Part shown: positions 1 to 64,000 of the stretch, in pieces | Layout of the letters: each line of letters starts with the position of its first letter | Numbering within the stretch: the stretch's first letter is position 1 | Source of the DNA: Fimbriiglobus ruber | GTDB taxonomy: Bacteria; Planctomycetota; Planctomycetia; Gemmatales; Gemmataceae | Direction: 5' to 3' | Length of the DNA: 64,000 bases | Assembly: GCF_002197845.1 (NCBI RefSeq) | Contig: NZ_NIDE01000001.1 | Coordinates: 1,302,001-1,366,000 of the forward strand | Program-made: the position numbers and the translations under genes | Notes under the pieces: generated by a model | Told to the model about the DNA's origin: nothing | Database searches by the model: none | What the model saw: the letters and a program-made list of their open reading frames with translations, nothing else

Positions 1-2753
1 CGGCCGGCCAGATCGGCCAGCCGCCGGCCCCGGTCGGCCAGACCTTCCAGTACACGATCAACACCCTCGGCCGCCTCGAAGACCCCACCCAGTTCGCCGA
101 CATCATCCTCAAGACGGACGTGGACGGCCGCGCGGTCCGCATGCGCGACGTGGCGAAAGTCGACCTCGGGGCGGTCGGGTACGACCAGGTCTGTACGCTG
201 GACGGCAAGCCGTCGGTGGCCCTCAGCATCTACCAACTCCCCGGCACGAACGCCCTCGAAACGGCCGAGCGGGTCCGGAAAAAGATGGGCGACCTCCGCG
301 CGCGGTTCCCGGACGACGTGGACTACGAAATCGCGTACGACACCACGCCGTTCATCGACGAATCGGTCAGCGAGGTGTTCGTGACGCTCCGCGACGCGGT
401 CGCCCTGGTGGCAATCGTGATGCTCGTCTTCCTGCAAAGCTGGCGGTCGGCGATCATCCCGTTGACCGCCGTCCCGGTCGCCATCATCGGCACGTTCGGG
501 GCGATGTCGATGGCCGGCTTCAGCCTGAACGCGCTCACGCTGTTCGGCCTGGTGCTGGCGGTCGGGATCGTGGTCGACGACGCGATCGTGGTGGTCGAGG
601 CGGTCGAACACCACATCGAACACGGGCTGACCCCGCGGGACGCGACGGTCGCCGCCATGAACGACGTGGCCGGCCCGGTGATCGCGGTCGGGATGGTGCT
701 GGCGGCCGTGTTCATCCCGTGCATTTTCATCACCGGGATCGTCGGCCAGTTCTTCCGCCAGTTCGCGGTCACGATCGCGATCTCGACCCTGTTGTCCGCG
801 TTCAACTCGCTGACGCTCAGCCCGGCCCTGTGTGCCCTGATGCTGAAACCGCGCCAGGGCCGGGTCCGGGAGCCGCTCCCGCGGATCACGTTCCCGTTCG
901 CGGCCGCCTACGCCGGCTACGCGCTGGCCCGGCACTTCGCCCCGCACCTCGCCCCGCTGACGGACTGGGTCCGCGACAACTTCCCGCTGGCGGCCCCCGT
1001 CCTCGCCGGGCGGGTCGTCCCGTGGGTGGTCCCGGCGGGCGCGGCCGTTCTCGGGTTCGGCATCGGGTGGCTGTTGCGGATCGTTTTGAACCGCGCCCTC
1101 GGGTTCAGCTTCTGGTTGTTCAACTGGGCGTTCGACAAGTTCACGCTGGGGTACATCGGCATCGTCCACGTCGTACTCTGGTTAACCCCACTCGCCCTGG
1201 TCGGGTATGCCGGGCTGGTCTGCCTCACATACGTGGTCATTACGAGTTCGCCGGTCGGGTTCATCCCGAACCAGGACAAGGGCTACCTGCTGGTCAACGT
1301 CCAGCTCCCGGATTCGGCGTCGCTCAGCCGGACGAACAACGTGGTTCGAGAAGTGGACCGCATCGCCCGGACACTTCCGGGGGTCAAGAACACGATCGCC
1401 GTCGCGGGCCAGTCCCAGCTTCTGAGCGCGAACGCCCCGAACTTCGGGACCGTGTACGTCATGCTCGAACACTTCGACCACCGGGTCGGCCCGGACATGA
1501 CCGCGGACGCGATCGGCGAGCGGCTCCAGCGCGAGTGCGACACCCTCACGGACGCCGAAATTCGCGTGTTCGGCGCGCCGCCGGTGGACGGCCTCGGGGC
1601 GACCGGCGGCGTCAAGATCATGGTCGAAGACCGGGGCGACCCCGACCCCAAGTTGCTCCAGAGTACGGCCGAACAGGTGGTCAAGGACGGCGCCGAGCAG
1701 CCGGACTTGCAGAACGTCTTCTCCGGCTTCCGGGCGGACACGCCCTGGCTCGAACTCAAGTTCGACCGCGAACAGGCCGAGGCGACGGGGGTGCCCGTCG
1801 CCAACGTGATCAACGACCTCCAGGTGTTGTTCGGGTCGCTGTACGTGAACGACTTCAACCGCTTCGGCCGCACGTGGCAGGTCAACGTCCAGGCGGACCA
1901 GCACTTCCGCGAAGACGTGCGCGACCCGCAACGGATGCTGGTCCGCACGCGGGACGGGCGGGTGGTCGCCCTGGCGGGGTTCGTGCAACTGCGCGAGACG
2001 ACCGGCCCGGTCATGATCACCCGCTACAACATGTACCCCGCGGCGGCCGTGACCGGGAAGCCCGCGCCCGGGATCAGTTCCGGGCAGGCGATTGCCAAAC
2101 TGGAGGACGTGGCGAACGGCGCGATGGTGGCCGACATGAAGGCCGAGTGGACGGAACTCGCCCTCCTCCAGTTGCAATCCGGCAACACGGCCATGTGGGC
2201 GTTTATCCTGTCGGTCGTACTCGTGCTGCTGGTGCTGGCGGCCCAGTACGAGAGTTGGGTTTTGCCGATGGCGGTGATTCTGGTCGTGCCGATGTGCTTG
2301 CTTTGCGCCGCCTCGGGGGTGCTGTTCGCCAGGCAGGACGTAAACATTTTCACCCAGGTGGGCTTCGTGGTGTTGATCGGGCTGGCGTGCAAGAACGCGA
2401 TCCTGATCGTCGAGTTCGCCCGCGCCCGGCACACCGCCGGCGCGTCCGTCCGGCAGGCGACGATCGACGCGTGCCGGCTCCGCTTGCGGCCGATCGTGAT
2501 GACGTCCGTGGCGTTCATCCTCGGCGTGGTGCCGCTGATCGTGGCGGAAGGGGCGGGGGCGGAAATGCGCCGCCTGCTCGGGACGGCCGTGTTCTCGGGG
2601 ATGATCGGCGTCACGCTCTTCGGCGTGTTCCTGACGCCCGTGTTCTTCTTCAGCATCCAGTGGGTGACGGAGAAGCTCCGCGGGCCGGAAACAGAAGCGG
2701 TCGCCCCTGGCAAGAAGGCGCACGACGCGCCGCCGGTCGCGGCGCATCATTAA
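1..2753 (+). CDS. RND-family efflux pump inner-membrane subunit (HAE1/AcrB-like), 5'-truncated
   Basis: The reading frame is open to the window edge (codons from base 3), so roughly the first 200 residues of a ~1050-residue pump are missing. It would be the proton-driven inner-membrane subunit of a tripartite efflux system. The visible part starts in the porter domain (GQIGQPPAPVGQ, like the GQLGGTPA region of AcrB). It contains the first transmembrane bundle with VGIVVDDAIVVVE, where the adjacent Asp pair is the proton-relay signature, a second porter region, and a second bundle with QVGFVVLIGLACKNAILIVE. Between the first bundle and the segment FIPNQDKGYLL there are about 80 extra residues with additional hydrophobic stretches compared with AcrB. 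It ends with a short polar tail. A membrane-fusion partner would be expected upstream, outside the window. Substrate unknown. Confidence 0.95.
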   Translation, partial: AGQIGQPPAPVGQTFQYTINTLGRLEDPTQFADIILKTDVDGRAVRMRDVAKVDLGAVGYDQVCTLDGKPSVALSIYQLPGTNALETAERVRKKMGDLRARFPDDVDYEIAYDTTPFIDESVSEVFVTLRDAVALVAIVMLVFLQSWRSAIIPLTAVPVAIIGTFGAMSMAGFSLNALTLFGLVLAVGIVVDDAIVVVEAVEHHIEHGLTPRDATVAAMNDVAGPVIAVGMVLAAVFIPCIFITGIVGQFFRQFAVTIAISTLLSAFNSLTLSPALCALMLKPRQGRVREPLPRITFPFAAAYAGYALARHFAPHLAPLTDWVRDNFPLAAPVLAGRVVPWVVPAGAAVLGFGIGWLLRIVLNRALGFSFWLFNWAFDKFTLGYIGIVHVVLWLTPLALVGYAGLVCLTYVVITSSPVGFIPNQDKGYLLVNVQLPDSASLSRTNNVVREVDRIARTLPGVKNTIAVAGQSQLLSANAPNFGTVYVMLEHFDHRVGPDMTADAIGERLQRECDTLTDAEIRVFGAPPVDGLGATGGVKIMVEDRGDPDPKLLQSTAEQVVKDGAEQPDLQNVFSGFRADTPWLELKFDREQAEATGVPVANVINDLQVLFGSLYVNDFNRFGRTWQVNVQADQHFREDVRDPQRMLVRTRDGRVVALAGFVQLRETTGPVMITRYNMYPAAAVTGKPAPGISSGQAIAKLEDVANGAMVADMKAEWTELALLQLQSGNTAMWAFILSVVLVLLVLAAQYESWVLPMAVILVVPMCLLCAASGVLFARQDVNIFTQVGFVVLIGLACKNAILIVEFARARHTAGASVRQATIDACRLRLRPIVMTSVAFILGVVPLIVAEGAGAEMRRLLGTAVFSGMIGVTLFGVFLTPVFFFSIQWVTEKLRGPETEAVAPGKKAHDAPPVAAHH

Positions 2754-2830
2754 TAGCCGATCTGTCTCTTCCAATCGTGAAACGGGCCGCCGTCTGCTCT
2801 CAGACGGTGGCGCGACTTTCTACGCGCCCA

Positions 2831-3367
2831 TCACGTTTTCTTGCCACCCTTACGCCGCCGGAACGCGAACCCACCCAGCATGGTCAAGCCGATGCCGGCC
2901 GACATCAGTGTCGTCGGCTCGGGGACCGTCTGAGGGTGGCAGCCGCACGGCGGCGGCGGCGGGCAACTCGGGTTCCCTTGTGTGGTCACGGTCGTCGGCG
3001 GGGGCGGCGGCACGAACGGCGGCGGCGGAACCGGGGGGACGACCGGCGGGACCACCGGAGGCACCACGATCGGGGGCACCGAAATCGGAGACACCGGAGG
3101 CGGAGGAACCACCGGCGGGACGACAACCGGCGGAGTGACTGGGGGAGTCACCGGCGGGGCGACCGGCGGAGCCACCGGAACAATTGGCGGCAGTACCGGT
3201 GGGAGCAAGATGGGGGGCGGGGGCGGCGGCGGAACGGACGTGACCCCGCCCGGGTCCGACACGACGGGCGGAAAGAATCCGTAAGCGACGTCCGTGGTCA
3301 GGGTGAACGCGACCGCACCCGCGGCGGCGGCCGGAACCAGTTTGCGCAGCCGGTTTGAAATCGTCAT
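2831..3367 (-). CDS. Proline-rich PEP-CTERM sorting-domain protein
   Basis: Small exported protein with three parts: an N-terminal signal peptide (MTISNRLRKLVPAAAAGAVAF...), a ~100-residue low-complexity Pro/Val region (VPPVVPP repeats, probably wall-spanning or extended), and a C-terminal sorting signal VPEPTTLMSAGIGL followed by a hydrophobic stretch and an Arg/Lys tail. That is the PEP-CTERM tripartite signal recognised by exosortases. A short Cys-containing patch (CPPPPPCGC) precedes it. I place the start at the ATG at 3367, with a GGGGGGA purine run 7 nt upstream, rather than the GTG five codons earlier, which overlaps its own Shine-Dalgarno. No exosortase gene lies in the window, but the PdaA-like deacetylase at 20 kb belongs to the same type of system. 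Function of the mature protein unknown. Confidence 0.8.
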   Translation of the reverse strand: MTISNRLRKLVPAAAAGAVAFTLTTDVAYGFFPPVVSDPGGVTSVPPPPPPPILLPPVLPPIVPVAPPVAPPVTPPVTPPVVVPPVVPPPPVSPISVPPIVVPPVVPPVVPPVPPPPFVPPPPPTTVTTQGNPSCPPPPPCGCHPQTVPEPTTLMSAGIGLTMLGGFAFRRRKGGKKT

Positions 3368-3758
3368 CGGTTTTCCCCCCACTCCTCAAGAACCGCATTC
3401 ACGGCATTTCGCCCCCCTTTCATCGGCCGTTCAACTCGCCCCACTTCACCAAAATGTAGCGATTCGGCAGGTCACGCCGCTTCTCCGGTTTACACGAAGA
3501 CGTGTTAAGACCACCCGTCCAGGCACCCCGGGCACGACGCACAGGTTCGCTAAAACGTGGGGCTTCGGAATGGCTGCGGGCTTTCTTGAAGGCTTCTCAT
3601 TCAAACAGGGTCGGGGGACGGGGGAAAGCGGTCCGATTCATGACAGGGAGAAGACCAGTCACGCTTTGCCCCCGGCCCCCGCGCCTCGCGGGAATCGGTG
3701 AGCAGCACGGATGCACTACCACGACCTCTTCAAAGGGCGTGTCAGGGAGGACAAACCC
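3368..3758. other. Intergenic region between divergent genes
   Basis: About 390 bases separate the divergent starts of the PEP-CTERM gene and the BBP7 gene. The only signals I can support are the ribosome-binding sites: a GGGGGGA run before 3367 on the minus strand and GGGAGG at 3745-3750 on the plus strand. Short open frames here look like chance. Confidence 0.5.
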
Positions 3759-5705
3759 ATGCGGGGGATACGCACCGCCGGGGTTGGGATCGGACTTGCC
3801 CTATCGACGTCCGCCGGATTGGCCCAGTACCCGGTCCAGGGCGGCACGCCCGCTCCCGCGACTCGGCCGCCGGCGGCGCGCTTGGGGCGAATCCATTTAC
3901 CCGACCAACCTCCAGGCGTTCAACAAACGGCCTTGATCAGTTCGCCCCAGGCCGGTGACGGCACGGGACAACCCGCGCCGCCGGGTGGCTCTCCCGTGCC
4001 GATGGGAGCCACGACGAACCCGCCGGCGGGAGGCGTTCTCGGCCAGCCGCGGCCATTGCCGGCCCCGAGCATCACGGAAACGCGCGACGCCAGCGGCGGA
4101 CTCCTGTCCCCGGCGACGACCACCACGCCGGGCCAGGCGGTTCCGTTCGGTCAAGCGATCCCGTTCGGACAGCCCGTCCCGCTCGGCCAGCCGTTCCCAA
4201 CTGGGCAGCCCTACCCGGCCGGGCAACCCTACCCGGTCGGGCAACCTATCCCAGTTGGGCAACCCTACCCGGTCGGGCAGCCTTTCCAACCCGGCCAACC
4301 CTACCCGGTGGGGCAGCCGGTTCCGATCGGCCAACCTTACCCGTTCGGCCAATCGACGCCGGCCGGACAGCCGGTTCCGGGCCAACCATTCCCGGTGGGT
4401 CAACCGGTCCCGATCGGGCAGCCCGTCCCGGTCGGGCCGGGCGCGTCGACCGGGACGGGTCTGGTCCCCCGTCCGTCCGTCTTCCCCGGCCTCGCGCGGC
4501 CGACGCCCGACCTCGATTCGCCCCTCTACGGCGGCCCGACCCCCTATGGCGGCCCGGCCCCTTACGGCGGCCCGACCCCCCTGCCGACGGTCGGGGCTCT
4601 CGGCGTGTTGACCGGTCCGTCACGGCTTCAGATTGAAGCCGAGATGTTAATGTGGTGGATTCGCGGGGCCCAGCTCCCCGCCTTGGTAACGACGAGCAGC
4701 CCGCAGTACAACGGGATCATCGGCCAGGGCGACACCCGCGTCCTGTACGGCGACTCCTCACAAGGGCAGACGTTACACACCGGGGGTCGGTTCGGCGCGA
4801 CGTACTGGCTCGGCGACGACCGGAAGTGGGGGGTAGACGGAGACGTCTTCTTCCTCAACAACCGGGGTAGTAGCGACCTGTTCACTTCGGACGCGTACGG
4901 CGGTGTACTCGCCCGGCCGTTCAACAACCTGAACCAGACGATCCCGTTCTCCGAACTGGTGGCTTCCCCGGGTCTGGCCCTCGGGGCGGTCGGGGTCGCG
5001 ACCAACAGCGAAATGTGGGGCGCCCAGGCGAACATCAAGCGCCGCCTCAGCACGTGCGGTTGCGGACCGTCCTGGGATATTTTCGCCGGGTTCCGGTTCC
5101 TGAGTTTCACGGAAGGGCTGGGGATCACCGAGACGTTCGCGCGGACGCCCGGGTCGCCGACGAACGTCGGCGACCCGGGCGTGATCTTCGGGTCGGCGAC
5201 CGACCAGTTCCGCACGGTCAACCACTTCTACGGTGCCCAGGTCGGTTTCTCGCGGGAGGTGCAAAAGGGCCGGTGGTTCTTGTCGACCAAGGCGTCGCTC
5301 GCGATGGGTACCGTATTCCAGATGGCCCAGATTAACGGCGCGCAGTCGTTGGTGTACGCGAACGGCACGACCGCGACGTACCCCGGTGGGCTCCTGGCCC
5401 TGCCGGGGGCGAACATCGGGACTTACGAACAGCGGCAGTTCGGCGTGATGCCGGAAGTGGGGTTGAAAGTCGGGTACAACATCAGCTCACACTGGCGGGC
5501 GTCGGTCGGGTACAACTTCATGTACCTGAACAGCGTCCTCCGGCCGGGGAATCAGGTCGACACCGGGCTCGACGTGACGAAGATCCCGAACTTCCCGCTG
5601 CCCGGCACCATCCCGGCACTGACCACCGTGCAACCCCAGCCGCGGCTTTTCACGACCGACATCTTTGCCCAGGGGATTTCGTTCTCGCTCCAGTACACCT
5701 GGTAG
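3759..5705 (+). CDS. BBP7-family outer-membrane beta-barrel protein with proline-glycine repeats
   Basis: Predicted outer-membrane or surface barrel of the planctomycete BBP7 family. The start at 3759 has GGGAGG 8 nt upstream and gives a clean signal peptide (MRGIRTAGVGIGLALSTSAGLAQ). An upstream in-frame ATG at 3711 would bury this signal. The mature N-terminus is low-complexity, with more than a dozen five-residue repeats of the type PxGQP (about residues 130-235) and then GPTPYGGPAPYGGP. From about residue 285 the barrel domain begins (EAEMLMWWIRGAQLPALVTT), with alternating strands and a C-terminal aromatic residue (SFSLQYTW) typical of BAM substrates. A strong hairpin terminator follows at 5724. 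A second family member lies at 62-63.4 kb. Role unknown; structural or porin-like is a guess. Confidence 0.85.
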   Translation: MRGIRTAGVGIGLALSTSAGLAQYPVQGGTPAPATRPPAARLGRIHLPDQPPGVQQTALISSPQAGDGTGQPAPPGGSPVPMGATTNPPAGGVLGQPRPLPAPSITETRDASGGLLSPATTTTPGQAVPFGQAIPFGQPVPLGQPFPTGQPYPAGQPYPVGQPIPVGQPYPVGQPFQPGQPYPVGQPVPIGQPYPFGQSTPAGQPVPGQPFPVGQPVPIGQPVPVGPGASTGTGLVPRPSVFPGLARPTPDLDSPLYGGPTPYGGPAPYGGPTPLPTVGALGVLTGPSRLQIEAEMLMWWIRGAQLPALVTTSSPQYNGIIGQGDTRVLYGDSSQGQTLHTGGRFGATYWLGDDRKWGVDGDVFFLNNRGSSDLFTSDAYGGVLARPFNNLNQTIPFSELVASPGLALGAVGVATNSEMWGAQANIKRRLSTCGCGPSWDIFAGFRFLSFTEGLGITETFARTPGSPTNVGDPGVIFGSATDQFRTVNHFYGAQVGFSREVQKGRWFLSTKASLAMGTVFQMAQINGAQSLVYANGTTATYPGGLLALPGANIGTYEQRQFGVMPEVGLKVGYNISSHWRASVGYNFMYLNSVLRPGNQVDTGLDVTKIPNFPLPGTIPALTTVQPQPRLFTTDIFAQGISFSLQYTW

Positions 5706-5723
5706 CCGCCCACCGGACGACAA

Positions 5724-5764
5724 CGAGACCGCCCGGGGCTTTTAACCCCCGGGCGGTCTCGTTT
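5724..5764 (+). terminator. Rho-independent terminator after the BBP7 gene
   Basis: A perfect 15-bp stem (5724-5738 with 5747-5761; left arm begins CGAGACCGCCCGGGG) with an 8-base loop, followed by GTTT. It sits 19 bp after the BBP7 stop and lies between convergent genes. The T tract is short, so efficiency is uncertain. Confidence 0.75.
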
Positions 5765-5874
5765 CGCGAAGTATACCGAGTGCCGTGCGAGAGTCGTCTG
5801 ATACACGAACTCACCGGACCGACCCAGTCATCGACATCAGAACAGTTCGGTATGGGCCTACCGCACCCTCCGCG

Positions 5875-7257
5875 TTAGCCGACGTTCACGCCGCCGTTGA
5901 ACGACGGTTCGTAGCCATAGAAGTCGGCCAGCACCTCGACCCCGTTCGGGGTCAGCACCCGGATCCGCGGGCCGCCGCCGGCCCCGGCCCCGAGGAAGAT
6001 GTCCGACTGGTTCCCGACTGGGCCGGTATTCACCGAGACCCCACCGGTGAACGAGGACTCGAACGCAGACAACGTCCGCTCTGGGGTGTTGCTCGTGCCG
6101 GTATACACGTTCACCAGCGGCGGGCCGCCCGGGCCGGTCGCGACGACCAACTGGGCGACCGACGTTCCGTCCAGGTACCCGGCGGCCACGTTCGCCCCGC
6201 CGAGTGGGGCCAGGTTGCTCGCGGTGAACGTGTTCCGGAGCGTCCCGTCGGCCCGGAACACCGCCACGTCCGGGGCCCCACCGGCACCCATGCCGGCGAT
6301 CACGTCGTCGGTCCCAGTTCCGTCCAGGTTACCGGCGGCCACGTTCACCCCGAACCGGGAACTCGGGTCGAACGCGAAGAAGGCGCCAATCGCGCCGGAC
6401 AGCTGGGTCACACCGCCCGGCGTCCCCGGGGTCAGGGCAAACGTCCGCACTTCCGGGCCGCCGCCGGCCCCGGCCCCGACCACGATGTCCAGCCCGGGGC
6501 CGGTGCCCAACCGAGCCAGGGCGACCGATACCCCGTTACGGAGGGTATCGTCGAACGCGAAGAAGTTGGCCAAGACGGCGGACGGGTCGATCTGCCCGTC
6601 CGCCTGCACCTCGTCGAGCTTGGTGCCGTCAATCACAACGACCCGGGGGCCGCCGCCAAACCCGGCAGACACTGCCACGTCCGGCACCCCGTCACCGTTC
6701 ACGTCCCCGACGGCCACGATCGCCCCGCCGCGGAACGACGACTCGAACGCGAAGAAGTTGGCCACCATGGCCTCGGTCGTCCGGTCGTACACCTCGACCC
6801 GTGCGCCCCCGCCGTTCCCGGCCGCCACCGCGTATACCGGCGACAGGTTCGATCCGGTGTAGAAGGTGACCGTCTCGGTCTGGGACGCCGTCCGACCCAG
6901 GGCGTCGGTCACGGTCACGGTGAAAGTGTACGTGCCCGGCTTGGTCGTGATCCCGGCCAGGGCCCCGGTGTTCGGGTCGAGCGTGACCCCCGGGGGTAGA
7001 GCCCCGGCCGACACCGCATAGGCGAGCGGGCCCGTCCCCCCGGTCGCAGCCACCGACTGGGTGTAGGTGGCCCCGGCGATCCCGGTCGGCAGCGAGCCGG
7101 ACCCGCCGAAGGACAGCGGGGCGTCGACGGTGAGCGTGTGCGACTGCGACCCGGTCGCCCCGGTGGCGTCGGTCGCAGTCACGGTGAACGAGTACGCTCC
7201 CGGGGTCGTTGGAGTGCCGATCAGGGCCCCGGTGTTCGGGTCGAGCGTGACCCCCGG
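5875..7257 (-). CDS. C-terminal part of giant secreted repeat protein: last Ig-like repeats plus FG-GAP-like propeller (separated by frameshift)
   Basis: This frame continues the protein encoded from 12260 after a one-base loss near 7257. It carries the last two He_PIG-type Ig-like repeats (FGGSGSLPTGIAGATYTQ...) and then about 320 residues of FG-GAP/VCBS-like repeats. Each FG-GAP unit has FFAFESSFRGG-type and DVNGDGVPDVAV/GAGAGGGPEVR segments; the Asp-rich DVNGDGVPD loop is a typical Ca2+-binding propeller loop. It ends at FNGGVNVG without a sorting signal. The first internal ATG (7182) is not preceded by a convincing ribosome-binding site, so independent expression is unlikely. If the frameshift is a sequencing error, 5875-12260 is one gene of about 2128 residues. 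Confidence 0.8.
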   Translation of the reverse strand, partial: PGVTLDPNTGALIGTPTTPGAYSFTVTATDATGATGSQSHTLTVDAPLSFGGSGSLPTGIAGATYTQSVAATGGTGPLAYAVSAGALPPGVTLDPNTGALAGITTKPGTYTFTVTVTDALGRTASQTETVTFYTGSNLSPVYAVAAGNGGGARVEVYDRTTEAMVANFFAFESSFRGGAIVAVGDVNGDGVPDVAVSAGFGGGPRVVVIDGTKLDEVQADGQIDPSAVLANFFAFDDTLRNGVSVALARLGTGPGLDIVVGAGAGGGPEVRTFALTPGTPGGVTQLSGAIGAFFAFDPSSRFGVNVAAGNLDGTGTDDVIAGMGAGGAPDVAVFRADGTLRNTFTASNLAPLGGANVAAGYLDGTSVAQLVVATGPGGPPLVNVYTGTSNTPERTLSAFESSFTGGVSVNTGPVGNQSDIFLGAGAGGGPRIRVLTPNGVEVLADFYGYEPSFNGGVNVG

Positions 7258-10200
7258 GGGAGAGCCCCGGCCGACACCGCGTAGGCGAGCGGGGCCGTCC
7301 CCCCGGTCGCAGCCACCGACTGGGTGTAGGTGGCCCCGGCGGTCCCGTCCGGAAGAGCCCCGGACCCGCCGAAGGTGATCGGGTTGGCCACCGTCCCGGT
7401 GAAGACCTGGACGGCCGTCCGGTCGTCCGCGTCGGTCGCCGTAACGGTGAAGGAGTACGGCCCGGCCGCCGTCGGGGTGCCGCTGACGACCCCGGTGGTC
7501 GGGTCGAGGGTCAACCCGGCCGGCAGGGTTCCGCTGGTCACCGCGAACGTGTCCGGCCCCCGCCCGCCGGTCGTGGCAATCGTCTGGCTGTACGCCGTCC
7601 CGTCGGTCGCTACCGGCAGGGCGGTGGTGCCGATCGCCAGTGGGTCCGACACCGTACCGGCGTACTTCTGGGTCGCCGTCCGGCCGTCCGCGTCGGTCGC
7701 CGTGACGGTGAAGGAGTACGGCCCGGCCGCCGTCGGGGTGCCGCTGACGACCCCGGTGGTCGGGTTCAGCGTCAGCCCGGCCGGCAGGTCGCCGGCGGTG
7801 ACAGCGAACGTGTCCGGCCCCTGACCGCCGGTCGCGGCGATCGTCTGGGACAACGGCTGGCCGGTGGTGACCACCGGCAGAGCCGCCGGGCCGACGGCGA
7901 GCGGGGCGGTGACCGTCCCGGTGAGCGCCGGGCTGACCGCCGTCCGGCCGGCCGCGTCGGTGGCAGTCACGGTGAACGAGAACGGCCCGTCGGTCGTGGG
8001 AGTGCCGCTGATGACCCCGGTGGTCGGATCGAGGGTCAGCCCGGCCGGCAAGGCCCCGCTGGTCACCGCGAACGTGTCCGGTCCCTGACCGCCGGTCGTG
8101 GCAATCGTCTGCGAATACGGGACCCCGGTGGACGCCGGGGCGACGCTGGTCGTCGTGACGGCGAGCGGGGCGGTCACGGTCCCGGCGAACGTCGGGCTGG
8201 CCGCCGTCCGGCCGACCGAATCGGTTGCCGTCACCTGGAAGCTGTACGGCCCGTTAGTCGTGGGGGTGCCACTGATGACCCCGGTGGTCGGGTCCAGGGT
8301 CAGTCCGGCCGGCAGGGCCCCGCTGGTCACCGCGAACGTGTCCGGACCCTGGCCGCCGGTCGTGGCGATCGCCTGCGAGTACGGGGCCCCGGTGGACACC
8401 GGAGCAATGCTGGTCGTGGTGACCGCCAGCGGCTCGGTCTCGGTCCCGGTGTACGTCGGGCTGACCGCCGTCCGGCCGGCCGAATCGGTCGCCGTGACGG
8501 CGAACGAGAACGGCCCGTTGGTCGTGGGAGTGCCGCTGATGACCCCGGTGGTCGGGTTCAGCGTCAGCCCGGCCGGCAAGGCCCCGCTGGTCACCGCGAA
8601 CGTGTCCGGCCTCTGACCGCCGGTCGTGGCAATCGTCTGCGAATACGGGACCCCGGTGGACACCGGGGCGATGCTGGTCGTGGTGACGGCCAGCGGCTCG
8701 GTCTCGGCCCCGGTGTATGTCGGGCTGACCGCCGTCCGTCCGGCCGAATCGGTCGCCGTGACGGCGAACGAGAACGGCCCGTCGGTCGTGGGGGTGCCGC
8801 TGACGACCCCGGTGGTCGGGTCCAGGGTCAGCCCGGCCGGCAGGGTCCCGCTGGTCACCGCGAACGTGTCCGGCCCCTGGCCACCAGTCGTAGCGATTGT
8901 CTGCGAGTACGGCTGGCCGTCCGACACCGGGGCGATGGTCCTGGTGGTGACGGTCAGCGGGTCGGTCTCGGTCCCGGTGTACGTCGGGCTGGCCGCCGTC
9001 CGGCCGGCCGAATCGGTCGCCGTGACGGCGAACGAGAACGGCCCGTTGGTCGTCGGGGTGCCGCTGATGACCCCGGTGGTCGGGTCCAGGGTCAGCCCGG
9101 CCGGCAGGGTCCCGCTGGTCACCGCGAACGTGTCCGGCCCCTGACCGCCGGTCGTGGCAATCGTCTGCGAGTACGGCTGGCCCGTGGATACCGGGGCGAT
9201 GCTCGTCGTGGTGACGGCCAGTGGCTCGGTCACGGACCCGGTGTACGTCGGGCTGACCGCCGTCCGGTTGTCGGCATCGGTGGCGGTCACCTGGAAGGTG
9301 TACGGCCCGTCGGTCGTGGGGGTGCCGCTGATGACCCCGGTGGTCGGGTCCAGGGTCAGCCCGGCCGGCAGGGCCCCGCTGGTCACCGCGAACGTGTCCG
9401 GCCCCCGACCGCCGGTCGTGGCGATCGCCTGCGAGTACGGGGTCCCGTTGGTCACGGGGGCGATGCTGGTCGTGGTGACCGCCAGCGGGTCGGTCTCGGT
9501 CCCGGTGTACGTCGGGCTGGCCGCCGTCCGGCCGGCCGAATCGGTCGCCGTGACGGCGAACGAGAACGGCCCGTTGGTCGTCGGGGTGCCGCTGATGACC
9601 CCGGTGGTCGGGTCCAGGGTCAGCCCGGCCGGCAGGGCCCCGCTGGTCACCGCGAACGTGTCCGGACCCTGACCGCCGGTCGTGGCAATCGTCTGCGAGT
9701 ACGGCTGGCCCGTGGATACCGGGGCGATGCTCGTCGTGGTGACGGCCAGTGGCTCGGTCACGGACCCGGTGTACGTCGGGCTGACCGCCGTCCGGTTGTC
9801 GGCATCGGTGGCGGTCACCTGGAAGGTGTACGGCCCGTCGGTCGTGGGGGTGCCGCTGATGACCCCGGTGGTCGGGTCCAGGGTCAGCCCGGCCGGCAGG
9901 GCCCCGCTGGTCACCGCGAACGTGTCCGGCCCCCGACCGCCGGTCGTGGCGATCGCCTGGCTGTACGCCTGGCCGTCCGACATCGGGGCGATGCTGGTCG
10001 TGGTGACGGTCAGCGGGTCGGACACGGTGAGCGCGTACGACTGGGAGCCCGCGGCCCCGTTCGCGTCGGTCGCCGTGACCTGGAAGTTGGACGTCTCGTC
10101 GGTCGTCGGGGTGCCGCTGATGACCCCGGTGGTCGGGTCCAGAGTCAACCCGGCCGGCAGGGTCCCGCTGGTCACCGCGAACGTGTACGGCGCGGTCCCG

Positions 10201-12260
10201 TTCTGCGCAGTCAGGGTCTGGCTGTACGTCTGGCCTTTGGTCGGGGCCGGCAGGGTGGTCTGGTCAATCGCCACGGCCGGGCCGACGGTCAGCGTCTGGG
10301 CGGCCGTCGTCCCGCCGCCCGGGCCGGGGTCGGTAACCGTGATTGACGGGTTCGTGCCCGCGGTGGTCAGGTCGCCGGCCGGGACGACGGCCGTCAGCTC
10401 GGTCGGGCTGATGTAGGTGACGCTACCGGCGGGGAGCGCGGTGCCGTTCACGGTCACCGTCGATCCGGCGACGAAGTTCGTCCCGGTCAAGGTGACGGTC
10501 GTGTCCGGACTGTCGGCCGGGACGGTCGTCGGGCTGATGCCCGTCAGCGTCGGGACCGGGTTGTTGACGGTGAACGTCTGGGCCCCGGACGTGCCGGCCG
10601 GGGTGGTGACGGTGACGCCGGTCGTGCCGGCGGTCGCCTCGGCCGAGGCCGGGACGACGAACGTCAGGGTCGTCCCGTCGGCGCTCACCGTCGCCGGGGT
10701 GATCGGGGTGCCGCCGAAGTTGACCGTGGTCGCCCCGGGGACGAACTGGGTCCCGGTCAGGGTGACGGTGGTGGCCCCGGCGCCGGCCGTCACCGAACTC
10801 GGGCTGATGCCCGTCAGCGTCGGGGTGGTAACCGGGTCGGCCGCCGCCTCGGACGTGACCTGCAGGGTCGGGTCGTTCGGCGACCCGCCGAACTCGACAA
10901 TGTACCCGGCGACGGCCGTCGTCTGGTTGTAGTCGTTCCAGAGACCGGACGCCAGAAACTCGGAGTAGTCCTCGTTCCCGCCGGAGTTGTTCGGCTCGCC
11001 GGTGTTCCAGTTAGTGTACGCCCCGTTTTGCGCGGTCCCGCCGCCGCCGCTGTTCCCCTGGAAGAAGTAAAAGCCGGCGTCCGGCCCGGTGGCCCGCTGC
11101 CAGTAGTCCTCGAGGAACGAGTCGCTCATCCCGAGCCACGCCTGGTTGGCCCCGACTTTGGAGAACGCGAAGGTGTCCTCGGCGGCGTTCCGGGGGGTCG
11201 CCAGGTAGCCCTGGAGGCCGAAGATGCTGCTGTCGGAGGCGGCCGCCTCGGCCGCCCCCCAGTTGATCGAGGGGGCCGACACGAACTGGTAGAAGTGACC
11301 GTTGGCCGCGTCGTACTGCCCGGGGGCGATGGAAAAACTGATCGACCGCGGCCCGGCCCCGGCCGCCGTCACCTGGAGGGTGACGGACTGGAGGGCGGCC
11401 TGGTAGTTGGCGGCGGTGTCCGACCCGGTCAGGGTGAGGATGCCGGTGGCCGAGCTGTAACTGCCGGTGATGTTCCCCACCGGGGCGGGGAGAGCCAGCG
11501 CGTCGCCGGCGGTGAAGTTGGTGTCGATGCTGACCGACGCGGTGGTCAGGTTGGCCCCGCTCGGGTTGCCGATGGTGACGCCCGGGTCGACGGCGACGGC
11601 CGGCCCGCCGACCACGGGGTGGGTCGTGGACCCGCTCCCGGTGATGGTGGGCGGCTGCTGGCTGGCCGCCGGGGCCAAATTCAGGACCAGATCGGCCGCC
11701 TTGAAGTCGGTAAGGCCCGCGAGGGTGTGGGTGACAGAGAACGTCAGCGTGTTCGACCCAATCTGGAGCCCGTTCAGGGTGAACGCGACCCCACCAGCGG
11801 AGTTGCCGCTGATCGACTCGGGGGTGACCGTGCTGTTGAGCTGGATCTGGTTGATCGAGTCGTTGGAGGAGCCGGACGTCAGCCCGGTCAGGGTGGCGGC
11901 GGTCAGGTTGGTCCCGGCCGGGACGGTGAACGTCGTCTGATACTCATACACGCCTAGGGGACTGGCGGAAACCCCGGTCGGGTTGATGTACGCCGTCCCG
12001 ATGCTGGGGACGCTCTTCGCCAGGATGGTCGCGTTGGCCCCCGCCGTCCCCTGGGGAGGGGAGCCGGCCAGAGTGTAGTTGGGGTCCGTCCCGCTACTCT
12101 GGATCGCCCCGGTAGAGTCGACGCCGGTGTCGAACAGCCCGTACGTGAGCTGTGTCGGGGTGAGCCGGTCGTCCAGCCGTTCGAGCCCGAGGCCCGGTCG
12201 GGCGGCGGGGTCGAGCTTCCGGTCGAACATTCTGCGGACCCAGTTCTTTTTGTTTGCCAT
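7221..12260 (-). CDS. Giant secreted adhesin-like protein: N-terminal planctomycete motif, C-type lectin, TIG and tandem Ig-like repeats (frameshifted)
   Basis: N-terminal 1665 or so residues of a very large extracellular protein; the last ~14 residues are out of frame after the lesion near 7257. Domains in order: N-terminal LERLDDRLTP motif (about residue 26, as on many planctomycete exported giants); a beta-rich region; a C-type lectin domain at about 315-460 (WLGMSD, NTGEPNN with the EPN sugar/Ca2+ motif, LWNDYN); two IPT/TIG domains at about 475-655 (PTLTGISP...); then some 11 He_PIG-type Ig-like repeats of 88 residues (GQPYSQTIATTGGQGPDTF, LPAGLTLDPTTGVISGTPT), with two more after the frameshift. 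The repeats are nearly identical at DNA level. The likely role is surface adhesion or carbohydrate binding. Start ATG at 12260 with AAGG about 11 nt upstream. Confidence 0.85.
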   Translation of the reverse strand: MANKKNWVRRMFDRKLDPAARPGLGLERLDDRLTPTQLTYGLFDTGVDSTGAIQSSGTDPNYTLAGSPPQGTAGANATILAKSVPSIGTAYINPTGVSASPLGVYEYQTTFTVPAGTNLTAATLTGLTSGSSNDSINQIQLNSTVTPESISGNSAGGVAFTLNGLQIGSNTLTFSVTHTLAGLTDFKAADLVLNLAPAASQQPPTITGSGSTTHPVVGGPAVAVDPGVTIGNPSGANLTTASVSIDTNFTAGDALALPAPVGNITGSYSSATGILTLTGSDTAANYQAALQSVTLQVTAAGAGPRSISFSIAPGQYDAANGHFYQFVSAPSINWGAAEAAASDSSIFGLQGYLATPRNAAEDTFAFSKVGANQAWLGMSDSFLEDYWQRATGPDAGFYFFQGNSGGGGTAQNGAYTNWNTGEPNNSGGNEDYSEFLASGLWNDYNQTTAVAGYIVEFGGSPNDPTLQVTSEAAADPVTTPTLTGISPSSVTAGAGATTVTLTGTQFVPGATTVNFGGTPITPATVSADGTTLTFVVPASAEATAGTTGVTVTTPAGTSGAQTFTVNNPVPTLTGISPTTVPADSPDTTVTLTGTNFVAGSTVTVNGTALPAGSVTYISPTELTAVVPAGDLTTAGTNPSITVTDPGPGGGTTAAQTLTVGPAVAIDQTTLPAPTKGQTYSQTLTAQNGTAPYTFAVTSGTLPAGLTLDPTTGVISGTPTTDETSNFQVTATDANGAAGSQSYALTVSDPLTVTTTSIAPMSDGQAYSQAIATTGGRGPDTFAVTSGALPAGLTLDPTTGVISGTPTTDGPYTFQVTATDADNRTAVSPTYTGSVTEPLAVTTTSIAPVSTGQPYSQTIATTGGQGPDTFAVTSGALPAGLTLDPTTGVISGTPTTNGPFSFAVTATDSAGRTAASPTYTGTETDPLAVTTTSIAPVTNGTPYSQAIATTGGRGPDTFAVTSGALPAGLTLDPTTGVISGTPTTDGPYTFQVTATDADNRTAVSPTYTGSVTEPLAVTTTSIAPVSTGQPYSQTIATTGGQGPDTFAVTSGTLPAGLTLDPTTGVISGTPTTNGPFSFAVTATDSAGRTAASPTYTGTETDPLTVTTRTIAPVSDGQPYSQTIATTGGQGPDTFAVTSGTLPAGLTLDPTTGVVSGTPTTDGPFSFAVTATDSAGRTAVSPTYTGAETEPLAVTTTSIAPVSTGVPYSQTIATTGGQRPDTFAVTSGALPAGLTLNPTTGVISGTPTTNGPFSFAVTATDSAGRTAVSPTYTGTETEPLAVTTTSIAPVSTGAPYSQAIATTGGQGPDTFAVTSGALPAGLTLDPTTGVISGTPTTNGPYSFQVTATDSVGRTAASPTFAGTVTAPLAVTTTSVAPASTGVPYSQTIATTGGQGPDTFAVTSGALPAGLTLDPTTGVISGTPTTDGPFSFTVTATDAAGRTAVSPALTGTVTAPLAVGPAALPVVTTGQPLSQTIAATGGQGPDTFAVTAGDLPAGLTLNPTTGVVSGTPTAAGPYSFTVTATDADGRTATQKYAGTVSDPLAIGTTALPVATDGTAYSQTIATTGGRGPDTFAVTSGTLPAGLTLDPTTGVVSGTPTAAGPYSFTVTATDADDRTAVQVFTGTVANPITFGGSGALPDGTAGATYTQSVAATGGTAPLAYAVSAGALPRGSRSTRTPGP
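7500..10300. repeat. Tandem 264-bp coding repeat array with a 528-bp higher-order duplication
   Basis: The Ig-like repeat region is a DNA tandem array with a 264-bp unit. Boundaries, marked by the PLAV/PLTV codons, fall near 10022, 9758, 9494, 9230, 8966, 8702, 8438, 8174, 7910 and 7646. The blocks from about 9154 and from about 9682 are almost base-for-base identical over roughly 300 bases, indicating a two-unit (528-bp) recent duplication. Such arrays are prone to recombination, gene conversion and assembly collapse. Confidence 0.85.
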
Positions 12261-12892
12261 GATTCGGTACTACCTTAACGGGGGGGGGTGAAGAGAGGAC
12301 AAACACCTGTGGGCGCCGGCGCACGTCAACCACGGGCGACAAAGTCGTCTATAGAAGTCACGGGGTGACAGTAGATTAGCCCATTCGGGAAACCCAAGAG
12401 ACAAACGTTGTTGTGATAAAATGGACTATTTTGTATAATATTATATGGTCGACGCCTTCAGATTTTCAGCATAAAATAATTTGTTTGTACATACATCAGT
12501 AAATAAAACATGTCATATCATGAGAAACTAATGTAATCAGTTGTTTGGTGGGACCACTTTCCGGACTGAGCGAGGTCTCCGTGCGAGCAGTTTGTCGCTT
12601 GAACATGGCTGCGCATTTCTCCGGGGCAGGGGAGAGGAACGGAATCCCGGCGGTTCGACCGGACAGAGTCCGGGCCAGCGATTTGCGCCGTCACCCCTTT
12701 CAGCGCCGTCTTGCCTCGTTTCGCGCAGTCGAAAATAAAATTTGTTATTAATTTCATGTCAAGAAAAATTCATCTAACACAATACTATACCGGCGTTTAA
12801 TATCTTATAATTGTTGCAATGTAACCGCACGCACAGCCTCTTTTCTTGGTAGTAGACATTGCGTGCCGCAGGCGGCGCGATCTTGCGGGCCT
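12261..12892. other. AT-rich intergenic region upstream of the giant repeat gene
   Basis: Bases 12361-12530 and 12735-12840 are markedly AT-rich against the GC-rich surroundings (for example TTGTATAATATTATATGG near 12430), flanking a GC-rich block around 12560-12730. Short ORFs on both strands overlap each other there and have no recognisable content. The region probably holds the promoter of the gene starting at 12260, but I cannot choose a specific promoter. Confidence 0.4.
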
Positions 12893-12986
12893 TAGAGCAT
12901 TTTCAACTTCAGTCTGGCGGCCCAACCTTACTATTGAAAGCCAAAACACCCAGGGAATCCGCCAGACTGAAAGTGAAAATGCTCTA
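12893..12986. mobile_element. MITE-like element with 26/28-bp inverted ends and TA flanks
   Basis: A 94-bp element has imperfect terminal inverted repeats of 28 bp (12893-12920 and 12959-12986; 26 of 28 match). Its outermost bases are TA on both sides and the tips read GAGCATTTTC / GAAAATGCTC. There is no coding capacity in the 38-bp centre. TA flanks with short inverted ends are the pattern of non-autonomous IS630/Tc1-type elements. It could alternatively be a hairpin with a transcriptional role. No second copy was noticed in the window. Confidence 0.55.
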
Positions 12987-13040
12987 GTAGGCCACCGCCG
13001 TCGACTGAGAAGACAGCCAGTGCCCGAAACGTGTCGGGCC

Positions 13041-13256
13041 GAGGCGCAGTTGATCGCCTGGGGCCCCGATTTCCTAGGCGGCGTGTCGGTGGCCGCGGCC
13101 GACGAGAACGACGACGTGATCGCTACTCCGGGGGCCGGTGGCGGCCCCGCGGTCGTGGCACTCGACGCCCAAACGGGTCAACAACTCGACGCCTTCATGG
13201 CCTTCGATCCCGGCTTCCGGGGCGGAGTATACGTGGCCGCGGTGAACAAGAAGTAA
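13041..13256 (+). pseudogene. C-terminal remnant of an FG-GAP-repeat surface protein
   Basis: The last ~65 codons before the stop at 13256 read GPDFLGGVSVAAADENDD...ATPGAGGGPAVVALDAQTG...FMAFDPGFRGGVYVAAVNKK. This is the same FG-GAP-like unit as at the C-terminus of the giant protein ending at 5875 (compare GAGAGGGPRIRV, FYGYEPSFNGGVNVG). There is no matching N-terminal part, signal or start, and the MITE-like element lies 55 bp upstream. I read it as the tail of a deleted gene. Confidence 0.6.
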
Positions 13257-13447
13257 CGGACGGCCCGACACAAAAGTGCAACGCATGTGCGTACCGAGTG
13301 GTACCGAGTGGAAGCGGGTGCGGAAATCGACTTGCAGCAACCAGTGTGAAAAACGTACTCTTGTGTGTAAAAGATGCGATCTGTAAAAATGCGACAACGC
13401 CTAGAAAATCGTGGTTTTCCGACGATTGCGATGTTCGCGATCAGTGT
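13257..13447. other. Non-coding stretch before the tRNA-Pro fragment
   Basis: No supportable gene. Bases 13370-13446 resemble 30645-30725 at about 70% identity, with a shared AATCGTGG and a similar GCGATTGCG block. The segment ATTGCGATGTTCGCGAT at 13425-13441 can form a small hairpin. Confidence 0.4.
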
Positions 13448-13489
13448 TTCGGGACCAAGAGGCCGCAGGTTCAAATCCTGTCAGCCACT
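13448..13489 (+). ncRNA. 3' half of a tRNA-Pro(CGG) gene (tRNA fragment, possible att-site remnant)
   Basis: The sequence reads as a tRNA from the anticodon loop onward. The loop TTCGGGA (anticodon CGG, Pro) is at 13448-13454, the 3' anticodon-stem strand CCAAG at 13455-13459, and a five-base variable region follows. A correct T-arm comes next (GCAGG / TTCAAAT / CCTGT, 13465-13481), then a seven-base acceptor strand CAGCCAC at 13482-13488 and no CCA. The upstream bases cannot supply the matching CTTGG stem strand, a D-arm or a 5' acceptor strand. Only the 3' half is present, as left by site-specific recombinases that integrate in tRNA genes. No integrase gene is in the window. Confidence 0.55.
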
Positions 13490-13556
13490 TGCAGCCACTG
13501 ACCCACCGATCTGCGGATCGGGTTCGCATTGACCACCCGGACGGTCGCCGCTTTTT

Positions 13557-13958
13557 TCAGCCGTGGCTCCCGGCGAGAACGAGCAGCCGCCGCCCGAACA
13601 CGATCCCGCCGATCACGACGGCCGTCCCGCTCGCGACGAGGACCGCGCCGGCGGCCATGTGCAGGCACGGGTAGACGCGGTCCCGGGCGGCCGGGTCGAG
13701 GCCGCGGAAGAGCGTTTCGATCGCGCTGTTGACCAGTTCGGTACACGTCACCAGACCGATACACCCGGCCACGAAGCACCAGTCGTGCCGGTCGCAGTCG
13801 AGGATGATCAGGGCGGCGCCGGCGAGGATGGCGAAAAAGAAGTGGACGCAGAAGCTGGACTGCCCCCGGACCCCCAGCCACACCCCGTCGGCCGCCTCCG
13901 CGAACTTGTCCCGCCACCGCCGCGGGCGGGCCGGGCGGTCGCCCGCGGGCGGGGCCAA
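13557..13958 (-). CDS. Diacylglycerol/undecaprenol kinase family membrane protein
   Basis: A 133-residue DgkA-like integral membrane protein with three hydrophobic segments (FCVHFFFAILAGAALIILD, WCFVAGCIGLVTCTELV, LHMAAGAVLVASGTAVVIGG). The family signature TELVNSAIETLFRGL supplies the catalytic-site Glu/Asn region. The family normally phosphorylates diacylglycerol or undecaprenol at the inner membrane. The usual R-A-K-D motif before the third helix reads P-C-L-H here, so the conserved Lys-Asp pair is lost. Activity or nucleotide coordination may therefore differ. The start is uncertain: the TTG at 13958 has no strong ribosome-binding site. It lies downstream of lptD in the same orientation with a 77-bp gap. 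Confidence 0.75.
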   Translation of the reverse strand: MAPPAGDRPARPRRWRDKFAEAADGVWLGVRGQSSFCVHFFFAILAGAALIILDCDRHDWCFVAGCIGLVTCTELVNSAIETLFRGLDPAARDRVYPCLHMAAGAVLVASGTAVVIGGIVFGRRLLVLAGSHG

Positions 13959-14035
13959 TGGTCCGTACTCATGTCCGCCTCGAATGGATGAGCGAAAACC
14001 GGCGCCGCGACCGGCCGAGTGCGACCGGCTGAATG

Positions 14036-17000
14036 CTACCGGCTGAGTACCGGGGCCCCGGACAGGAGGTTCGGCGACTGCGCGAGTGCGAGGTTCGGGA
14101 GGAACGCGATCTGGAACCCGAAGTTCTGCTGGATCGCGTTGTACGAGAACCCGATCTGGGCCGTCATGTCGGCCCCGGTCCGGAGGAACGTCATCTGGAT
14201 CGTCTGGGCCTGGTTGAGGCCGAAGTCGTACGAGGTGGAGAACGACACCTTATACCGGCGGCTCATCGCGTACGTGATCGACCCCTGCAGCGCGCGGCTG
14301 TCGATCGGATCCGTGTACCGGTACGTGACCTGGTATAAGGTTCCGTCCGGGCGGGTGAAGTTCAGCCCGATGTCGGCGTACCGCACGTCGGCCAACCCGT
14401 TCCCGAACGCCCGGGGGTCGTACCACCCGTTCGACGAGATGGACGTCCGGTCGCCGATGTGCCACAGGTATTTGTACTCGAACATGCCGGCGGCCTGGCC
14501 GAAGTTGTCCCGGTTCGCGTTCGGGAACAGGGCCATCGACATGTCGAGGGTCATCCAGTCGACCGTGTGTTCGGCCCCGGGGAACCCGCGCTTGGTCTGC
14601 AACCGCTGGTTGGTCGACAGTTGCAATTCCTGGATCGAGTCGAGGGTGTCGACGCGGTCGAGGACGAGCCGGCGGATGGCAAGCAACTGGGGGTCGAACA
14701 CCGGGCTGTTCGAGAGGTAATAGCCGCCCGCGAGTACCCGCCCGTTGGCGTCCGTCAGCGTCTGCTCCCGCGGCGTCACGAGGTTGTGTTCGTAGTCCGT
14801 CGCGTCGTCGTTCAGCCGGTCCATCTGCGGCAGCAGGGTGTACGACGTGTCCGAGTGGGCGGCGTAGAAGTTCGCGCTCCAGGTGGACTTGTGGTAGAGC
14901 CCATGGACGTTGAACAGCTCGTTGTACACTTCGTCGTACAGGCGGGAGACGGTGAACGACTCCCGCACCCCGCCCCCGCCGTAGAACCGGTCGCGGCTCT
15001 TCCCGGCGAGGTCCTGGGAGTAGTACGTCATGTCGACGATCCCGTACGGGTCAATCCGGAACGGCCCGAGGTCGAACGGGGCGTCGAGCTTCTGCATGAA
15101 GTCGAGCCGGCCGGTGCTGTCGGCGACGTCCTGGGGGGACGGGTTCGTGATCAGGAGGTTGTTCGCGACCTGGGGATTTACGACGCCCTGGCCGACCGGG
15201 ACCGGGTAGATGGACGCCGGCCGCAGTTGGCCGTAAGCCACGCTCGCCTTGGCGTTGTAGGTGGCGACGTCGAACAGGTTCTGCCCGATCATGTACCCGT
15301 CGGCCTTCGGGAGCCAGTTGGTTTCGGTCACCCACGGCCGGGCCAGGTTCTGTTCGAACAGCAGCGACCCGCCCGTGTTCCCCTTCGCCCCGTACAAGTC
15401 CATGAACGTTTCCTGGTTGGGCATCGTGTTGTATTCCTGGTTGTAATACTGCTCCAGGTAGTTTTTATCGGACAGGTATTCGATCTGGCCGTTCGCCCGC
15501 ACGTAGGTCGTGCCGTCCTCGTACAAGTCCTGGGTGTGCCGCCACTGAACCCGCCCGCGATAGTGGGGGGTGAACGGCTCCGGCCCGCGGTCGCCGCCGA
15601 GGTTGTCCTGGCCGCCTTCCAGTTTGTGTTCGTCGTCGATCCCGTAGAAGCGGAAGAACCCGGCCTGCTGGCGGCCGAACCCGAACAGGTCCGGGCCGCT
15701 GTAGTCGTAATCGCTCCCGAACGCCGGCCCGCGGAGGCTCAGGTAATCGGTGTGCAAGAGCCACCGGCTGTTGTCCCCCGGGCGCACGCCCAACAACTTG
15801 TACATGTCCCAGGTCAGGTACAGCTGGACGCCGAAGATCTGGTCGTTCCCGAACGACAAGCTCTTGAGCGGGCCCATCGGCTCGTTGACGTCCGTTTTGT
15901 TCCGCGGCTCCCAGAAAATCGGCGTGTCGAAGATCCGGACGAACACGCTCTGGCTCGTGAGAATCCGCTCGAACCCGACTTCCGTCTCGCCGGTCTTGAG
16001 GTTGCGGTACGGGAAGCCGAAGATGTTCCGCCGGACGGCCGTCCGCGAGGTCAGTACGGACTGCCGCGTCGTCATCTTGAGGCCGGGGTCGGTCTGCCGC
16101 TTGCTGGACGACACCTCGTTGCGGAACATGCGGTACTCGTTCTTCCCGAGCTGCCAGATCTCGTCGGCTTTGAGGCGGACGTTGTCCGGGAACCCCATGA
16201 CGTTGAGTTCCATGTTCCCGCAGATTGCGAGCGCCTTGCTCTTGCTCACGTCGTAATAAATTTCCTGGGCCCGGAGGACCTGCTCCATTTTTTGCGGGGG
16301 CTTGCCGACCCCCTGTTGTTGTTCGGACATGGTCCGGATGACGACGTTCCCCTGGAGGTACAGTTCGACCTCGGTCTTGTCGTCCGTCTTCGTTTGCGGC
16401 GGCGGGCCGTCCCCGCCGAGGTCCTCGGCCTTGGCCCCGTGGATCCACCCGACCGCGTTGTCGGCGCCCAGTTCGACTTCCTCGTACACCGGGATCGGGG
16501 GCGCCAGCGGGTTCGGCGAGGGAATGGTCTTGCCCTGGTAAACGATTTTCACGATCAACCCGCCGGTCGCGACGAACCGCCGCGGGTTTTCGGTACTCGG
16601 CCCGTATTGGAACTTCGTCTGGTTGCCGTACCGCGGCCCGTACGTGATGTACTGGGGGGCGGCGGTCGGCAAGTTGACCCGGGTGCCGTCCGGCAGGACG
16701 TCTTCCGGGGCGAACGGCCGCTGCGGGAGGAACGGGCTGATCGGCGGTTCCTGGAACGGGTCGTCCGGGGCTTCGCCCGGCGCCGACGGGAGGACCGACG
16801 GGGGCGCCGGCGGGCGCTGGAATGTGGTGACCGTCGTCGGGGGTGCGGGCGGGACCGTCGTCGGAGGTACGGGCGCGACCTGGACCGGCGGGTCGGCCGC
16901 CCGCGGGGCGTCGGCCGCGGGTGCCGCGGGTGCGACGACGACGACCGGGCGGGTCGGCGCGGCCGGCGCGTCGCCGGGCATGGGCGGTACGACGATGGCT

Positions 17001-17122
17001 GGGTTCGGGACCGGCGGCGCGGCGCCCGGGTCCGTGCCGACGGCACCGCCCTGACCGCCGGCGAGCGCGATCATTGCCGTAGCAACGAACCCAATCCAAA
17101 TCATCGCGGATCGGCCTGTCAC
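14036..17122 (-). CDS. lptD: LPS-assembly outer-membrane protein LptD-like (OstA domain)
   Basis: Large outer-membrane barrel expected to insert lipopolysaccharide in the outer leaflet. A signal peptide (MTGRSAMIWIGFVATAMIALAGG) is followed by a ~110-residue Ala/Pro-rich linker. Then comes an OstA/LptA-like beta-jellyroll region (about residues 150-340, with ELYLQGNVVIRT, LRAQEIYYDV, GNMELNVMGFPDNVRLKADEIW) and a long C-terminal barrel rich in aromatic strands (SFGNDQIFGVQLYLTWDMYKLLG, QVTYRYTD). About 1030 residues, longer than the E. coli protein (784), mainly because of the linker and insertions. I chose the GTG at 17122, with GGAGG 4 nt upstream, which puts the signal at the N-terminus; the ATG at 17104 is an alternative. 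The start lies in a perfect hairpin. The family assignment rests on motif pattern rather than an alignment. Confidence 0.8.
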   Translation of the reverse strand: MTGRSAMIWIGFVATAMIALAGGQGGAVGTDPGAAPPVPNPAIVVPPMPGDAPAAPTRPVVVVAPAAPAADAPRAADPPVQVAPVPPTTVPPAPPTTVTTFQRPPAPPSVLPSAPGEAPDDPFQEPPISPFLPQRPFAPEDVLPDGTRVNLPTAAPQYITYGPRYGNQTKFQYGPSTENPRRFVATGGLIVKIVYQGKTIPSPNPLAPPIPVYEEVELGADNAVGWIHGAKAEDLGGDGPPPQTKTDDKTEVELYLQGNVVIRTMSEQQQGVGKPPQKMEQVLRAQEIYYDVSKSKALAICGNMELNVMGFPDNVRLKADEIWQLGKNEYRMFRNEVSSSKRQTDPGLKMTTRQSVLTSRTAVRRNIFGFPYRNLKTGETEVGFERILTSQSVFVRIFDTPIFWEPRNKTDVNEPMGPLKSLSFGNDQIFGVQLYLTWDMYKLLGVRPGDNSRWLLHTDYLSLRGPAFGSDYDYSGPDLFGFGRQQAGFFRFYGIDDEHKLEGGQDNLGGDRGPEPFTPHYRGRVQWRHTQDLYEDGTTYVRANGQIEYLSDKNYLEQYYNQEYNTMPNQETFMDLYGAKGNTGGSLLFEQNLARPWVTETNWLPKADGYMIGQNLFDVATYNAKASVAYGQLRPASIYPVPVGQGVVNPQVANNLLITNPSPQDVADSTGRLDFMQKLDAPFDLGPFRIDPYGIVDMTYYSQDLAGKSRDRFYGGGGVRESFTVSRLYDEVYNELFNVHGLYHKSTWSANFYAAHSDTSYTLLPQMDRLNDDATDYEHNLVTPREQTLTDANGRVLAGGYYLSNSPVFDPQLLAIRRLVLDRVDTLDSIQELQLSTNQRLQTKRGFPGAEHTVDWMTLDMSMALFPNANRDNFGQAAGMFEYKYLWHIGDRTSISSNGWYDPRAFGNGLADVRYADIGLNFTRPDGTLYQVTYRYTDPIDSRALQGSITYAMSRRYKVSFSTSYDFGLNQAQTIQMTFLRTGADMTAQIGFSYNAIQQNFGFQIAFLPNLALAQSPNLLSGAPVLSR

Positions 17123-17134
17123 GGAGCCTCCGTG
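17120..17134 (-). promoter_or_regulatory. Palindrome covering the lptD ribosome-binding site and start codon
   Basis: On the minus strand the bases CACGGAGGCTCCGTG form a 7-bp stem around a single G. The Shine-Dalgarno GGAGG lies inside the stem and the GTG start is its last three bases. An mRNA hairpin here would hide both signals. It could be a thermosensor-like or translational control element, or chance in GC-rich DNA. Confidence 0.4.
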
Positions 17135-17391
17135 AGCGCACACCAACCTTCCGGCCCCCACGGCAGAAGGTGGTATTTTTGCCCCGAATCGGTATGAACG
17201 GGAGGCGGACTATAGGGCGTCGCCCGGGGGTGTCAAGCCGACGTCACGGCCGACGACCCGGCGGGGGCCACCGCCACGTTCGCCAATCCCCCAATTTGCT
17301 TTGACCGGGTTGTCTGCTACGATCGGCTAGGATTCACCAACCGCGCGGTCCCGGGTAGCGGCGACCGCGGCGCGAATTTCGGGAGGCTCCG

Positions 17392-19365
17392 ATGCGGCGG
17401 ACGTTCTGGGGCGTCGGGGCGGCGGCGGTAATCTGGGTCGCCGCTTCGGCCGGGTCCGCGCGGGCGGCCGTCGTGGCGGTCTCCAACAACACCGACTACG
17501 ACATCCAATTTCTGCTGTCGCACGCGGGCGGGGTCGCGAAGGTCGAAGCGCTCGCCCCGCACGAATGCCGGCCGTTTCAAGTCGGGCAGAAATCCGTCCT
17601 CGCTTACAAATCCTCGGGCAAGGAGTTTTCGTACACACTCGCCCCGTACTCGATGTACCACTTCGTCCTGAAGGACAACGCCATCGTGTTCCAGGGGATT
17701 GAACTCGCGGCCGCGATGCCCAAGGCTGACGACGTCCCCGTGGAGCAGCCGGCGCGGCCGGACAAGTTGAAGATCACCATCAAGCTGATGGCGGACGACG
17801 CCGACCCCCGCGCCCGCGCCGCGTGGGAGAAGGCACTCCGCCATCGCCTCAAGGAAGCCACCGATATTCTCGAGCGGCAGTGCGACGCCACGTTCGAGGT
17901 CGTCGCCGTCGACGAGTGGGCGTCGGACCCGGAGGCCGAAGACGCGCACGCGCTGCTGAGGGATTTCGAGCGGAAGGTCAAACCGGCCCCGGCGATGGTC
18001 GCACTCGGCTTCACCAGTCGGTTGGTCCGCCCCGGCGAGGACGGCGGCGACGGGAAATTGAAGCCGGGTTCGACCGTCGGTTGCACCCGCGGCGCGTTCC
18101 ACACTCATGTACTGATTCGTGAAGGGCACCCCCGGACCGAGCCGGAACGAGTCGAGGTTTTGGTCCACGAACTCGGCCACCTGCTCGGCACCGCACATTC
18201 CGCGGACCCGTCTTCCGTCATGCGGCTCAAGCTCGGGGACGGGAAAGCCACGAACGCGAAGTTTCGCATCGGCTTCGATCCCTTGAACGTCCTCGCGATG
18301 GGGATTTGGGCGGAAGAGGCACGCGACGGCAAGGTGCGGACGCTGGCGACCATGCGGCCGATTGCCCGGGACCGCCTCCGGGTGGTGTACAAGACCCTTT
18401 CGAGTCTGTTCCCGGAAGACCCCGTCTCGACCGAGTACCTCGCCGTCATCGACCGCTTCCGGGAAAACGGCGCGGTCCCCAACCCGGCCGACCGCGACCC
18501 GCCGGCCGCGAAAGACCCGGCCCCGAAAGATCCGATCGGAATCGCCAAGAACCCCGACGCGAAAGACCCGGCGATGGCGGCCAAAGACCCCGCGCCCGCC
18601 GCGCCGCCGGCCGTCGGGGTGGTCGAGCCGCCGGTGCCCCGCGTTCAGCCGAAAAAGATCACGCCCCGCAACGAAGCGATCCGAAAAGTGGTTCGCGCGG
18701 TCACCCTTCGCGCGGGCGACATCCGGCAACTGCCCGCCGACAACCCGGACCGACCGCGGGGCGACAAACTGACCGCCGCCTACGTCCGGGCCGCGGCCGA
18801 AATCGCCCTCACTTTCGAGGACGACCTTCAGGCGTCGGCGTTTCTCATCGGGCTGGGCATCGCGCTCGACGACTCGACGATCCTCCGCGACAACCCGCTC
18901 ACGACGAGTCTTTGCCACGCGGTCGAAACGGACGAGGAGCGGCGGGAGCGGTTGGCCGTCCTCGGTCTGCCGACCGTCCGCTTCCGCCGCGACCTCTGTC
19001 AACACTTCGTCGTGTCGGCCGCGCTGACGGAGTTGGTGGGCGTCGAGGGCGCGGAGGCCGCCGGACTCGCGAAAGAGTTTTCGGACATGGAGGGCACGAG
19101 CGGGTTCAGCTTCGCGGACCTCGCGGCCGACTTCTCGGGCGTCGCGTTCGCCACGAAATTGAAGAAGAATCCGCAGCTACTCGGCACCCTGCGCGACTCG
19201 TTCGCCGTGAACGACTTCGCGCCGTCGGTCGCGGGGTTGCGAGAAGGGTTGTCGAAAAAGCGCTTCAACGAAGACTTCGGCGAAGCCGCCGACAAGCGCT
19301 TCACGAAGGCGATCGACGAGGTGCGGGCGCGCGTGACCGAGCTGAAGGCGTATCAGAAGCCTTGA
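17392..19365 (+). CDS. Secreted zincin metalloprotease
   Basis: A 657-residue exported protein: signal peptide MRRTFWGVGAAAVIWVAASAGSARA, an N-terminal beta domain (VVAVSNNTDYDIQFLLSHAGG), then a protease domain with the extended zinc motif HELGHLLGTAHS at about residue 258 (HExxHxxGxxH, third His ligand present). SSVMR follows and supplies the Met-turn, a metzincin-like arrangement. After the protease there is a Pro/Lys/Asp linker (AAKDPAPKDPIG repeats, about 365-410). A C-terminal helical domain of ~240 residues follows that I do not recognise. Start ATG with GGGAGG about 5 nt upstream. It stands alone between divergent lptD and convergent pdaA. Substrate unknown. Confidence 0.8.
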   Translation: MRRTFWGVGAAAVIWVAASAGSARAAVVAVSNNTDYDIQFLLSHAGGVAKVEALAPHECRPFQVGQKSVLAYKSSGKEFSYTLAPYSMYHFVLKDNAIVFQGIELAAAMPKADDVPVEQPARPDKLKITIKLMADDADPRARAAWEKALRHRLKEATDILERQCDATFEVVAVDEWASDPEAEDAHALLRDFERKVKPAPAMVALGFTSRLVRPGEDGGDGKLKPGSTVGCTRGAFHTHVLIREGHPRTEPERVEVLVHELGHLLGTAHSADPSSVMRLKLGDGKATNAKFRIGFDPLNVLAMGIWAEEARDGKVRTLATMRPIARDRLRVVYKTLSSLFPEDPVSTEYLAVIDRFRENGAVPNPADRDPPAAKDPAPKDPIGIAKNPDAKDPAMAAKDPAPAAPPAVGVVEPPVPRVQPKKITPRNEAIRKVVRAVTLRAGDIRQLPADNPDRPRGDKLTAAYVRAAAEIALTFEDDLQASAFLIGLGIALDDSTILRDNPLTTSLCHAVETDEERRERLAVLGLPTVRFRRDLCQHFVVSAALTELVGVEGAEAAGLAKEFSDMEGTSGFSFADLAADFSGVAFATKLKKNPQLLGTLRDSFAVNDFAPSVAGLREGLSKKRFNEDFGEAADKRFTKAIDEVRARVTELKAYQKP

Positions 19366-19442
19366 GCAGGAGTTGACCGCCAAAAGTGGAAGGTAGATCG
19401 TTGCCCGGCGTTCCCGGGCGGAAATCCCTCGCCGCGCGAAGT

Positions 19443-20354
19443 CTATTGCGAGGGTGGATCAACCTGAAACTGTGGGAGGCCTGCCGCTTTCGGTTCCAGG
19501 TCGGCGACCACGTCGATCGCCCGGCGGAACCGGCCGGCGTAATTCGCGAGCAGGCGGTCGAGCCGGGCGGTACTCTTTCCGACCCCCACATAGGTCCGCC
19601 ACCGGGAAAGTCTGGAAAGAGGGAGCCGGGGTTGCCCCGGGTCGAATTCCCACGGGTGGAAGTAAAGCATGCCGACGGCCGGCGCCGCGCGTCCGAGCTG
19701 GCGAATGCCGGCCCGCATGACGGCGGGGGGGAACAGCCGAAAATACCCGCCCCCGCCGACCGGCAAGTTCTGGCCCATGACGCGGTACGTGGCCGGCGGG
19801 AGTTCGAGGATGCGGGCGTCCCGGCCGACGGCCACGAACGGCGTCCGCGGGGCGTCCGGGACGCCGTACCGGTCGTGCCGCACCGGGTAAATCGACGAGT
19901 CGTACCGCAACCCGGCCGCGGCCAACACGTCGATCGCCCACGCGGTCTGGCGGACCACGCTGAACGTCGGAGCCCGGTAGCCGACGACCGGCCGCCCGGT
20001 CGCCTGCTCGAGCGCGGCCTTGCTGCGGCGGACGTCTTCCCGGAACGTCTCGGGCGTGAAGCGGTGGACCCGCTTGTGGTCCCACCCGTGCGAGCCGACT
20101 TCGTGGCCGGCGTCGGCGATCGCGCGAACGAGTTGCGGGTGCGATTCCGCGATCTGGCCGACGACAAAAAAGGTGGCCGGGGTGCCGGCGGCGGCGAGTT
20201 GGGCCAGCAACCCCCGCGTCGCCGCCTCCATGCGGGTCGCGTAAGTCGCTTTCAACTCGGGCGGACACTCCACCCCGACGGCGGCCTCGATTCGGTCGTG
20301 TTCTTCCACGTCGAAGCTGAGAATCACCGCGGCGCGTTCGGACGGACGACTCAT
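19443..20354 (-). CDS. PEP-CTERM/XrtA-system polysaccharide deacetylase (PdaA-like)
   Basis: NodB-fold deacetylase of the subfamily found in exosortase/PEP-CTERM exopolysaccharide loci. Motifs: LSFDVEEHDR (metal and catalytic Asp/Glu motif), FFVVGQIAESHP, HEVGSHGWDHKRVH (metal-binding His pair), YRAPTFSV, GGGGYFRLFP, and YFHPWEFDPGQPR near the end (DUF3473-like tail), about 304 residues in all. It would remove N-acetyl groups from exopolysaccharide. The start at 20354 (MSRPSERAAVILSF) has GGAAGG/GTGGGGA purine runs just upstream and matches the usual N-terminus; an extension to 20405 is unlikely. It is transcribed divergently from the TPR gene at 20510, which may belong to the same export pathway. 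Confidence 0.9.
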   Translation of the reverse strand: MSRPSERAAVILSFDVEEHDRIEAAVGVECPPELKATYATRMEAATRGLLAQLAAAGTPATFFVVGQIAESHPQLVRAIADAGHEVGSHGWDHKRVHRFTPETFREDVRRSKAALEQATGRPVVGYRAPTFSVVRQTAWAIDVLAAAGLRYDSSIYPVRHDRYGVPDAPRTPFVAVGRDARILELPPATYRVMGQNLPVGGGGYFRLFPPAVMRAGIRQLGRAAPAVGMLYFHPWEFDPGQPRLPLSRLSRWRTYVGVGKSTARLDRLLANYAGRFRRAIDVVADLEPKAAGLPQFQVDPPSQ

Positions 20355-20509
20355 TCCCCACCCTTCCCTGGCTGCACGACTGCCGTACCCGCGATCCGGC
20401 GACACCCGTAACTCTACGTTACAACCCTACAGACCGGCGCGACCGGTCCTACAATTGTCTTACGCCGCCCGGCGTCGCCCCAGCTCTCCCAGCACGGATA
20501 TAGACCTCC

Positions 20510-23500
20510 ATGGCGAAGAAGCCCTCGACCCGTCGGTTCAAAGTCGCGCGGTTAGTCGTCGTCCTGGTCGCAATCGCGGCTTTCGGGGCCGGCGCGTTCT
20601 TCCTGCACAAATACCAGGTCCAACGCCACGCCGGCGAGTTGCTGGTCCGGGCGGAAGCGGCCGGCACCGAACACAACTGGACGGCGGCCGCGGCCCTTTA
20701 CCAGAGCTACCTGAATTTCCGCCCCAAAGACGCCGACGCGGTCGTGAAGTATTTGAGCGTTTTGGAAGAGCTGAACAAGACCGACCCGGGGACGGTCGCG
20801 AAGTTGACGGGCGTTTACGAACGATTGATGTCGATCGACCCCGAACGGACCGACGAACGCCGGAAACTCGTCGGACATTACATCACCGTCCAGCGGTACG
20901 CGGCCGCACGCGAACACCTGCGGCAGCTCATGAGTGACCCCAAAATCGGGCCGGACGACCCCGATCTGAATGATTTGTATGCCCTTTGCGACGAAAAAGA
21001 CCGCAAATTCCCGGACGCGATTGCCCGGCTCACCAAGCTGGTTCGGGGCGGGCACGCCGGCCCCGAAGCGCACCTCCGCCTCGCACTCATGCTCCACTTT
21101 GAAGCGCCCACCGAGGAGTCGCCGGAAGAAGCCAAGCGCCTGCTCGACCAGCTCGTGGCCGCCAACCCGGAGGACGTCAAGGTCCGCCTGGCCCGCGCGA
21201 AATTCCGCCGGCTGACTGACGGCGCCGAGCGCGCGTGGCCCGACGTCGAACACGCCTACAAGCGGTCCCCGGGCGGGAAGGAAAACGCGGACGTCGCCAT
21301 CGCCCTGGCCGACGTGGCCGGCACGGCCGAACAACTTTCGCTCGCGAAAGAGGCGCTGGAGGGGGCCTCTCACGCCGCCCCAGCCGACACCCGCCTCGCC
21401 CTAATCCTGGCGGACGTGTTGATCCGGACGAACGACGTCGCCGCGGCCAAACGGGCACTCGCGGCGGCGGCCAAGGCCGCGACCACCGCGTCCGAAGCGT
21501 CCGCGAGCCGGCCCGATCTCACCCTGATCGAAGTCGCCGACCGGCTGCTGGACCTCGGGGACACCGAGGCCGCCCGCTCCGTCGCCGAGCAATGCGCGAA
21601 GGACGCGAAGACGAAGTTTTTCGCGGACTACCTCGTCGGGCGCGTGCGGTTGGCCGAGGGCAACTGGCCCGCGGCCGTCGCCCTGCTCCGCCAGGCCATC
21701 GTCCCGAAATCGGGGCTGGAAAAGTTCCCGGTCCGGGCGTTCAAGGCCCAACTCGCCCTCGCGGACTGCTACACGCGGGCCAACAACCCGGACCTGCGTC
21801 TCCGGGCGTTCCAAACCGCCCTCACTTACGACCAAAACAACGTGTTCGCCAGGCTCGGGGCCGCCGAAAGCCTGCTCCGGACCGGAAACATCAAAGGGGC
21901 GATCGCGATCTACCAGCCGCTCGCGGCGACGGTCCCGGCCGCCCGCCTCGCCCTGGCCCAACTCCGACTCAACGAACAACTGGCGCTGCCGGAGAAGGAC
22001 CGGTCCTGGGCCGCGGTCGAGGGGGCGATCGGACCGGACCCGCTGACGCCAGACCTCGCCGTTTTAAAGGCGAACATGCTGATGTACCGCGGCAACCCGA
22101 CGGCCGCGGACGCGTTGCTGGACGCCACGGTCAAGCGGGCTCCGACCGACGCCGCCCCGTGGGTGGCGCTCGCGGCCGTCCGCGGCGCGGCGTCTCCCGA
22201 GGCGGGGTTGAAGGTGATCGACGAAGCCGAGGGGAAAGTCGCCAGCCCGCGGGTCGAGTTTTTGCTCACCCGCGCACAATTCCTGGCCCGCTCTTCCCCG
22301 CCCGACTTGAAGGGCCTGGCCGCGATCGCCGACGAGTCGAAAGTCGGTTCGCTGAAAAAACCAGACCGGGCCAGACTCCTGTACGACCTCGGCGTGCTTT
22401 ACGCCGGGCTCGGAAAAACGGCCGAGGCGGTCGCCGTTCTCAAGCGGTCCGCCGACGAAGGACCGTACGACCTCGCGCCGCGCATCCTGCTGTTCGACCT
22501 CGCCCTTCAAACGAAGGACGTTCCGCTTCAGGACAAGATTCTGTCGGAACTCGACGTGTTGGACGGGCCGGACGGCCCTTACCGCGTGGTCGCGGAGCTG
22601 ACCCGCGCCCTGCCGGCGACCAAGCCGGGTGACACCGCCCACATCGCTTCGCTGCGGGCGCGGGCGACGACCGCCCAGTCCCAGCGGGAAACCTGGGGCC
22701 GGGTCCACGTGATTTTGGGCGACCTCGATTTGCTGGAGGGGAATCCGGACGCCGCACTCGACCAGTACCGCCGGGCCCTCGAACTCGGCGAACGGGACAT
22801 TAACTTGGTCCGCAACGCCACCAGCCTCCTGGTGGAGCGGCAGGGGCACGCCGAGGCGCTCGAACTCTTGACCCGCACCGCCCGATCCGGGCCGATGCCG
22901 GCGGACATGCTCAAGCAACTCACGCTCCTCCGGGCCGAGTTCGGCGAGGAATCGGAGAGAACGCTCGGCTGGGCGCGGTCGGAAGCGGCCGCCGGCTCCA
23001 AGGACTACCGCGACCAACTCGCGCGGTATCACGTTTTCGCGGCCAACAACGCCCGGCCGGACGCGCTGAAAGCCGTCGAACAGGCCCTCGTGCTGAACGA
23101 AACGGCCCCCGAAGTCTGGGTGGAACTGGTCCGCATCCAGGTCGGGGGCGGTGCGAAGGCGGACGCCGAGACGGCGGCCGAGCGGGCGGAAGAAAAACTC
23201 AAACCGGTTCTGGAAAAACCCGAAACGCGCCCCGTCGCGGAACTGGCACTGGGCGTCTGCCGCGAACTCCTCGGGGACATGGCCGGGGCCGAGAAATGGT
23301 ACCGGTCGGCCGTCAAAGACCGGCCGACCGACCCGGACACCGTCCGCCGACTTCTGGTGCTGTTTCAGCGGACCGGCCGGGCGAAAGAGGCCGAAAGTCT
23401 GCTCGACGGCTTAATCAAGCCGGGCAACCCGCCCGCGACCCAGCGCTGGGCGCGGCGGGTACTCGCGTTCAGCCAGATCGGCGGCCCGGACGGGTATGCC

Positions 23501-24805
23501 CGGCTCGGGTCGGCCGTCGAACTCGTCGACCAGAACCTGCGCGACGGGAACGACCAACTCGACGACCGCCGGGCGAAGGCCATCATTCTCGCGGCCGACC
23601 CGTTCAAACAATCCGAGGCGATCGAACTCCTGGTCGACAGCGCCCGCAAGTTGCCGCTTTCGCCGGAGCAGAACTACCTGCTCGCGCGGCTCTACCGCTT
23701 GCAGGAGAAACTGCCCCAGGCCGAGACCGCCCTCCGCGCCGCGACCCGGGCGGCGGCGGTCGCCGTGCCGGAACACCTGGCGCTCCTGGTCCGCGTTCAA
23801 CTGGAAGGAGGAAACGGAACGGGTGCCGCGGAGACGATCCGACGGTTGAAGCTGGTGGCCCCGGCCGCGTGGGAGACGACGGTCGAGGAGGCCCGCGCTC
23901 TGGCCGCGAACGGGAAAACCGACCAGGCGGTCGCGATCGTGACGGCCGCACCGGGCAACGACGCGACGGCCGCACTGGTCAGCCGGGTCGGCCCGCTGCT
24001 TGAAGAGATCGGGTGCAAGGACGCCGCCGCGAAGGTTTACGAGCGAGTCGCGAAGACGGGCGGCCAGCCCAACTCGCACGCGCCGCTCGTCGGCTACTTG
24101 ATCCGCAGTCACAAATACGCCGAGGCGGCGGCCCTGGCGTTCGCCCACGAAAAGACGGCCCCGGTCGGGTTGACCGCCCGCCTGCTGGCGGCCGACGCCC
24201 GCAGCCACCCGCCCGAGACGCTTCCCCAGGCGGACCGGGCCGCGTGGCGCGAAACGACGGTGAAGATCGACAACTGGATCGCGGACAAGCTAAAGGCCGA
24301 CCCGGCCAACGCGACACTCCGGCTCGCCCGCGCGGACCTGGACGACGTCCTGGGGCGGTTCGACGACGAAATCAAGGCTTACGAGGCGGCGCTGGCGACC
24401 GACCCGAACAACGACGGGATCTTGAACAACCTGGCGATGTTGCTGGCGGTCCACGCCAAAGACGGGTCGGACCGGCCGCTGAAAACGATCAATCGGGCGA
24501 TCGCGTTGAAGGGCCCGCGGCCGTCCTTCCTGGACACCCGGGCGGTCGTTCACATCGCGGCCCGGCACTACGATCTGGCCATCAACGACCTGGCCGCCGC
24601 GATCGCCCAGGACCGCAAACCGGCGTACTACTTCCACCTCGCGCAAGCCTATCAGGCGCAGGGCGCCGACGACAAACCCGACTTGGCCGACCTCCGCGAC
24701 AAGGCACTCGCCCAGGCGAAAGTCCGGGGGTTGACCAAGGCGATGCTCCACCCGAAAGAGTGGGGCGAGTACGACAAGCTCGTCGGCGCACAGGGTGGGA
24801 GGTAA
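20510..24805 (+). CDS. Large membrane-anchored TPR-repeat protein
   Basis: A 1431-residue protein with a short basic N-terminus and one transmembrane helix (RLVVVLVAIAAFGAGAFFL, about 14-33). The rest is almost entirely tetratricopeptide-like helix pairs (for example NWTAAAALYQSYLNFRPKDADAV, GNPDAALDQYRRALELGERDINLV, RFDDEIKAYEAALATDPNNDGI). The topology suggests a periplasmic or paryphoplasmic scaffold. Giant TPR proteins are known neighbours of PEP-CTERM/EPS loci (PrsT-like), and a PdaA-type deacetylase is divergently encoded 155 bp away, so a role in exopolysaccharide export or assembly is plausible but inferred. No obvious Shine-Dalgarno precedes the ATG. Confidence 0.85.
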   Translation: MAKKPSTRRFKVARLVVVLVAIAAFGAGAFFLHKYQVQRHAGELLVRAEAAGTEHNWTAAAALYQSYLNFRPKDADAVVKYLSVLEELNKTDPGTVAKLTGVYERLMSIDPERTDERRKLVGHYITVQRYAAAREHLRQLMSDPKIGPDDPDLNDLYALCDEKDRKFPDAIARLTKLVRGGHAGPEAHLRLALMLHFEAPTEESPEEAKRLLDQLVAANPEDVKVRLARAKFRRLTDGAERAWPDVEHAYKRSPGGKENADVAIALADVAGTAEQLSLAKEALEGASHAAPADTRLALILADVLIRTNDVAAAKRALAAAAKAATTASEASASRPDLTLIEVADRLLDLGDTEAARSVAEQCAKDAKTKFFADYLVGRVRLAEGNWPAAVALLRQAIVPKSGLEKFPVRAFKAQLALADCYTRANNPDLRLRAFQTALTYDQNNVFARLGAAESLLRTGNIKGAIAIYQPLAATVPAARLALAQLRLNEQLALPEKDRSWAAVEGAIGPDPLTPDLAVLKANMLMYRGNPTAADALLDATVKRAPTDAAPWVALAAVRGAASPEAGLKVIDEAEGKVASPRVEFLLTRAQFLARSSPPDLKGLAAIADESKVGSLKKPDRARLLYDLGVLYAGLGKTAEAVAVLKRSADEGPYDLAPRILLFDLALQTKDVPLQDKILSELDVLDGPDGPYRVVAELTRALPATKPGDTAHIASLRARATTAQSQRETWGRVHVILGDLDLLEGNPDAALDQYRRALELGERDINLVRNATSLLVERQGHAEALELLTRTARSGPMPADMLKQLTLLRAEFGEESERTLGWARSEAAAGSKDYRDQLARYHVFAANNARPDALKAVEQALVLNETAPEVWVELVRIQVGGGAKADAETAAERAEEKLKPVLEKPETRPVAELALGVCRELLGDMAGAEKWYRSAVKDRPTDPDTVRRLLVLFQRTGRAKEAESLLDGLIKPGNPPATQRWARRVLAFSQIGGPDGYARLGSAVELVDQNLRDGNDQLDDRRAKAIILAADPFKQSEAIELLVDSARKLPLSPEQNYLLARLYRLQEKLPQAETALRAATRAAAVAVPEHLALLVRVQLEGGNGTGAAETIRRLKLVAPAAWETTVEEARALAANGKTDQAVAIVTAAPGNDATAALVSRVGPLLEEIGCKDAAAKVYERVAKTGGQPNSHAPLVGYLIRSHKYAEAAALAFAHEKTAPVGLTARLLAADARSHPPETLPQADRAAWRETTVKIDNWIADKLKADPANATLRLARADLDDVLGRFDDEIKAYEAALATDPNNDGILNNLAMLLAVHAKDGSDRPLKTINRAIALKGPRPSFLDTRAVVHIAARHYDLAINDLAAAIAQDRKPAYYFHLAQAYQAQGADDKPDLADLRDKALAQAKVRGLTKAMLHPKEWGEYDKLVGAQGGR

Positions 24806-24946
24806 GGCGTCCGGCGTGAGGTCTCGGGCGTGGAGCCCTGTCGGCCTCCGAGGGACGGAATACCACGGACGGCCGTTAGAATTTTCCAGCTGGTCTTCCC
24901 CAACTTCTCCGATCTTTCCCGGTGATCAAAGTCGAGCCAGCCACGT

Positions 24947-25231
24947 ATGACTGTGGGTCGCGGCAGCTATTGCAACGGATCGCCGGAGGTTCTCGCTTAC
25001 AGCGCCACCTCGCGAATCACCGTGGGATGTTATTCATCGCTCGCTAAGGGTCTCCGGTTTATCGTGGATGCCGAACACGATATTCGCCGCGTATCTACTG
25101 CTCCGAAACCCGGAGAGGAAGTCGCCGGAAGTAAAGGCGATATCACGATCGGGAACGATGTTTGGATCGGAGCATTCGCCACCATACTATCGGGTGTGAC
25201 AATTGGGGACGGGGCGGTAATTGGAGCGTGA
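24947..25231 (+). CDS. Hexapeptide-repeat (CatB/LbH-type) acetyltransferase domain, ended by an in-frame TGA
   Basis: Left-handed beta-helix acetyltransferase segment (SRITVGCYSSLAKGLRFIVDAEHD, GDITIGNDVWIGAFATILSGVTIGDGAVIGA) of the CatB/VAT type that acetylates sugars or antibiotics with acetyl-CoA. The TGA at 25229-25231 interrupts the highly conserved GAGAVV motif; a GGA Gly codon is expected there. The same frame continues without a break into PPYAVVVGNPARVIMYRF and then a glycosyltransferase. So 24947-26779 was very probably one fusion gene of about 611 residues. Truncated here, the domain lacks its last coil and C-terminal helix and is probably inactive. Confidence 0.75.
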   Translation: MTVGRGSYCNGSPEVLAYSATSRITVGCYSSLAKGLRFIVDAEHDIRRVSTAPKPGEEVAGSKGDITIGNDVWIGAFATILSGVTIGDGAVIGA

Positions 25232-25234
25232 GCG

Positions 25235-26779
25235 GTGGTGGCCAAGGACGTGCCACCATATGCGGTGGTGGTCGGGAACCCGGCCAGGGTGATTATGTAT
25301 CGCTTCGATCCGGAGACTGTAACCAGACTTCTGAAGATCCGCTGGTGGGACTGGCCGGAAGAACAGATTAAGGCCGCCGCCGATCTGATCTGGTCCGACC
25401 GGGTGGCCGAATTCATTGAACGGCACGAATCGGGAACATTGCCGGTGAAACTTCCCTCCGCCGTCCCGCCTCCGGACGAATTCGGTTCATTACCCATCGC
25501 CATGCACGTCGAAATTCCGATCGCGGCCCATTCACTGGCTGGAGAAGACGCCCGTGGGACGCCGCACGACGACCTACCCAAGCGCCCGCGCGTGCTATTC
25601 GTGTCGTACCACTGCTACGTCGACCCGTCGAGCGGAGCCGCCCTCTGTACCCGCGACTTATTCGAGCTATTGACCGCTCGCGGGTGGAAGTGCGCGGTCG
25701 TGACCGGCCCCCAACTCGACGATCATTCAGCAACTCCGATTGGGACAGTTCTGGCGAAACGGCCCGGTATACAGAGGGTATCCGGGCAGGTCGGGACTCT
25801 CTCGTTTTCAGTCTACCGGTCGGACGCCGACGGGTTTCCGGTGACTATAGTCGCGCCCGATCCGCCAAGTGCCCACCGGCAACCGATCCGTGAAGAAGTG
25901 GCAGCATTTCATGATGTGGTAAAAAGGACGGTCGCAGACTTTCGCCCGGACGTGGTACTTACATATGGCGGTGATCCGGCCAGTCACGCAGCTATCGCAG
26001 AGATCCGCAAGGCAGGAATTCCGGTAGTCTTCTGGTTGCACAACCGGGCGTATACGGGCGCCGCTTTTTTCCGCGCGTTCGCCGCAGTCGTCGTACCATC
26101 GGAATCGAGTCGCGATCACTACCGCGAGCAGTTGGGGCTCGATCCGGTCGTGCTGCCCGGTCCGTGGGAATGGAATCGCTTCCGGTGCGAACTGGACGGC
26201 CCGCCGCATGTGACGTTCGTGAATCCGGAACCGGCCAAGGGGGTCTTCTGGTTTGCCCGAATCGCCGACGTCCTCGGGCGGTCCCGCCCGGACATCGCAT
26301 TCTTGGTTGTGAACGGCAGGGGGCAAGCGAACTGGCTCGACAAGTGCAGAGTAAATCTAAAGGGGGTGAACTCCATCCGCATCATGGCGAATACCCCAGA
26401 CCCGCGGAAGTTCTATCGTCAGAGCAAGCTTGTCCTGATGCCGTCGCTAGTACCCGAGGGACTGTCTCGGGTTGCGGTTGAGTCGCTAGCAAATGGCATC
26501 CCAATAATCGGGTCTGGACGAGGGGGAATGACTGAGGTGTTTAAAGTCGGTGGCGTCCGAGTCGACATCCCGGACGTATACACCCCGGACACACGCATCG
26601 CTCCGACAGCAGATGAGGTGAGGGCATGGGTCGATGCGATCGTCCGCTTGTGGGACGATTCGAATGAATACGCCCAGGTGTCGATGTCGGCTCGGCAAAA
26701 TGCCGATCGCGTATGGAGTCCGCATGCGGTTGCTCCACGGTGGGAAGAATTCCTGATGCGCGTCGCGGTCCGCGTTTAG
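25235..26779 (+). CDS. Glycosyltransferase family 4-like protein, C-terminal part of an acetyltransferase fusion
   Basis: The frame resumes right after the TGA at 25229 (a GTG at 25235 could serve as start but lacks a clear ribosome-binding site). The first ~70 residues are the end of the acetyltransferase (VVGNPARVIMYRFDPETVTRLL...WWDW). From about residue 110 there is a GT-B glycosyltransferase: RVLFVSYHCYVDPSSGAA, VVLTYGGDPASHAAI, VVFWLHNRAYTG and the family-4 donor-site motif EGLSRVAVESLANGIPIIGSG (E-x7-E). It would transfer a sugar from a nucleotide-sugar donor; with an acetyltransferase attached, surface glycan synthesis is likely. Codon use and somewhat lower GC than neighbours hint at horizontal origin. 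Confidence 0.8.
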   Translation: MVAKDVPPYAVVVGNPARVIMYRFDPETVTRLLKIRWWDWPEEQIKAAADLIWSDRVAEFIERHESGTLPVKLPSAVPPPDEFGSLPIAMHVEIPIAAHSLAGEDARGTPHDDLPKRPRVLFVSYHCYVDPSSGAALCTRDLFELLTARGWKCAVVTGPQLDDHSATPIGTVLAKRPGIQRVSGQVGTLSFSVYRSDADGFPVTIVAPDPPSAHRQPIREEVAAFHDVVKRTVADFRPDVVLTYGGDPASHAAIAEIRKAGIPVVFWLHNRAYTGAAFFRAFAAVVVPSESSRDHYREQLGLDPVVLPGPWEWNRFRCELDGPPHVTFVNPEPAKGVFWFARIADVLGRSRPDIAFLVVNGRGQANWLDKCRVNLKGVNSIRIMANTPDPRKFYRQSKLVLMPSLVPEGLSRVAVESLANGIPIIGSGRGGMTEVFKVGGVRVDIPDVYTPDTRIAPTADEVRAWVDAIVRLWDDSNEYAQVSMSARQNADRVWSPHAVAPRWEEFLMRVAVRV

Positions 26780-27051
26780 CTATTTAACCGATATGGTGGC
26801 CGGGTGTGATTCCCGTTGGCCGTTGGCTTCCTCCACAACACCGCGTGGGGATAATCCTCGGGCCACGGGGCGGACTTGGAGACTGACCCGTCCGCAACCG
26901 CACCCACGCGGATCGTCGGACGCGACCGCCGAGGTGCGGCCACCCCGGCTGATGTGCCGTCGTAAACTCGGCCAGTCCCCGAATTCTAGTTCAGCTCACC
27001 CAATCAGTTGACAAAGATGACGCAGTAATCGGCCACGATCGTTCACGGCCG

Positions 27052-27795
27052 CTACTTTTTGGTCGGCCGAATTTCTTCCATCTGCTTGCGGAATATGGCT
27101 TCCTGAGACGACAAAAACGCATCTCCCACGGTACACAACAGAATTCGTTTGTTAAGGGCGGCTCGGGCCGATTGTGACAACCTCATAACGCGCGCATAGA
27201 GAAAATTGGTCTTCATGTTTTCAGACCAATACAGTTCAAATTTGTTGAGAAGTTCTACAACTTCCGAGTCGGTCTTCTTGATCAGTGATGTTTTTCTTCT
27301 GCTCTCGAGCGACCTGTTGAGGGCTTTTTGGTATCCGTTGTAGAATGTGTCATCGAGCCTGCGCTTTAAGGCATCGGGCTGAGGCAGCCCGTTTAGCGGA
27401 GGTGGTAACCCGGGCAACGGGGCGGGTGGGGGCTTCACGACGGCGACGGCGTTCTGGAATTTTTCCGGCCAAAGTACAGGGCTTCTTGCGGCCAAAAACG
27501 GCCCACCGATTAATGCTTCCGAAGGTGGGTAAAGTGGTTTAACGGGATACCCGTTAGAAATGCGTCGCGCTATCATGTCACGCTCATGCGCCTTTAATTG
27601 ATTGTAGGCATTGACCCTGACACGTTCTTTTCTAAACTGAAATTCTTCGGCCCTAATAAGCATTCTGGTGTATTCGAGACTTCTTTCCGCCATTCTTATA
27701 ATCATTTCTTGTCTGGTTTGCTTGGAAGGAATCACTCCTTCTTGTTTTATGAGAGCAAAACAAACTAATTTGATCGCGAAGAGGCCACCTATCAT
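27052..27795 (-). CDS. Hypothetical protein with N-terminal hydrophobic segment
   Basis: I do not recognise this 247-residue protein. It begins MIGGLFAIKLVCFALIKQEG, a short hydrophobic stretch that may be a membrane anchor. It continues with a charged helical region (RQEMIIRMAERSLEYTRMLIRAEEFQFRKERVRV), a proline-rich linker (KPPPAPLPGLPPPLNGLP) and a basic helical C-terminus. GGGAG lies 9 nt before the ATG, which supports a real gene. Its GC content is clearly lower than the core genes, and it lies between non-coding AT-rich DNA, suggesting an acquired gene. Confidence 0.55.
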   Translation of the reverse strand: MIGGLFAIKLVCFALIKQEGVIPSKQTRQEMIIRMAERSLEYTRMLIRAEEFQFRKERVRVNAYNQLKAHERDMIARRISNGYPVKPLYPPSEALIGGPFLAARSPVLWPEKFQNAVAVVKPPPAPLPGLPPPLNGLPQPDALKRRLDDTFYNGYQKALNRSLESRRKTSLIKKTDSEVVELLNKFELYWSENMKTNFLYARVMRLSQSARAALNKRILLCTVGDAFLSSQEAIFRKQMEEIRPTKK

Positions 27796-28347
27796 TTTGT
27801 TTCTCCCGCATGCCTATACGATCTGATGCCTAGACTTAATATTGTGTAAATTTAAAATAGTCCGTTGGCATTGCTGTAGTAACCCGCGAGCGACACGGTA
27901 TGGCAGATGACCGTAGAAGTCTTTACAAAATCAGGTTTTGTGGTCGTTCTGACAAAAACCATCACGCGCAACGGATCACTCTGCATTGCAAAACTGCTTT
28001 ACTACGGGGTAGTGAGCCGCTGCGCGGCACAAAATGTATCAGATGACCCGCAGAAGTTTTGCAAAATCAGGTTTTGCGGTCGTTCAAATGGGATCACCAC
28101 GCACAGCGAATCACTACCTGCTACGAGCTACGATTCGCGTCGAACTTCATGTTCACCAGCCACGACCCTATTTCATATTCTTATTGCGAAAATAAGCAAT
28201 AGGAAATTGCCAGGCAATGCTTGTTTTTCTATTTTGAAGCCTTTGCCTGGCGAGAAAACTCCTCCGTACCGGATTGCAGACAGTCCCAAACCCCGCAATG
28301 CGGTGCGGATGGCTCTCGGCAAAACCGCATTGCTGCATTCGCAAACA
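27796..28347. repeat. Non-coding region with diverged direct repeat
   Basis: Two copies of a 46-bp segment (27904-27949 and 28040-28085, CAGATGACC... TTCAGGTTTTG-type core CAAAATCAGGTTTTG) lie 136 bp apart at roughly 85-90% identity. The core CAAAATCAGGTTTTG is itself a small palindrome. Later bases contain short inverted motifs (for example CCAGGCAA / TTGCCTGG at 28210-28255 and GCAATGCGGT / ACCGCATTGC at 28296-28335). An open frame on the plus strand has no recognisable content. This looks like decayed repetitive DNA. Confidence 0.45.
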
Positions 28348-30294
28348 TCAAGGGAGAATGGGCACTGCATACGATGGTGGCGCCAGGATTATGAGATCTG
28401 GGTCCAACTGGGCGTCGCCGCTACCTATCGCGTACAATTTTGCACGATCTGCCAACGCATCTCCCACCTGAACAAGATAGACTGCGTAAGTCGACGACGC
28501 ATTGCTTTGAATTGCGAGCATATCAAGAATTTCGTCGCCCATTTGTCCCATAAGACGTGATGCGGTGGTTAAATCCCCGTCTCCCACCGCATCGTCCCAG
28601 TCGGCTAATAGGTCATTAAATGTGTCCAAATGCAAATCCATGTTGGTGTTGAATTCCGTCAGAAAGGAAGCAACATCGTTCGAGACTTTGGCATCTGCTG
28701 TATATTTAGCGGCAAGTTTCGACTCGACAGGCCCGAAGAAAACCGGCTCCGTAACTGATTTGCCAGCCGCATCCGTCACGGTTACCGACGTCATTTGGCT
28801 TCCGGGATAGAAATCGTATGTAACAGTTGCTCCATGTCTGCCATCGGGCCATGTATATGTATATGCTCCGACCCCTCCGGTTGCGTTTGCCGAAATCGTT
28901 ATGGTCGCACCGTCATCAGTCGTATCGGCCACCGGGCTTGCCTGGAGATCAGGCAAAACCGCGACAACGGCGCTCGCCGTACACTCGTCGGACCCGGCGG
29001 ATCCGCCAGACCCACCGGATCCGCCGGATCCGCCGGATCCGCCAGACCCACCGAGATCTGTCACCGTCACGGAATCGGTATAATTCCCAACGGATATGTA
29101 CGTGACGGTGTCCGTCGATCCCGTCAAACCGTCACTCCACAAGTACGAATAATTACCGCTCCCGCCCGTTGGATTGGCCGCATACGTGACAGACATGCCC
29201 GCGTCAATCGCCGACTTGTCGTCGGTGACAGATACCGTCAGACTCCCCCCACTGCCCCCACTGCCCCCACTGCCCCCGCTTCCCCCAAGAGAAATCACAT
29301 CGACGGTTCCCGAAGTAGCCGAAGCCGTTACACCACCACTACCTCCAGATCCGCCCGATCCTCTCGACACACCGAGATCGGTCACTGTCACCGAGTCGGA
29401 ATCACTTCCAACAGATTGGTATGTGACGGTGTCCGTCGATCCCGTCGAGCCGTCACTCCACAAGTATGAATAATTACCGCTCCCACCCGTTGCATCAGCC
29501 GTGTACGTGACCGTCGACCCCGCGTTCACATTCGATGCGCTGTTGATAACCACGACGGACAAGTTATCTGTTACTGCGGGTGGAGTGGGCGTAATCGTGA
29601 CGAGGTCCGACGATCCTGACCCTACACCACCCGACCCCCCTGATGCACCGAGGTCCGTCACCGTCACGTTGTCAGAAAAGATTCCCGGGGACTGGTAAGC
29701 GACGGTATCTGTCGACCCGGTTGACCCGTCATTCCACAGGTACGTGTAGTTCCCGCTCCCACCGCTCACACTCGCCGTATATGTGACGGACGATCCGGCT
29801 GTTACGTCGTCCGCACTCTCTGAGACCGTGACGGACATACTCCCGCCACTCGTCGTCGAAGACGGATCCACAACGACGAATCCCACGCCCGCGGCCGTAC
29901 TGCCACCCGACCCACCGGAACCTCCCGACGAGCCCAGGTCGGTCACTGTCACGTTGTCCGTGTATAAGCCAGCGTACTGGTATAAGACAGTGTCTGTCGA
30001 TCCGGTTGACCCGTCACCCCATAGGTACGTGTAGTTCCCGCTTCCACCACTCGGACTCGCCGTGTACGTAATAGACGATCCCGCCGTTACGTCGTCTCCA
30101 CTCTCCGTCACCGCCACAGACAAGCCCCCTCCACTCACCGTATCAGGGAGAACATTGACATCCTCTGAAGTCCCCGATACCGTTTCGCCACCCGATCCGT
30201 CTGACACCCCCAGGTCGGTCACTGTTACATTGTCCGCGTATGTTCCGGCAGACTGATAAATCACACTGTCCGTAGCGGTGGTCGATCCGTCGCT
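28348..30294 (-). CDS. PKD-like repeat secreted protein, main part after an in-frame TAG
   Basis: About 640 residues in the same frame as the N-terminal fragment at 30295-30525. The protein consists of about seven PKD/Ig-like repeats of ~80 residues (ITYTASPSGGSGNYTYLWGDGSTGSTDTV, YQYAGLYTDNVTVTDLG), joined by Gly-Ser linkers (GGSGGSGGSGG). A C-terminal ~130-residue helical domain (AKYTADAKVSNDVASFLTEF, LHLDTFNDLLADWDDAVGDG) follows that I do not recognise. The first repeat has TAG where every other repeat has TGG (Trp of YLW). As an independent ORF the first ATG is 30264. Predicted extracellular; an adhesin or matrix role is inferred. Confidence 0.75.
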   Translation of the reverse strand, partial: SDGSTTATDSVIYQSAGTYADNVTVTDLGVSDGSGGETVSGTSEDVNVLPDTVSGGGLSVAVTESGDDVTAGSSITYTASPSGGSGNYTYLWGDGSTGSTDTVLYQYAGLYTDNVTVTDLGSSGGSGGSGGSTAAGVGFVVVDPSSTTSGGSMSVTVSESADDVTAGSSVTYTASVSGGSGNYTYLWNDGSTGSTDTVAYQSPGIFSDNVTVTDLGASGGSGGVGSGSSDLVTITPTPPAVTDNLSVVVINSASNVNAGSTVTYTADATGGSGNYSYLWSDGSTGSTDTVTYQSVGSDSDSVTVTDLGVSRGSGGSGGSGGVTASATSGTVDVISLGGSGGSGGSGGSGGSLTVSVTDDKSAIDAGMSVTYAANPTGGSGNYSYLWSDGLTGSTDTVTYISVGNYTDSVTVTDLGGSGGSGGSGGSGGSGGSAGSDECTASAVVAVLPDLQASPVADTTDDGATITISANATGGVGAYTYTWPDGRHGATVTYDFYPGSQMTSVTVTDAAGKSVTEPVFFGPVESKLAAKYTADAKVSNDVASFLTEFNTNMDLHLDTFNDLLADWDDAVGDGDLTTASRLMGQMGDEILDMLAIQSNASSTYAVYLVQVGDALADRAKLYAIGSGDAQLDPDLIILAPPSYAVPILP

Positions 30295-30525
30295 CTATAG
30301 ATACGCATAGTTCCCGCTCCCGCCGGATGGGGTGGCTGTGTACGTCTCCGACATTCCTGCGCCTAAATAGGCGGCCGACGGGGTAATCATCACCGACAAG
30401 CTCGGCATGTCCCGCGAGTCCAGCGACTCGAGTCGCAAACCCGGGGGTTTCGGACGGACCAAGTCGGCGGACCGACGAAAGGACGTAAAAGGCTTGAGCA
30501 TCAGAATGCGTGAGAGGCGATTCAC
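30295..30525 (-). CDS. N-terminal fragment of the PKD-repeat protein (ends at premature TAG)
   Basis: A GTG start at 30525 with AAGGAGA 8 nt upstream opens a frame coding MNRLSRILMLKPF..., then the planctomycete N-terminal motif LRLESLDSRDMPS, then the first PKD-like repeat up to GGSGNYAYL and a TAG stop. Downstream, SDGSTTATDSVIYQSAG continues in the same frame. The missing residue is the invariant Trp, so a single G-to-A change (TGG to TAG) explains the break. Only this 76-residue stub would be made unless the stop is suppressed or is a sequence error. Confidence 0.7.
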   Translation of the reverse strand: MNRLSRILMLKPFTSFRRSADLVRPKPPGLRLESLDSRDMPSLSVMITPSAAYLGAGMSETYTATPSGGSGNYAYL

Positions 30526-31662
30526 GAAAATATCTCCTTAGACAAACAATTCGCGAAGTACGTAGAACATTAACACATTGTTATTCTGGCATAAATCTTA
30601 TCTGACAGATTCTTCGAGCAAGAACGTGACTGATCGCAACACTCGGAACGTGCGACCTGTAAACTGCAATTTCTCTGGGGAATCGTGGATTACAAGCGAT
30701 TGCGGTGTCTGCGATCCATGCTTAAGGTTCGTTAGTCCGATCGGACCCGCAGCGGTGCAGTAGAAAGAAACAACTCACCCCCTGTCGGCTAGTGACGATG
30801 GGTCGCCGCGTAGTCATCCTACGCATGCAGTGTGTACCGCGCCTACGAAAAATGCCAAGATTTTTGAGAAAAATCATGCGTGGATTCACACAATCATAAA
30901 GATCGCCACAAAGATCGTTCTATAGTAACACTGTTTCCCGCCTAGTGGTTACGGATTTCGTCTTCCACTGTTACTCTCCCTGGAGGCAAAGCCTAACGGC
31001 AACGCGCCTAAAATTACACCGGACATATTCCAGTCTCAGATAAGAGATTCACCTCCGAAGAATATGCCAGAATATTTCTATGTCAGTGAGTCAGTCATAG
31101 TAAACTCGCAATACCCTGGGCGGGAAGGCTGCCCATTACGTCCCCTAATAGGCAATAACGCGGGTCTTTGTCACAAAATTGTCGCGTGCGGAAATCCGAC
31201 CTCCCCTTAACGGGCAACCGCACGAGAGTTCGGATTTTCGGAAAACCTCGCGAAACGATTGGTGCTTGGTTCCAAGAGGAAGCCACACCATGCTTACGTT
31301 CAAAGAACTTTTTTGTTGGCAAATGTTGCTCGTCCTGGGTCTGATCGAGGCGACCTCCTGGTCGTAGTTGCAGCAACTTGCAGCAGACTCGGTGGGATTG
31401 CTGCGATTGACGGGGTTCTGTGTGGTCTGTAGAATTATAAAAGAGGTGGAATGCAACGTTTTTGCAGGTAAACGGCTGATCGAACTCTGAGTTCGGGACC
31501 AAGTGACAGGGTCCGCTGTGCCGACCGGATATTCCGAGCGGTGCCCCACTCCCCACGCCCACCCTGGAGCGGTTGGAATAGCCGGTCCGCGCGGCGGACC
31601 CGACAAGGCCAAACCAAACACGCCAATCGCAGCCCTTCAGGACGGACACCCCACTCGCCTTA
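30526..31662. other. Long intergenic region, low GC, no supportable gene
   Basis: About 1.1 kb without a convincing gene. Bases 30645-30725 resemble 13370-13450 (about 70% identity). At 31492-31503 the 12-mer TTCGGGACCAAG is identical to the anticodon-loop region of the tRNA-Pro fragment at 13448-13459, but the surrounding bases do not fold as a tRNA. Short ORFs on both strands overlap and carry no motif. Confidence 0.4.
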
Positions 31663-34600
31663 TCACACCGCCTTCCGAATCACTCGCGCTACCTCTGCGA
31701 ACACCAGCACCGACGCGGTTCCCGCGGCGACCGCGAGCCACTCCCAAAGGGTCAGCGGTTCGGTGTTAAAGACCCGGCCGCCGAACGCCACGATGACCAC
31801 TTGTCCCACGATGGTCAGGCCCGCAATGAACAGGAAGAGGGGGTTCTTCCATAACCCGCGGAGCCCACTCGCGTCCGGCGTCAGCGACCGACAGTTGATC
31901 TGGTTCCAGACCTGAAAGAAGACGTAAATCGTAAAGAACAGCGTCGCCTGCAACACGGTGAATTCGACCTGAACGGGCCGCCGCGACCCGTCCGCACCGG
32001 CCGCGGTCCAGACGCCGTCGTCGCCCTTCGCGAGCGACGCCGCGGGGGCCACGCCCTCGTCCACCCCGGCCCGCACGAGCCACTGGGCGGCCGGGTCACT
32101 CGTGCCGAACAGCCCCGGCCTCTCGGGTGTGCCGGCCATCGCCCAGAGAATCCCCAACATCACCACGACGAAGAAGGTGCCTGTAATCAGGATGTTCTGC
32201 CGCATCGCGGGCGTCAGAATGCTTTCGTTCCGCCGCTTCGGGGGGACGCGCATCAGCCCGGCCCGCGGCGGCTCGGAGCAGAGCGCGATCGCCGCGAACG
32301 TGTCCATGATGACGTTGATCCAGAGCAGTTGCAGCACCGTGAACGGCGGCCGGAAGCCCAGGAACGGACCGAGCAGCGCGATCGCGAGGGCCGACACGTT
32401 GATGGTCAGTTGGAACTGCACGAACCGCTGGATGTTTTCGTACAGCGATCGGCCCCAGTGAACGGCCCGGACGATCGTCCCGAACGAGTCGTCCAACAGC
32501 ACGATCTTGCTCGCCTCCTTCGCCACCTCCGTACCCGCGAGCCCCATCGCCAGGCCGACGTCGGCTTTCTTCAAGGAGGGCGCGTCGTTCGTCCCGTCGC
32601 CGGTCATGGCGACGACGTGGTTCTGCTCCTGGAGGAGCTTTACCATCCGGTACTTGTCGAGCGGCTTGGCCCGCGCGAGAACGCGGAGGTTCGGCAGCCG
32701 TTCCTTGAGTTCGTCGTCGGTCAGCTTGTTGAAGTCCGTGCTGGTCATCGCGATCGCCCCCGGCGAATCGAGCAGGCCGACTTCCGCGGCGATGGCGCGG
32801 GCCGTCTCGATGTTGTCCCCGGTAATCATCTTGACCTCGATCCCGGCCTCCCGGCACTGCCGGATCGCGTCGCGGACGTCGACGCGGAGCGGGTCGCGGA
32901 TGGCCACGAAGCCGACGAACGTCAGGTCCCGATCGATCTCCGCCCGCCGGTCGTGAACCGCGTCCGTATCCGTCGGGAAGTCGGCCGGGAGTTCGACGTG
33001 GGCGAAGGCGAGCGTCCGCATCGCCTGGCCGGCGGCCGTGGCGAGTTCGGCACGGGCGTGTTCGCGGTCGGCCGTCGTCATCGTCCGCACTGTTCCGTCG
33101 GCCGCGAGTACCTTCGTGCAGCGCTCGATAATGACTTCCGGCGCGCCTTTGACCAGCGCCACGAGGCGGCCGCCGGCGCGGACAACGGTCGTCATTTTCT
33201 TATGTTCGGATGAGAACGCGGTCCGGAAAACGACCAGGACATCGACCCGGTATTGCTCGTAGTTCGTGCCGCCATCCCGTAGCCAATATAAAAGTGCGCC
33301 CTCGGTCGAATTGCCGACGACGATCGGCTTGCCGTCTTTCTCTTCCAGGCTCGCGGTCGAGTTCACTGCCGCGTTGACAGCCAGCCAATCGACCGGCGAA
33401 ACAGCAGTCGAAGCCGTCACATGGGGCTTCGGAGTCGGGCAGTCGGCCGTCCCGGTTTCGTAGACCTGACCGCCCAGCGCGAGCCGCACCAGCCGCATTT
33501 TGTTTTGAGTCAGGGTGCCCGTCTTGTCGGTGCAAATGACGGTCGCGGACCCGATCGTCTCGCACGCCACGAGTTGCCGCACGAGCGAGTTGGCGCGGGT
33601 CATCTTCCGCATCGCCAGCGCGAGCGACACGGTCACGCTCATCGGCAGCCCTTCGGGCACGGCCACCACGACGATGATGACCATGTACACGAAGTACCCG
33701 AGCAGGTTCCGCGCGACGGCGACGACGTCCGCCGCAGTCTGCGGGACGAAGACCTCCCGCGGGCTGGCCCACAACGCGCCGCGAAGCAGGAGCGCAAGAA
33801 AGATCAACCCCGCGGCCGCGTACCCGACCTTGCTGATGAGTTCCGCGAGGGCCGTAAGCTTTTCCTGGAGCGGCGTCGATTCCTTGGAGAGAGCCAGCTT
33901 GCGCTGGACGCGCGACTCGGTACTCGAAAGGCTGGCCCCTTCGGGCGACGTGGGACCGGCGTTTCCGTCGGGCGCGGCGACGCCTGTTGCGGGAGCGGCC
34001 GTGTCGTCCTCGCCGGACATGCGGCGGGCGATCTGACCGATCATGGTGTCGTCGCCGACGTTCGTGACGACCATCTCGCCGAGGCCGTCCACGACCTGCG
34101 TGCCGCGGTAGACGCAGCCGGGCTGGTCCGGGTCGGCGGCCGCCTCCTGCTCGGGGCAAATCTCTTTTCGGACCGGCTCGGCCTCGCCGGTCATGAGCGA
34201 CTGGTCGATCAGCAACTCGTTCGATTTGACCACCCGGCCGTCCGCCGGGATCTCGTCACCGGTTTCCAGAAACACCAAATCCCCGACCGCGACCTCTTCG
34301 AGCGGCACCGTCCGGATCTTGCCGCCACGGACGACCTTGACGTGGATGGAGTCTTTTTGAGCGTTCAGGGCCTCGAACTCGCGGTCGCTGCGGTACTCGC
34401 TGACGAACGCCACGCCGGTCGCCAGCGCGACCGCGATCATCACCGCCAGCCCCTCGACCGAAGGGTGCCCGAGCCCGACCGTGAGGCCGAACAGGGCCAC
34501 CGCGAGAGTGAACAAAGCCGTCGGCACCCACGCCCCCAGCCGCGCGAGCAGCAGGCCGCCGGTTACAACGGCGACCACCAACAAACTTACCCCGCCGCCG

Positions 34601-34833
34601 ACGGCCGACGAGTCGAACACGTCGACCACGATCTTGAGGAGCGAGGCGCCGAGCAGGATCTTGATGATCGGCTCGTCGAACTTCTCCAGAAACTTCTTCC
34701 AGCCCGGCTCGCGCGGCAGCGGGGTCAGGCGGTTCACCCCGAATCGGCCGCGGCTGGCGGCCACGTCGGCATCGGTCAGGCCGCCGGTCCGCGCGTCCGG
34801 GAATAGGTCGAAGACGGAGCGGAGCGTGCGCAT
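31663..34833 (-). CDS. Calcium-type P-type ATPase (PMCA-like, P2B)
   Basis: A 1056-residue cation pump. It has an N-terminal cation-ATPase domain (RFGVNRLTPLPREPGWKKFLEKF), TM4 motif VVAVPEGLPMSVTVSLALAMRKM (PEGLP, typical of Ca2+ pumps), phosphorylation site ICTDKTGTLTQNKM (Asp about residue 434), hinge MTGDGTNDAPSLKKADVGLAMG, and the C-terminal bundle with LLWINVIMDTFAAIALCSEPP, most similar in pattern to plasma-membrane Ca2+ ATPases. It would export Ca2+ with ATP. The actuator-domain motif, normally TGES, reads TGEA here (DQSLMTGEAEPV, about residue 215). An Ala/Gly/Ser-rich insertion lies between the A domain and TM3 (about 275-305). No clear ribosome-binding site before the ATG. Confidence 0.93.
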   Translation of the reverse strand: MRTLRSVFDLFPDARTGGLTDADVAASRGRFGVNRLTPLPREPGWKKFLEKFDEPIIKILLGASLLKIVVDVFDSSAVGGGVSLLVVAVVTGGLLLARLGAWVPTALFTLAVALFGLTVGLGHPSVEGLAVMIAVALATGVAFVSEYRSDREFEALNAQKDSIHVKVVRGGKIRTVPLEEVAVGDLVFLETGDEIPADGRVVKSNELLIDQSLMTGEAEPVRKEICPEQEAAADPDQPGCVYRGTQVVDGLGEMVVTNVGDDTMIGQIARRMSGEDDTAAPATGVAAPDGNAGPTSPEGASLSSTESRVQRKLALSKESTPLQEKLTALAELISKVGYAAAGLIFLALLLRGALWASPREVFVPQTAADVVAVARNLLGYFVYMVIIVVVAVPEGLPMSVTVSLALAMRKMTRANSLVRQLVACETIGSATVICTDKTGTLTQNKMRLVRLALGGQVYETGTADCPTPKPHVTASTAVSPVDWLAVNAAVNSTASLEEKDGKPIVVGNSTEGALLYWLRDGGTNYEQYRVDVLVVFRTAFSSEHKKMTTVVRAGGRLVALVKGAPEVIIERCTKVLAADGTVRTMTTADREHARAELATAAGQAMRTLAFAHVELPADFPTDTDAVHDRRAEIDRDLTFVGFVAIRDPLRVDVRDAIRQCREAGIEVKMITGDNIETARAIAAEVGLLDSPGAIAMTSTDFNKLTDDELKERLPNLRVLARAKPLDKYRMVKLLQEQNHVVAMTGDGTNDAPSLKKADVGLAMGLAGTEVAKEASKIVLLDDSFGTIVRAVHWGRSLYENIQRFVQFQLTINVSALAIALLGPFLGFRPPFTVLQLLWINVIMDTFAAIALCSEPPRAGLMRVPPKRRNESILTPAMRQNILITGTFFVVVMLGILWAMAGTPERPGLFGTSDPAAQWLVRAGVDEGVAPAASLAKGDDGVWTAAGADGSRRPVQVEFTVLQATLFFTIYVFFQVWNQINCRSLTPDASGLRGLWKNPLFLFIAGLTIVGQVVIVAFGGRVFNTEPLTLWEWLAVAAGTASVLVFAEVARVIRKAV

Positions 34834-34969
34834 GGGTCACGAATCTCGGGCGGGAACGCCGGTCTGAGTCTCTGGAACAAATACTTGAGGCACTCACACT
34901 CGATCCGGGTTTGTCCCAGGACGTGCGCGGGTGCCTTAAGCGCTTCGGAAATCGGCCGCCGATATTGCC

Positions 34970-35530
34970 CTACCCTTCCATAACTTCTTTCGATTTCTTG
35001 TCGGCCAGCTCGTCGATCTTGCTTTCATAGGTCTTGAGCAAGTTCTGAACTTTTTCCTTGCCCTTGTCCCGTTCGTCCTCGGTCATCGCGGCGTCTTTTT
35101 CCGCCTGGTCGAATTCCTTGTTGGCGTCCCGGCGGATGTTCCGGCAGGAAACTTTGGCGTCCTCGGCCAGTTTCTTGATGTGCTGGGCCATCTTCTTCCG
35201 CTGGTCGCCGCTCATCGACGGCACGCTGAGCCGGATGACCTTGCCGTCGTTGTTCGGGGCCATGCCCAAGTCGCTGTTCCGGATCGCCTTTTCGATCTCC
35301 TTCAAGTCGTCCGCGCTGAACGGCTTGATCATGATCGAAGTCGGGTCCGGGCACGAGACGTTCGCGATTTGGCTCACGGGCGTCGCCGACCCGTAGTAAT
35401 CGACCCGGATGCCGTCCAGCATGGCCGGGCTGGCGCGGCCGGTGCGGAGCCCTTTGAGGCCGTTGCGCAACACTTCCAGAGCCTTTTCCATCCGACCTTC
35501 GTTCGTCTTGAGAACTGTGGCCGCGCTCAT
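34970..35530 (-). CDS. frr: Ribosome recycling factor
   Basis: A 186-residue protein of standard length. It has the RRF signature in the domain I helices and domain II (GLRTGRASPAMLDGIRVDYYGSATPVSQIANVS, DPTSIMIKPF, RLSVPSMSGDQRKKMAQHIKKLAEDAKVSCRNIRRDANKE). With EF-G it splits the post-termination ribosome. The start ATG at 35530 has GGGAGGA 4 nt upstream. It follows pyrH with a 132-bp gap in the conserved bacterial order pyrH-frr; tsf and rpsB, often upstream, are not here. Confidence 0.98.
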   Translation of the reverse strand: MSAATVLKTNEGRMEKALEVLRNGLKGLRTGRASPAMLDGIRVDYYGSATPVSQIANVSCPDPTSIMIKPFSADDLKEIEKAIRNSDLGMAPNNDGKVIRLSVPSMSGDQRKKMAQHIKKLAEDAKVSCRNIRRDANKEFDQAEKDAAMTEDERDKGKEKVQNLLKTYESKIDELADKKSKEVMEG

Positions 35531-35662
35531 AGCGTCCTCCCGAAATCGTTAAGAAGTGTCTGCGTTGTAGCAGATGTATACTTCGCATTCAAGAATGAGC
35601 CGTTACGCCAACGATACCCGATCGCCGCGCGAAACGCACGCCCGCGCTATTCCCTGCCCGCG

Positions 35663-36418
35663 CTATTCCCCGGTCACGAGCGTCCCGATCGCGTGCCCGG
35701 CGATCGCTCGCTCGATCGCCCGGTCGGCCTTGTAGTTGAACACCAGGATCGGCAGCTTGGCTTCCTGGCACATGTCGAACGCGCTCAGGTCCATCACCTT
35801 GAGCCGGTCTTGAAGCACCTTGTGGTACGTCAGCCGGTCGTACTTCTCGGCGTAAGGATTCTTTTCCGGGTCGGAATTGTAAACGCCGTCGACCCGGGTC
35901 GCCTTCATGAGGACGTCCACCCCGAGTTCGCGGCCGCGGAGGGCGGCGGCGGTGTCGGTGGTCACGAACGGGTTCCCGGTCCCGCCCGCGAGAATGACGA
36001 CCCGCCCGTTCTCCAGGTGGCGGATCGCGCGGCGGCGGATGTACGGCTCGCAGACGGTGTCCATCGGGATGGCGGACATCAGGCGGGTCTGAATGTCCAG
36101 GCTTTCCAGCGTGTCTTGCAGGGCGAGGCCGTTCATGACCGTGGCCAGCATGCCCATCGAATCCGCGGTCGCCTGTTTGATGGTGTTCAACCCGGCCGAG
36201 AACTGGGCACCGCGCAACAAATTCCCGCCACCGACGACGACGGCCAACTGCGTGCCCATCTCGACCACGCGCTTCAGCTGCTCCGCGATCGCGAGCGTCT
36301 CGTCGAGGCTGATGCCGTTCTTCCCGGCGTGGCCGAACGCCTCGCCACTGAGTTTCAGGAGGACGCGCTGGAACGCCGGTTTCGAGGGTGTCTGCACAGA
36401 TGGTACGTTCGTCGGCAC
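35663..36418 (-). CDS. pyrH: UMP kinase
   Basis: Hexameric amino-acid-kinase-fold UMP kinase, converting UMP and ATP to UDP in pyrimidine synthesis. Motifs: [12 protein letters not shown] (P-loop-like N-terminus), [90 protein letters not shown] start at the GTG at 36418 ([10 protein letters not shown]). A TATAAT box at 36459-36464 would place transcription start near 36452, downstream of the alternative ATG at 36457. Upstream lies a large repeat element. Confidence 0.97.
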
Positions 36419-36458
36419 GATGGCCCCCGGGCTGGGTCGGAACGGAAACAGCACCAAG

Positions 36459-36486
36459 ATTATAGGTCCGGCCGCCCGCCGAACAA
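36459..36486 (-). promoter_or_regulatory. Candidate sigma70-type promoter for pyrH-frr
   Basis: On the minus strand a perfect TATAAT (36459-36464) is preceded after 16 bp by TTGTTC (36481-36486). Transcription would begin about 34 bases before the GTG start of pyrH. The -35 match is weak (3 of 6). Confidence 0.5.
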
Positions 36487-36540
36487 CCCGGTACCGGTAG
36501 ACCGGCAGGTAAGCTACCGGTGCCCGGGGCCACCGGGACG

Positions 36541-36720
36541 ATTTTAGTGGGGTGACGTCTTGGGGCTCTGTCCCAAACCGGGACGATTTTAATGGGGTGA
36601 CGTCTTGGGGCTCTGCCCCAAACCGGGACGATTTTAATGGGGTGACGTCTTGGGGCTCTGCCCCAAACCGGGACGATTTTAATGGGGTGACGTCTTGGGG
36701 CTCTGCCCCAAACCCCGCCG
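36541..36720. repeat. Tandem 45-bp repeat, four copies
   Basis: A 45-bp unit (GACGATTTTAATGGGGTGACG, then a CTTGGGGCTCTGCCCC segment and AAACCGG) is repeated three to four times with one or two substitutions (for example CTGTCCC in the first copy, CTGCCCC in the others). Each unit contains the small palindrome GGGGCTCTGCCCC. The last copy runs into the 73-bp inverted repeat. It lies between pyrH and the LRR gene, both on the minus strand; translation in one frame gives a 15-residue repeat, but no start signal supports a gene. Confidence 0.85.
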
Positions 36721-37015
36721 GAGGGGTTGGACCCCTCCGGACCTCCTCACTTGCTCCCGACCCTCGGAATGATCCCAGAGCGGATCATTCCGAGGGTCGC
36801 TCGCTGGACCGTTTATCGATCCACGGACTGCTCGTGGTACCACCCGTATTGGCTCGCGATCAGTCGACGTCTTGCCGCCACAATCAACCCAGACCCCTGC
36901 GAGCGATCCGGGGGTCGATCCGCTTTGGGATCGACCCCCGGATCGGGAGCAAGTGAGGAGGTCCGGAGGGGTCCAACCCCTCCGGCGGGGTTTGGGGCAG
37001 AGCCCCAAGACGTCA
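36688..37015. repeat. 328-bp element with perfect 73-bp inverted ends and nested hairpins
   Basis: The arms 36688-36760 and 36943-37015 are exact reverse complements over 73 bases. Inside are two further perfect hairpins: 36759-36774 with 36783-36798 (begins GACCCTCGGAATGATC), and 36905-36921 with 36928-36944 (begins GATCCGGGGGTCGATCC). The remaining core of about 105 bp is unique. There is no transposase. It could be a non-autonomous mobile element, a strong transcriptional stop after the LRR gene, or a structural repeat. It shares the GGGGCTCTGCCCC motif with the adjacent tandem array. Confidence 0.8.
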
Positions 37016-37062
37016 ACCCGCCAGGACGCCCTGGAATCCCCAGCACCCCCCGATCGCCCCGA

Positions 37063-38313
37063 TCACGGAACGGCCACGCGATCCTGGCTGCCGACATTTT
37101 CCTGGTAGGTCAGGTTTCCACTCGTCTCCAGAACGGTCTGAAAATCCCGCCGGTGGTACCAGAGCGAGTCCACGCCTTTTTGCGAGAGGCGGTTCACCGA
37201 GACGTCGAGGTACGTGAGACGTGACATCAACGACGACCCGGCGAGAACGAACGCCCCGGCGTCCGTGATTTGATTTTGCCGGACGGCCAACCGCTTCACC
37301 CCAACCAGGTGCGGGGACTCGGCCACCGCCCGCACGCCGGCGTCGCCCAGGTAGTTCCCGGACAGATTCAGTCCTTTCGCCCGGGCGAGGCTCGGCGAGG
37401 CGACGAGGGCGATTGCCCCGGCCGGGCCGATCGCGCTATTGCGCAGGTCCAGATTGGGGTTATGTTCGAGCATTCTTCGGAGCAGCGACGACCCGGCGAG
37501 TTCGGCCGCCCCGGCGTCGCCGATGTGGTTCGCGTAGACCCGGAACGTGTACAACCGGGTGAGATAGCGACTGGAAACGACCGCCTTGACTCCCGCGTCT
37601 CCCACGTCGTTCCCGGACACGTCGAGAACCCGGAGGCCGCCCAGGTGAGGCGACTCCGCCAGCGCACGAACGCCCTCGGCACTGATCTGCCCGTTGTCGG
37701 TCAGATACAGCGCGCGGAGCCGCGAAAAGCCGGTCGCCCGCGCGAGCAGGCGGACGCCGCCGTCGCAGAGGCCGTTGAAACTCAGGTCGAGGGTTTCCAC
37801 CCGGGTCAAGTACGGCGAGCGGGCGAGGACGTTCACCCCGCCGTTGCCGAGATCGTTGCCGCAAAGGTCGAGTTCGCGAACGCTCGCGAGGAAAGGGCAT
37901 TGTGCCAGCCGCCCGATGTGCCGTGCGGCGTCGAGTATCCGCACGCGGCGGACCGGCGCCAGGCGAAAGAGTTCGTCGCCCCGCGCCAGAAACGTACCCG
38001 CGTCGACCGACACGGCGTCGGCCACGCCGCGGCGGAACTCGACCCCGACGACCATTTCACCGAGGTGGGCGGACCACGCCGCTTGATGCTCCTGAAGGAG
38101 TTCGAGTTCGCGCGTTTTCAGTGACCCGCGCATCGGGTGATCGTCCGACGTCCGGGCGAGCGCGCACTGGACGCGGATCAATTCGCCGCGGGCGCGGTCG
38201 GCCGGGTCGTCGGATTCGTCGAGGAAGTCGGCGTAGATCAGCCGCGGCCCGTCGTCGTGATAGTGAGATAAGACGGGCCCCAAGAACGCCTGTTCCTCGG
38301 CGGGCGTCGGCAT
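37063..38313 (-). CDS. Leucine-rich-repeat protein with planctomycete repeat-companion domain (TIGR02996)
   Basis: A 416-residue cytoplasmic-looking protein. The N-terminus EEQAFLGPVLSHYHDDGPRLIYADFLDESDDPADRARGELIRVQCAL is the planctomycete repeat-companion domain found in front of repeat arrays. It is followed by about eight ribonuclease-inhibitor-type LRRs (VRELDLCGNDLGNGGVNVLARSP, LRVLDVSGNDVGDAGVKAV, KGLNLSGNYLGDAGVRAV). The likely role is protein-protein interaction; the partner is unknown. GGAGG 8 nt before the ATG supports the start. Isolated between repeat elements. Confidence 0.9.
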   Translation of the reverse strand: MPTPAEEQAFLGPVLSHYHDDGPRLIYADFLDESDDPADRARGELIRVQCALARTSDDHPMRGSLKTRELELLQEHQAAWSAHLGEMVVGVEFRRGVADAVSVDAGTFLARGDELFRLAPVRRVRILDAARHIGRLAQCPFLASVRELDLCGNDLGNGGVNVLARSPYLTRVETLDLSFNGLCDGGVRLLARATGFSRLRALYLTDNGQISAEGVRALAESPHLGGLRVLDVSGNDVGDAGVKAVVSSRYLTRLYTFRVYANHIGDAGAAELAGSSLLRRMLEHNPNLDLRNSAIGPAGAIALVASPSLARAKGLNLSGNYLGDAGVRAVAESPHLVGVKRLAVRQNQITDAGAFVLAGSSLMSRLTYLDVSVNRLSQKGVDSLWYHRRDFQTVLETSGNLTYQENVGSQDRVAVP

Positions 38314-38496
38314 CGTGCGGCCCTCCGGTCGGAACGATTCGTACTACGATTGTACGCGGCGCACCGGGCGAACGCACCCGGATCGTTAGCGCACAGGCGC
38401 GATTCGCCCGAATTGGCGCTGACGAATCTGTCCTGTGCGCGACCGCAACCTGAAAGCCTGTGCCGGTGGTACGAGAACTTTGCAGCCCGGACGCAC

Positions 38497-38842
38497 GACG
38501 CAGTATGCGCTAGGCAGCGAGCGACTTCTGTATCCGTTCGCCGGTCTGATTCTCCTGGCGGCGGTCCCAGAATTCGGCCAACGGGCGGTTTCGCTCAGCA
38601 GGTCGGCCCGAATCTGGAGGATCGCCTCCGCACCCGCTTCCGACCCGAACTTCTCCGTGCCTTTGACCCGCTGGTTAATTTGCTGGATCGTGGATTCGAC
38701 GTGGTACGAGGTGATGGGCAACCCGGCCGCACGATACGCCGGATACATCATCCGCGACTTTTGGTTCTCCAGACAGCCCACCGTCTCGGCCACCTTCGAC
38801 CGGCGACACATTTTCACAACAGAAGTGACCGCGTTCGAATGA
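38497..38842 (-). pseudogene. ISKra4-like transposase C-terminal remnant
   Basis: One minus-strand frame reads TVGCLENQKSRMMYPAYRAAGLPITSYHVESTIQQINQRVKGTEKF...GAEAILQIRADLLSETARW. This is the C-terminal catalytic end of planctomycete ISKra4-type transposases (RMxYxxYRxxGLPIxSxxVES...VKGTEKFW...GAEAILQxRA). No N-terminal domain, start or inverted repeats were found. The upstream part is replaced by the small gene at 38853-39227. An old truncated insertion. Confidence 0.6.
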
Positions 38843-38852
38843 GTTGGGCCGG

Positions 38853-39227
38853 TTACGTCGAAGAACTGACCTCCGTCCAAAATTCCTCGGCCGTCCGCTT
38901 CGTTCCGTCGCCCTCGACCACGACGCCACCCCCGGCCGCCGCGACAGCCCAACAGCAGAGGTTCCACGCCCGCACGAGTCCGGCGTCGGCGTTGCCCCAA
39001 ACGACACATTGAATATCCGGGCCGGTGACCCGAACCGTCACCATGCCGGCGTCGAGTCCGACTCGCAGCTCGCGCCAGCCCGGCGACGGGATTTCGTCGG
39101 GGAAGGCGGGAAGTCCGTCGATCATCCGCACGACAGTCCCCTGCCCCACCCCGCCGAGTCGTTCCGCAATCACCGGCCACTCCGGCGCAGCGCCCCCGGG
39201 AAACCGGATCACGCGATCGATGCCCAT
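38853..39227 (-). CDS. Small hypothetical protein
   Basis: A 124-residue protein that I do not recognise (MGIDRVIRFPGGAAPEWPVIAERLGGVGQGTVVRMIDGLPAFPDEIPSPGWRELRVG... VVEGDGTKRTAEEFWTEVSS). AGAGGGA lies a few bases before the ATG, and codon use fits the genome, so it is probably real. The composition suggests a soluble alpha/beta domain. It sits just downstream of the SNF2/SWIM pair on the same strand with a 60-bp gap, so it may be co-transcribed. Confidence 0.6.
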   Translation of the reverse strand: MGIDRVIRFPGGAAPEWPVIAERLGGVGQGTVVRMIDGLPAFPDEIPSPGWRELRVGLDAGMVTVRVTGPDIQCVVWGNADAGLVRAWNLCCWAVAAAGGGVVVEGDGTKRTAEEFWTEVSSST

Positions 39228-39287
39228 GAAATCCCTCTGTCCCTTCGCCGCAAATGATCCGCGGCAATCTGCGGCAAAAATTCTGTC

Positions 39288-40286
39288 TTACCTGGGCTTC
39301 CGCACGATGCGGGGTTTCGCGACCTGGGGCGTCGGGGTGGTTTCTTCCGCGGGCGTTCCCATCACCACGTTGGCCCCACTCACGCTCGCGGCACGGTAGG
39401 CGGTCTCCATCGCGTCGAGAAAACGCTCGTCGCCGCGCCAGAACGGAATCGCCCCGAGCCGCTTGGGGAGAGCCGCGGTGACGGACGGCGAGTTGATCTC
39501 GGCGAGCAAGTCGGTCGGTAACTCGCCCACACTCCAGAATTGCCGCGGGTCGGCCGGCGCGGCCGTTTCATTCGCTGTCGGTGCCACACTTGAGGGCGAC
39601 ACCGCATTCGCGGGCAGCGGTTCACTCGCGGCTGCCGCCCGCGCCGGAGCCTTCGGCTTCCTGGCCACCTTGGGCGCCTCAGGGGGAGGCGGCGGGGTAC
39701 TGGCACCAAGTTTGGCGAACAGCGCCTCGCGGTCCAGACCGCGGAGGCGGAAGAGGAGGAACGGGTCGCGGTCGAACCTCTCGCCCAGGAGGTAGTAGAC
39801 GGCCGCGATGTGCTTGCACGGGTTCGAGTAGTCCGGGCAGGAGCAGGACGTTTTGAGGTCGTTCCGCTTCGCGGGGAAGAGCGACACGCCCGCATCTGCC
39901 GCCAGTTGTTCGACCTCACTCGGTAGTTCGCCGGCCAGCAGCTTCGCCGCGAATTTCGCTTGCACGGACAGTGCCTTCACGACCTTCGCCCAATCGGCGT
40001 CGGTCAGTTTCGCCACCTCAATGCTCACCTTATAGGGCTGCGGCGCCGAGCCTTGAACTTTGGCGGCCACGTGGCCGGGCGTGACGTCGATCGACAGCAC
40101 CTGGCCGCCGCGGGCGTAGCTCCGCCCGCGCTGCAGGCGGCCGCCGACGTCGAAGCTTTCGATCACGGCGATCCAGCGCTTCGCCCACCACGATTCGCCG
40201 AAACTCCCCCTCTTCGATTGGGATTTGATCCCGCCGACGGCTTTGCGCGGCGTCGATTTCGGGTAACGGCTATATTCCCACCACAT
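39288..40286 (-). CDS. SWIM zinc-finger protein, partner of SNF2 helicase
   Basis: A 332-residue protein. The N-terminal region (MWWEYSRYPKSTPRKAVGGIKSQSKRGSFGESWWAKRW) is followed by a SWIM zinc finger (KTSCSCPDYSNPCKHIAAVYYLLGERFDRDPFLLFRLRG, C-x-C...C-x-H, about 145-185) and a disordered Ala/Pro tail. In many bacteria this protein is encoded beside an SNF2-family ATPase, and here it follows that gene after 3 bp, implying translational coupling. SWIM fingers bind DNA or protein; the pair probably forms one chromatin/DNA-remodelling or repair machine. Different from the SWIM protein of the retron locus. Confidence 0.9.
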   Translation of the reverse strand: MWWEYSRYPKSTPRKAVGGIKSQSKRGSFGESWWAKRWIAVIESFDVGGRLQRGRSYARGGQVLSIDVTPGHVAAKVQGSAPQPYKVSIEVAKLTDADWAKVVKALSVQAKFAAKLLAGELPSEVEQLAADAGVSLFPAKRNDLKTSCSCPDYSNPCKHIAAVYYLLGERFDRDPFLLFRLRGLDREALFAKLGASTPPPPPEAPKVARKPKAPARAAAASEPLPANAVSPSSVAPTANETAAPADPRQFWSVGELPTDLLAEINSPSVTAALPKRLGAIPFWRGDERFLDAMETAYRAASVSGANVVMGTPAEETTPTPQVAKPRIVRKPR

Positions 40287-40289
40287 GCG

Positions 40290-43200
40290 TCACTCCTCCA
40301 CCGCGTCCGCCCGCAGGGCGAGCAGGTCTTTGAGTTCGGTGTTCGACATCTCCGTCAGCCACCCTTCCCCGGTCCCGACGACCCGCCCCGCGACTTCCTT
40401 CTTCCGCTCGATCATTTCGTCGATCTTCTCTTCCAGAGTACCCACGCAAACGAATTTATGCACCTGCACGTTCCGCGTCTGGCCGATCCGGAAGGCCCGG
40501 TCCGTGGCCTGATTCTCCACGGCCGGGTTCCACCAGCGGTCGAAATGGAAGACGTGGTTCGCGGCCGTCAATGTCACCCCGGTCCCGCCGGCCTTCAGGG
40601 AGATCAGGAAGACCCGCGGCGCGTCCGCGGCGGTCGTGTCCTGAAACCGGGCGACCATCCGCTCGCGGTTTTTCTGCGGCACCCCGCCGTGCAGGAATAG
40701 CACTTCCTTGCCGAATGTTTCTTGCAGGTGCTTGCGGATGATGTCGCCCATCTCGGTGAACTGCGTGAAGATCAGCGCCCGGTCTCCGACCTGAAGCACT
40801 TCGTCGATCATTTCCGTGAGGCGGGCGAGTTTGCCGGAGCGGTCCGGGATCGCGGAGTTGTCGCCCAGGAACTGGGCCGGGTGGTTGCACACCTGTTTCA
40901 ACTTGGAGAGCGCGCCGAGAATCAGCCCCTTGCGGCGAATCCCATCCTCGTCCTTGAGTGACTTATCGAGTTCCCGGACGACGGCCTGGTACAGCGTGGC
41001 TTGTTCCTTGGTGAGCGTGCAAAAGACGTTGGCCTCGAACTTGTCCGGCAGGTCGGCGATGATTGACTTGTCGGTCTTCAGCCGTCGCAGCAGGAACGGC
41101 CCGGTCAAGTCCTTGAGCCGCCGTGTGGCGTCTTCGTCGCGGTGCATCTGGATCGGCACGAGAAAATTCCGGCGGAACGACTCGCGTGACCCGAGGAAGC
41201 CCGGGTTCAGGTACTGGCCGATCGACCACAGGTCGCCGACGTGGTTCTCGACCGGGGTGCCGGTCAGGGCGACGCGGAAATCGGCTTTGAGTGCGCGGGC
41301 GGCCTGCGACGTTTTCGCGTCCGGGTTCTTGATATTCTGCGCCTCATCCAGAATGACGCCCGCCCACGGGATGGCTTGCAGCGCGGCCGCGTCCCGGTGC
41401 AGGAGTGAAAAGCTGGAGACCACGAGGCCGAATTGCTTGACCTGGGCCGCGAGGGTCTTCTCCCCTTTCGTGCGCTTCTGCCCGTGGTGGATGAGGACCG
41501 ACAGGGTCGGCGTGAACCGCTCCGCTTCCTTGCGCCAGTGGCCGACGACGGACGTGGGACAGACGAGGAGGACCGGCCGCGTTTCGCCGTCCTCGCGGGC
41601 TTGTTGGATCGCGGCGAGCGTCTGGACGGACTTCCCGAGGCCCATGTCGTCCGCCAGGCACGCCCCGAGGCCGACCCGCCGCAGGAACGACAGCCACGAG
41701 TACCCCCGCACTTGGTACGGCCGCAGGGTGCCGTGGAAGTCGCGCGGCGGGGTGAGTTCCGCGAACGTCGTCGTGCCCCGGAGTTGGTCGAGGAACACCT
41801 TCAACCCGCCCGTCGTTTTCACCCCGCGCACGGCCAACCCGCCCGGCCCGGTCTCGGCGCCGAGGCTCATCTTCAGCAGGTCGCGGACGGTGCCGGTGGT
41901 TTGCGGGTTTTTGGTCCAGAAATCGAGGGCGGTGCGGATCTCGTCGGCGTTCACTTGAACCCACCGGCCGCGGACGTTGACCAGCGGCGACTTCAACCGG
42001 GCGAGCGCTTCGAGTTCGGCCAGCGACAGTTCGGTGTCCCCGATCGCGACTTTCCAGTCGAACTTGATGACCTCGTCGAGCGACATGACGCCGTTGGAGG
42101 CCGAGAATTTCTTCGCGGTTTTCGCGGCCGCGGTGACGGCGAGCCTGTTTTTGGTGCCGGTCCGCGCCCACCACGCCGGGAGGAGGACGCCGAAGCCGGC
42201 CTGTTCGAGGACGTAGGCCGTCTCGCTCAGGAAGCGGTGGGCGCCGCCCGCGTCGGTGGTGAACTCCGTCGGCGCGGCCGTGTTCAAACTCGTCTCGACT
42301 TCCGGGCAGAGCTTCGCGGCCTGACCGAGAGCGGCGAACAAAAACTCGCGGGACGGGAGCGGGACACTTCTGGCGACGGCCTTGTGGGGGAACCAGGCCT
42401 CGTCCAGGGAAACGAGTAAGCTCGGGTCATCGAAGGCTTGCAGCAGGTAGCGGACGGTCCAGGTGCCTTTCGTCGTGGCCTCGACGGGAGTCGCATCCGG
42501 CGGTTCTTCCAGACGAAAACAGAGCCGGTAACTCGCCGCGTCCGCGACGACGATCGGCCGCTGCCAGTCGTCGAGCGCCCGTCTCAACTCGCCGGCCTCG
42601 GCCGGGCTGACTTGCATCGCCCCGTCGGGCGCGTGCAGCGCGTAGAGCCACTGGTCGTGGACACTGGCAAAGGTCTTGCGGACGGTCGTCGTCATCCGCG
42701 ACGAGCGGACCAGACCGTCGACGGCCAGTTCGAGGAAATCGTTCAAGGCGGCGGTCGGTGACGCGCCGCCCGCCGAGTCTGTTGCCGTCGCCCGGCAGGC
42801 GGCGGGCATGGCGGCGGCGAGCCTCTGGAACCGCGGCCGCTCCGGGCCGCCGACGACGGGCCGCCAACAGGCCCGCGTCTGCGTCCCGACCGTTTCGAGC
42901 CCCGGAAGGAATTGCTCCCTCGCGACGAGGCCGGCGGCGTACTGTGCGGCCGTGACCCAGTATTTCAGCGTCGGGCCGATCAGTACGCCCGGCTGGAGCG
43001 TGTCGCGATCGACGCAGGCTTCGAGTAGTTCGAGGGCCGAAGCGGCTTCGAGTACGAGAACCGGAACGGCCCACGGGCTCATCTCGATGACCGCGTCCGG
43101 GTCCGGCGGCTCGGCGATCAATGGCAACGACGCGATCGGCCGCCCGGCTGTACTCGGCAGCCAAACCGCGGCTGTTTCTTCGGGCGCCTGGAACGAGGAA

Positions 43201-43358
43201 ATGCTCTCGGCGACCGTCGTTCGGATCGTCTCGGCCGGCACCGAAAAAGGGTGCGGGCGGGCCGCCTGTCGCGACTTGCGGCCCGCGCGGGCGGGCTCCG
43301 TGGTCTCACCCCAAGCCAGGAATTGCTTGTCTCTCAAGAGGAGTTGCAGCGCGATCAT
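40290..43358 (-). CDS. SNF2-family DEAD/DEAH-box helicase
   Basis: About 1022 residues. A long N-terminal family-specific region is followed by a SWI2/SNF2 motor: motif I DDMGLGKSVQTLAAI (about residue 570), Ia VLLVCPTSVVGHW, II DEAQ in ILDEAQNIKNPDA (about 672), III ALTGTPVENHVGDLWSI, then helicase-C motifs FTQFTEMGDIIRKHL, FLISLKAGGTGVTLTAANHV and DRAFRIGQTRNVQVHKFV. It translocates on double-stranded DNA with ATP. The ATG at 43358 has AGGA 7 nt upstream; an upstream TTG (43394) lacks such a site. Forms an operon with the SWIM gene. Confidence 0.93.
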   Translation of the reverse strand: MIALQLLLRDKQFLAWGETTEPARAGRKSRQAARPHPFSVPAETIRTTVAESISSFQAPEETAAVWLPSTAGRPIASLPLIAEPPDPDAVIEMSPWAVPVLVLEAASALELLEACVDRDTLQPGVLIGPTLKYWVTAAQYAAGLVAREQFLPGLETVGTQTRACWRPVVGGPERPRFQRLAAAMPAACRATATDSAGGASPTAALNDFLELAVDGLVRSSRMTTTVRKTFASVHDQWLYALHAPDGAMQVSPAEAGELRRALDDWQRPIVVADAASYRLCFRLEEPPDATPVEATTKGTWTVRYLLQAFDDPSLLVSLDEAWFPHKAVARSVPLPSREFLFAALGQAAKLCPEVETSLNTAAPTEFTTDAGGAHRFLSETAYVLEQAGFGVLLPAWWARTGTKNRLAVTAAAKTAKKFSASNGVMSLDEVIKFDWKVAIGDTELSLAELEALARLKSPLVNVRGRWVQVNADEIRTALDFWTKNPQTTGTVRDLLKMSLGAETGPGGLAVRGVKTTGGLKVFLDQLRGTTTFAELTPPRDFHGTLRPYQVRGYSWLSFLRRVGLGACLADDMGLGKSVQTLAAIQQAREDGETRPVLLVCPTSVVGHWRKEAERFTPTLSVLIHHGQKRTKGEKTLAAQVKQFGLVVSSFSLLHRDAAALQAIPWAGVILDEAQNIKNPDAKTSQAARALKADFRVALTGTPVENHVGDLWSIGQYLNPGFLGSRESFRRNFLVPIQMHRDEDATRRLKDLTGPFLLRRLKTDKSIIADLPDKFEANVFCTLTKEQATLYQAVVRELDKSLKDEDGIRRKGLILGALSKLKQVCNHPAQFLGDNSAIPDRSGKLARLTEMIDEVLQVGDRALIFTQFTEMGDIIRKHLQETFGKEVLFLHGGVPQKNRERMVARFQDTTAADAPRVFLISLKAGGTGVTLTAANHVFHFDRWWNPAVENQATDRAFRIGQTRNVQVHKFVCVGTLEEKIDEMIERKKEVAGRVVGTGEGWLTEMSNTELKDLLALRADAVEE

Positions 43359-43515
43359 AACGCGATCCTGGAATACCCGAATATCGTCTATCAAAACGCG
43401 GGGTTAAGCGATCGAGGCATCGGGGCACATACTTTGACATAAAGAATTGTCGACCCTGCGAACAGCAAGAGTTGTTCGATCTGGCCGGTGGGCCGGTTAT
43501 TCGCGGCGGTCGGTC

Positions 43516-44634
43516 TCAGCTCGGCGGGGTCCGGCGCGAAAAAAAGTCCCGAACCCGCTGGGCGATGCGTGCCGCCCGGAGTGACCCGGCGCCGAGGTCC
43601 GCGTAGGGCTGCAAACACAATTCGAGGTTCGCGACTTTGAGCCGCAGCGCTTTGAGTTCGTCCTCCTGCGTGGCTACGACGGCATGGAGGATGGCCTGAC
43701 CTCTCATCGCCCGCTCGTAGTCGCCGCGGTACTGCTCGCGCTCGGCGTTGTGACCGGCGGACGCCCGGCGGACGGCCGCGGCCAGCGCCGCCCCGCCGAG
43801 CCGCACCCAGTTCCGGTCCGCGGTCGCCGGATCGAGGTCGGGGTTCGGGTCGCAGTCGTAGCCCAGGGTGGCGAACGACTCGGCGTGTGCCGCGGCGATT
43901 TCCCGGGCTTCGGCCGCCGGCAACAGGTCTCGCCAGATGCCCGGTCGGCCTTGCCAGAAGTGGTTGTTCAGTGACCCCTGTCGCAGCGACTCCATGCTTA
44001 ATTGCTTTGCCAGAGCGTTCAAATTCTCTTGATGAGGCGGGCCGAAAATCACGGCGAGACGACCCACCGCCGCGACCGGGTCGGCGACCGTATCCTCGTA
44101 CCGCAGCCGGGCCGCCCCGGGCAGGTTCCACCAATCCCGGCTGACCGCCAGGAGGGCGGCCGCCCGCGGGCCGGTCGCGTATTCGATGAACGCACGGCTC
44201 CGCGGCGTCGCGCCCCAGATCCCGGATTCGTCCCCGCCCCGGCCGCCGAGCCAGCGCGAGGTTTCTTGTTCGTGAACGGAGAACTGGAGGATCGAGACGA
44301 GTACGTCGAGTGGGTGGCGCGCGATCACGAACGGCCGGCAGGCATATTCCTGGAGCAACGCGAGGAATTCCGGGTCCGGGGCGTGGTGGAGTTGGATGAT
44401 GTGGCGGGCCGGCATCTCGCGCCAGTTACCGTCGGCGACGTCGTGAACCGCGCTTTGGGATAGGCCGTAAGAGCCGGCCACGAGATTCCGGATCCACGTA
44501 TTGCCCGACCGCGGGGTGCTGACCACAGCGAGGCGAAGCGGTTCCTCGGCGGGAGCGACAGTAGACGAGATAGACGACTCCAACAGACCTGCTCCGTGGG
44601 AAGGACCGGATTGAGACCGGCGTTGTCTACTCAC
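43516..44634 (-). CDS. Sulfotransferase-family protein
   Basis: A 372-residue PAPS-dependent sulfotransferase fold. The 5'-phosphosulfate loop TPRSGNTWIRN (about residues 39-50) and the 3'-phosphate-binding segment FVIARHPLDVLVSILQFS (about 102-118) are present, with WNLPGAARLRYEDTVADP and RPGIWRDLLPA, which resembles the conserved GxxGxW motif. The C-terminal ~90 residues form a coiled-coil-like extension. It would sulfate a carbohydrate or protein; the substrate is unknown. It lies 90 bp downstream of the RT gene on the same strand but is not a known retron component, so co-transcription may be incidental. No clear ribosome-binding site at the GTG. Confidence 0.85.
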   Translation of the reverse strand: MSRQRRSQSGPSHGAGLLESSISSTVAPAEEPLRLAVVSTPRSGNTWIRNLVAGSYGLSQSAVHDVADGNWREMPARHIIQLHHAPDPEFLALLQEYACRPFVIARHPLDVLVSILQFSVHEQETSRWLGGRGGDESGIWGATPRSRAFIEYATGPRAAALLAVSRDWWNLPGAARLRYEDTVADPVAAVGRLAVIFGPPHQENLNALAKQLSMESLRQGSLNNHFWQGRPGIWRDLLPAAEAREIAAAHAESFATLGYDCDPNPDLDPATADRNWVRLGGAALAAAVRRASAGHNAEREQYRGDYERAMRGQAILHAVVATQEDELKALRLKVANLELCLQPYADLGAGSLRAARIAQRVRDFFSRRTPPS

Positions 44635-44723
44635 ACAACCGGATCAACAATGCGAGATGCCACAGCTAATCAAAAGGATAACGAACTCGCTACTGCAAAT
44701 GGCCGAAATGTGTACCGGCTGAC

Positions 44724-46019
44724 TCAGTCCGGGATCGCGTTCAGGTCCGCGAGCAGCTTTCGCCCCGTCTCGGGATCGGTCATGTAAATATAGGCCGCAT
44801 ACCCCAGAAGCCGGGCGACCGACTCGCCCTCGGGCAGCGGTTTACCTTTCCCCAAGTTGTGGACCGCGGCCCGCATCTCGCGCTTCAATTTCCGCGACAC
44901 ACGTGGTTGACTGGTGCCGTTGACGACGAGCCCGGTCACCGTCTGTCGGCCGCCGCTCCGGGCGACCCGCGTCTTGTCCGCGTGGACCCGGAACCCCTCG
45001 CCTTCCACGACCCGTTTCACGCACCCCAGGAGTGCCCCGAGTTTCGGCGGACCGGCGTGGGCGGCCGGCAGGCTGAACGTCATGTCGTCCGCGTATCGGG
45101 TATACCGCCACCCGAGTTTGGCCGCGAGGCCGGTGAGCCGGCGGTCGAGCCGGAGGCAGAGGGCGTTCGTCAGGGCCGGACTGGTCGGGGCGCCTTGCGG
45201 TAGGCACCGTGGGCCGAGGCTGACGTAATACGTCGTCCCTTCCAGGTCCACGACTTCGCGGGGCGCCTCCGTGCAAATCAGCGCGAGGAGGGTGGCGATC
45301 GATTCGTTGTACCCGGCCCGGCGGAATACACCTCTCACCCGCCGCCAGGTCACGGTCGGAAAGAACTCTTTCACGTCCATCTTGAGGATCATTTTCGCGG
45401 ACGCGTGGGCGGCGGCGTTGGTGGCGATCGAACGCCCGGCCAGAAAGCCGTGGGCGGCCCCGTGGACCGGGAGTCGCTCGACGATGTTGTGCAGAATCCA
45501 GCGCTGCGCCGCTTTCAACCGGGGCAGCGGCGCCCAGATCGGTCGTTCCGAACCGTCCCGCTTGGGAATGGCGAACCGCACGTAATGAATGCTCGTGGCC
45601 GCATCGCGGTGGTAGCAGAGGCCGCGGAGTTGGGCGAGTGTAATCCCGAGAGCTTCGGCCAGTTGTTCCGGGGTATCGAGGGGCGGCAGTTCGTTCTCGG
45701 CCGCCCGCTCGGGACCGTTCGGCGTGTCCCACTTGTCCGGCTTGGCCCCGTCCGTCCAGAACACGCCTTCGCCGAGGTGAACGACGTGGGCGGCCTTGTA
45801 CGCCGCCCACGCTTCCCGGCGGAGCTTCTTCGTCTCGATCGCTTCTTGCTTCAGCGCCTTCTTGTACTGATCCTTTTCCCGATCCGACATCCCCTCCACG
45901 TCTCGACGTTCAACGAGAAACCCTCGCTCCCGAAGTTGCTCGGTCACGTAAGCCTGGGTGCCGCCGGCCTGGGTGATCTGACGCCAGAGGGTGAGCGGGT
46001 CGGGTCGGGTGCTGTTCAT
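44724..46019 (-). CDS. Retron-type reverse transcriptase (type XIII-like, myxobacterial-like)
   Basis: A 431-residue RT. An N-terminal extension of ~135 residues (helical, KKLRREAWAAYKAAHVVHLG) precedes the polymerase. It has the retron features NAAAH (201-205), motif A with KMDVKEFFP (catalytic Asp 215), LPQGAPTSPALTN (273-285), catalytic YADD (309-312) and VTG at 361-363, the motif retron RTs use for msr RNA recognition. The N-terminal extension and IPKRDGSERPIWAPLPRLKAAQRWIL closely recall myxobacterial (Mx162-type) retron RTs, from memory. The expected product is branched RNA-DNA (msDNA) primed from a 2'-OH of msr RNA. It is the last gene of the retron operon, 116 bp after the SWIM gene. 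The ATG has no good Shine-Dalgarno. Confidence 0.92.
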   Translation of the reverse strand: MNSTRPDPLTLWRQITQAGGTQAYVTEQLRERGFLVERRDVEGMSDREKDQYKKALKQEAIETKKLRREAWAAYKAAHVVHLGEGVFWTDGAKPDKWDTPNGPERAAENELPPLDTPEQLAEALGITLAQLRGLCYHRDAATSIHYVRFAIPKRDGSERPIWAPLPRLKAAQRWILHNIVERLPVHGAAHGFLAGRSIATNAAAHASAKMILKMDVKEFFPTVTWRRVRGVFRRAGYNESIATLLALICTEAPREVVDLEGTTYYVSLGPRCLPQGAPTSPALTNALCLRLDRRLTGLAAKLGWRYTRYADDMTFSLPAAHAGPPKLGALLGCVKRVVEGEGFRVHADKTRVARSGGRQTVTGLVVNGTSQPRVSRKLKREMRAAVHNLGKGKPLPEGESVARLLGYAAYIYMTDPETGRKLLADLNAIPD

Positions 46020-46135
46020 GGGAGGGTACTGTGAAACTCACTGCCTCAATGGTGTGGTGCCTCAGGTCTTTAACGCTGGTCTTCACTCTTCATTTTTGTG
46101 CTTTTTTGTGCCTTTTTGTGGCCATTCTTCCGGCT

Positions 46136-47992
46136 TCATTCCGCGACGGCGTCGAGGTAGCCCCTGGACGTCAGGTCCGCGAGTCGGGCGAAGTACGCCG
46201 TCCGGGCGGCCGCCTCGGTGTTGAACCGTAGCGCCTGGACCCGCGCGGGCTGACCCGCCCTGCCCCACCGGACTTTCACCTTCTGCCGCTCCAACGACAC
46301 CTGGGCGACCGTCTCCTCGTTCCCCACCCGGCGGCTGAACGCCCGCGTCTCGAACGTTACCGCGTCGTCGGTTTTGGCCCGTTCCGCTTCCCGCGCGGCG
46401 AACGCCAGACGGAGGGCGATCAGGTGGACGCACGGCCCGGCCTTGAGCCCCTGCTTCCGGAACGCGGTGCAGGTACAAACGGCCTTCCGCACCTGCCCCT
46501 CGTCGGCCAGTACGAGTTGGGGGCGGTAATCGCGCTTGTCTTCCGTTACCGACACCTGTCCGGTCACTTCTAACCCCACGCCCGCGACGCGGGTTTCCGA
46601 GACGACTTTGACAGCCCCGCGGCGGGTGAACAGGTCGTAAGCCACCTTCTCGTGCTGGTTGCGGTACTGGAGGCGGGTCAAGTCGAGCGGCTCGCCGACG
46701 ACGGGGCGGAGCCGGTAAACGCCGGTCGCGATGTCGAACATGAGTTGGCCGTGCTGGCAGCCGAGTTGGAGCGTTTCGAGCAGGGCCGACCCCTTCAACC
46801 CGGTCCCGGCGGCGAGCGCCTTGGTGTCGGCCGACCAGACGCCGGCGAGGTAGTCGATCACCTTCTTGAGCGCCGCGGGGGTTTCCGTCTTCCGCGGCAG
46901 GAGCAGGTCGAACCCGAGGGCTTGCGACCAGTTTGATGACGTGAAACCCGTCAGTCCGAGGGTCAGCGTCATGTCGCCGGCGCGGAACACCCAGAAGCTC
47001 GGCAACCCGCTCCCGAGTAGATAAACGTCGACCGATTCGACGAACGGCAGGAGCCGGCGGATGGTCATTAGCCGCCGCCGGCCCCAAACCCTGACGACGC
47101 GGGCGGCCGTTCCACGGAAGACGTCTGCGGTTGTCGGGATAACAGTCTCCCACGGTTCGAGGACGATCCGCGGCCGGTCGCCGGGGATCAACTCGAACCG
47201 CAGCCCGCGGCGCTTGCCCTTGGTGTCCGCGTGCATTCGCAGGTGCCGGAGCAGGTTGTACACGTCGACCGGGGCGAGGCGGACGTGGTCGAACGGGAGC
47301 GTCGCGGCCGACTGAACCTGCAGGAACCCGCGGAGCCAGGAGTCGGGCACACGGATTTGCTTCTCGATCAACTCCGGCCGCGTCTCGGTGGCGACGGATA
47401 ATCCCTCCGAACCGACCGCGAGCCGTGTCTCGCGGTACCCGCGCATCTGTTGCACGCCGTCGAAAAGAGCCCGGCTGAAGTCGATGTTGGTGGTCCCGAA
47501 CGCGGCATCGCCCGCGTGGTCAAAAGCGTCCTGACGGAAGGCGAGACAGGCGTACGTACTCTCGTCCTTACCGAACACCTCGAACATCACCTGATCCGGG
47601 TGAACACTGACAACGGGGTCGAGGATGCAGAACAAGAGTGGGTCGTTCCGCGCCAGCCAGGAGAAATACGCCTGCTGGGCCTGCCAGATGCTTTGCCCGG
47701 CCGTCTCGCGCTTGAGCCGGAGGTACGCGAGGTACGCGGTTCGGTCCTTCGGAACATAACGGTAATCGCTGCCGACGACGGCGTACAGCGCGGACAGGGC
47801 TTCCCGGAAACGGAGCGGGTCTTTGACGCGCGCGGCAAAGCGGACCGGCGGGCGGTCGACGTTGCCGTAGAGTTCGACGCGGGCGGCCGCCCCGGCCGTT
47901 TCGACCCGGCTGGCCCCGGCGTAAGCCAGGTGCGCAGCCGTGGCGGCCGGCTGGTTGTCGGTCGGGGGATCGAGGAGTTCGCCCGTTGACAT
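46136..47992 (-). CDS. Winged-helix/SWIM/WGR protein of the retron operon (WHSWIM-like)
   Basis: A 618-residue protein. A long N-terminal alpha/beta region is followed by a helical winged-helix-like part (KKVIDYLAGVWSADTKALAAGTGLKGSALLETLQLG...GVYRLRPV, about 375-440). A SWIM zinc finger comes next (VCTCTAFRKQGLKAGPCVHLIALRLAF, C-x-C and C-x-H, about 500-525). The C-terminus is a WGR-type domain (VKVRWGRAGQPARVQALRFNTEAAARTAYFARLADLTSRGY, about 560-612). WGR and SWIM modules are nucleic-acid binding; WGR is known from PARPs. Retron type XIII operons are described with a WHSWIM protein next to an ARM-repeat protein and the RT. AGGGA lies 8 nt before the ATG; the gap from the HEAT gene is 24 bp. 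Confidence 0.88.
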   Translation of the reverse strand: MSTGELLDPPTDNQPAATAAHLAYAGASRVETAGAAARVELYGNVDRPPVRFAARVKDPLRFREALSALYAVVGSDYRYVPKDRTAYLAYLRLKRETAGQSIWQAQQAYFSWLARNDPLLFCILDPVVSVHPDQVMFEVFGKDESTYACLAFRQDAFDHAGDAAFGTTNIDFSRALFDGVQQMRGYRETRLAVGSEGLSVATETRPELIEKQIRVPDSWLRGFLQVQSAATLPFDHVRLAPVDVYNLLRHLRMHADTKGKRRGLRFELIPGDRPRIVLEPWETVIPTTADVFRGTAARVVRVWGRRRLMTIRRLLPFVESVDVYLLGSGLPSFWVFRAGDMTLTLGLTGFTSSNWSQALGFDLLLPRKTETPAALKKVIDYLAGVWSADTKALAAGTGLKGSALLETLQLGCQHGQLMFDIATGVYRLRPVVGEPLDLTRLQYRNQHEKVAYDLFTRRGAVKVVSETRVAGVGLEVTGQVSVTEDKRDYRPQLVLADEGQVRKAVCTCTAFRKQGLKAGPCVHLIALRLAFAAREAERAKTDDAVTFETRAFSRRVGNEETVAQVSLERQKVKVRWGRAGQPARVQALRFNTEAAARTAYFARLADLTSRGYLDAVAE

Positions 47993-48016
47993 ACGTGTTT
48001 CCCTGGGAAGCCACCC

Positions 48017-51000
48017 TTACGCTTTGCCGGCTGTCCGCGCGGCCCGCGCCCGCTTCGACCGTCTCAGTGCCCGCCACGCCGCCTTGCGCACGTCTTCGTC
48101 GTCACCGTCGGCCTTCCCCACCTGCACCAACACCGCTTCGGCAGGTTCCGCGGCCATGACACCGAGCCCCTCGATCGCGCCGAGCCGGGTGGCCTCCGGC
48201 TTCTTCCGGTCGTTCGCGATGGCCCCAAGGGTAGCCACATCCTTGGCCGCGATCAAAGCCGGCAGGGCGACCGGTTGGTAGTGGACCTGTCCGGCCGCCG
48301 ACTGCAAGAACCCGACCGCGGCACGCACTTCCTTCGCCGCCAGCAAGCGCCGAAAGCTCGGCAGGTCGGACGACAGCATTTCCAGCAGTCCCGCGGCCCG
48401 GGGCGCATCGTGGCGGGCGAGGACATCGGCCGCAATGGTCCGGGCGTCCGGGTCGGTGCCGCGGGCGACCGTTTCCAGGGCCGACAGCGCCATGGCCTTC
48501 GGTGTACCGGAAGCGAGGCACCGCACGGCTTCCAGACGCAGCGGCTTGAAAAGCGGATCATCCGGCCGCTCCGTCGCGAGGGCGACCAACTTGTCGAGCC
48601 CAGCCCCGACTCGTCCTGCCGCCCAGATCAGTCCACGGAGGCAGTCGGTCGCCCGCTCCAGGGTGTGCCGTCGCGACGGGTCGCGGACTACGGCCGCCCG
48701 GCGCTCTTGCCAGGTCGTCCACCATTTCGCGAGGGCGTCCGAAACCTTTCCCTTCGCCCCGGCGGCGGTCGTGCCGGCCCGGCCCAACAAGCGAGCGGCC
48801 AGCCGGACCGTCCCCTCGTCCGCCTCGGCGAGAGCCGCCGTGGCCTCCTTCACCGGGATGTCCGTTCGGCCGAGTAAGTTCGACTCCAGCACTTCCTGGA
48901 CGGCAGGCGCGAACTTGGGAAACAGGGTTAAAATCTGAAGCGGGTCGCCGCGGGCGGAGACGACTTCGACGATCTTCTCGCCGCCGAACAGATCGTCGTC
49001 GTTCGCCCATTCCTCGGCTTCCGGGTTCTGGAGCAGAGCGTAGAACGGTTCGAGCGAGTCGCGACCCCAGAGCCGACGGGCGGCCCCGAACGCGGCAACC
49101 AGGAGATCGGTGTCGCTCTCGCGGAGCATCAGGGTCGTCAGGGCCGTGCGGTTCGCGGGCTCGTCCTTGTACCCCAGTTGTTCGACCGCAGTCTGACGGA
49201 CCCAGTCGCCCAGCATGCGGTCGGCTGCCCGCTGGCGGACGAGTTGCCAGCCGGAGGCGGAATCGAACCAACGTAGACCGGCCAGCGCCCGCCGGGCGAC
49301 CCCGCCGTTGCCTTTCGCCAGGCGTTCGAGCAGCCGGCCGATCTTCTCGCTCTCTGGCGATCGTTTCAAATGCCCGATCGCCTCGGCCGCCGCCTCCTGG
49401 AGCGCGTGCCCGTCTTCGCTGGCCAACCGTAATAGCACGTCCACGGCTCGGGCGTCGCCGAGTTCGCCGAGCGCGATCACGGCTCGCTCGCGGAGGCTTA
49501 CGTCGTCGAGGTATTCGATGGCCGAAAGGAGAACGCTGAGCCCTTCGGCCCGGCCGGCACGGGCCAGCCCGTCGGCCGCCAGGAATTGGGTCGTCGGGTT
49601 TTTGTGTCGGAGAGCCCGGAGGAGGACTTCGGGCGCGGCGTTCCGGTGCTTCAGTCGCCAGCCGAGGGCCGCGACCGCCGTGTCTCGCAGGTCGTCATTC
49701 GGGTTCGTCGTGAGTAAGCCGAGCGGGCCGTCGACTTCGGGACTGCGGCACCACGTCGCCCCGACGATCAACTTTTGATCCAGTGTCACGATGCCGGTGG
49801 CGATCATCCGGTCGAGTAACTTCGCGAAGACGGCCGGGTGCCGCGGGTGTTGGTCTTCCTCCCATTTGCGATCCGGCCGTTCGTCCGTGGGGTCTTCGAT
49901 CGCCTGGTCAAACCCGCTCACGATCAACACGGCACCGAACGCGGCGGTCCGCCACTCTTTGTTTTTGTCGGCCAGGGCGAGCATTCGGTCGGCCGTCTCG
50001 GGGCGGCGGAAGGCGGCCGCGCAGCCCGTCAGCATCCGCAAATTCGCGGTGCCGGCCGGGTCGTTTTCGAGTCGGTCGAGGAAGGCATCGGCGGCCCGCG
50101 GGTCGCCGAGTTGCGTCAGGGCCTCGACCGCCCGCTGCTGCTTGATGGGAACGTCGGCCGCCCTGAGCATTTCGACCAGGGCGTCGAACGCGGCTGCATC
50201 CTTTTTAGCGGCCAGTTCGCTCGCGGCGGCCTCGCGGACCAGCCGGTAGCGCGACTTCAATGCGGCCCGCAGGTGGTCTCGGGCGACGGCGGACTGATCG
50301 TACTCGGCGGCCAGCCACCGTATGGCTTGCTGCCGCATCGCCTCGTAAGCGGCTTGACCGGCAGCCGCGGCGACTGACACCGTCCCGCGCCGACCCGCGA
50401 GCAATTTCGCGGCTTCGATCGCCAAGTCGTCGGTTCGGGCGAGCATCACCTGCTCCAGCACCGAATCACCATCTCCCGCGGCGGCACCGGCGAGAAGTTC
50501 GAGCCCCTTCACGCCCAGATCGGTATACCCGGCTTCCAGGGCTTCGGCCCCGAGCCGCGTGCGGTCGATCCCGAGCGCGAGCAGGTGTTCAAACGCCCGG
50601 GTGCGGACCGTCAGGTTGGGATCTCCCAGCGCCTGCGTCAGGACCGGACTGGCGGCCCGACTGTACCGGGCGTCGGCCGACGCGAGCGCGAAGACGCGGT
50701 CGAGGGCGGTCTGACGAATCCGCCCGATCGCCTGGGGCGCGGCGTTACTCCCCTGCTCGCGGACTAGCCCGACATAGGCACCGAACGCGAGTTCTTTCAA
50801 CTGGCCGGCCGTCACGCGCGACCCTTTCCGGGGCGGCGCCGTGGTGCGGGCTTCCGCGATTTCTCGCGCGAATCGTCGACTGAACACAGCCCACGCCTGA
50901 TTCCACCCGGCTTGCTCTTTCTCGTCGAACCAGGCCAGCAGCCCGACGGCTCGGGCACGGACCCACGGTGGCCCGCCGACCAACACGGCCGCCAAAGCGT

Positions 51001-54000
51001 CGATCACGTCCGGGACGATCTTCCAGGCCGTTTCGCCGCCGCGGTCGTTGAGCGTCTGGACCAGGAATTCGCGGGAGGCGTCCGCGTCGGTGTAGAGTTC
51101 CAGGGCTTGCGCGCCCGTCAGGCGAACCCGCGGCGCCTTGGCGGACAAACAGGCCAGCGGGCGTTGGCCAGCCCCCGAAGCGTCCCGCGACTCGGCCAAC
51201 AGGAGAATGAAGAGCGCGCGGGTGCGGATGGTTTCCTCGGTCGCGTCCAGGGCCGCACTCACCAATTGGTCGCCCGTCGCTCCCAACGCGACGGCCGCGG
51301 CAAGAACGGCCCCTATGCCAAGATCGCGAGCGAGATCGTCCCCTAGCAGTCGACCCAATACGGAACCGTCGCCGTGAATGGCTAACCCGAAGGCCGCCCG
51401 GTTTCGCACGGCCGGGTCTGCGTGTGGGAGCGCTTGCACCAAGCCGTCAGTCGCCCCCGGACGGACGGACCATGCCAATGCCTCAACGGCTGCCTTTCGA
51501 ACGCGGGCGTGTTTACTGCCCACCAGCCAGCGGATAGCGGACACCGCGGTCGGGTCCGCGAGTTCGGCGAGTCCGAGTAAGGCTGCCTCGGCGTTTTCCA
51601 GCCAGGCCGCCTCGCGCTCCTTCTCGGTCGGCTCCGGGACGGTGGCCAAATCGAGCAGCGGCCGGAGGGCGGCCGGGTCGCCGTGTTTGGCCAACGCGGT
51701 CGCGGCCCGCACTTTGACATCCGGGTGTTCGTTGGCGGCGGCTTCCGTCAAAGCCGAGATGGCGTCGGCGTCGACGAGGGCCGTCAGGGCGAGTTGGCGG
51801 AGGTTCCGGTCGGGGTCGTGTAAGGCCGACGTCAGGAGTGCTTGAGATTGTTGCGTGCGGCGTTTGATGAGGGCTTCGATCGCCAGCCGCCGCGCGTCGG
51901 GGTATTTCGATGCGAGTGCCGCTTCGAGGGGAGCGAACTCCTTGGCCTTCCGGGTCGCCTGGGTGAACGCCTCGGCCCGAATGCCCGGGTCGGGGTCGTT
52001 GAAGAATTCGTGCAGCAGCGGTGTCGCCCACGGCTCGGCCGCCTGGGCCGTGACCTCCGTCAGCACCTCCCGGCGGACGTCGGCGTGGGTCGAGCGCAAG
52101 GCGAACCGGAGGGTCGGCTCGCCGCCACCGCCGACCTTGAGATTGAGGACGGCCTTCCAGGCTTCTGTCCGAACCGCCTGAGCGCCGTCGCAAAGCGCCA
52201 GAACGAGCAGGAACCAGCCCGGGGCCGAGGTGGCGTCCGGTGCCCCGGCCGGCGGATCGCCGAGCGGGCTCTTCCGAACAAACTCGACCAGCGTTTGTAA
52301 CCCACGTCGGCGAACGTCTTCGGCGGCCGCCGTCAGGCCGGCGCTGGCGACTCCGAGAGGGTCTGTATCCTCGATCCTGGCTAGTGACGTATACGCGGCG
52401 TCCCGGACGGAGGCCTCCGGGTCGCCTAGCATTGACCGGAGGCGGGCGAGCGCACGCGGGTCGCCTAACGCGGCCAACCCATGGCAGACCTCGACCCGGG
52501 CGGCCGGCGCGTCATCCCGGCTGAGTTGGAGCAACAGCCCGAATGCCCGCGGGTCGCCGAGGGCGGACAGCGCCCGGGCGCCGCGGAGGCAGGTGTCGAG
52601 TGCGCGGGCCGCGGTCGCCTGAAGCGGCACGTCGAAATCGTCGGGCGTGAGGCGAGCCCGGTCCACAACGGGCACGTCGGCGATCGGCACGTCGGCCCCC
52701 GGGATCTCGCCCAGTTGCCGGTGCAATTCGGGGTCGGCTTTTCGCAGGTAATTCGCCAGATTCCAGCGGGTCAACACGGAGACGAGGAACGCGACCCGCC
52801 GGACGCCAGAGTCGTCGTCTTCGAGCCGGCGGCGGACGGCCGAGCGGACCCGCGGATCGTCCAACAACTTCCGTTCGTAGAACCGGGCGAGGGCGGTCGC
52901 CCGAACGTCCCCGTGTTTTGAGCCGAGGGCGGTCAGTCCGGCCTGCGGCGGGTCGGCCGCGAAGACCGTCGTCAGGCCGTCAATCGTGGCCTTTCGCACG
53001 TCCCACGTACCGGCGTTCAGCGCCTCGGTCAACCGGGCCAGCGCCTCGTCGTCCGCCCCGGCTCGCGGCACGAGCGCTTTCACCGCGAGAATGCCGACGT
53101 CGGGTTTACCGGTCTTTAACGCCAGGTCGATCGGTCGGAAGTCGGTGGCCCCGAGGTGGGTCTGCAAACCCTTGAACGCCTCGACGCGGACTTTCTCATC
53201 CCGGTGATTGACGGCAGTTTCGAGCGGCGCGACCGCGCGTGGGTTGCGCGACGCGGCGAGGAGTTGGGCGGCCACGAACCGGAGTTGGTGGTCGGCGTCC
53301 TTCTCCAGTTGGTTGGCGATCAGATCGAGAGAAGCGGCGTCATCCCATTTCGCCACCTCTTTCAGCACCTTCTCCCGCCGGCGGGGGTCGGTCTGCCCCA
53401 ACTCGGATTTGGCCCGGTCGACAGCCCCGTATACGCGGGCAACCTGTTCCCCGAACCGACCGTCCGGCTCCAGGTCGATGAAGCGGATGGTGTTGTCGTC
53501 CGAACAGACGGCCAATCGGGGGCGGTTGTACGCGGTCACGACGGCCAGCGCGACCACGCGCCCGACGCCGCCCTCGAATTTGGCCGGCTTGACCCCGCCG
53601 ACGCGGGGCCACGTTTTGAGTACGGCGTCCCATCCGCCGGTCAGGAAACGGTCACCGGACGGAGCCCAGACCATCGCGGTAACAAAGTCTTCGTGGTTAT
53701 TGTCCCGCCCCTTGTCTTCCGGCTCCAGGCGCCCGCGGGCGTGGGTGGTGAGCAGCTTGTGATCGGCCCCCGCGGAAAAGAACCGCAGTTCTTCCGGCTC
53801 GAACAGAAGCGCGGTGACCGCCCCGTCGTGCAACTTCTCGCTTTCCGCGGGTTCAAACTCGGACTTGTCTTGCCCATCAAAGACGACAACGGTGCCCTTC
53901 TCGGTCCCGGCCGCGAGCCACTGACCGGTTTTGTCGGCAGCGAGGCAGGTGCCCGCTTCCGGGAGATCGAGGCTCTGGAGTTGTTCCCCATCGGTCGTTG

Positions 54001-54547
54001 AAATCGTCACGAGCCGCGCGCCGGTTAGCACCGCGAGACGGCCGCCCGAGACGAACACGATGGCGCGGATAGGGGCATCGAAGGGTTGACCCAGGGGTGT
54101 TGGTGCTTTGTTTCCGGCAGCCGAGTAAAGTTGTCGATCGGTCCCGGCGACGAACACCGTCTTTTCATCCGCGGCCACGACCGCGCCGCCGGTCGGAAGG
54201 GCGTGTTCGGTTAATTTCAGCGAATCCGCGTCGAGCCGGAAGAGGGCGGTCGGTTGGTCTTCGGGGTGGGCTGTGACGAATGCCAACACCCCGCCCACGC
54301 CAGCCGCGGATTGGATGTCGCCGCGGTAGGTCAAATACTTGTCGCCGGACGCCCCGACACTGCCGCCCACAGTCCCCGAAAGGAGTTGCGCTTCGAGCCC
54401 TCCCAAAGTCCCCTCGGACTCGAGCTTGGCGAGCATCTGCTGGATCTGTTGTTCGAGGACCGCTCGCCCCGCCGCGGGGAACTTGTCCAACATCGCGCGG
54501 GCGGCCTCGATCCGCTGGCGCAGGGCTTCGAGAAGTTCCGGGGTCAT
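48017..54547 (-). CDS. Giant WD40/HEAT-repeat protein of the retron operon (ARM-like effector component)
   Basis: A 2176-residue protein. An N-terminal coiled coil (1-60) precedes a WD40-like beta-propeller (about 70-390: HDGAVTALLFEPEELRFFSAGADHKLL, VTAMVWAPSGDRFLTGGWDAVLKTW). From about 400 to the C-terminus there are dozens of HEAT/ARM-type helical repeats (DPEASVRDAAYTSLARI, HADPAVRNRAAFGLAIHGD, YLDDVSLRERAVIALGELGDARAV). No enzymatic motif was seen. It could be a sensor or scaffold that couples msDNA integrity to toxicity, by analogy with other retrons (inference). Its ATG overlaps the TGA of the upstream gene (ATGA), showing translational coupling. Confidence 0.88.
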   Translation of the reverse strand: MTPELLEALRQRIEAARAMLDKFPAAGRAVLEQQIQQMLAKLESEGTLGGLEAQLLSGTVGGSVGASGDKYLTYRGDIQSAAGVGGVLAFVTAHPEDQPTALFRLDADSLKLTEHALPTGGAVVAADEKTVFVAGTDRQLYSAAGNKAPTPLGQPFDAPIRAIVFVSGGRLAVLTGARLVTISTTDGEQLQSLDLPEAGTCLAADKTGQWLAAGTEKGTVVVFDGQDKSEFEPAESEKLHDGAVTALLFEPEELRFFSAGADHKLLTTHARGRLEPEDKGRDNNHEDFVTAMVWAPSGDRFLTGGWDAVLKTWPRVGGVKPAKFEGGVGRVVALAVVTAYNRPRLAVCSDDNTIRFIDLEPDGRFGEQVARVYGAVDRAKSELGQTDPRRREKVLKEVAKWDDAASLDLIANQLEKDADHQLRFVAAQLLAASRNPRAVAPLETAVNHRDEKVRVEAFKGLQTHLGATDFRPIDLALKTGKPDVGILAVKALVPRAGADDEALARLTEALNAGTWDVRKATIDGLTTVFAADPPQAGLTALGSKHGDVRATALARFYERKLLDDPRVRSAVRRRLEDDDSGVRRVAFLVSVLTRWNLANYLRKADPELHRQLGEIPGADVPIADVPVVDRARLTPDDFDVPLQATAARALDTCLRGARALSALGDPRAFGLLLQLSRDDAPAARVEVCHGLAALGDPRALARLRSMLGDPEASVRDAAYTSLARIEDTDPLGVASAGLTAAAEDVRRRGLQTLVEFVRKSPLGDPPAGAPDATSAPGWFLLVLALCDGAQAVRTEAWKAVLNLKVGGGGEPTLRFALRSTHADVRREVLTEVTAQAAEPWATPLLHEFFNDPDPGIRAEAFTQATRKAKEFAPLEAALASKYPDARRLAIEALIKRRTQQSQALLTSALHDPDRNLRQLALTALVDADAISALTEAAANEHPDVKVRAATALAKHGDPAALRPLLDLATVPEPTEKEREAAWLENAEAALLGLAELADPTAVSAIRWLVGSKHARVRKAAVEALAWSVRPGATDGLVQALPHADPAVRNRAAFGLAIHGDGSVLGRLLGDDLARDLGIGAVLAAAVALGATGDQLVSAALDATEETIRTRALFILLLAESRDASGAGQRPLACLSAKAPRVRLTGAQALELYTDADASREFLVQTLNDRGGETAWKIVPDVIDALAAVLVGGPPWVRARAVGLLAWFDEKEQAGWNQAWAVFSRRFAREIAEARTTAPPRKGSRVTAGQLKELAFGAYVGLVREQGSNAAPQAIGRIRQTALDRVFALASADARYSRAASPVLTQALGDPNLTVRTRAFEHLLALGIDRTRLGAEALEAGYTDLGVKGLELLAGAAAGDGDSVLEQVMLARTDDLAIEAAKLLAGRRGTVSVAAAAGQAAYEAMRQQAIRWLAAEYDQSAVARDHLRAALKSRYRLVREAAASELAAKKDAAAFDALVEMLRAADVPIKQQRAVEALTQLGDPRAADAFLDRLENDPAGTANLRMLTGCAAAFRRPETADRMLALADKNKEWRTAAFGAVLIVSGFDQAIEDPTDERPDRKWEEDQHPRHPAVFAKLLDRMIATGIVTLDQKLIVGATWCRSPEVDGPLGLLTTNPNDDLRDTAVAALGWRLKHRNAAPEVLLRALRHKNPTTQFLAADGLARAGRAEGLSVLLSAIEYLDDVSLRERAVIALGELGDARAVDVLLRLASEDGHALQEAAAEAIGHLKRSPESEKIGRLLERLAKGNGGVARRALAGLRWFDSASGWQLVRQRAADRMLGDWVRQTAVEQLGYKDEPANRTALTTLMLRESDTDLLVAAFGAARRLWGRDSLEPFYALLQNPEAEEWANDDDLFGGEKIVEVVSARGDPLQILTLFPKFAPAVQEVLESNLLGRTDIPVKEATAALAEADEGTVRLAARLLGRAGTTAAGAKGKVSDALAKWWTTWQERRAAVVRDPSRRHTLERATDCLRGLIWAAGRVGAGLDKLVALATERPDDPLFKPLRLEAVRCLASGTPKAMALSALETVARGTDPDARTIAADVLARHDAPRAAGLLEMLSSDLPSFRRLLAAKEVRAAVGFLQSAAGQVHYQPVALPALIAAKDVATLGAIANDRKKPEATRLGAIEGLGVMAAEPAEAVLVQVGKADGDDEDVRKAAWRALRRSKRARAARTAGKA

Positions 54548-57500
54548 ACTGCGGCCCCCGCTTTCAGTTCGGGATACGTGTGGCGGATGCGGGTGACGGC
54601 GACCAGACAGGCGGCCCGTTCACTGGTGCCTCGCGACCGGAGGAACTCGTCCAACAGCGGTAGAACGCCGGAAGCAAATTCCCGGTCGGACAGGGCCATG
54701 TCCCGCATGACTTCGACCGCGTCCAGCTTCGCCCGGCGCGCGGGCAACGGCTTCCCGGATACGACGCGGCCGGCGGTCCGGCTCTGTTGTTGGTCCGGCG
54801 GCGTGTCGTCGTCGGGGTCTCGTTTGGCGGGTTCCGGCGGTCCCGGCGGAAGTTCAAACAGCACCCGACGGAGGAACTGGGCCAACGTCGGTTTGCCGGC
54901 CGGCCACTGTTGCGGGCGCGGCGGGACGCCATCCCCCGAGCGGCCTCCTGTCGTTCCGCGGCCTTACGAGCGGTCGCCCCGACCTGGGGCTTCGGCGGAA
55001 CCGGCGGCTTCCACTCCGGCATCACCCCGCGGTCGCGGTAGACCGCCCATAGCGCCCGAATGACGAACGCTCGCACCCGTCGGTCCGGGCTTTCCGTCAG
55101 CCGGAATAACTCCTCGGGCACACGCAACTGCGGCAGCCGACTGATTAATTCCATGCCCAGCGCCCGCGTTTCGTCGTCGGCCGACTCGCAGAAGCGGTAG
55201 ACGGCGGCCGCTTCCAGCCGGGCGGGGTCGAGCCGGAACAGGCGATTCTCCGGCGCGTCGTCGGCGAGCAGTACCTTGGCCACGAACCGCCGCACGTCGG
55301 CGAACGGCAACTCGGTCATGGCGACGAGTTGGTCGATGGTCGGACTCCACCGGGCGAATTCGTACCCGGCCAGTTCCAGGGCGAACTCGCGGAGCGGCCG
55401 GCGCGACTCGGCGAACAGCGGCGCCACCCGGTCATAGGTCAGGAACGTCTGGGGAACCTCTGCCCCCGGGTCGACCGGCTTGTCGTCCAGTTTCTGACCG
55501 AGGAGCGGGTGGTGGCGACGAACATACTGTCGGGCGAACCGTCCGACCGGGGCGTCGGCCGGGCCGGGAGCGATCACGAATTCCCACAACCGCTCGCACC
55601 CCGCCAGGGACGCGTCGCCGGTAGCTTGCGGTTGCCGGCCGACGAGCATTTGCAGAAAGAGCGTTTCGGAAATGATCCTGACGTTGGCCCCGGCCTCGTT
55701 GAGTTGCTCGGCCTTGACCTGCTTCGAGCCCTTCTTCCCCTGACCGTATAGCGGCGAGCCGTCGTCGCCGATAACAAGATAATGGAGGTTCTTCGTCACC
55801 GACCCGGCGACCGCGCCGTTGGCCGCCTTCACCTTCGCCTCAGCTTCCTCGCGGGTCATGGTCGAGAGTTTGCCGGTAAAAAGGAAACTCGCTTTCTGCA
55901 AATCGACCGTCTCGCTGGTCGGGGCAGCCGCGGGGGCGGAGGGTGCCGCTTCCCGCGGGGCGAAATCGGCCGGCGTGAACGACCGGATCATCGTGTCAAC
56001 GGCGAAATCGTGGTACAGCGGTTCGGTCCGGGCGACGAGCCGCATCAGCCAGTCGAATCCGAGTTCGCCCGGTGCGAACTTCCGCACGTCACCGAGCCAC
56101 GCCAGAACCTGACGGGCGCGGGGCTCGTCGAACGGCAGGTCTCCCGCCCAGGTTCCATTGGCGGCGCGGAAGGCGGCCAGGTCCGGGTCGGCTTCCCAGT
56201 CCGGTTGGAAAGCCAGTGCCTTCCAGAATCCCACGCCGAGCGTTTGCGGCTTCAGTTTCCCCTCATCGACCCAACGGGCGACGACCGGCCATCCGCCCGG
56301 GAACAGGGCCAACCAGCGCAGGCCGTCGGCGGCGACGGCGTTCAGGTCGAACCGAGCCAACTCGCCGGCCGCGTATGGGATCACCCGCCGGATGATTTGG
56401 CCTTCGGTCGGCTCGAGCCGCTTCAGAAGGTTCAGGAAGTAGGCGGAGCCGAGTCGGTCCGTCGGGTGGATCTTGGGCAACAGTCCCTTGGCGAACTCGA
56501 AGGCACGCTGATTCCCGGACAACAGCCGATCGGCGAACCACGCGGGCGTCAGTTCGGCCGCCCCGAAGTACTGTGGGATGGCGGCCGCCGCGAATTTGTA
56601 GCCGTATTCCGTTTCGAGCAATTCGCCCCACGCGGCCAGGCCCACATCCTTCCGCGGGTCGCGCTCGCCGATCAGGTCCTGGGCCAACTTCCGCACCGCC
56701 TCGTGCGAGTTGTTCGCCAGCCGGACCAGTTCCGAGACCGGGAGGTCGCGGGCGTGGGTCCGGGCGTAGTTGGCGGCGTACACGCGGGCGGAATCGGCCG
56801 GAGAGTCGAGTAATCGCAGAACCGCGTCATGTAATCCGTTTGTCCGGAAGTTGCCCTGCTCGAACGTCGGCACATTTTGAAGGAGCCAGATCACGAATTC
56901 GTCGATCGTCTTGCTTTGAACGCCGACGAGTCGGACGACCCAGACCGGTTCCACATCGCGCAGGACGGCCCGGAAGTCGGCTTTCAGCGCGGCGGCCGCG
57001 AACCCGCGGACGGCGTCGGCTCGCGCCCGCTCCAACAGCGTGAACAGCGGCCGCGGGCTCCGCTTCCAGAGGTCGCGGTAGGCGGCGTCTTTCAGTTGCT
57101 CGGGCGATGGTACGTTCCGCCCGCCGAAGTGGAAGTGGGCTTTGCCGTACTGCTTCGACTGGTGGAAGAAAATGTGGTTGGCGATCCACGTATTCCGCCA
57201 GGCGGTGTCGTCCGGGTAGCGGACGAGGAAATCGACGGCCGTGTCGGCGTAAGTCGCCGGGAGTTGGACGCCGACGCGCCGGAGGAACCGCCAGGCGCGA
57301 CGGGCGAGGTAGGCCATCGTCTGGGGCGTGATTCTCTCCGCCCCGTGCCCGGCATACTCCTTGTCGATCCGGGCGGCCAGCGCCCCGAATACCTCGGTAT
57401 CCCGGACGGCTTCAGACTCTTTGAAAATGCGCTTCAGCGCCCGCCACGGGCCGTATTTCAACGGGACGGTGGCGATCACTTCGAGCAGGCACGACCGGGC

Positions 57501-57809
57501 GAACGGGTCGTCGGTCTGCCACAGCGCGAGGATGATCTCATGGAGTCGGAGCCGGTCCGAGAGCGGCACCTCCGCGTCCGGTGCTTCGAGCGTTTTCATC
57601 AACTCGATACGGGCGTGGGCCTGTTCGTCCTTGCTTTTCTTGCGAAACTGCGGCGTGCGCGTCTGGTAGAGGAATTGGTCGAACGTGAGCGCCCCGGACC
57701 GAACCGGCTTGTGGGGTTCGTCCTGCTCAGCCAGTCGGGCGACGAGTCGGGGGAGTTCCGGGTCGCGGACGTCCCACGCCCGGCGGACGTCGGCGAGGGT
57801 AATGGCCAC
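54544..57809 (-). CDS. BRCT-containing helical-repeat protein, first gene of the retron operon (C-terminal frameshift)
   Basis: About 1085 residues of helical ARM/HEAT-like sequence with an internal BRCT domain (about 643-725: ASFLFTGKLSTMTREEAEA, AANGAVAGSVTKNLHYLVIG, VRIISETLFLQML), the type found in DNA ligases and repair scaffolds. One uninterrupted frame runs to 54564, but its last ~120 residues are Arg/Pro-rich nonsense. From about 54935, at a run of five Cs (54933-54937), the neighbouring frame reads well-ordered protein (QFLRRVLFELPPGPPEPAKRD... DREFASGVLPLLDEFL... RIRHTYPELKAGAAV). That frame ends at TGA 54544, overlapping the next gene's ATG. So the native gene is probably 54544-57809 with a one-base lesion. 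Start GTG 57809 with GGAGG 4 nt upstream. Confidence 0.8.
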
Positions 57810-57832
57810 GGGACCTCCGCGACGAGAGAGGG

Positions 57833-57863
57833 AAAATAAAAAGTCGGCCGCAGGGGTGATTTA
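57833..57863 (-). terminator. T-tract after the a2 arm of the promoter-distal ncRNA (possible attenuator)
   Basis: On the minus strand the a1/a2 stem ends in CGACT and is followed at once by TTTTTATTTT (57842-57833), as in an intrinsic terminator. It lies 24 nt before the GTG of the first operon gene. It could define the ncRNA 3' end and limit read-through into the protein genes. Confidence 0.45.
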
Positions 57864-58099
57864 CTACTCGACCTGGGACGTGGAGGGCTCACGGACCCGC
57901 CGGTGGGGGGACGAATTACTCCTCACCGGAACCCCGACTCGCGGGGTAGCACCAGACCGGTGGGGAGTAATTCGTCCCCCCACCGAAAGCGGGTCTGGAA
58001 CAGCCCTCCTCGGGACGCATGCCAAGCCATACGCTCGGGCGGCGCAACGCCGCCCCGTTGCAGAGCAACTAAGCTAAATCGTTTCCCCTGCGACCGACT
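57842..58099 (-). ncRNA. Retron msr-msd-like ncRNA, promoter-distal copy
   Basis: Read on the minus strand. The a1 arm (58075-58099) pairs with a2 (57842-57863): 15 bp, with one C/A on the plus strand that becomes G-U in minus-strand RNA, plus GATTTA/TAAATC. Directly after a1 comes TTAGC, the usual branching-G context (G at 58074). Two msr-like hairpins follow: GTTGC/GCAAC (58057-58069) and an 8-bp GC stem (58037-58055). Then comes a long msd-like hairpin: 8 bp GGAGGGCT/AGCCCTCC (57882-57889 with 58002-58009), 7 bp GACCCGC/GCGGGTC (57894-57900 with 57989-57995), and a 28-bp stem (57902-57929 with 57957-57984, one mismatch) closed by a 27-base loop. a2 is followed by TTTTTATTTT. Confidence 0.82.
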
Positions 58100-58121
58100 G
58101 GCTCCTGACGGTTGTTTTGAA

Positions 58122-58378
58122 TGTCGGCCGGTCCGACAGTTTACTACTCGACCTGGGACGTGGAGGGCTCACGGACTCGCCGGTGGGTACCGTCCGGATC
58201 GCCCACCGGAACCACGACTCGCGGGGTAGCACCAGACCGGTGGGCGATCCGGACGGTACCCACCGAAAGCGAGTCTGGAACAGCCCTCCTCGGGACGCAT
58301 GCCAAGCCATGCGCTCGGGCGGCGCAACGCCGCCCCGTTGCAGAGCAACTAAGCTAAACTCGACCGAACCGGCCGACA
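58122..58378 (-). ncRNA. Retron msr-msd-like ncRNA, promoter-proximal copy
   Basis: Second unit with the same layout, offset 280 bp. a1 (58355-58378) pairs with a2 (58122-58143): TGTCGGCCGGT/ACCGGCCGACA (11 bp, perfect) and AGTTTA/TAAACT. The TTAGC motif follows a1, with the branching-type G at 58354. The msr-like hairpins are identical to the other copy. The msd-like hairpin has the 8-bp GGAGGGCT stem and a 7-bp GACTCGC/GCGAGTC stem (58174-58180 with 58269-58275) with a compensatory pair change versus the other copy. Its perfect 28-bp stem (58182-58209 with 58237-58264) differs at almost every position in the central 15 bp. Outside stems and arms only two differences were seen (57934/58214 and 58031/58311). 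No T-tract follows. Confidence 0.82.
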
Positions 58379-58388
58379 ATGTGAGTAA

Positions 58389-58417
58389 CTTATAATCGGC
58401 TTTCACGTGCGAAGCAA
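58389..58417 (-). promoter_or_regulatory. Candidate sigma70 promoter of the retron ncRNAs and operon
   Basis: Minus strand: TTGCTT (58412-58417), 17-bp spacer, TATAAG (58389-58394). The predicted transcription start near 58382 is about 4 nt before the a1 arm of the first ncRNA, the position expected for a retron RNA 5' end. This independently supports minus-strand transcription. Confidence 0.55.
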
Positions 58418-58651
58418 GCAGCGGAGTAAAACTACCGGCGATGGGGTACACGTCACTTGAGTTGGCAGAACAGACTTCCAAGATTCGCGATTGGAGCGAT
58501 CTCAAACACTTCCGGCTTATGACATCGTAGTCAAACCGAAACGTAGTGATCGGCAGAAACAATAAGTTCTGTCGGTTGTCTGGAGGCGAGACCTCCCCTC
58601 GAAAGCCCCTCTCCCGAATCGGGATAGGGGATGAAACGCAAAGCGGCTCGC

Positions 58652-59617
58652 TTACCAGTCCGATCCGAGGACATTCCCGTCGGCGGGCGTCAGGGCGTAC
58701 TGCCAAGTCAGCTGGGAAATGCTGTTACTGACGGTTCGGACGCTGCCGTCCATCAGCGCGACGTTGACGACACCCGTGTGGCCGCTCTGAGCCAGCGCCT
58801 TGTCCGCCAGCGCCACTTGCACGCCACCCTGCGGCGTGCCGGCCCAGTGGTTACCTGTGGGGAAATTCTCGCTGTTGGCGATGACCGGGGCGACCAGGTA
58901 CGTCGGGCTGCCGAAGTACCACCCCATGTACCAGATGTTGTTGCCCCCGGTGCCGCCGCCGTTGTTCGTCCCTGTCGGCGTGGCCGAGGCGGCAGAGACA
59001 GTCGTGTAAGCAAACGCCTCCGCGATGCCAACGGTATTCGACGTGCCGTCGGAGATAGTGGCGATGGTGTACGCCGGCCCGCGGCCGTTATTGCCGCTAC
59101 TCCCTTTTACGGTGCCAAACATCTGATAATTAGCGGCGTAACTGCTGGTACTCCAACCCGGCGACGGGTTGGTCTGCCAGTACGTATCTTTCCAGGCGGT
59201 CGGTAGGCCGTTCTGGTTGGTCGGGTCGGACGGGCAGTTGTACGTCTTAACCGGGGTGATGGCGGCCCCGTTCGCACCCGAGCCCGGGTTGTTGTAGAGC
59301 GCCGTTTGCTCCATGTACGGAAGCAGGTAGTAAAAGATCGATGCCGCTATGTTGTTTTGCTGGGAGTTCGGCAGCGAGGGGTCGCCCGACAGAGCCGGCA
59401 ACTGGCTGTTGTACGTGCCGGCGAAGTTGTGGATGGCGATACCGAGCTGTTTCAAGTTGTTGGTACACGTGGTACGGGCGGCCGCCTCGCGGACCTTCTG
59501 GACGGCCGGCAACAAGAGGCCGATCAGGATCGCGATAATGGCGATCACGACCAGCAATTCAATGAGCGTGAAGCCGCGCGAGCGGTCACACCGCGGTTGG
59601 TGGGTCGACATACGCAT
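58652..59617 (-). CDS. DUF1559 pseudopilin-like protein
   Basis: A 321-residue planctomycete DUF1559 family protein. It has a type IV pilin/type II secretion prepilin signal [38 protein letters not shown] (cleavage after G, Glu at +5), then [15 protein letters not shown]. The C-terminal family motif (H-x9-DG type) is [22 protein letters not shown]. It would be processed by a prepilin peptidase and displayed in the envelope; the function of these very expanded proteins is unknown. The ATG at 59617 has AGGAG 10 nt upstream. The lipoprotein gene upstream (87-bp gap) is its usual neighbour and probably co-transcribed. Confidence 0.95.
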
Positions 59618-59703
59618 AAAGAAAGACTCCTGCGAAAAGATAACGACACACTCGGCCTTGGAATGGCCGAAGACGGATGATGTCGAAAGCCACCGGACGC
59701 GAA

Positions 59704-60156
59704 CTACTTGGTCAGTTTGAAATCGTAAACACCGGCCGCCGCGTTCTCGACCACCTCGACCGCGAGCGGGGTCTCGGCCTCGCTAGAATAGCGCTGGGGG
59801 ATTGACACAGGTTGGGCACCGGGGAGCGGGAGCCCCCCGCTGACCGTGACCTTGTACCACCCCAGCGGGGCGCCGGTCTTGTCCATCGTTTTGATGGTGT
59901 AACTTCCGTCGGACTGGATGTTGCCGGTCGGCGCCACTGTGGAGTTGTTACCCTTGGCCTTGTCGGGACGGAGAATAACCGACCCACCCGGCAGCGGCTT
60001 GCTGTTGAGCGTGACGTGACCGGTAACTGGTAAGACCGCGCCGACAGTGGGGAGCGGTGCCCCACCTCCGCCACAGCCGGCAAGGGCCATCACTCCCACG
60101 ACGAGGAATGTCGGGAATAGATACCGGGGAAAAGCGATTCGTGATGAGAATTTCAC
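59704..60156 (-). CDS. Small carboxypeptidase-regulatory-like lipoprotein
   Basis: A 150-residue lipoprotein. Signal [32 protein letters not shown] with lipobox ALAGC is followed by a single beta-sandwich domain ([23 protein letters not shown]... [11 protein letters not shown]... [11 protein letters not shown]... [17 protein letters not shown]) like the carboxypeptidase-regulatory/transthyretin-like fold common in planctomycetes. Likely surface-exposed or periplasmic. Almost always paired with DUF1559 genes, as here; function unknown. Confidence 0.85.
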
Positions 60157-60634
60157 AAGCAGGTCCGGGGAGAGCGGACGGGAGAGAGTGCCGTCTAGCG
60201 ACGAGCGACGATCTCACAAACGATTGTCGGTGAGATTCCCTATACTCTATGCGAACTGCTCGAACCGGTCAAGGAAATGTGCCCCCGCGACCAGGGCTGA
60301 TTTGCCATGCGATATCCCTCTGGCATAAATCAGAATCTGCACATTGTGTCGCTAATAAGCGTTGATTCTGCCTGTTTGTGCGGCTACAGCATGAGGAACT
60401 CTTATCGATTACTCGGGCTGTAGCCTTTGATCCCTCGATTCTTTAGCTCATCAAGAATTCATAGTAAAACTTGCAGAGAGTGATCGTGGCACAACCTGTC
60501 TGTTCTATATGCTCAACTGGCAAGTGCTTCTCGAATACTCTCGCGATGAACTGCTATGATAAATCTCTAATCTTTATCTGAACCCGCCAGCCGAGCGGTT
60601 CATGCCGACTTCACGTCTCAGGGGAGTGAAAACC
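60157..60634. other. Intergenic region between divergent genes
   Basis: About 480 bases, AT-richer from 60300 to 60570, between the divergent lipoprotein and esterase genes. It probably contains both promoters. I see no RNA gene or repeat that I can defend. Confidence 0.4.
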
Positions 60635-61978
60635 GTGTCAACCGTTTGCAATCGACGAACGTGGGACTACGCGCGATGGTCGATGGTGGCACTGGCGTTG
60701 GCTGTGACGGCCGCGTCTTCTCGCGCCCAGATCGTGGCGACGCCCCAGAAAAAGTCCGGCGTTTATGAGTTGGGCGAGAAAATCATCTGGCAAATCGAGG
60801 TCCAGCGACCCAAAGACTCCGGCAGCACGAAACCCGCTGCCGAGGTGAAAGAACTCGCCTACGTACTCAAACGCGACGGCCTGACGCCCTACAAGGACGG
60901 CGTACTCGACGTGTCGGGTGGTAAAGCCACGCTGGAAACGTCGCTCGACAAACCCGGCTCCGTCCTGCTCGAACTACTCTCAAAAGGCGGCGCGAAGCAA
61001 GACAAGGTGCTGGCCGGAGTTCTCGTCGCGCCGGAGAAGATCCAACCGACGACTTCGCCCCCGGCCGATTTCGACGACTTCTGGGCCGCCAAGATCAAAG
61101 ACCTGGAAGCGATCCCGGCGAACGCCCAATTGGAAGCCGCGGACGGCGGACAGCCCGACATCGAATACTTCAAGCTGCAAATGGACAACATCAACGGCAG
61201 CCGCATCTACGGCCAACTGGCGAAGCCGAAGAAGGATAGGAAGTTCCCCGCCCTTCTGATCGTGCAGTGGGCCGGCGTCTACCGGCTCCAAAAGCCTTGG
61301 GTCACCGACCGGGCCAAACAAGGCTGGCTCACGCTCAACATCGAACCGCACGATTTGCCGTTCGACAAGCCCGACGAGTTCTACCAGCAAGCCTCAAAAA
61401 CGAGTCAAAAGGACTACACCTCGATCGGCAGCAGCGACCGCGAGAAAAGCTACTTCCTGCGGATGTACCTGTCCTGTTATCGGGCGGCCGAATACCTCGC
61501 CCACCGGCCCGACTGGGATGGAAAAACGCTCGTGGTGATGGGCACGAGCCAGGGCGGTCAGCAATCGTTCGTCACCGCCGGCCTGCACCCGAAAGTCACG
61601 GCCATGATCGCCAACGTTCCGGCCGGGTGCGATGTCACCGGCCCGAAAGCCGGGCGGGCGGCCGGGTTCCCGTACTGGGCCGACCAGGTCAAATGGACGA
61701 AGAACGAGCAGATCCTGAAAACCGGCCAGTATTACGACGCGGCCAACTTCGCCCGACGGTTCAAGGGCCCGGCTCTGGTCTCGATGGGCCTTATCGACGA
61801 AACGTGCCCGCCGACCGGTGTGTACGCGGCCTTGAACCAGGTACAAGGACCGAGGGAAGCGGTCGTACTCGTCAATTCCGACCACCAGGGCCGCAACGGC
61901 TCGCAGGGAGCGTTCTACAGCCGCGCCGGGGTATGGTTACAGGCGCTGGCCAAAGGGGAACCGGTCCCGGCCAAGTGA
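60635..61978 (+). CDS. Secreted acetylxylan-esterase-like alpha/beta hydrolase
   Basis: About 447 residues. The signal peptide MVALALAVTAASSRAQ follows a charged N-region. A beta-sandwich domain follows (ELGEKIIWQIEVQRPKDSG...), then an AXE1/cephalosporin-deacetylase-type hydrolase domain: PADFDDFWAAKIKDLEAIP, nucleophile elbow MGTSQGGQQS (Ser), DETCPP with the acid Asp (MGLIDETCPPTG), and catalytic His in NSDHQGR. It would remove acetyl groups from polysaccharides outside the cytoplasm. The GTG at 60635 has AGGGGAG 8 nt upstream and is preferred over the ATG at 60602, which has none. Monocistronic; terminator at 62020. Confidence 0.85.
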   Translation: MSTVCNRRTWDYARWSMVALALAVTAASSRAQIVATPQKKSGVYELGEKIIWQIEVQRPKDSGSTKPAAEVKELAYVLKRDGLTPYKDGVLDVSGGKATLETSLDKPGSVLLELLSKGGAKQDKVLAGVLVAPEKIQPTTSPPADFDDFWAAKIKDLEAIPANAQLEAADGGQPDIEYFKLQMDNINGSRIYGQLAKPKKDRKFPALLIVQWAGVYRLQKPWVTDRAKQGWLTLNIEPHDLPFDKPDEFYQQASKTSQKDYTSIGSSDREKSYFLRMYLSCYRAAEYLAHRPDWDGKTLVVMGTSQGGQQSFVTAGLHPKVTAMIANVPAGCDVTGPKAGRAAGFPYWADQVKWTKNEQILKTGQYYDAANFARRFKGPALVSMGLIDETCPPTGVYAALNQVQGPREAVVLVNSDHQGRNGSQGAFYSRAGVWLQALAKGEPVPAK

Positions 61979-62019
61979 TTCGTGGACTGTTCGGTTCCCG
62001 ATCGCACCACACTTCAAAT

Positions 62020-62056
62020 AACGCCGCCCTCCGATCCATCGGGGGGCGGCGGCGTT
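62020..62056. terminator. GC-rich hairpin between convergent genes
   Basis: AACGCCGCCCTCCGAT at 62020-62035 pairs with ATCGGGGGGCGGCGGCGTT downstream (one mismatch or bulge) around a two-base loop. It lies 42 bp after the esterase stop and 26 bp before the BBP7 stop on the other strand, so it can serve both. No T tract. Confidence 0.5.
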
Positions 62057-62082
62057 GACGGGCTGTGTTCCGTCATGTCGGA

Positions 62083-63432
62083 TTAATACCGGAACTGCAT
62101 CCCGAGGTTGACCCCCTGGACCCAGAAGTCGGACGTGCGGACGCCGCCGGCCGGTTGGGTGCCGGTTCCGGTCGCGGGGGGAATCTGTTGCGTGTTGATC
62201 ACCGGATCGATCTGGTTGCCGGGCCGGGCGACACTGTTTAAGTACAGGAACGAGTAGCCGGCGATGAGCCGGATGTGGTCGGAGACCTGATACCCGAAAT
62301 TCACCGCCGCCGACGGGGCGACGCCGAACGAGTTCGTCGAATACGACCCGATGTTGCTCGGCAACGCGAGCAGACCACCCTCGTGGACGACCGACGGCCC
62401 GCCGGGGGGCGTGATGGTCGTCGAACCGTCGATGTTAACTGTGCTATGGACAACCCCGAGCCCGACCGCCGCCCGGGCGCCCACCGACCACCGGCCCGCC
62501 CACCACTCGCCGGCGAGCCCGACCTGGCCGCCGTAGAACGTGTTCTGCGTGCTGAACCGGTCCATCACGACGATGTTCGTCCCGGCCGGGACGCCCGGGG
62601 TGCCGCCCAGTGCGGTCAGATTCTCGGTGACGGTCAACGTTTCGCCCAGGTTCAACACCTGGAAGCCGGTGATCAGGTCGACGCGGCCGGCGCACGAGCA
62701 ACAAAGATTGTTCCGCAGGTTGATGTCCCCGCCGATGAAGTTGAGCGTGTCGCGGGTCGTGACCCCGCCGGCCAATATGCCGGGGTACGAGACGAGTTCG
62801 GCGGCCGGCAGACCGGTCGAGCCGTCGATGTACGGCCGAGAGTAGATCGGGCTGCCGGGCGACGAGAAGCTGTTCGTATTCGACCCCTGGCCGAGGAAGA
62901 AGAAGCTCCCGTCGAGCCCGCAGGTCTGCCCCTCGTCGAACCAGTACCCGCCCCGAACCCGGAACCCGGACAGGAGGCCGAACTGGTCCGTTCCGTTCCC
63001 GGCGAGGACCGTCGTGCCCGGAACGCCGAGGACGCCAGCGTTCGCCCGCGACGTGCCGCCCGGTGACGCCGTTACGAGCGCCGGTTGCGGGGTGCCGGAG
63101 GCGAACCACATCAAGTAGTCGGCTTCCACCCAGCAGCGACCGGGCGGCCCGCACGTCGGTTTGCAGCACGACGCGACGGGTTCGCACAGGGTCGAGGTCG
63201 GCGTTCCGCAACCGGTCGAAATGCCGTTGAAATTGGTGCCCAGCGGCGAGGACGCCGGGGCAGAAAATTGTGGCGGCGTGGACGGCACACCTGTCGCGGC
63301 GCCACTCGGGGCCGGCGATTGAACCACGACACTGGGGGCGGCAGTCTGCGAGGTGCCGGCCGCGGGCTGCACGGGGCCGGCGCCAGCAGCCTCCGTGAGT
63401 ACCATCAGCCCGAGCATGATATTGGGAAGCAA
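62083..63432 (-). CDS. BBP7-family outer-membrane beta-barrel protein
   Basis: A 449-residue second member of the BBP7 family. A signal region ([25 protein letters not shown]) is followed by an Ala/Pro/Ser-rich linker, a Cys cluster ([20 protein letters not shown]) and the barrel ([53 protein letters not shown]... VNLGMQFRY with C-terminal aromatic Tyr). The TTG start at 63432 is supported by AGGAGG 7 nt upstream. It resembles the barrel at 3759-5705 (shared FMYLNSVLRPGNQ / [13 protein letters not shown]) but lacks the PxGQP repeats. Confidence 0.85.
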
Positions 63433-64000
63433 GGTAGTCCTCCTGACCGCGTTGCAGGGGATTGGTAAAAGCTCCGTTCTCTGCCGGAGGTGAAGAAGGT
63501 ATCGGAAGTCTCTTTAGGCTCCCGCGAGAGGCGCGGATCGTATGAAATCTAACTTCAAAATGTGGTGTCCCTACAACTGACACGACGGGAACGGCAGGCA
63601 AAATGATGTCGCCAGTCACGACCTGAACAATCGCGAGTCTCCACTCGGGCACCGTTCCAATCAGGCCCTCGATTAAATGCCGATTATCCCGGTTTCTCAG
63701 ACGAACCCGCACAATCGATACGCCCGCCATTTCACACTCAGCGCTCTTTCGATCGGGCCTGTGAAGGGTACGCCGGTGGTCCGTCAGCTTTCGGTAAGCG
63801 GGCAGGGCTGACCACTGGGGCAGTCGTCTCGACTGGTTCGTGGACCTCGGGACGCCGGTCCCCTGCCAAATCAAGTCGGCGTCCCTGTTTTCGCCGGCTC
63901 GGCTCCTTACCATTCCTTTGAACTCCCCTGCACCACTGCCGCTATTCACACCGCTGGTCGCGTCATGCTTTTCGCGGTTCACCTCTCCGACGGAATACTC
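63433..64000. other. Region upstream of the second BBP7 gene
   Basis: About 570 bases to the window end. A minus-strand open frame spans much of it, but it overlaps the BBP7 gene in another frame and shows no recognisable motif or start signal. I cannot support a gene here. Confidence 0.35.

Follow-up and report, generated by a model that had tools for sequence, protein, structure and literature searches.

A dispersed family of non-coding mobile repeats with an internal palindrome in Fimbriiglobus ruber, its stems probably maintained through folded single-stranded DNA

We analyzed a window of 64,000 nucleotides from the genome of Fimbriiglobus ruber (12.36 Mb, 20 contigs), in which a composite of tandem and inverted repeats lies between pyrH and a gene for an LRR protein. 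In our judgment, this locus probably belongs to a family of mobile repeats that are non-coding and non-autonomous and whose stems are upkept by self-correction of folded single-stranded DNA. What is new is the family itself, which has an unusual palindrome inside the unit and offers a good example of stem upkeep directed by the fold; mobile repeats of this general kind are already known.

Structure of the locus

The initial annotation had described a 45-bp tandem array, exact 73-bp inverted arms and two perfect internal hairpins at this locus, and all three were borne out. The array has a period of 45 with 98% matches, the arms are the longest exact inverted match, and both internal hairpins consist of 18-bp stems with 6-nt loops. 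A looser match of the arms extends to 124 bp at 88%. Beyond that description, we found that each arm of the window copy contains two further hairpins (H1 and H2), that the array unit includes H1, the outer hairpin of the arm, and that the whole structure is multicopy. The features are listed below in window coordinates.

36514..36693, + strand: F1 flank, lengthened here by the tandem array; defined by text common to the F1 side of other copies, with an approximate start placed by eye
36532..36714, + strand: 45-bp tandem array of 4.1 copies, the unit being the end of F1 plus H1 (repeat search)
36688..36760, + strand: left arm, 73 bp, an exact complement of the right arm
36695..36711 (C1:1338695-1338711), + strand: left H1
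36718..36740, + strand: left H2
36758..36799, + strand: H3A, perfect 18-bp stem with a 6-nt loop
36800..36903, + strand: variable middle, in some other copies inverted relative to the flanks
36904..36945, + strand: H3B, perfect 18-bp stem with a 6-nt loop
36943..37015, + strand: right arm, 73 bp, an exact complement of the left arm
36963..36985, + strand: right H2
36992..37008 (C1:1338992-1339008), + strand: right H1
37010..37050, + strand: remnant of the F2 flank with its outer end missing; text common to other copies, by eye, with an approximate boundary
35663-36457, - strand: amino-acid-kinase-family protein (PF00696), assigned as pyrH on the basis of its family and the gene order
37063-38313, - strand: LRR protein gene

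As RNA, the stretch at this locus is predicted to fold at -340.7 kcal/mol, compared to -205.8 +/- 6.9 kcal/mol for 100 shuffles (z -19.7); the DNA fold of 36688-37015 gave -164.8, compared to -65.4 +/- 4.1 for shuffles (z -24.4). Assembly collapse is an unlikely source of the structure, given that dozens of copies with different flanks show this architecture. Elsewhere in the window, positions 6901-10191 hold a long tandem array with a period of ~263 bp and ~10 copies in its main part.

A dispersed family with a common architecture

Counting copies in the genome, a check that the initial annotation had called for, gave at least 38 dispersed places, 34 of them with two arms, 3 with one arm and 1 a fragment. 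The 38 places account for 91 blast matches, and each place was read individually (best 40 of 69 candidates). A covariance model of the half element, built from 40 of the 68 listed halves, yielded 73 matches in the genome, comprising 71 halves and 2 weak overlapping matches at one duplicated locus, when the best 150 of 11,848 candidates were scored. Since the searches scored these numbers of candidates, the family count may be low. Our alignment comprises 30 of the 38 places; outside it are L062 (a second copy of the L061 locus), L064, L067 and L068 (long or divergent), L065, L069 and L070 (one half each) and L071 (the fragment). L061 (C17) and L062 (C3) have long flanks in common, either through segmental duplication or because a single locus was assembled twice.

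The unit is about 430 bp long and runs in the order F1 - arm (H1, H2) - H3A - variable middle - H3B - arm' - F2. The outer part of each half element consists of H1 (TTGGGGC-TCK-GCCCCAA; stem 7 bp, loop 3), ACCCCG and H2 (CCGGAGGGG-N5-CCCCTCCGG or a variant). After H2 come a short spacer, GCTCCCG, H3 and CGCTCGC, with H3 having a variable stem and the apex ATCC-CARAGC-GGAT. The two halves face each other across the variable middle, which measures several hundred nt at most, in L064 and L067. Loops and hairpin feet are conserved across copies, and H3 classes are mixed in 23 of 32 copies when judged by the loop and in 27 of 32 by a reading of the stems. The repeat appears to be non-coding, as two interior frames tested, one each from L064 and L067, gave no Pfam match. 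The middles of these two copies, with open frames lacking a Pfam match, are possibly captured DNA; the middle of L068 contains a second palindrome, by eye unrelated, with GGCACGTT...AACGTGCC text.

F1 and F2 were both recognized in 20 of 32 copies. Flank matches to F1 and F2 fell at known copies only (37/37), and the flanks are therefore part of the unit and not an older target repeat. An older host repeat as their source was rejected, since the genome contained no site with F1 and F2 joined. Free modules were likewise rejected: by position, all 71 exact H1 matches and all 59 H3 pattern matches were known places, and H1 occurred alone at only one.

As far as searched, the repeat is confined to this genome, apparently as a lineage-restricted family. 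A DNA search found it in none of 40 genomes of relatives, the exact H1-H2 pattern was present in 0 of 391 other genomes of the phylum, and the covariance model, run with stricter filters on the best 40 candidates per genome, matched in 0 of 94 other genomes of the family. With completeness of 86 and 87% in the other two genomes of the genus, absence of the repeat from them is uncertain. No copy was present in plasmid and phage collections or, by pattern search, in the IMG/VR viral collection, and the literature matches listed included nothing on this repeat. Wider occurrence was also sought by the H3 pattern in species genomes and was rejected; the 4 stretches returned, compared to a rough chance expectation of two or three, included none with an H3 stem by eye.

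Target duplications and the mode of insertion

A non-autonomous mobile element was among the possibilities raised by the initial annotation, and it is supported by the dispersal of the repeat over 38 places together with target-site duplications. In 12 independent copies, a motif served to locate the F2 end, and the sequence just outside F2 was compared with that outside F1. Exact target duplications of 8-12 bp were present in 7 of these 12 testable copies, starting between -1 and +2 nt relative to the F2 end, and we therefore conclude that the unit inserts. The mean longest flank match over the 12 copies was 8.17, which 0 of 20,000 re-pairings equaled, while 8 of 132 mismatched flank pairings reached 8-9 bp. 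A clear duplication was absent in the other 5 copies, where the longest common stretch was 4-7 bp (6 bp in L042; the other four resembled unrelated pairs).

Among the 7 copies whose duplications are exact, sequence divergence is 16% in F2 and 26% in the middle. Had the duplications aged like F2, the chance that their 71 bp would be free of mismatches is about 4e-6, a result inflated by the selection of exact duplications. Varied F2 and middle sequences beside exact duplications suggest that much of the variety between copies arose before or during insertion.

In being short, non-coding, multicopy and dispersed, the repeat resembles bacterial MITEs such as BrickBuilt of Porphyromonas gingivalis (PMC4596501); BrickBuilt also has target duplications in some copies and a tandem repeat. 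The tandem repeat forms the body of BrickBuilt (PMC4596501), whereas here it is found in one copy only, at the edge. The inverted repeats of our repeat are internal, in contrast to the terminal ones of MITEs: none was found at the duplication boundary in eight copies, in which the similarity of the ends did not exceed that of shuffles. Of the other defining properties of MITEs, target duplication is present. No autonomous relative sharing the ends emerged from a search with the F2-end pattern, for which 12 of 13 matches lay at known copies and the remaining one had 3 mismatches. No transposase gene and no partner element were found.

Non-LTR retroposons (SINEs) have one constant and one variable end, target duplications and no terminal inverted repeats. 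This repeat may share these traits. In the eight copies, F2-side ends agree apart from point changes, while F1-side ends differ in sequence and in length, with 48-69 nt between the end and H1. The repeat may be a SINE-like retroposon, in which an RNA is reverse-transcribed into a nicked target, F2 being the constant 3' end and the 5' ends variable. Such an element would involve a non-coding RNA with a giant four-way hairpin, intergenic nicks, an enzyme acting in trans and 8-12-bp duplications. That all 7 duplications begin at the F2 end, that F2 differs by 16% between copies while the duplications are exact, that inverted ends are absent and that the genome contains 16 reverse-transcriptase matches (15 over the cut-off) all favor this reading. 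However, part of the asymmetry between the ends is built in, because the tested copies were chosen by a recognizable F2 end, and some left ends may, by eye, be full length with internal deletions. Moreover, unlike SINEs, the repeat has no tail, known transcript or identified reverse-transcriptase partner, and a search at the H1 and H3 places found no link between the reverse-transcriptase genes and the element. We keep the retroposon reading on account of the traces that such an element would leave (duplicated targets, a 3' side that is constant, a 5' side that varies, and ends that are not inverted repeats) but regard both its general form and these details as distinctly unlikely. If true, strand-switching copying on a folded template would explain varied copies with exact duplications. 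As a separate observation, one of the reverse-transcriptase matches lies in the window itself: positions 44724-47992 (minus strand) hold a reverse transcriptase (PADLOC RT_XIII, E 6.7e-166) beside a SWIM protein (SWIM_XIII, E 1.4e-194), which together make up a retron type XIII defence system. An SNF2-type helicase at 40290-43394 (minus strand), with DpdE and ZorD as its top PADLOC matches, adjoins a SWIM zinc-finger protein at 39288-40286.

The reading that we favor is a mobile unit consisting of F1, the palindromic core and F2, which has inserted with an 8-12 bp target duplication (7 of 12 testable copies), presumably through a mobilizing enzyme acting in trans. Target duplication without inverted ends makes the identity of the moving enzyme an answerable question. 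Among candidate relationships, the repeat resembles REP/BIME and CGTC-tagged repeats (PMC3733652) in having palindromic units that face each other. Further likenesses to CGTC-tagged REPs are that H1 starts with T-T/A-A pairs and that CGTC stands before the core in 28 of 64 arm ends; however, the H1 stem of 7 bp and loop of 3 fall outside the reported 8-9 and 4-5 (PMC3733652). Unlike REP/BIME, H1 is found alone at only the one place, and the unit is ~430 bp long with target duplications. In contrast to RAYT-associated REPs, copies here do not flank a Y1 transposase gene: none of the three Y1 genes in the genome lies at a listed H1 or H3 place, and the two Y1 loci that were read hold palindromes other than those of the repeat. 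At L146, a Y1 transposase gene is ringed by several copies of a different palindromic repeat, much like RAYT with REPs.

Stem pairing follows the folded strand

One strand of the core is predicted to fold into a four-way junction made up of the long arm stem, H3A, H3B and the closed middle. Laid over the 30 aligned copies, this fold left 97.4% of cells paired, and 37 of 105 pairs had changed on both sides. The covariation score was 0.211, compared to 0.073 for shuffled alignments and at most 0.048 when the fold was slid; one covariation measure gave a weak result, the number of further pair types being only slightly raised (70 vs 64.5, with 20 of 500 shuffles as high). H3 varies between copies while staying paired (1003 Watson-Crick, 1 G-T, 5 A-C and 7 other cells), and the outer arms gave 1438 Watson-Crick, 9 G-T, 10 A-C and 9 other cells. 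Pairing is poor in the spacer that separates H2 from H3 (233, 12, 24 and 13 cells, respectively).

Active homogenisation of the arms, which the initial annotation had offered as one reading of their exactness, gained support from a comparison in 32 copies, as the two arms of a single copy match each other in H1 and H2 much better than the arms of different copies do. H1 was identical between arms in 28 of 32 copies, compared to 42.5% expected between copies, and H2 in 20 of 32, compared to 5.2%. The spacer was identical in 7 of 32 copies, compared to 7.8% between copies, and 312 of 10,000 permutations matched this identity. H3A and H3B were identical within none of the 32 copies and were less alike within a copy than H3s of different copies (0.580 vs 0.646; 9,984 of 10,000 permutations gave a value at least as high). 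If ordinary conversion between inverted repeats were at work, H3A and H3B should come to resemble each other. Each is instead self-complementary without resembling the other, and the correction therefore follows the folded strand.

Paired changes might also reflect selection on a four-way-junction RNA if the element were a transcribed, structured RNA gene family. The strong covariation, the conservation of loops and hairpin feet and the very stable RNA fold are each consistent with such a family. Selection on RNA would favor G-U over A-C pairs, but G-T cells were no commoner than A-C cells. Pairing that tracks the four-way fold without a G-U preference suggests that the paired changes result from correction of folded single-stranded DNA by template switching rather than from RNA selection, an argument weakened by the orientation of the alignment rows by the middle, which leaves uncertain the strand that an RNA would use. 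In addition, the orientation of the middle varies, and two full copies (L048 and L058) matched no Rfam family at gathering score. The stretch at the window locus gave five Rfam matches up to E 1, all below gathering score (best E 0.015), and a consensus scan, which may not suit this phylum, found no sigma-70-like promoter. We consider an RNA gene family an unlikely explanation.

Under correction of folded DNA, the explanation that we prefer, the single strand would be repeatedly corrected against itself, such that stems stay paired while their letters change. As the DNA is replicated or transposed, this could come about through template switching or by repair of hairpins that have extruded. 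The ~70 half elements in one genome make it possible to tell paired changes that respect the fold, between the two arms or within a single H3, from those that do not, and so bear on whether compensatory changes, commonly regarded as proof of functional RNA, can stem from DNA-level correction alone.

Genomic context does not point to a terminator

A strong terminator isolating pyrH had also been proposed in the initial annotation, and this proposal was not supported. Our scan returned one terminator-like site, compared to 0.6 expected, and that site is on the plus strand inside the array while pyrH is on the minus strand; no intrinsic terminator, which would combine a GC stem with a downstream T-run, was found on the strand of the gene. 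Predicted frames overlap 5 of the 33 copies examined across the family. Where a gene was called on both sides (n=30, from codon-position GC only), the neighbors were codirectional in 17 cases, divergent in 10 and convergent in 3. A very stable hairpin separates pyrH from the LRR gene, each read on the minus strand, and might be a regulatory structure that selection has preserved next to pyrH, for example a terminator or a site for a nucleoid protein. Yet the terminator scan stayed at chance level, only 3 of 30 copies lie between convergent genes, and copies adjoin many different loci, making this reading very unlikely.

Inverted middles, extended arms and the 45-bp array

Template switching between inverted repeats has been described as homogenizing arms and inverting the spacer (PMC8604942; PMC8794818). 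Our repeat shares with this correction of imperfect palindromes the homogenisation of arms, inversion of the spacer and double changes without wobble intermediates; whereas the process is known as a single-site mutation process, here we infer it across dozens of copies of one repeat. Of 29 copies whose middle could be read, 8 have it turned against the orientation given by the flanks; among the 20 copies with both F1 and F2 recognized, this is true of 5. Mismatch-free pairing outward from the core extends for 41 bp in L063, which carries F2-type sequence on both sides, for 22 bp in L036 and for 6 bp in the window copy. Judging from these copies, the correction process may also turn the middle round and sometimes copy a flank across sides.

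Judged by two cases, the 45-bp array seems to have arisen later, by duplication of the edge where F1 meets H1. Its unit, the end of F1 plus H1, breaks off within ~10 nt after H1, and a 319-bp tandem duplication in L049 also ends shortly after H1. Breaks at the hairpin foot in both duplications, though two cases are few, are as stalled and misaligned synthesis would give, and the array may have been added in this manner.

Follow-up and report, generated by a model that had tools for sequence, protein, structure and literature searches.

Retrons are defence-type operons in which a reverse transcriptase (RT) copies a small RNA into DNA, and for most retrons the purpose of the msDNA sequence is an open question. 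The classification of Mestre et al. (2020) reportedly includes the type XIII retrons, a kind that is already known and little studied. Repeats resembling msDNA are also said to occur in Nannocystis exedens, judging from the titles of Lampson & Rice (1997) and Lampson et al. (2002), the second of which refers to a partial copy. Those retrons that have been described carry a single msr-msd cassette for each RT, with TAGC as their commonest priming motif (PMC6868368).

The locus analyzed here lies in a 64,000-nucleotide stretch of Fimbriiglobus ruber DNA, which is called the window throughout. It resembles type XIII retrons in that all of its operon proteins match type XIII models and its ncRNA has an msr, an msd and a1/a2 arms, but it differs from them in having two ncRNA units instead of one, with the stem sequence diversified between the two. 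A single msr-msd per RT is a usual trait of retrons but not a defining one. The myxobacterial retrons Mxa1 (Mx162) and Sau1 (Sa163), compared by description, share the long msd, a similar msDNA size (162 nt) and an N-terminal extension of the RT; however, they have a single msr-msd cassette per RT and a CAGC priming site, whereas the window has TAGC (PMC6868368). Diversity-generating retroelements also link an RT to a sequence-variable cassette, but this is a resemblance only. The RT in the window is that of a type XIII retron, and the variable part is a non-coding RNA hairpin in which changes are compensated on both arms, which rules out a diversity-generating retroelement. The Nannocystis repeats are alike in being retron-like and dispersed in one chromosome. 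As far as their titles tell, the units reported here differ from them in being intact msr-msd genes with unlike stems of fixed length, in occurring in many genomes and in showing cassette swapping. A limited literature search found no paper on type XIII ncRNAs or on multi-unit retrons.

Results

The type XIII operon and its surroundings

The window contains a complete type XIII operon on the minus strand with the gene order ARM1-ARM2-SWIM-RT, in which PADLOC recognized HEAT-ARM_XIII twice, SWIM_XIII, WGR_XIII and RT_XIII (Table 1). The RT shows the NAAAH, YADD and VTG motifs, and its closest solved structures are retron RTs (Ec86, 4e-40). It is the last gene of the operon, 12 kb from the ncRNA units, both of which lie at the operon head. 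The operon order and the position of the ncRNA are conserved in relatives. By analogy with its type XIII class, the operon may have an anti-phage role. ARM1 appears to be frameshifted near position 54932, where residues 937-992 of the L050 relative match one frame and residues 993-1120 match another; this may be a sequencing error or a real break.

Table 1. Positions in the window of the retron genes, the ncRNA units and their parts
Feature	Position	Strand	Evidence or remark
Putative promoter of the tandem units, CTTGCT ... TATAAG	58382..58430	-	By eye; resembles elements before dispersed copies
ncRNA unit 2 (upstream, transcribed first)	58122..58378	-	R1 covariance match 58268-58363(-), 104.3 bits; inverted repeats; fold
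msd stem of unit 2, 29 bp	58181..58265; arms 58181-58209 and 58237-58265	-	27-nt loop, 0 mismatches
ncRNA unit 1 (operon-proximal)	57842..58098	-	R1 match 57988-58083(-), 104.0 bits; fold
msd stem of unit 1, 29 bp	57901..57985; arms 57901-57929 and 57957-57985	-	27-nt loop, one mismatch
ARM1: HEAT-ARM_XIII / WGR_XIII protein with BRCT domain	54564..57809	-	PADLOC PDLC02921, E=0; WGR_XIII 1.5e-36; Pfam BRCT
ARM2: 2176-aa WD40 and HEAT-repeat protein, HEAT-ARM_XIII	48017..54547	-	PADLOC PDLC02919, 2426 bits; Pfam HEAT_2, WD40
SWIM_XIII protein, WGR-like region at C-terminus	46136..47992	-	PADLOC PDLC02972, 1.4e-194; weak Pfam WGR
Type XIII retron reverse transcriptase, 431 aa	44724..46019	-	PADLOC RT_XIII, 6.7e-166; Pfam RVT_1

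Near the operon, an SNF2-family helicase (DUF3670, SNF2-rel_dom) and a SWIM zinc-finger protein adjoin each other at 39288-43394 (-) of the window. A leucine-rich-repeat protein at 37063-38313 (-) has, by eye, a TIGR02996-like start, and the same family gives 92 matches in genome G482. The window genome also has five identical-scoring RVT_1 matches (on contigs C6, C9, C17, C18 and C20; four frames of 715 aa and one of 511 aa), which are probably group II introns, and a further retron-like RT at C17:1415036.

Two tandem ncRNA units that differ in their stems

Judging from the sequence, the RNA strand is the minus strand, because the adjacent operon is on that strand and the units of relatives have the order 5'-a1-TTTAGC-msr-msd-a2. 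An RNA from the plus strand was ruled out on the same grounds, operon orientation and the order of msr, a1 and a2 in relatives. In unit 2 the parts are a1, the TTTAGC priming site (with the G at about 58354), the msr, the msd hairpin and a2. Unit 1 has the same anatomy with its priming G at about 58074, and its a2 is followed by TTTTTATTTT. TTTAGC stands at the equal place in both units, and AGC is invariant in 12 aligned units. The putative promoter before unit 2 was missed by a scan for the sigma-70 consensus, and none can be seen in the 23 nt that lie between the two units. This spacing and the lack of a visible promoter between them suggest that units 1 and 2 are probably co-transcribed.

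The sequence-only reading had proposed two units of about 257 nt, 280 bp apart, that are near-identical except at paired positions, and this analysis, in which the 280 bp is the start-to-start distance, agrees with most of that description. Outside the stem centre and a1/a2, the units share direct repeats of 48, 41 and 100 nt that are 98% identical, and the msr is near-identical in both, so that the differences are confined almost entirely to the 29-bp msd stem and a1/a2. The complementary a1/a2 ends of a retron are present in both units: as had been claimed, the arms are unlike between the units and yet pair within each, which was seen in the folds of both. The 7-bp stem in which a C-to-T change in one arm is matched by a G-to-A change in the opposite arm was also found (GACCCGC/GCGGGTC compared with GACTCGC/GCGAGTC). 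For the long stem, the claim that the centre differs wholly and yet remains self-complementary held, but the length is 29 bp rather than 28 and the differing centre about 14 bp rather than 15. Both ends of this stem are common to the two units over 7-8 bp, and the arms are 100% complementary in unit 2 and 97% in unit 1. Folding, which that reading had named as a check, gave z-scores of -9.5 to -12.2, and 0 of 200 shuffles folded equally well on either strand. No known Rfam family matched the units at the gathering threshold.

The interpretation of the units as retron ncRNAs is supported by their place at the head of a type XIII operon, the TAGC priming motif, the retron anatomy and the homologous units in relatives. 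Taken as a whole, the locus is best explained, with a good degree of probability, as a type XIII retron in which the msr-msd gene occurs twice, in tandem.

Units at the operon heads of relatives

A search with the RT gave 13 operon-bearing relatives, and an alignment of ARM1 gave 33 loci, which span from Planctomycetota to Thiothrix, Thiolinea and myxobacteria. Units were identified with R1, a covariance model of the msr (95 nt) that was short-calibrated and gives rough E-values. With R1, almost every planctomycete locus and most gammaproteobacterial loci had a unit upstream of ARM1. R1 found no such upstream unit in three myxobacterial loci (L093, L094 and L103), where the ncRNA may be at another place in the operon. 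At L162, an AAAAGGT tandem repeat occupies the place expected for the msd hairpin, after the msr match at 2154.

In 44 of the 54 operon-head units the stem is 29 bp long and has no more than one mismatch. Tandem units occur at 5 of about 49 operon heads (about 10%), namely those of the window, Limnoglobus roseus, a Gemmataceae MAG, Tautonia sociabilis and Thiolinea disciformis. The tandem pairs of the relatives are largely alike outside the stem and a1/a2, and in the Limnoglobus roseus pair the msr and the msd flanks are without difference whereas the stems share few bases.

A stem of fixed length and near-perfect pairing

The 99 distinct stems of relatives, obtained by a search that favoured well-paired stems, have a constant length of 29 bp and a loop of 24-30 nt, and 99.4% of their pairs are Watson-Crick and 0.1% are G-U. 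Short hairpins in some MAGs (L051, L073, L139 and L142) were left out of these statistics and may represent assembly collapse of palindromes. All four pair types are found at stem positions 3-28. The covariation that had been claimed for the two units of the window is beyond chance in this larger set, since pairs 3-27 are Watson-Crick in 99.5% of cases compared with 30% when the 3' arms were re-dealt (maximum of 34.5% in 500 trials).

When stems were located a second time with G-U accepted as a pair, G-U made up 0.5% of the 29-bp stem versus 11.9% of an msr hairpin of the same units. G-U pairs are normally tolerated in RNA stems, and this deficit suggests that the msd stem was selected as DNA, in keeping with an msr that works as RNA. 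However, the G-U pairs of that msr hairpin may be largely at one position, and the deficit could alternatively come from a template-switch process that perfects palindromes. Among paralogues within one genome, identity is 27% in the stem core (against 26% for random sequence) and 78% in the msr.

Dispersed units are intact msr-msd genes

In the 32 operon-bearing genomes, R1 units number one or two per genome in most non-Gemmata genomes and 6-36 in Gemmata-type genomes and one relative. Units were present in 32 of 32 operon-bearing genomes, compared with 1 of 40 Gemmataceae genomes that appeared to lack the operon, as judged from the ARM1 search or, for some of them, from the RT search alone. 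The one operon-less exception has two R1 matches, one of which is near a contig end.

The sequence-only reading had held that dispersed copies of the hairpin unlinked to RT genes would point to a REP- or MITE-like repeat instead of a retron. No such copies exist in the window genome, but Gemmata-type relatives do have dispersed copies, in the form of intact msr-msd genes. These have a promoter-like element, a1, msr, msd, a2 and a GC-rich terminator-like hairpin. Their dispersal is not independent of RT genes, as 39 of the 40 operon-less genomes have none. Because they are intact genes and occur almost only in genomes with a type XIII operon, they extend the retron reading rather than refute it.

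A common neighbour gene for the dispersed copies was ruled out, as the neighbours are mostly unrelated housekeeping genes, and a link to TIGR02996 genes was not supported. Many dispersed units in G482, G472 and G588 (rarely in G585) are near members of an amplified gene family with the signature MTEAEW...WVVDLVLGK(E/D), nearly always in the same relative orientation; these loci include L198, L203, L216, L219, L224 and L238.

Stems probably change by replacement

At collinear orthologous loci in four genomes, stem identity was either 27-29/29 (16 pairs) or 8-16/29 (22 pairs), with none between, though it should be noted that the pairs are not independent and that some low-identity pairs have weak flank homology. 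In 14 of the 22 low-identity pairs, which are unambiguous, the flanks are at least 85% identical; the mis-oriented L200 was left out of these. Additionally, some stems recur at non-orthologous loci, where the msd tract is shared while the msr and tail differ (L195/L229, L224/L255, L220/L260 and L211/L218). For L211/L218, the msr is identical at 78 of 95 positions and the hairpin at 89 of 90. The bimodal identities and the recurrence of msd tracts at non-orthologous loci argue for wholesale replacement of the msd cassette over slow compensatory drift, and such replacement would yield tandem units that match everywhere except in the stem. Identical stems were also found in three species whose flanks are 88-96% identical (L212/L232/L272 and L214/L235/L269). 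This favours a function of those stems, although their conservation between species could reflect shared descent rather than selection.

Discussion

The data presented here suggest that a single enzyme produces an entire set of unlike DNA hairpins. The single RT would likely recognize the common msr and prime at the G of TAGC in each unit, and since the msr is near-identical in both units, the likely product would be two msDNA species of about 150-165 nt that differ in the duplex stem. With moderate confidence, we propose that the stem acts as a module of duplex DNA whose length is what is measured. We propose with similarly moderate confidence that its sequence is determined by units trading whole msd cassettes with one another, and that this exchange proceeds by homologous recombination in the flanks, which are conserved, perhaps with msDNA itself as the template.

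What the different stems are for is harder to say. They might broaden the sensing range of the complex by serving as baits that attract nucleases or DNA-binding proteins of the phage or the host, in which case the ARM/SWIM effectors would be released whenever one of the msDNAs is damaged or captured; we hold this view tentatively, as somewhat short of probable. The wider proposal, to which we also give rather less than an even chance, is that the RT serves a diversified msr-msd family (two members here and up to 36 in Gemmata-type genomes) in which each gene makes an msDNA with its own 29-bp duplex and cassettes are swapped by msd-directed recombination, the swapped duplexes forming an innate immune repertoire of DNA sensors with unlike sequences in place of one lone guard.

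About equally likely as the bait or sensor reading, and itself a little short of an even chance, is a model that treats the stem sequence as neutral. What counts would then be just length and perfect pairing, with the stem serving as a duplex ruler for the effector complex and the tandem units being a dosage duplication that brings no functional difference, and the sequence would change as template switching and recombination rewrite the palindromes. A stem fixed at 29 bp with a loop of 24-30 nt and an unconstrained sequence fits such a ruler well. So do the internal dyads within single arms, which template switching could create and which exceed those of shuffled arms both in dispersed units (z of 10.7) and in operon-head units (z of 2.9). 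Three stems searched as exact 18-19-mers had no match in 2.9 million viral contigs, which also agrees with neutrality, though this search had low power and is uninformative. However, a neutral stem does not readily explain why some stems are identical in three species with flanks of only 88-96% identity, or why orthologous stem identity is bimodal rather than gradual. Additionally, some genomes keep about 20-30 intact, different copies, which is unexpected from dosage alone.

A further possibility is that the units are a non-autonomous, MITE- or SINE-like mobile element multiplied by the retron RT, a scheme reportedly put forward for the Nannocystis repeats, with the tandem pair arising from an insertion beside the parent. 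Dispersal of units has a precedent in the msDNA-like repeats of Nannocystis (Lampson & Rice 1997), available here as a title in the reference list of PMC6868368, and the 6-36 dispersed copies in Gemmata-type genomes are in keeping with multiplication of this kind. However, the window genome has two copies only, both at the operon, and recent transposition predicts identical units, whereas paralogues differ most in the stem, with an identity close to that of random sequence. The copies also keep intact stems, gene-like flanks and stable orthologous places, and no target-site duplication was established, so we regard this explanation as improbable. It is very improbable that the unit is not reverse transcribed and is instead an operon leader or attenuator, as its position about 33 nt before ARM1, with the a1/a2 stem followed by TTTTTATTTT and a T-rich tail after the a2 of unit 1, might imply, because the 29-bp stem is nearly without G-U, a retron-type RT and the TAGC motif are present in the same operon, and stand-alone copies exist far from any operon, though leader and retron roles could coexist.

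These units amount to a natural experiment, within one genome and between species, in which the msr and the 29-bp length are constant and the stem sequence is near-limitless. Because the msr is constant and the stem length fixed, the effect of stem sequence can be tested apart from that of length. Trans-served, swappable msd cassettes would also be of interest to those who use retrons for genome editing. If the stems are baits, this would be a new architecture of innate immunity in which many DNA sensors are served by one enzyme; if they are not, these retrons would offer a clear example of a duplex ruler and would show how perfect palindromes are renewed.
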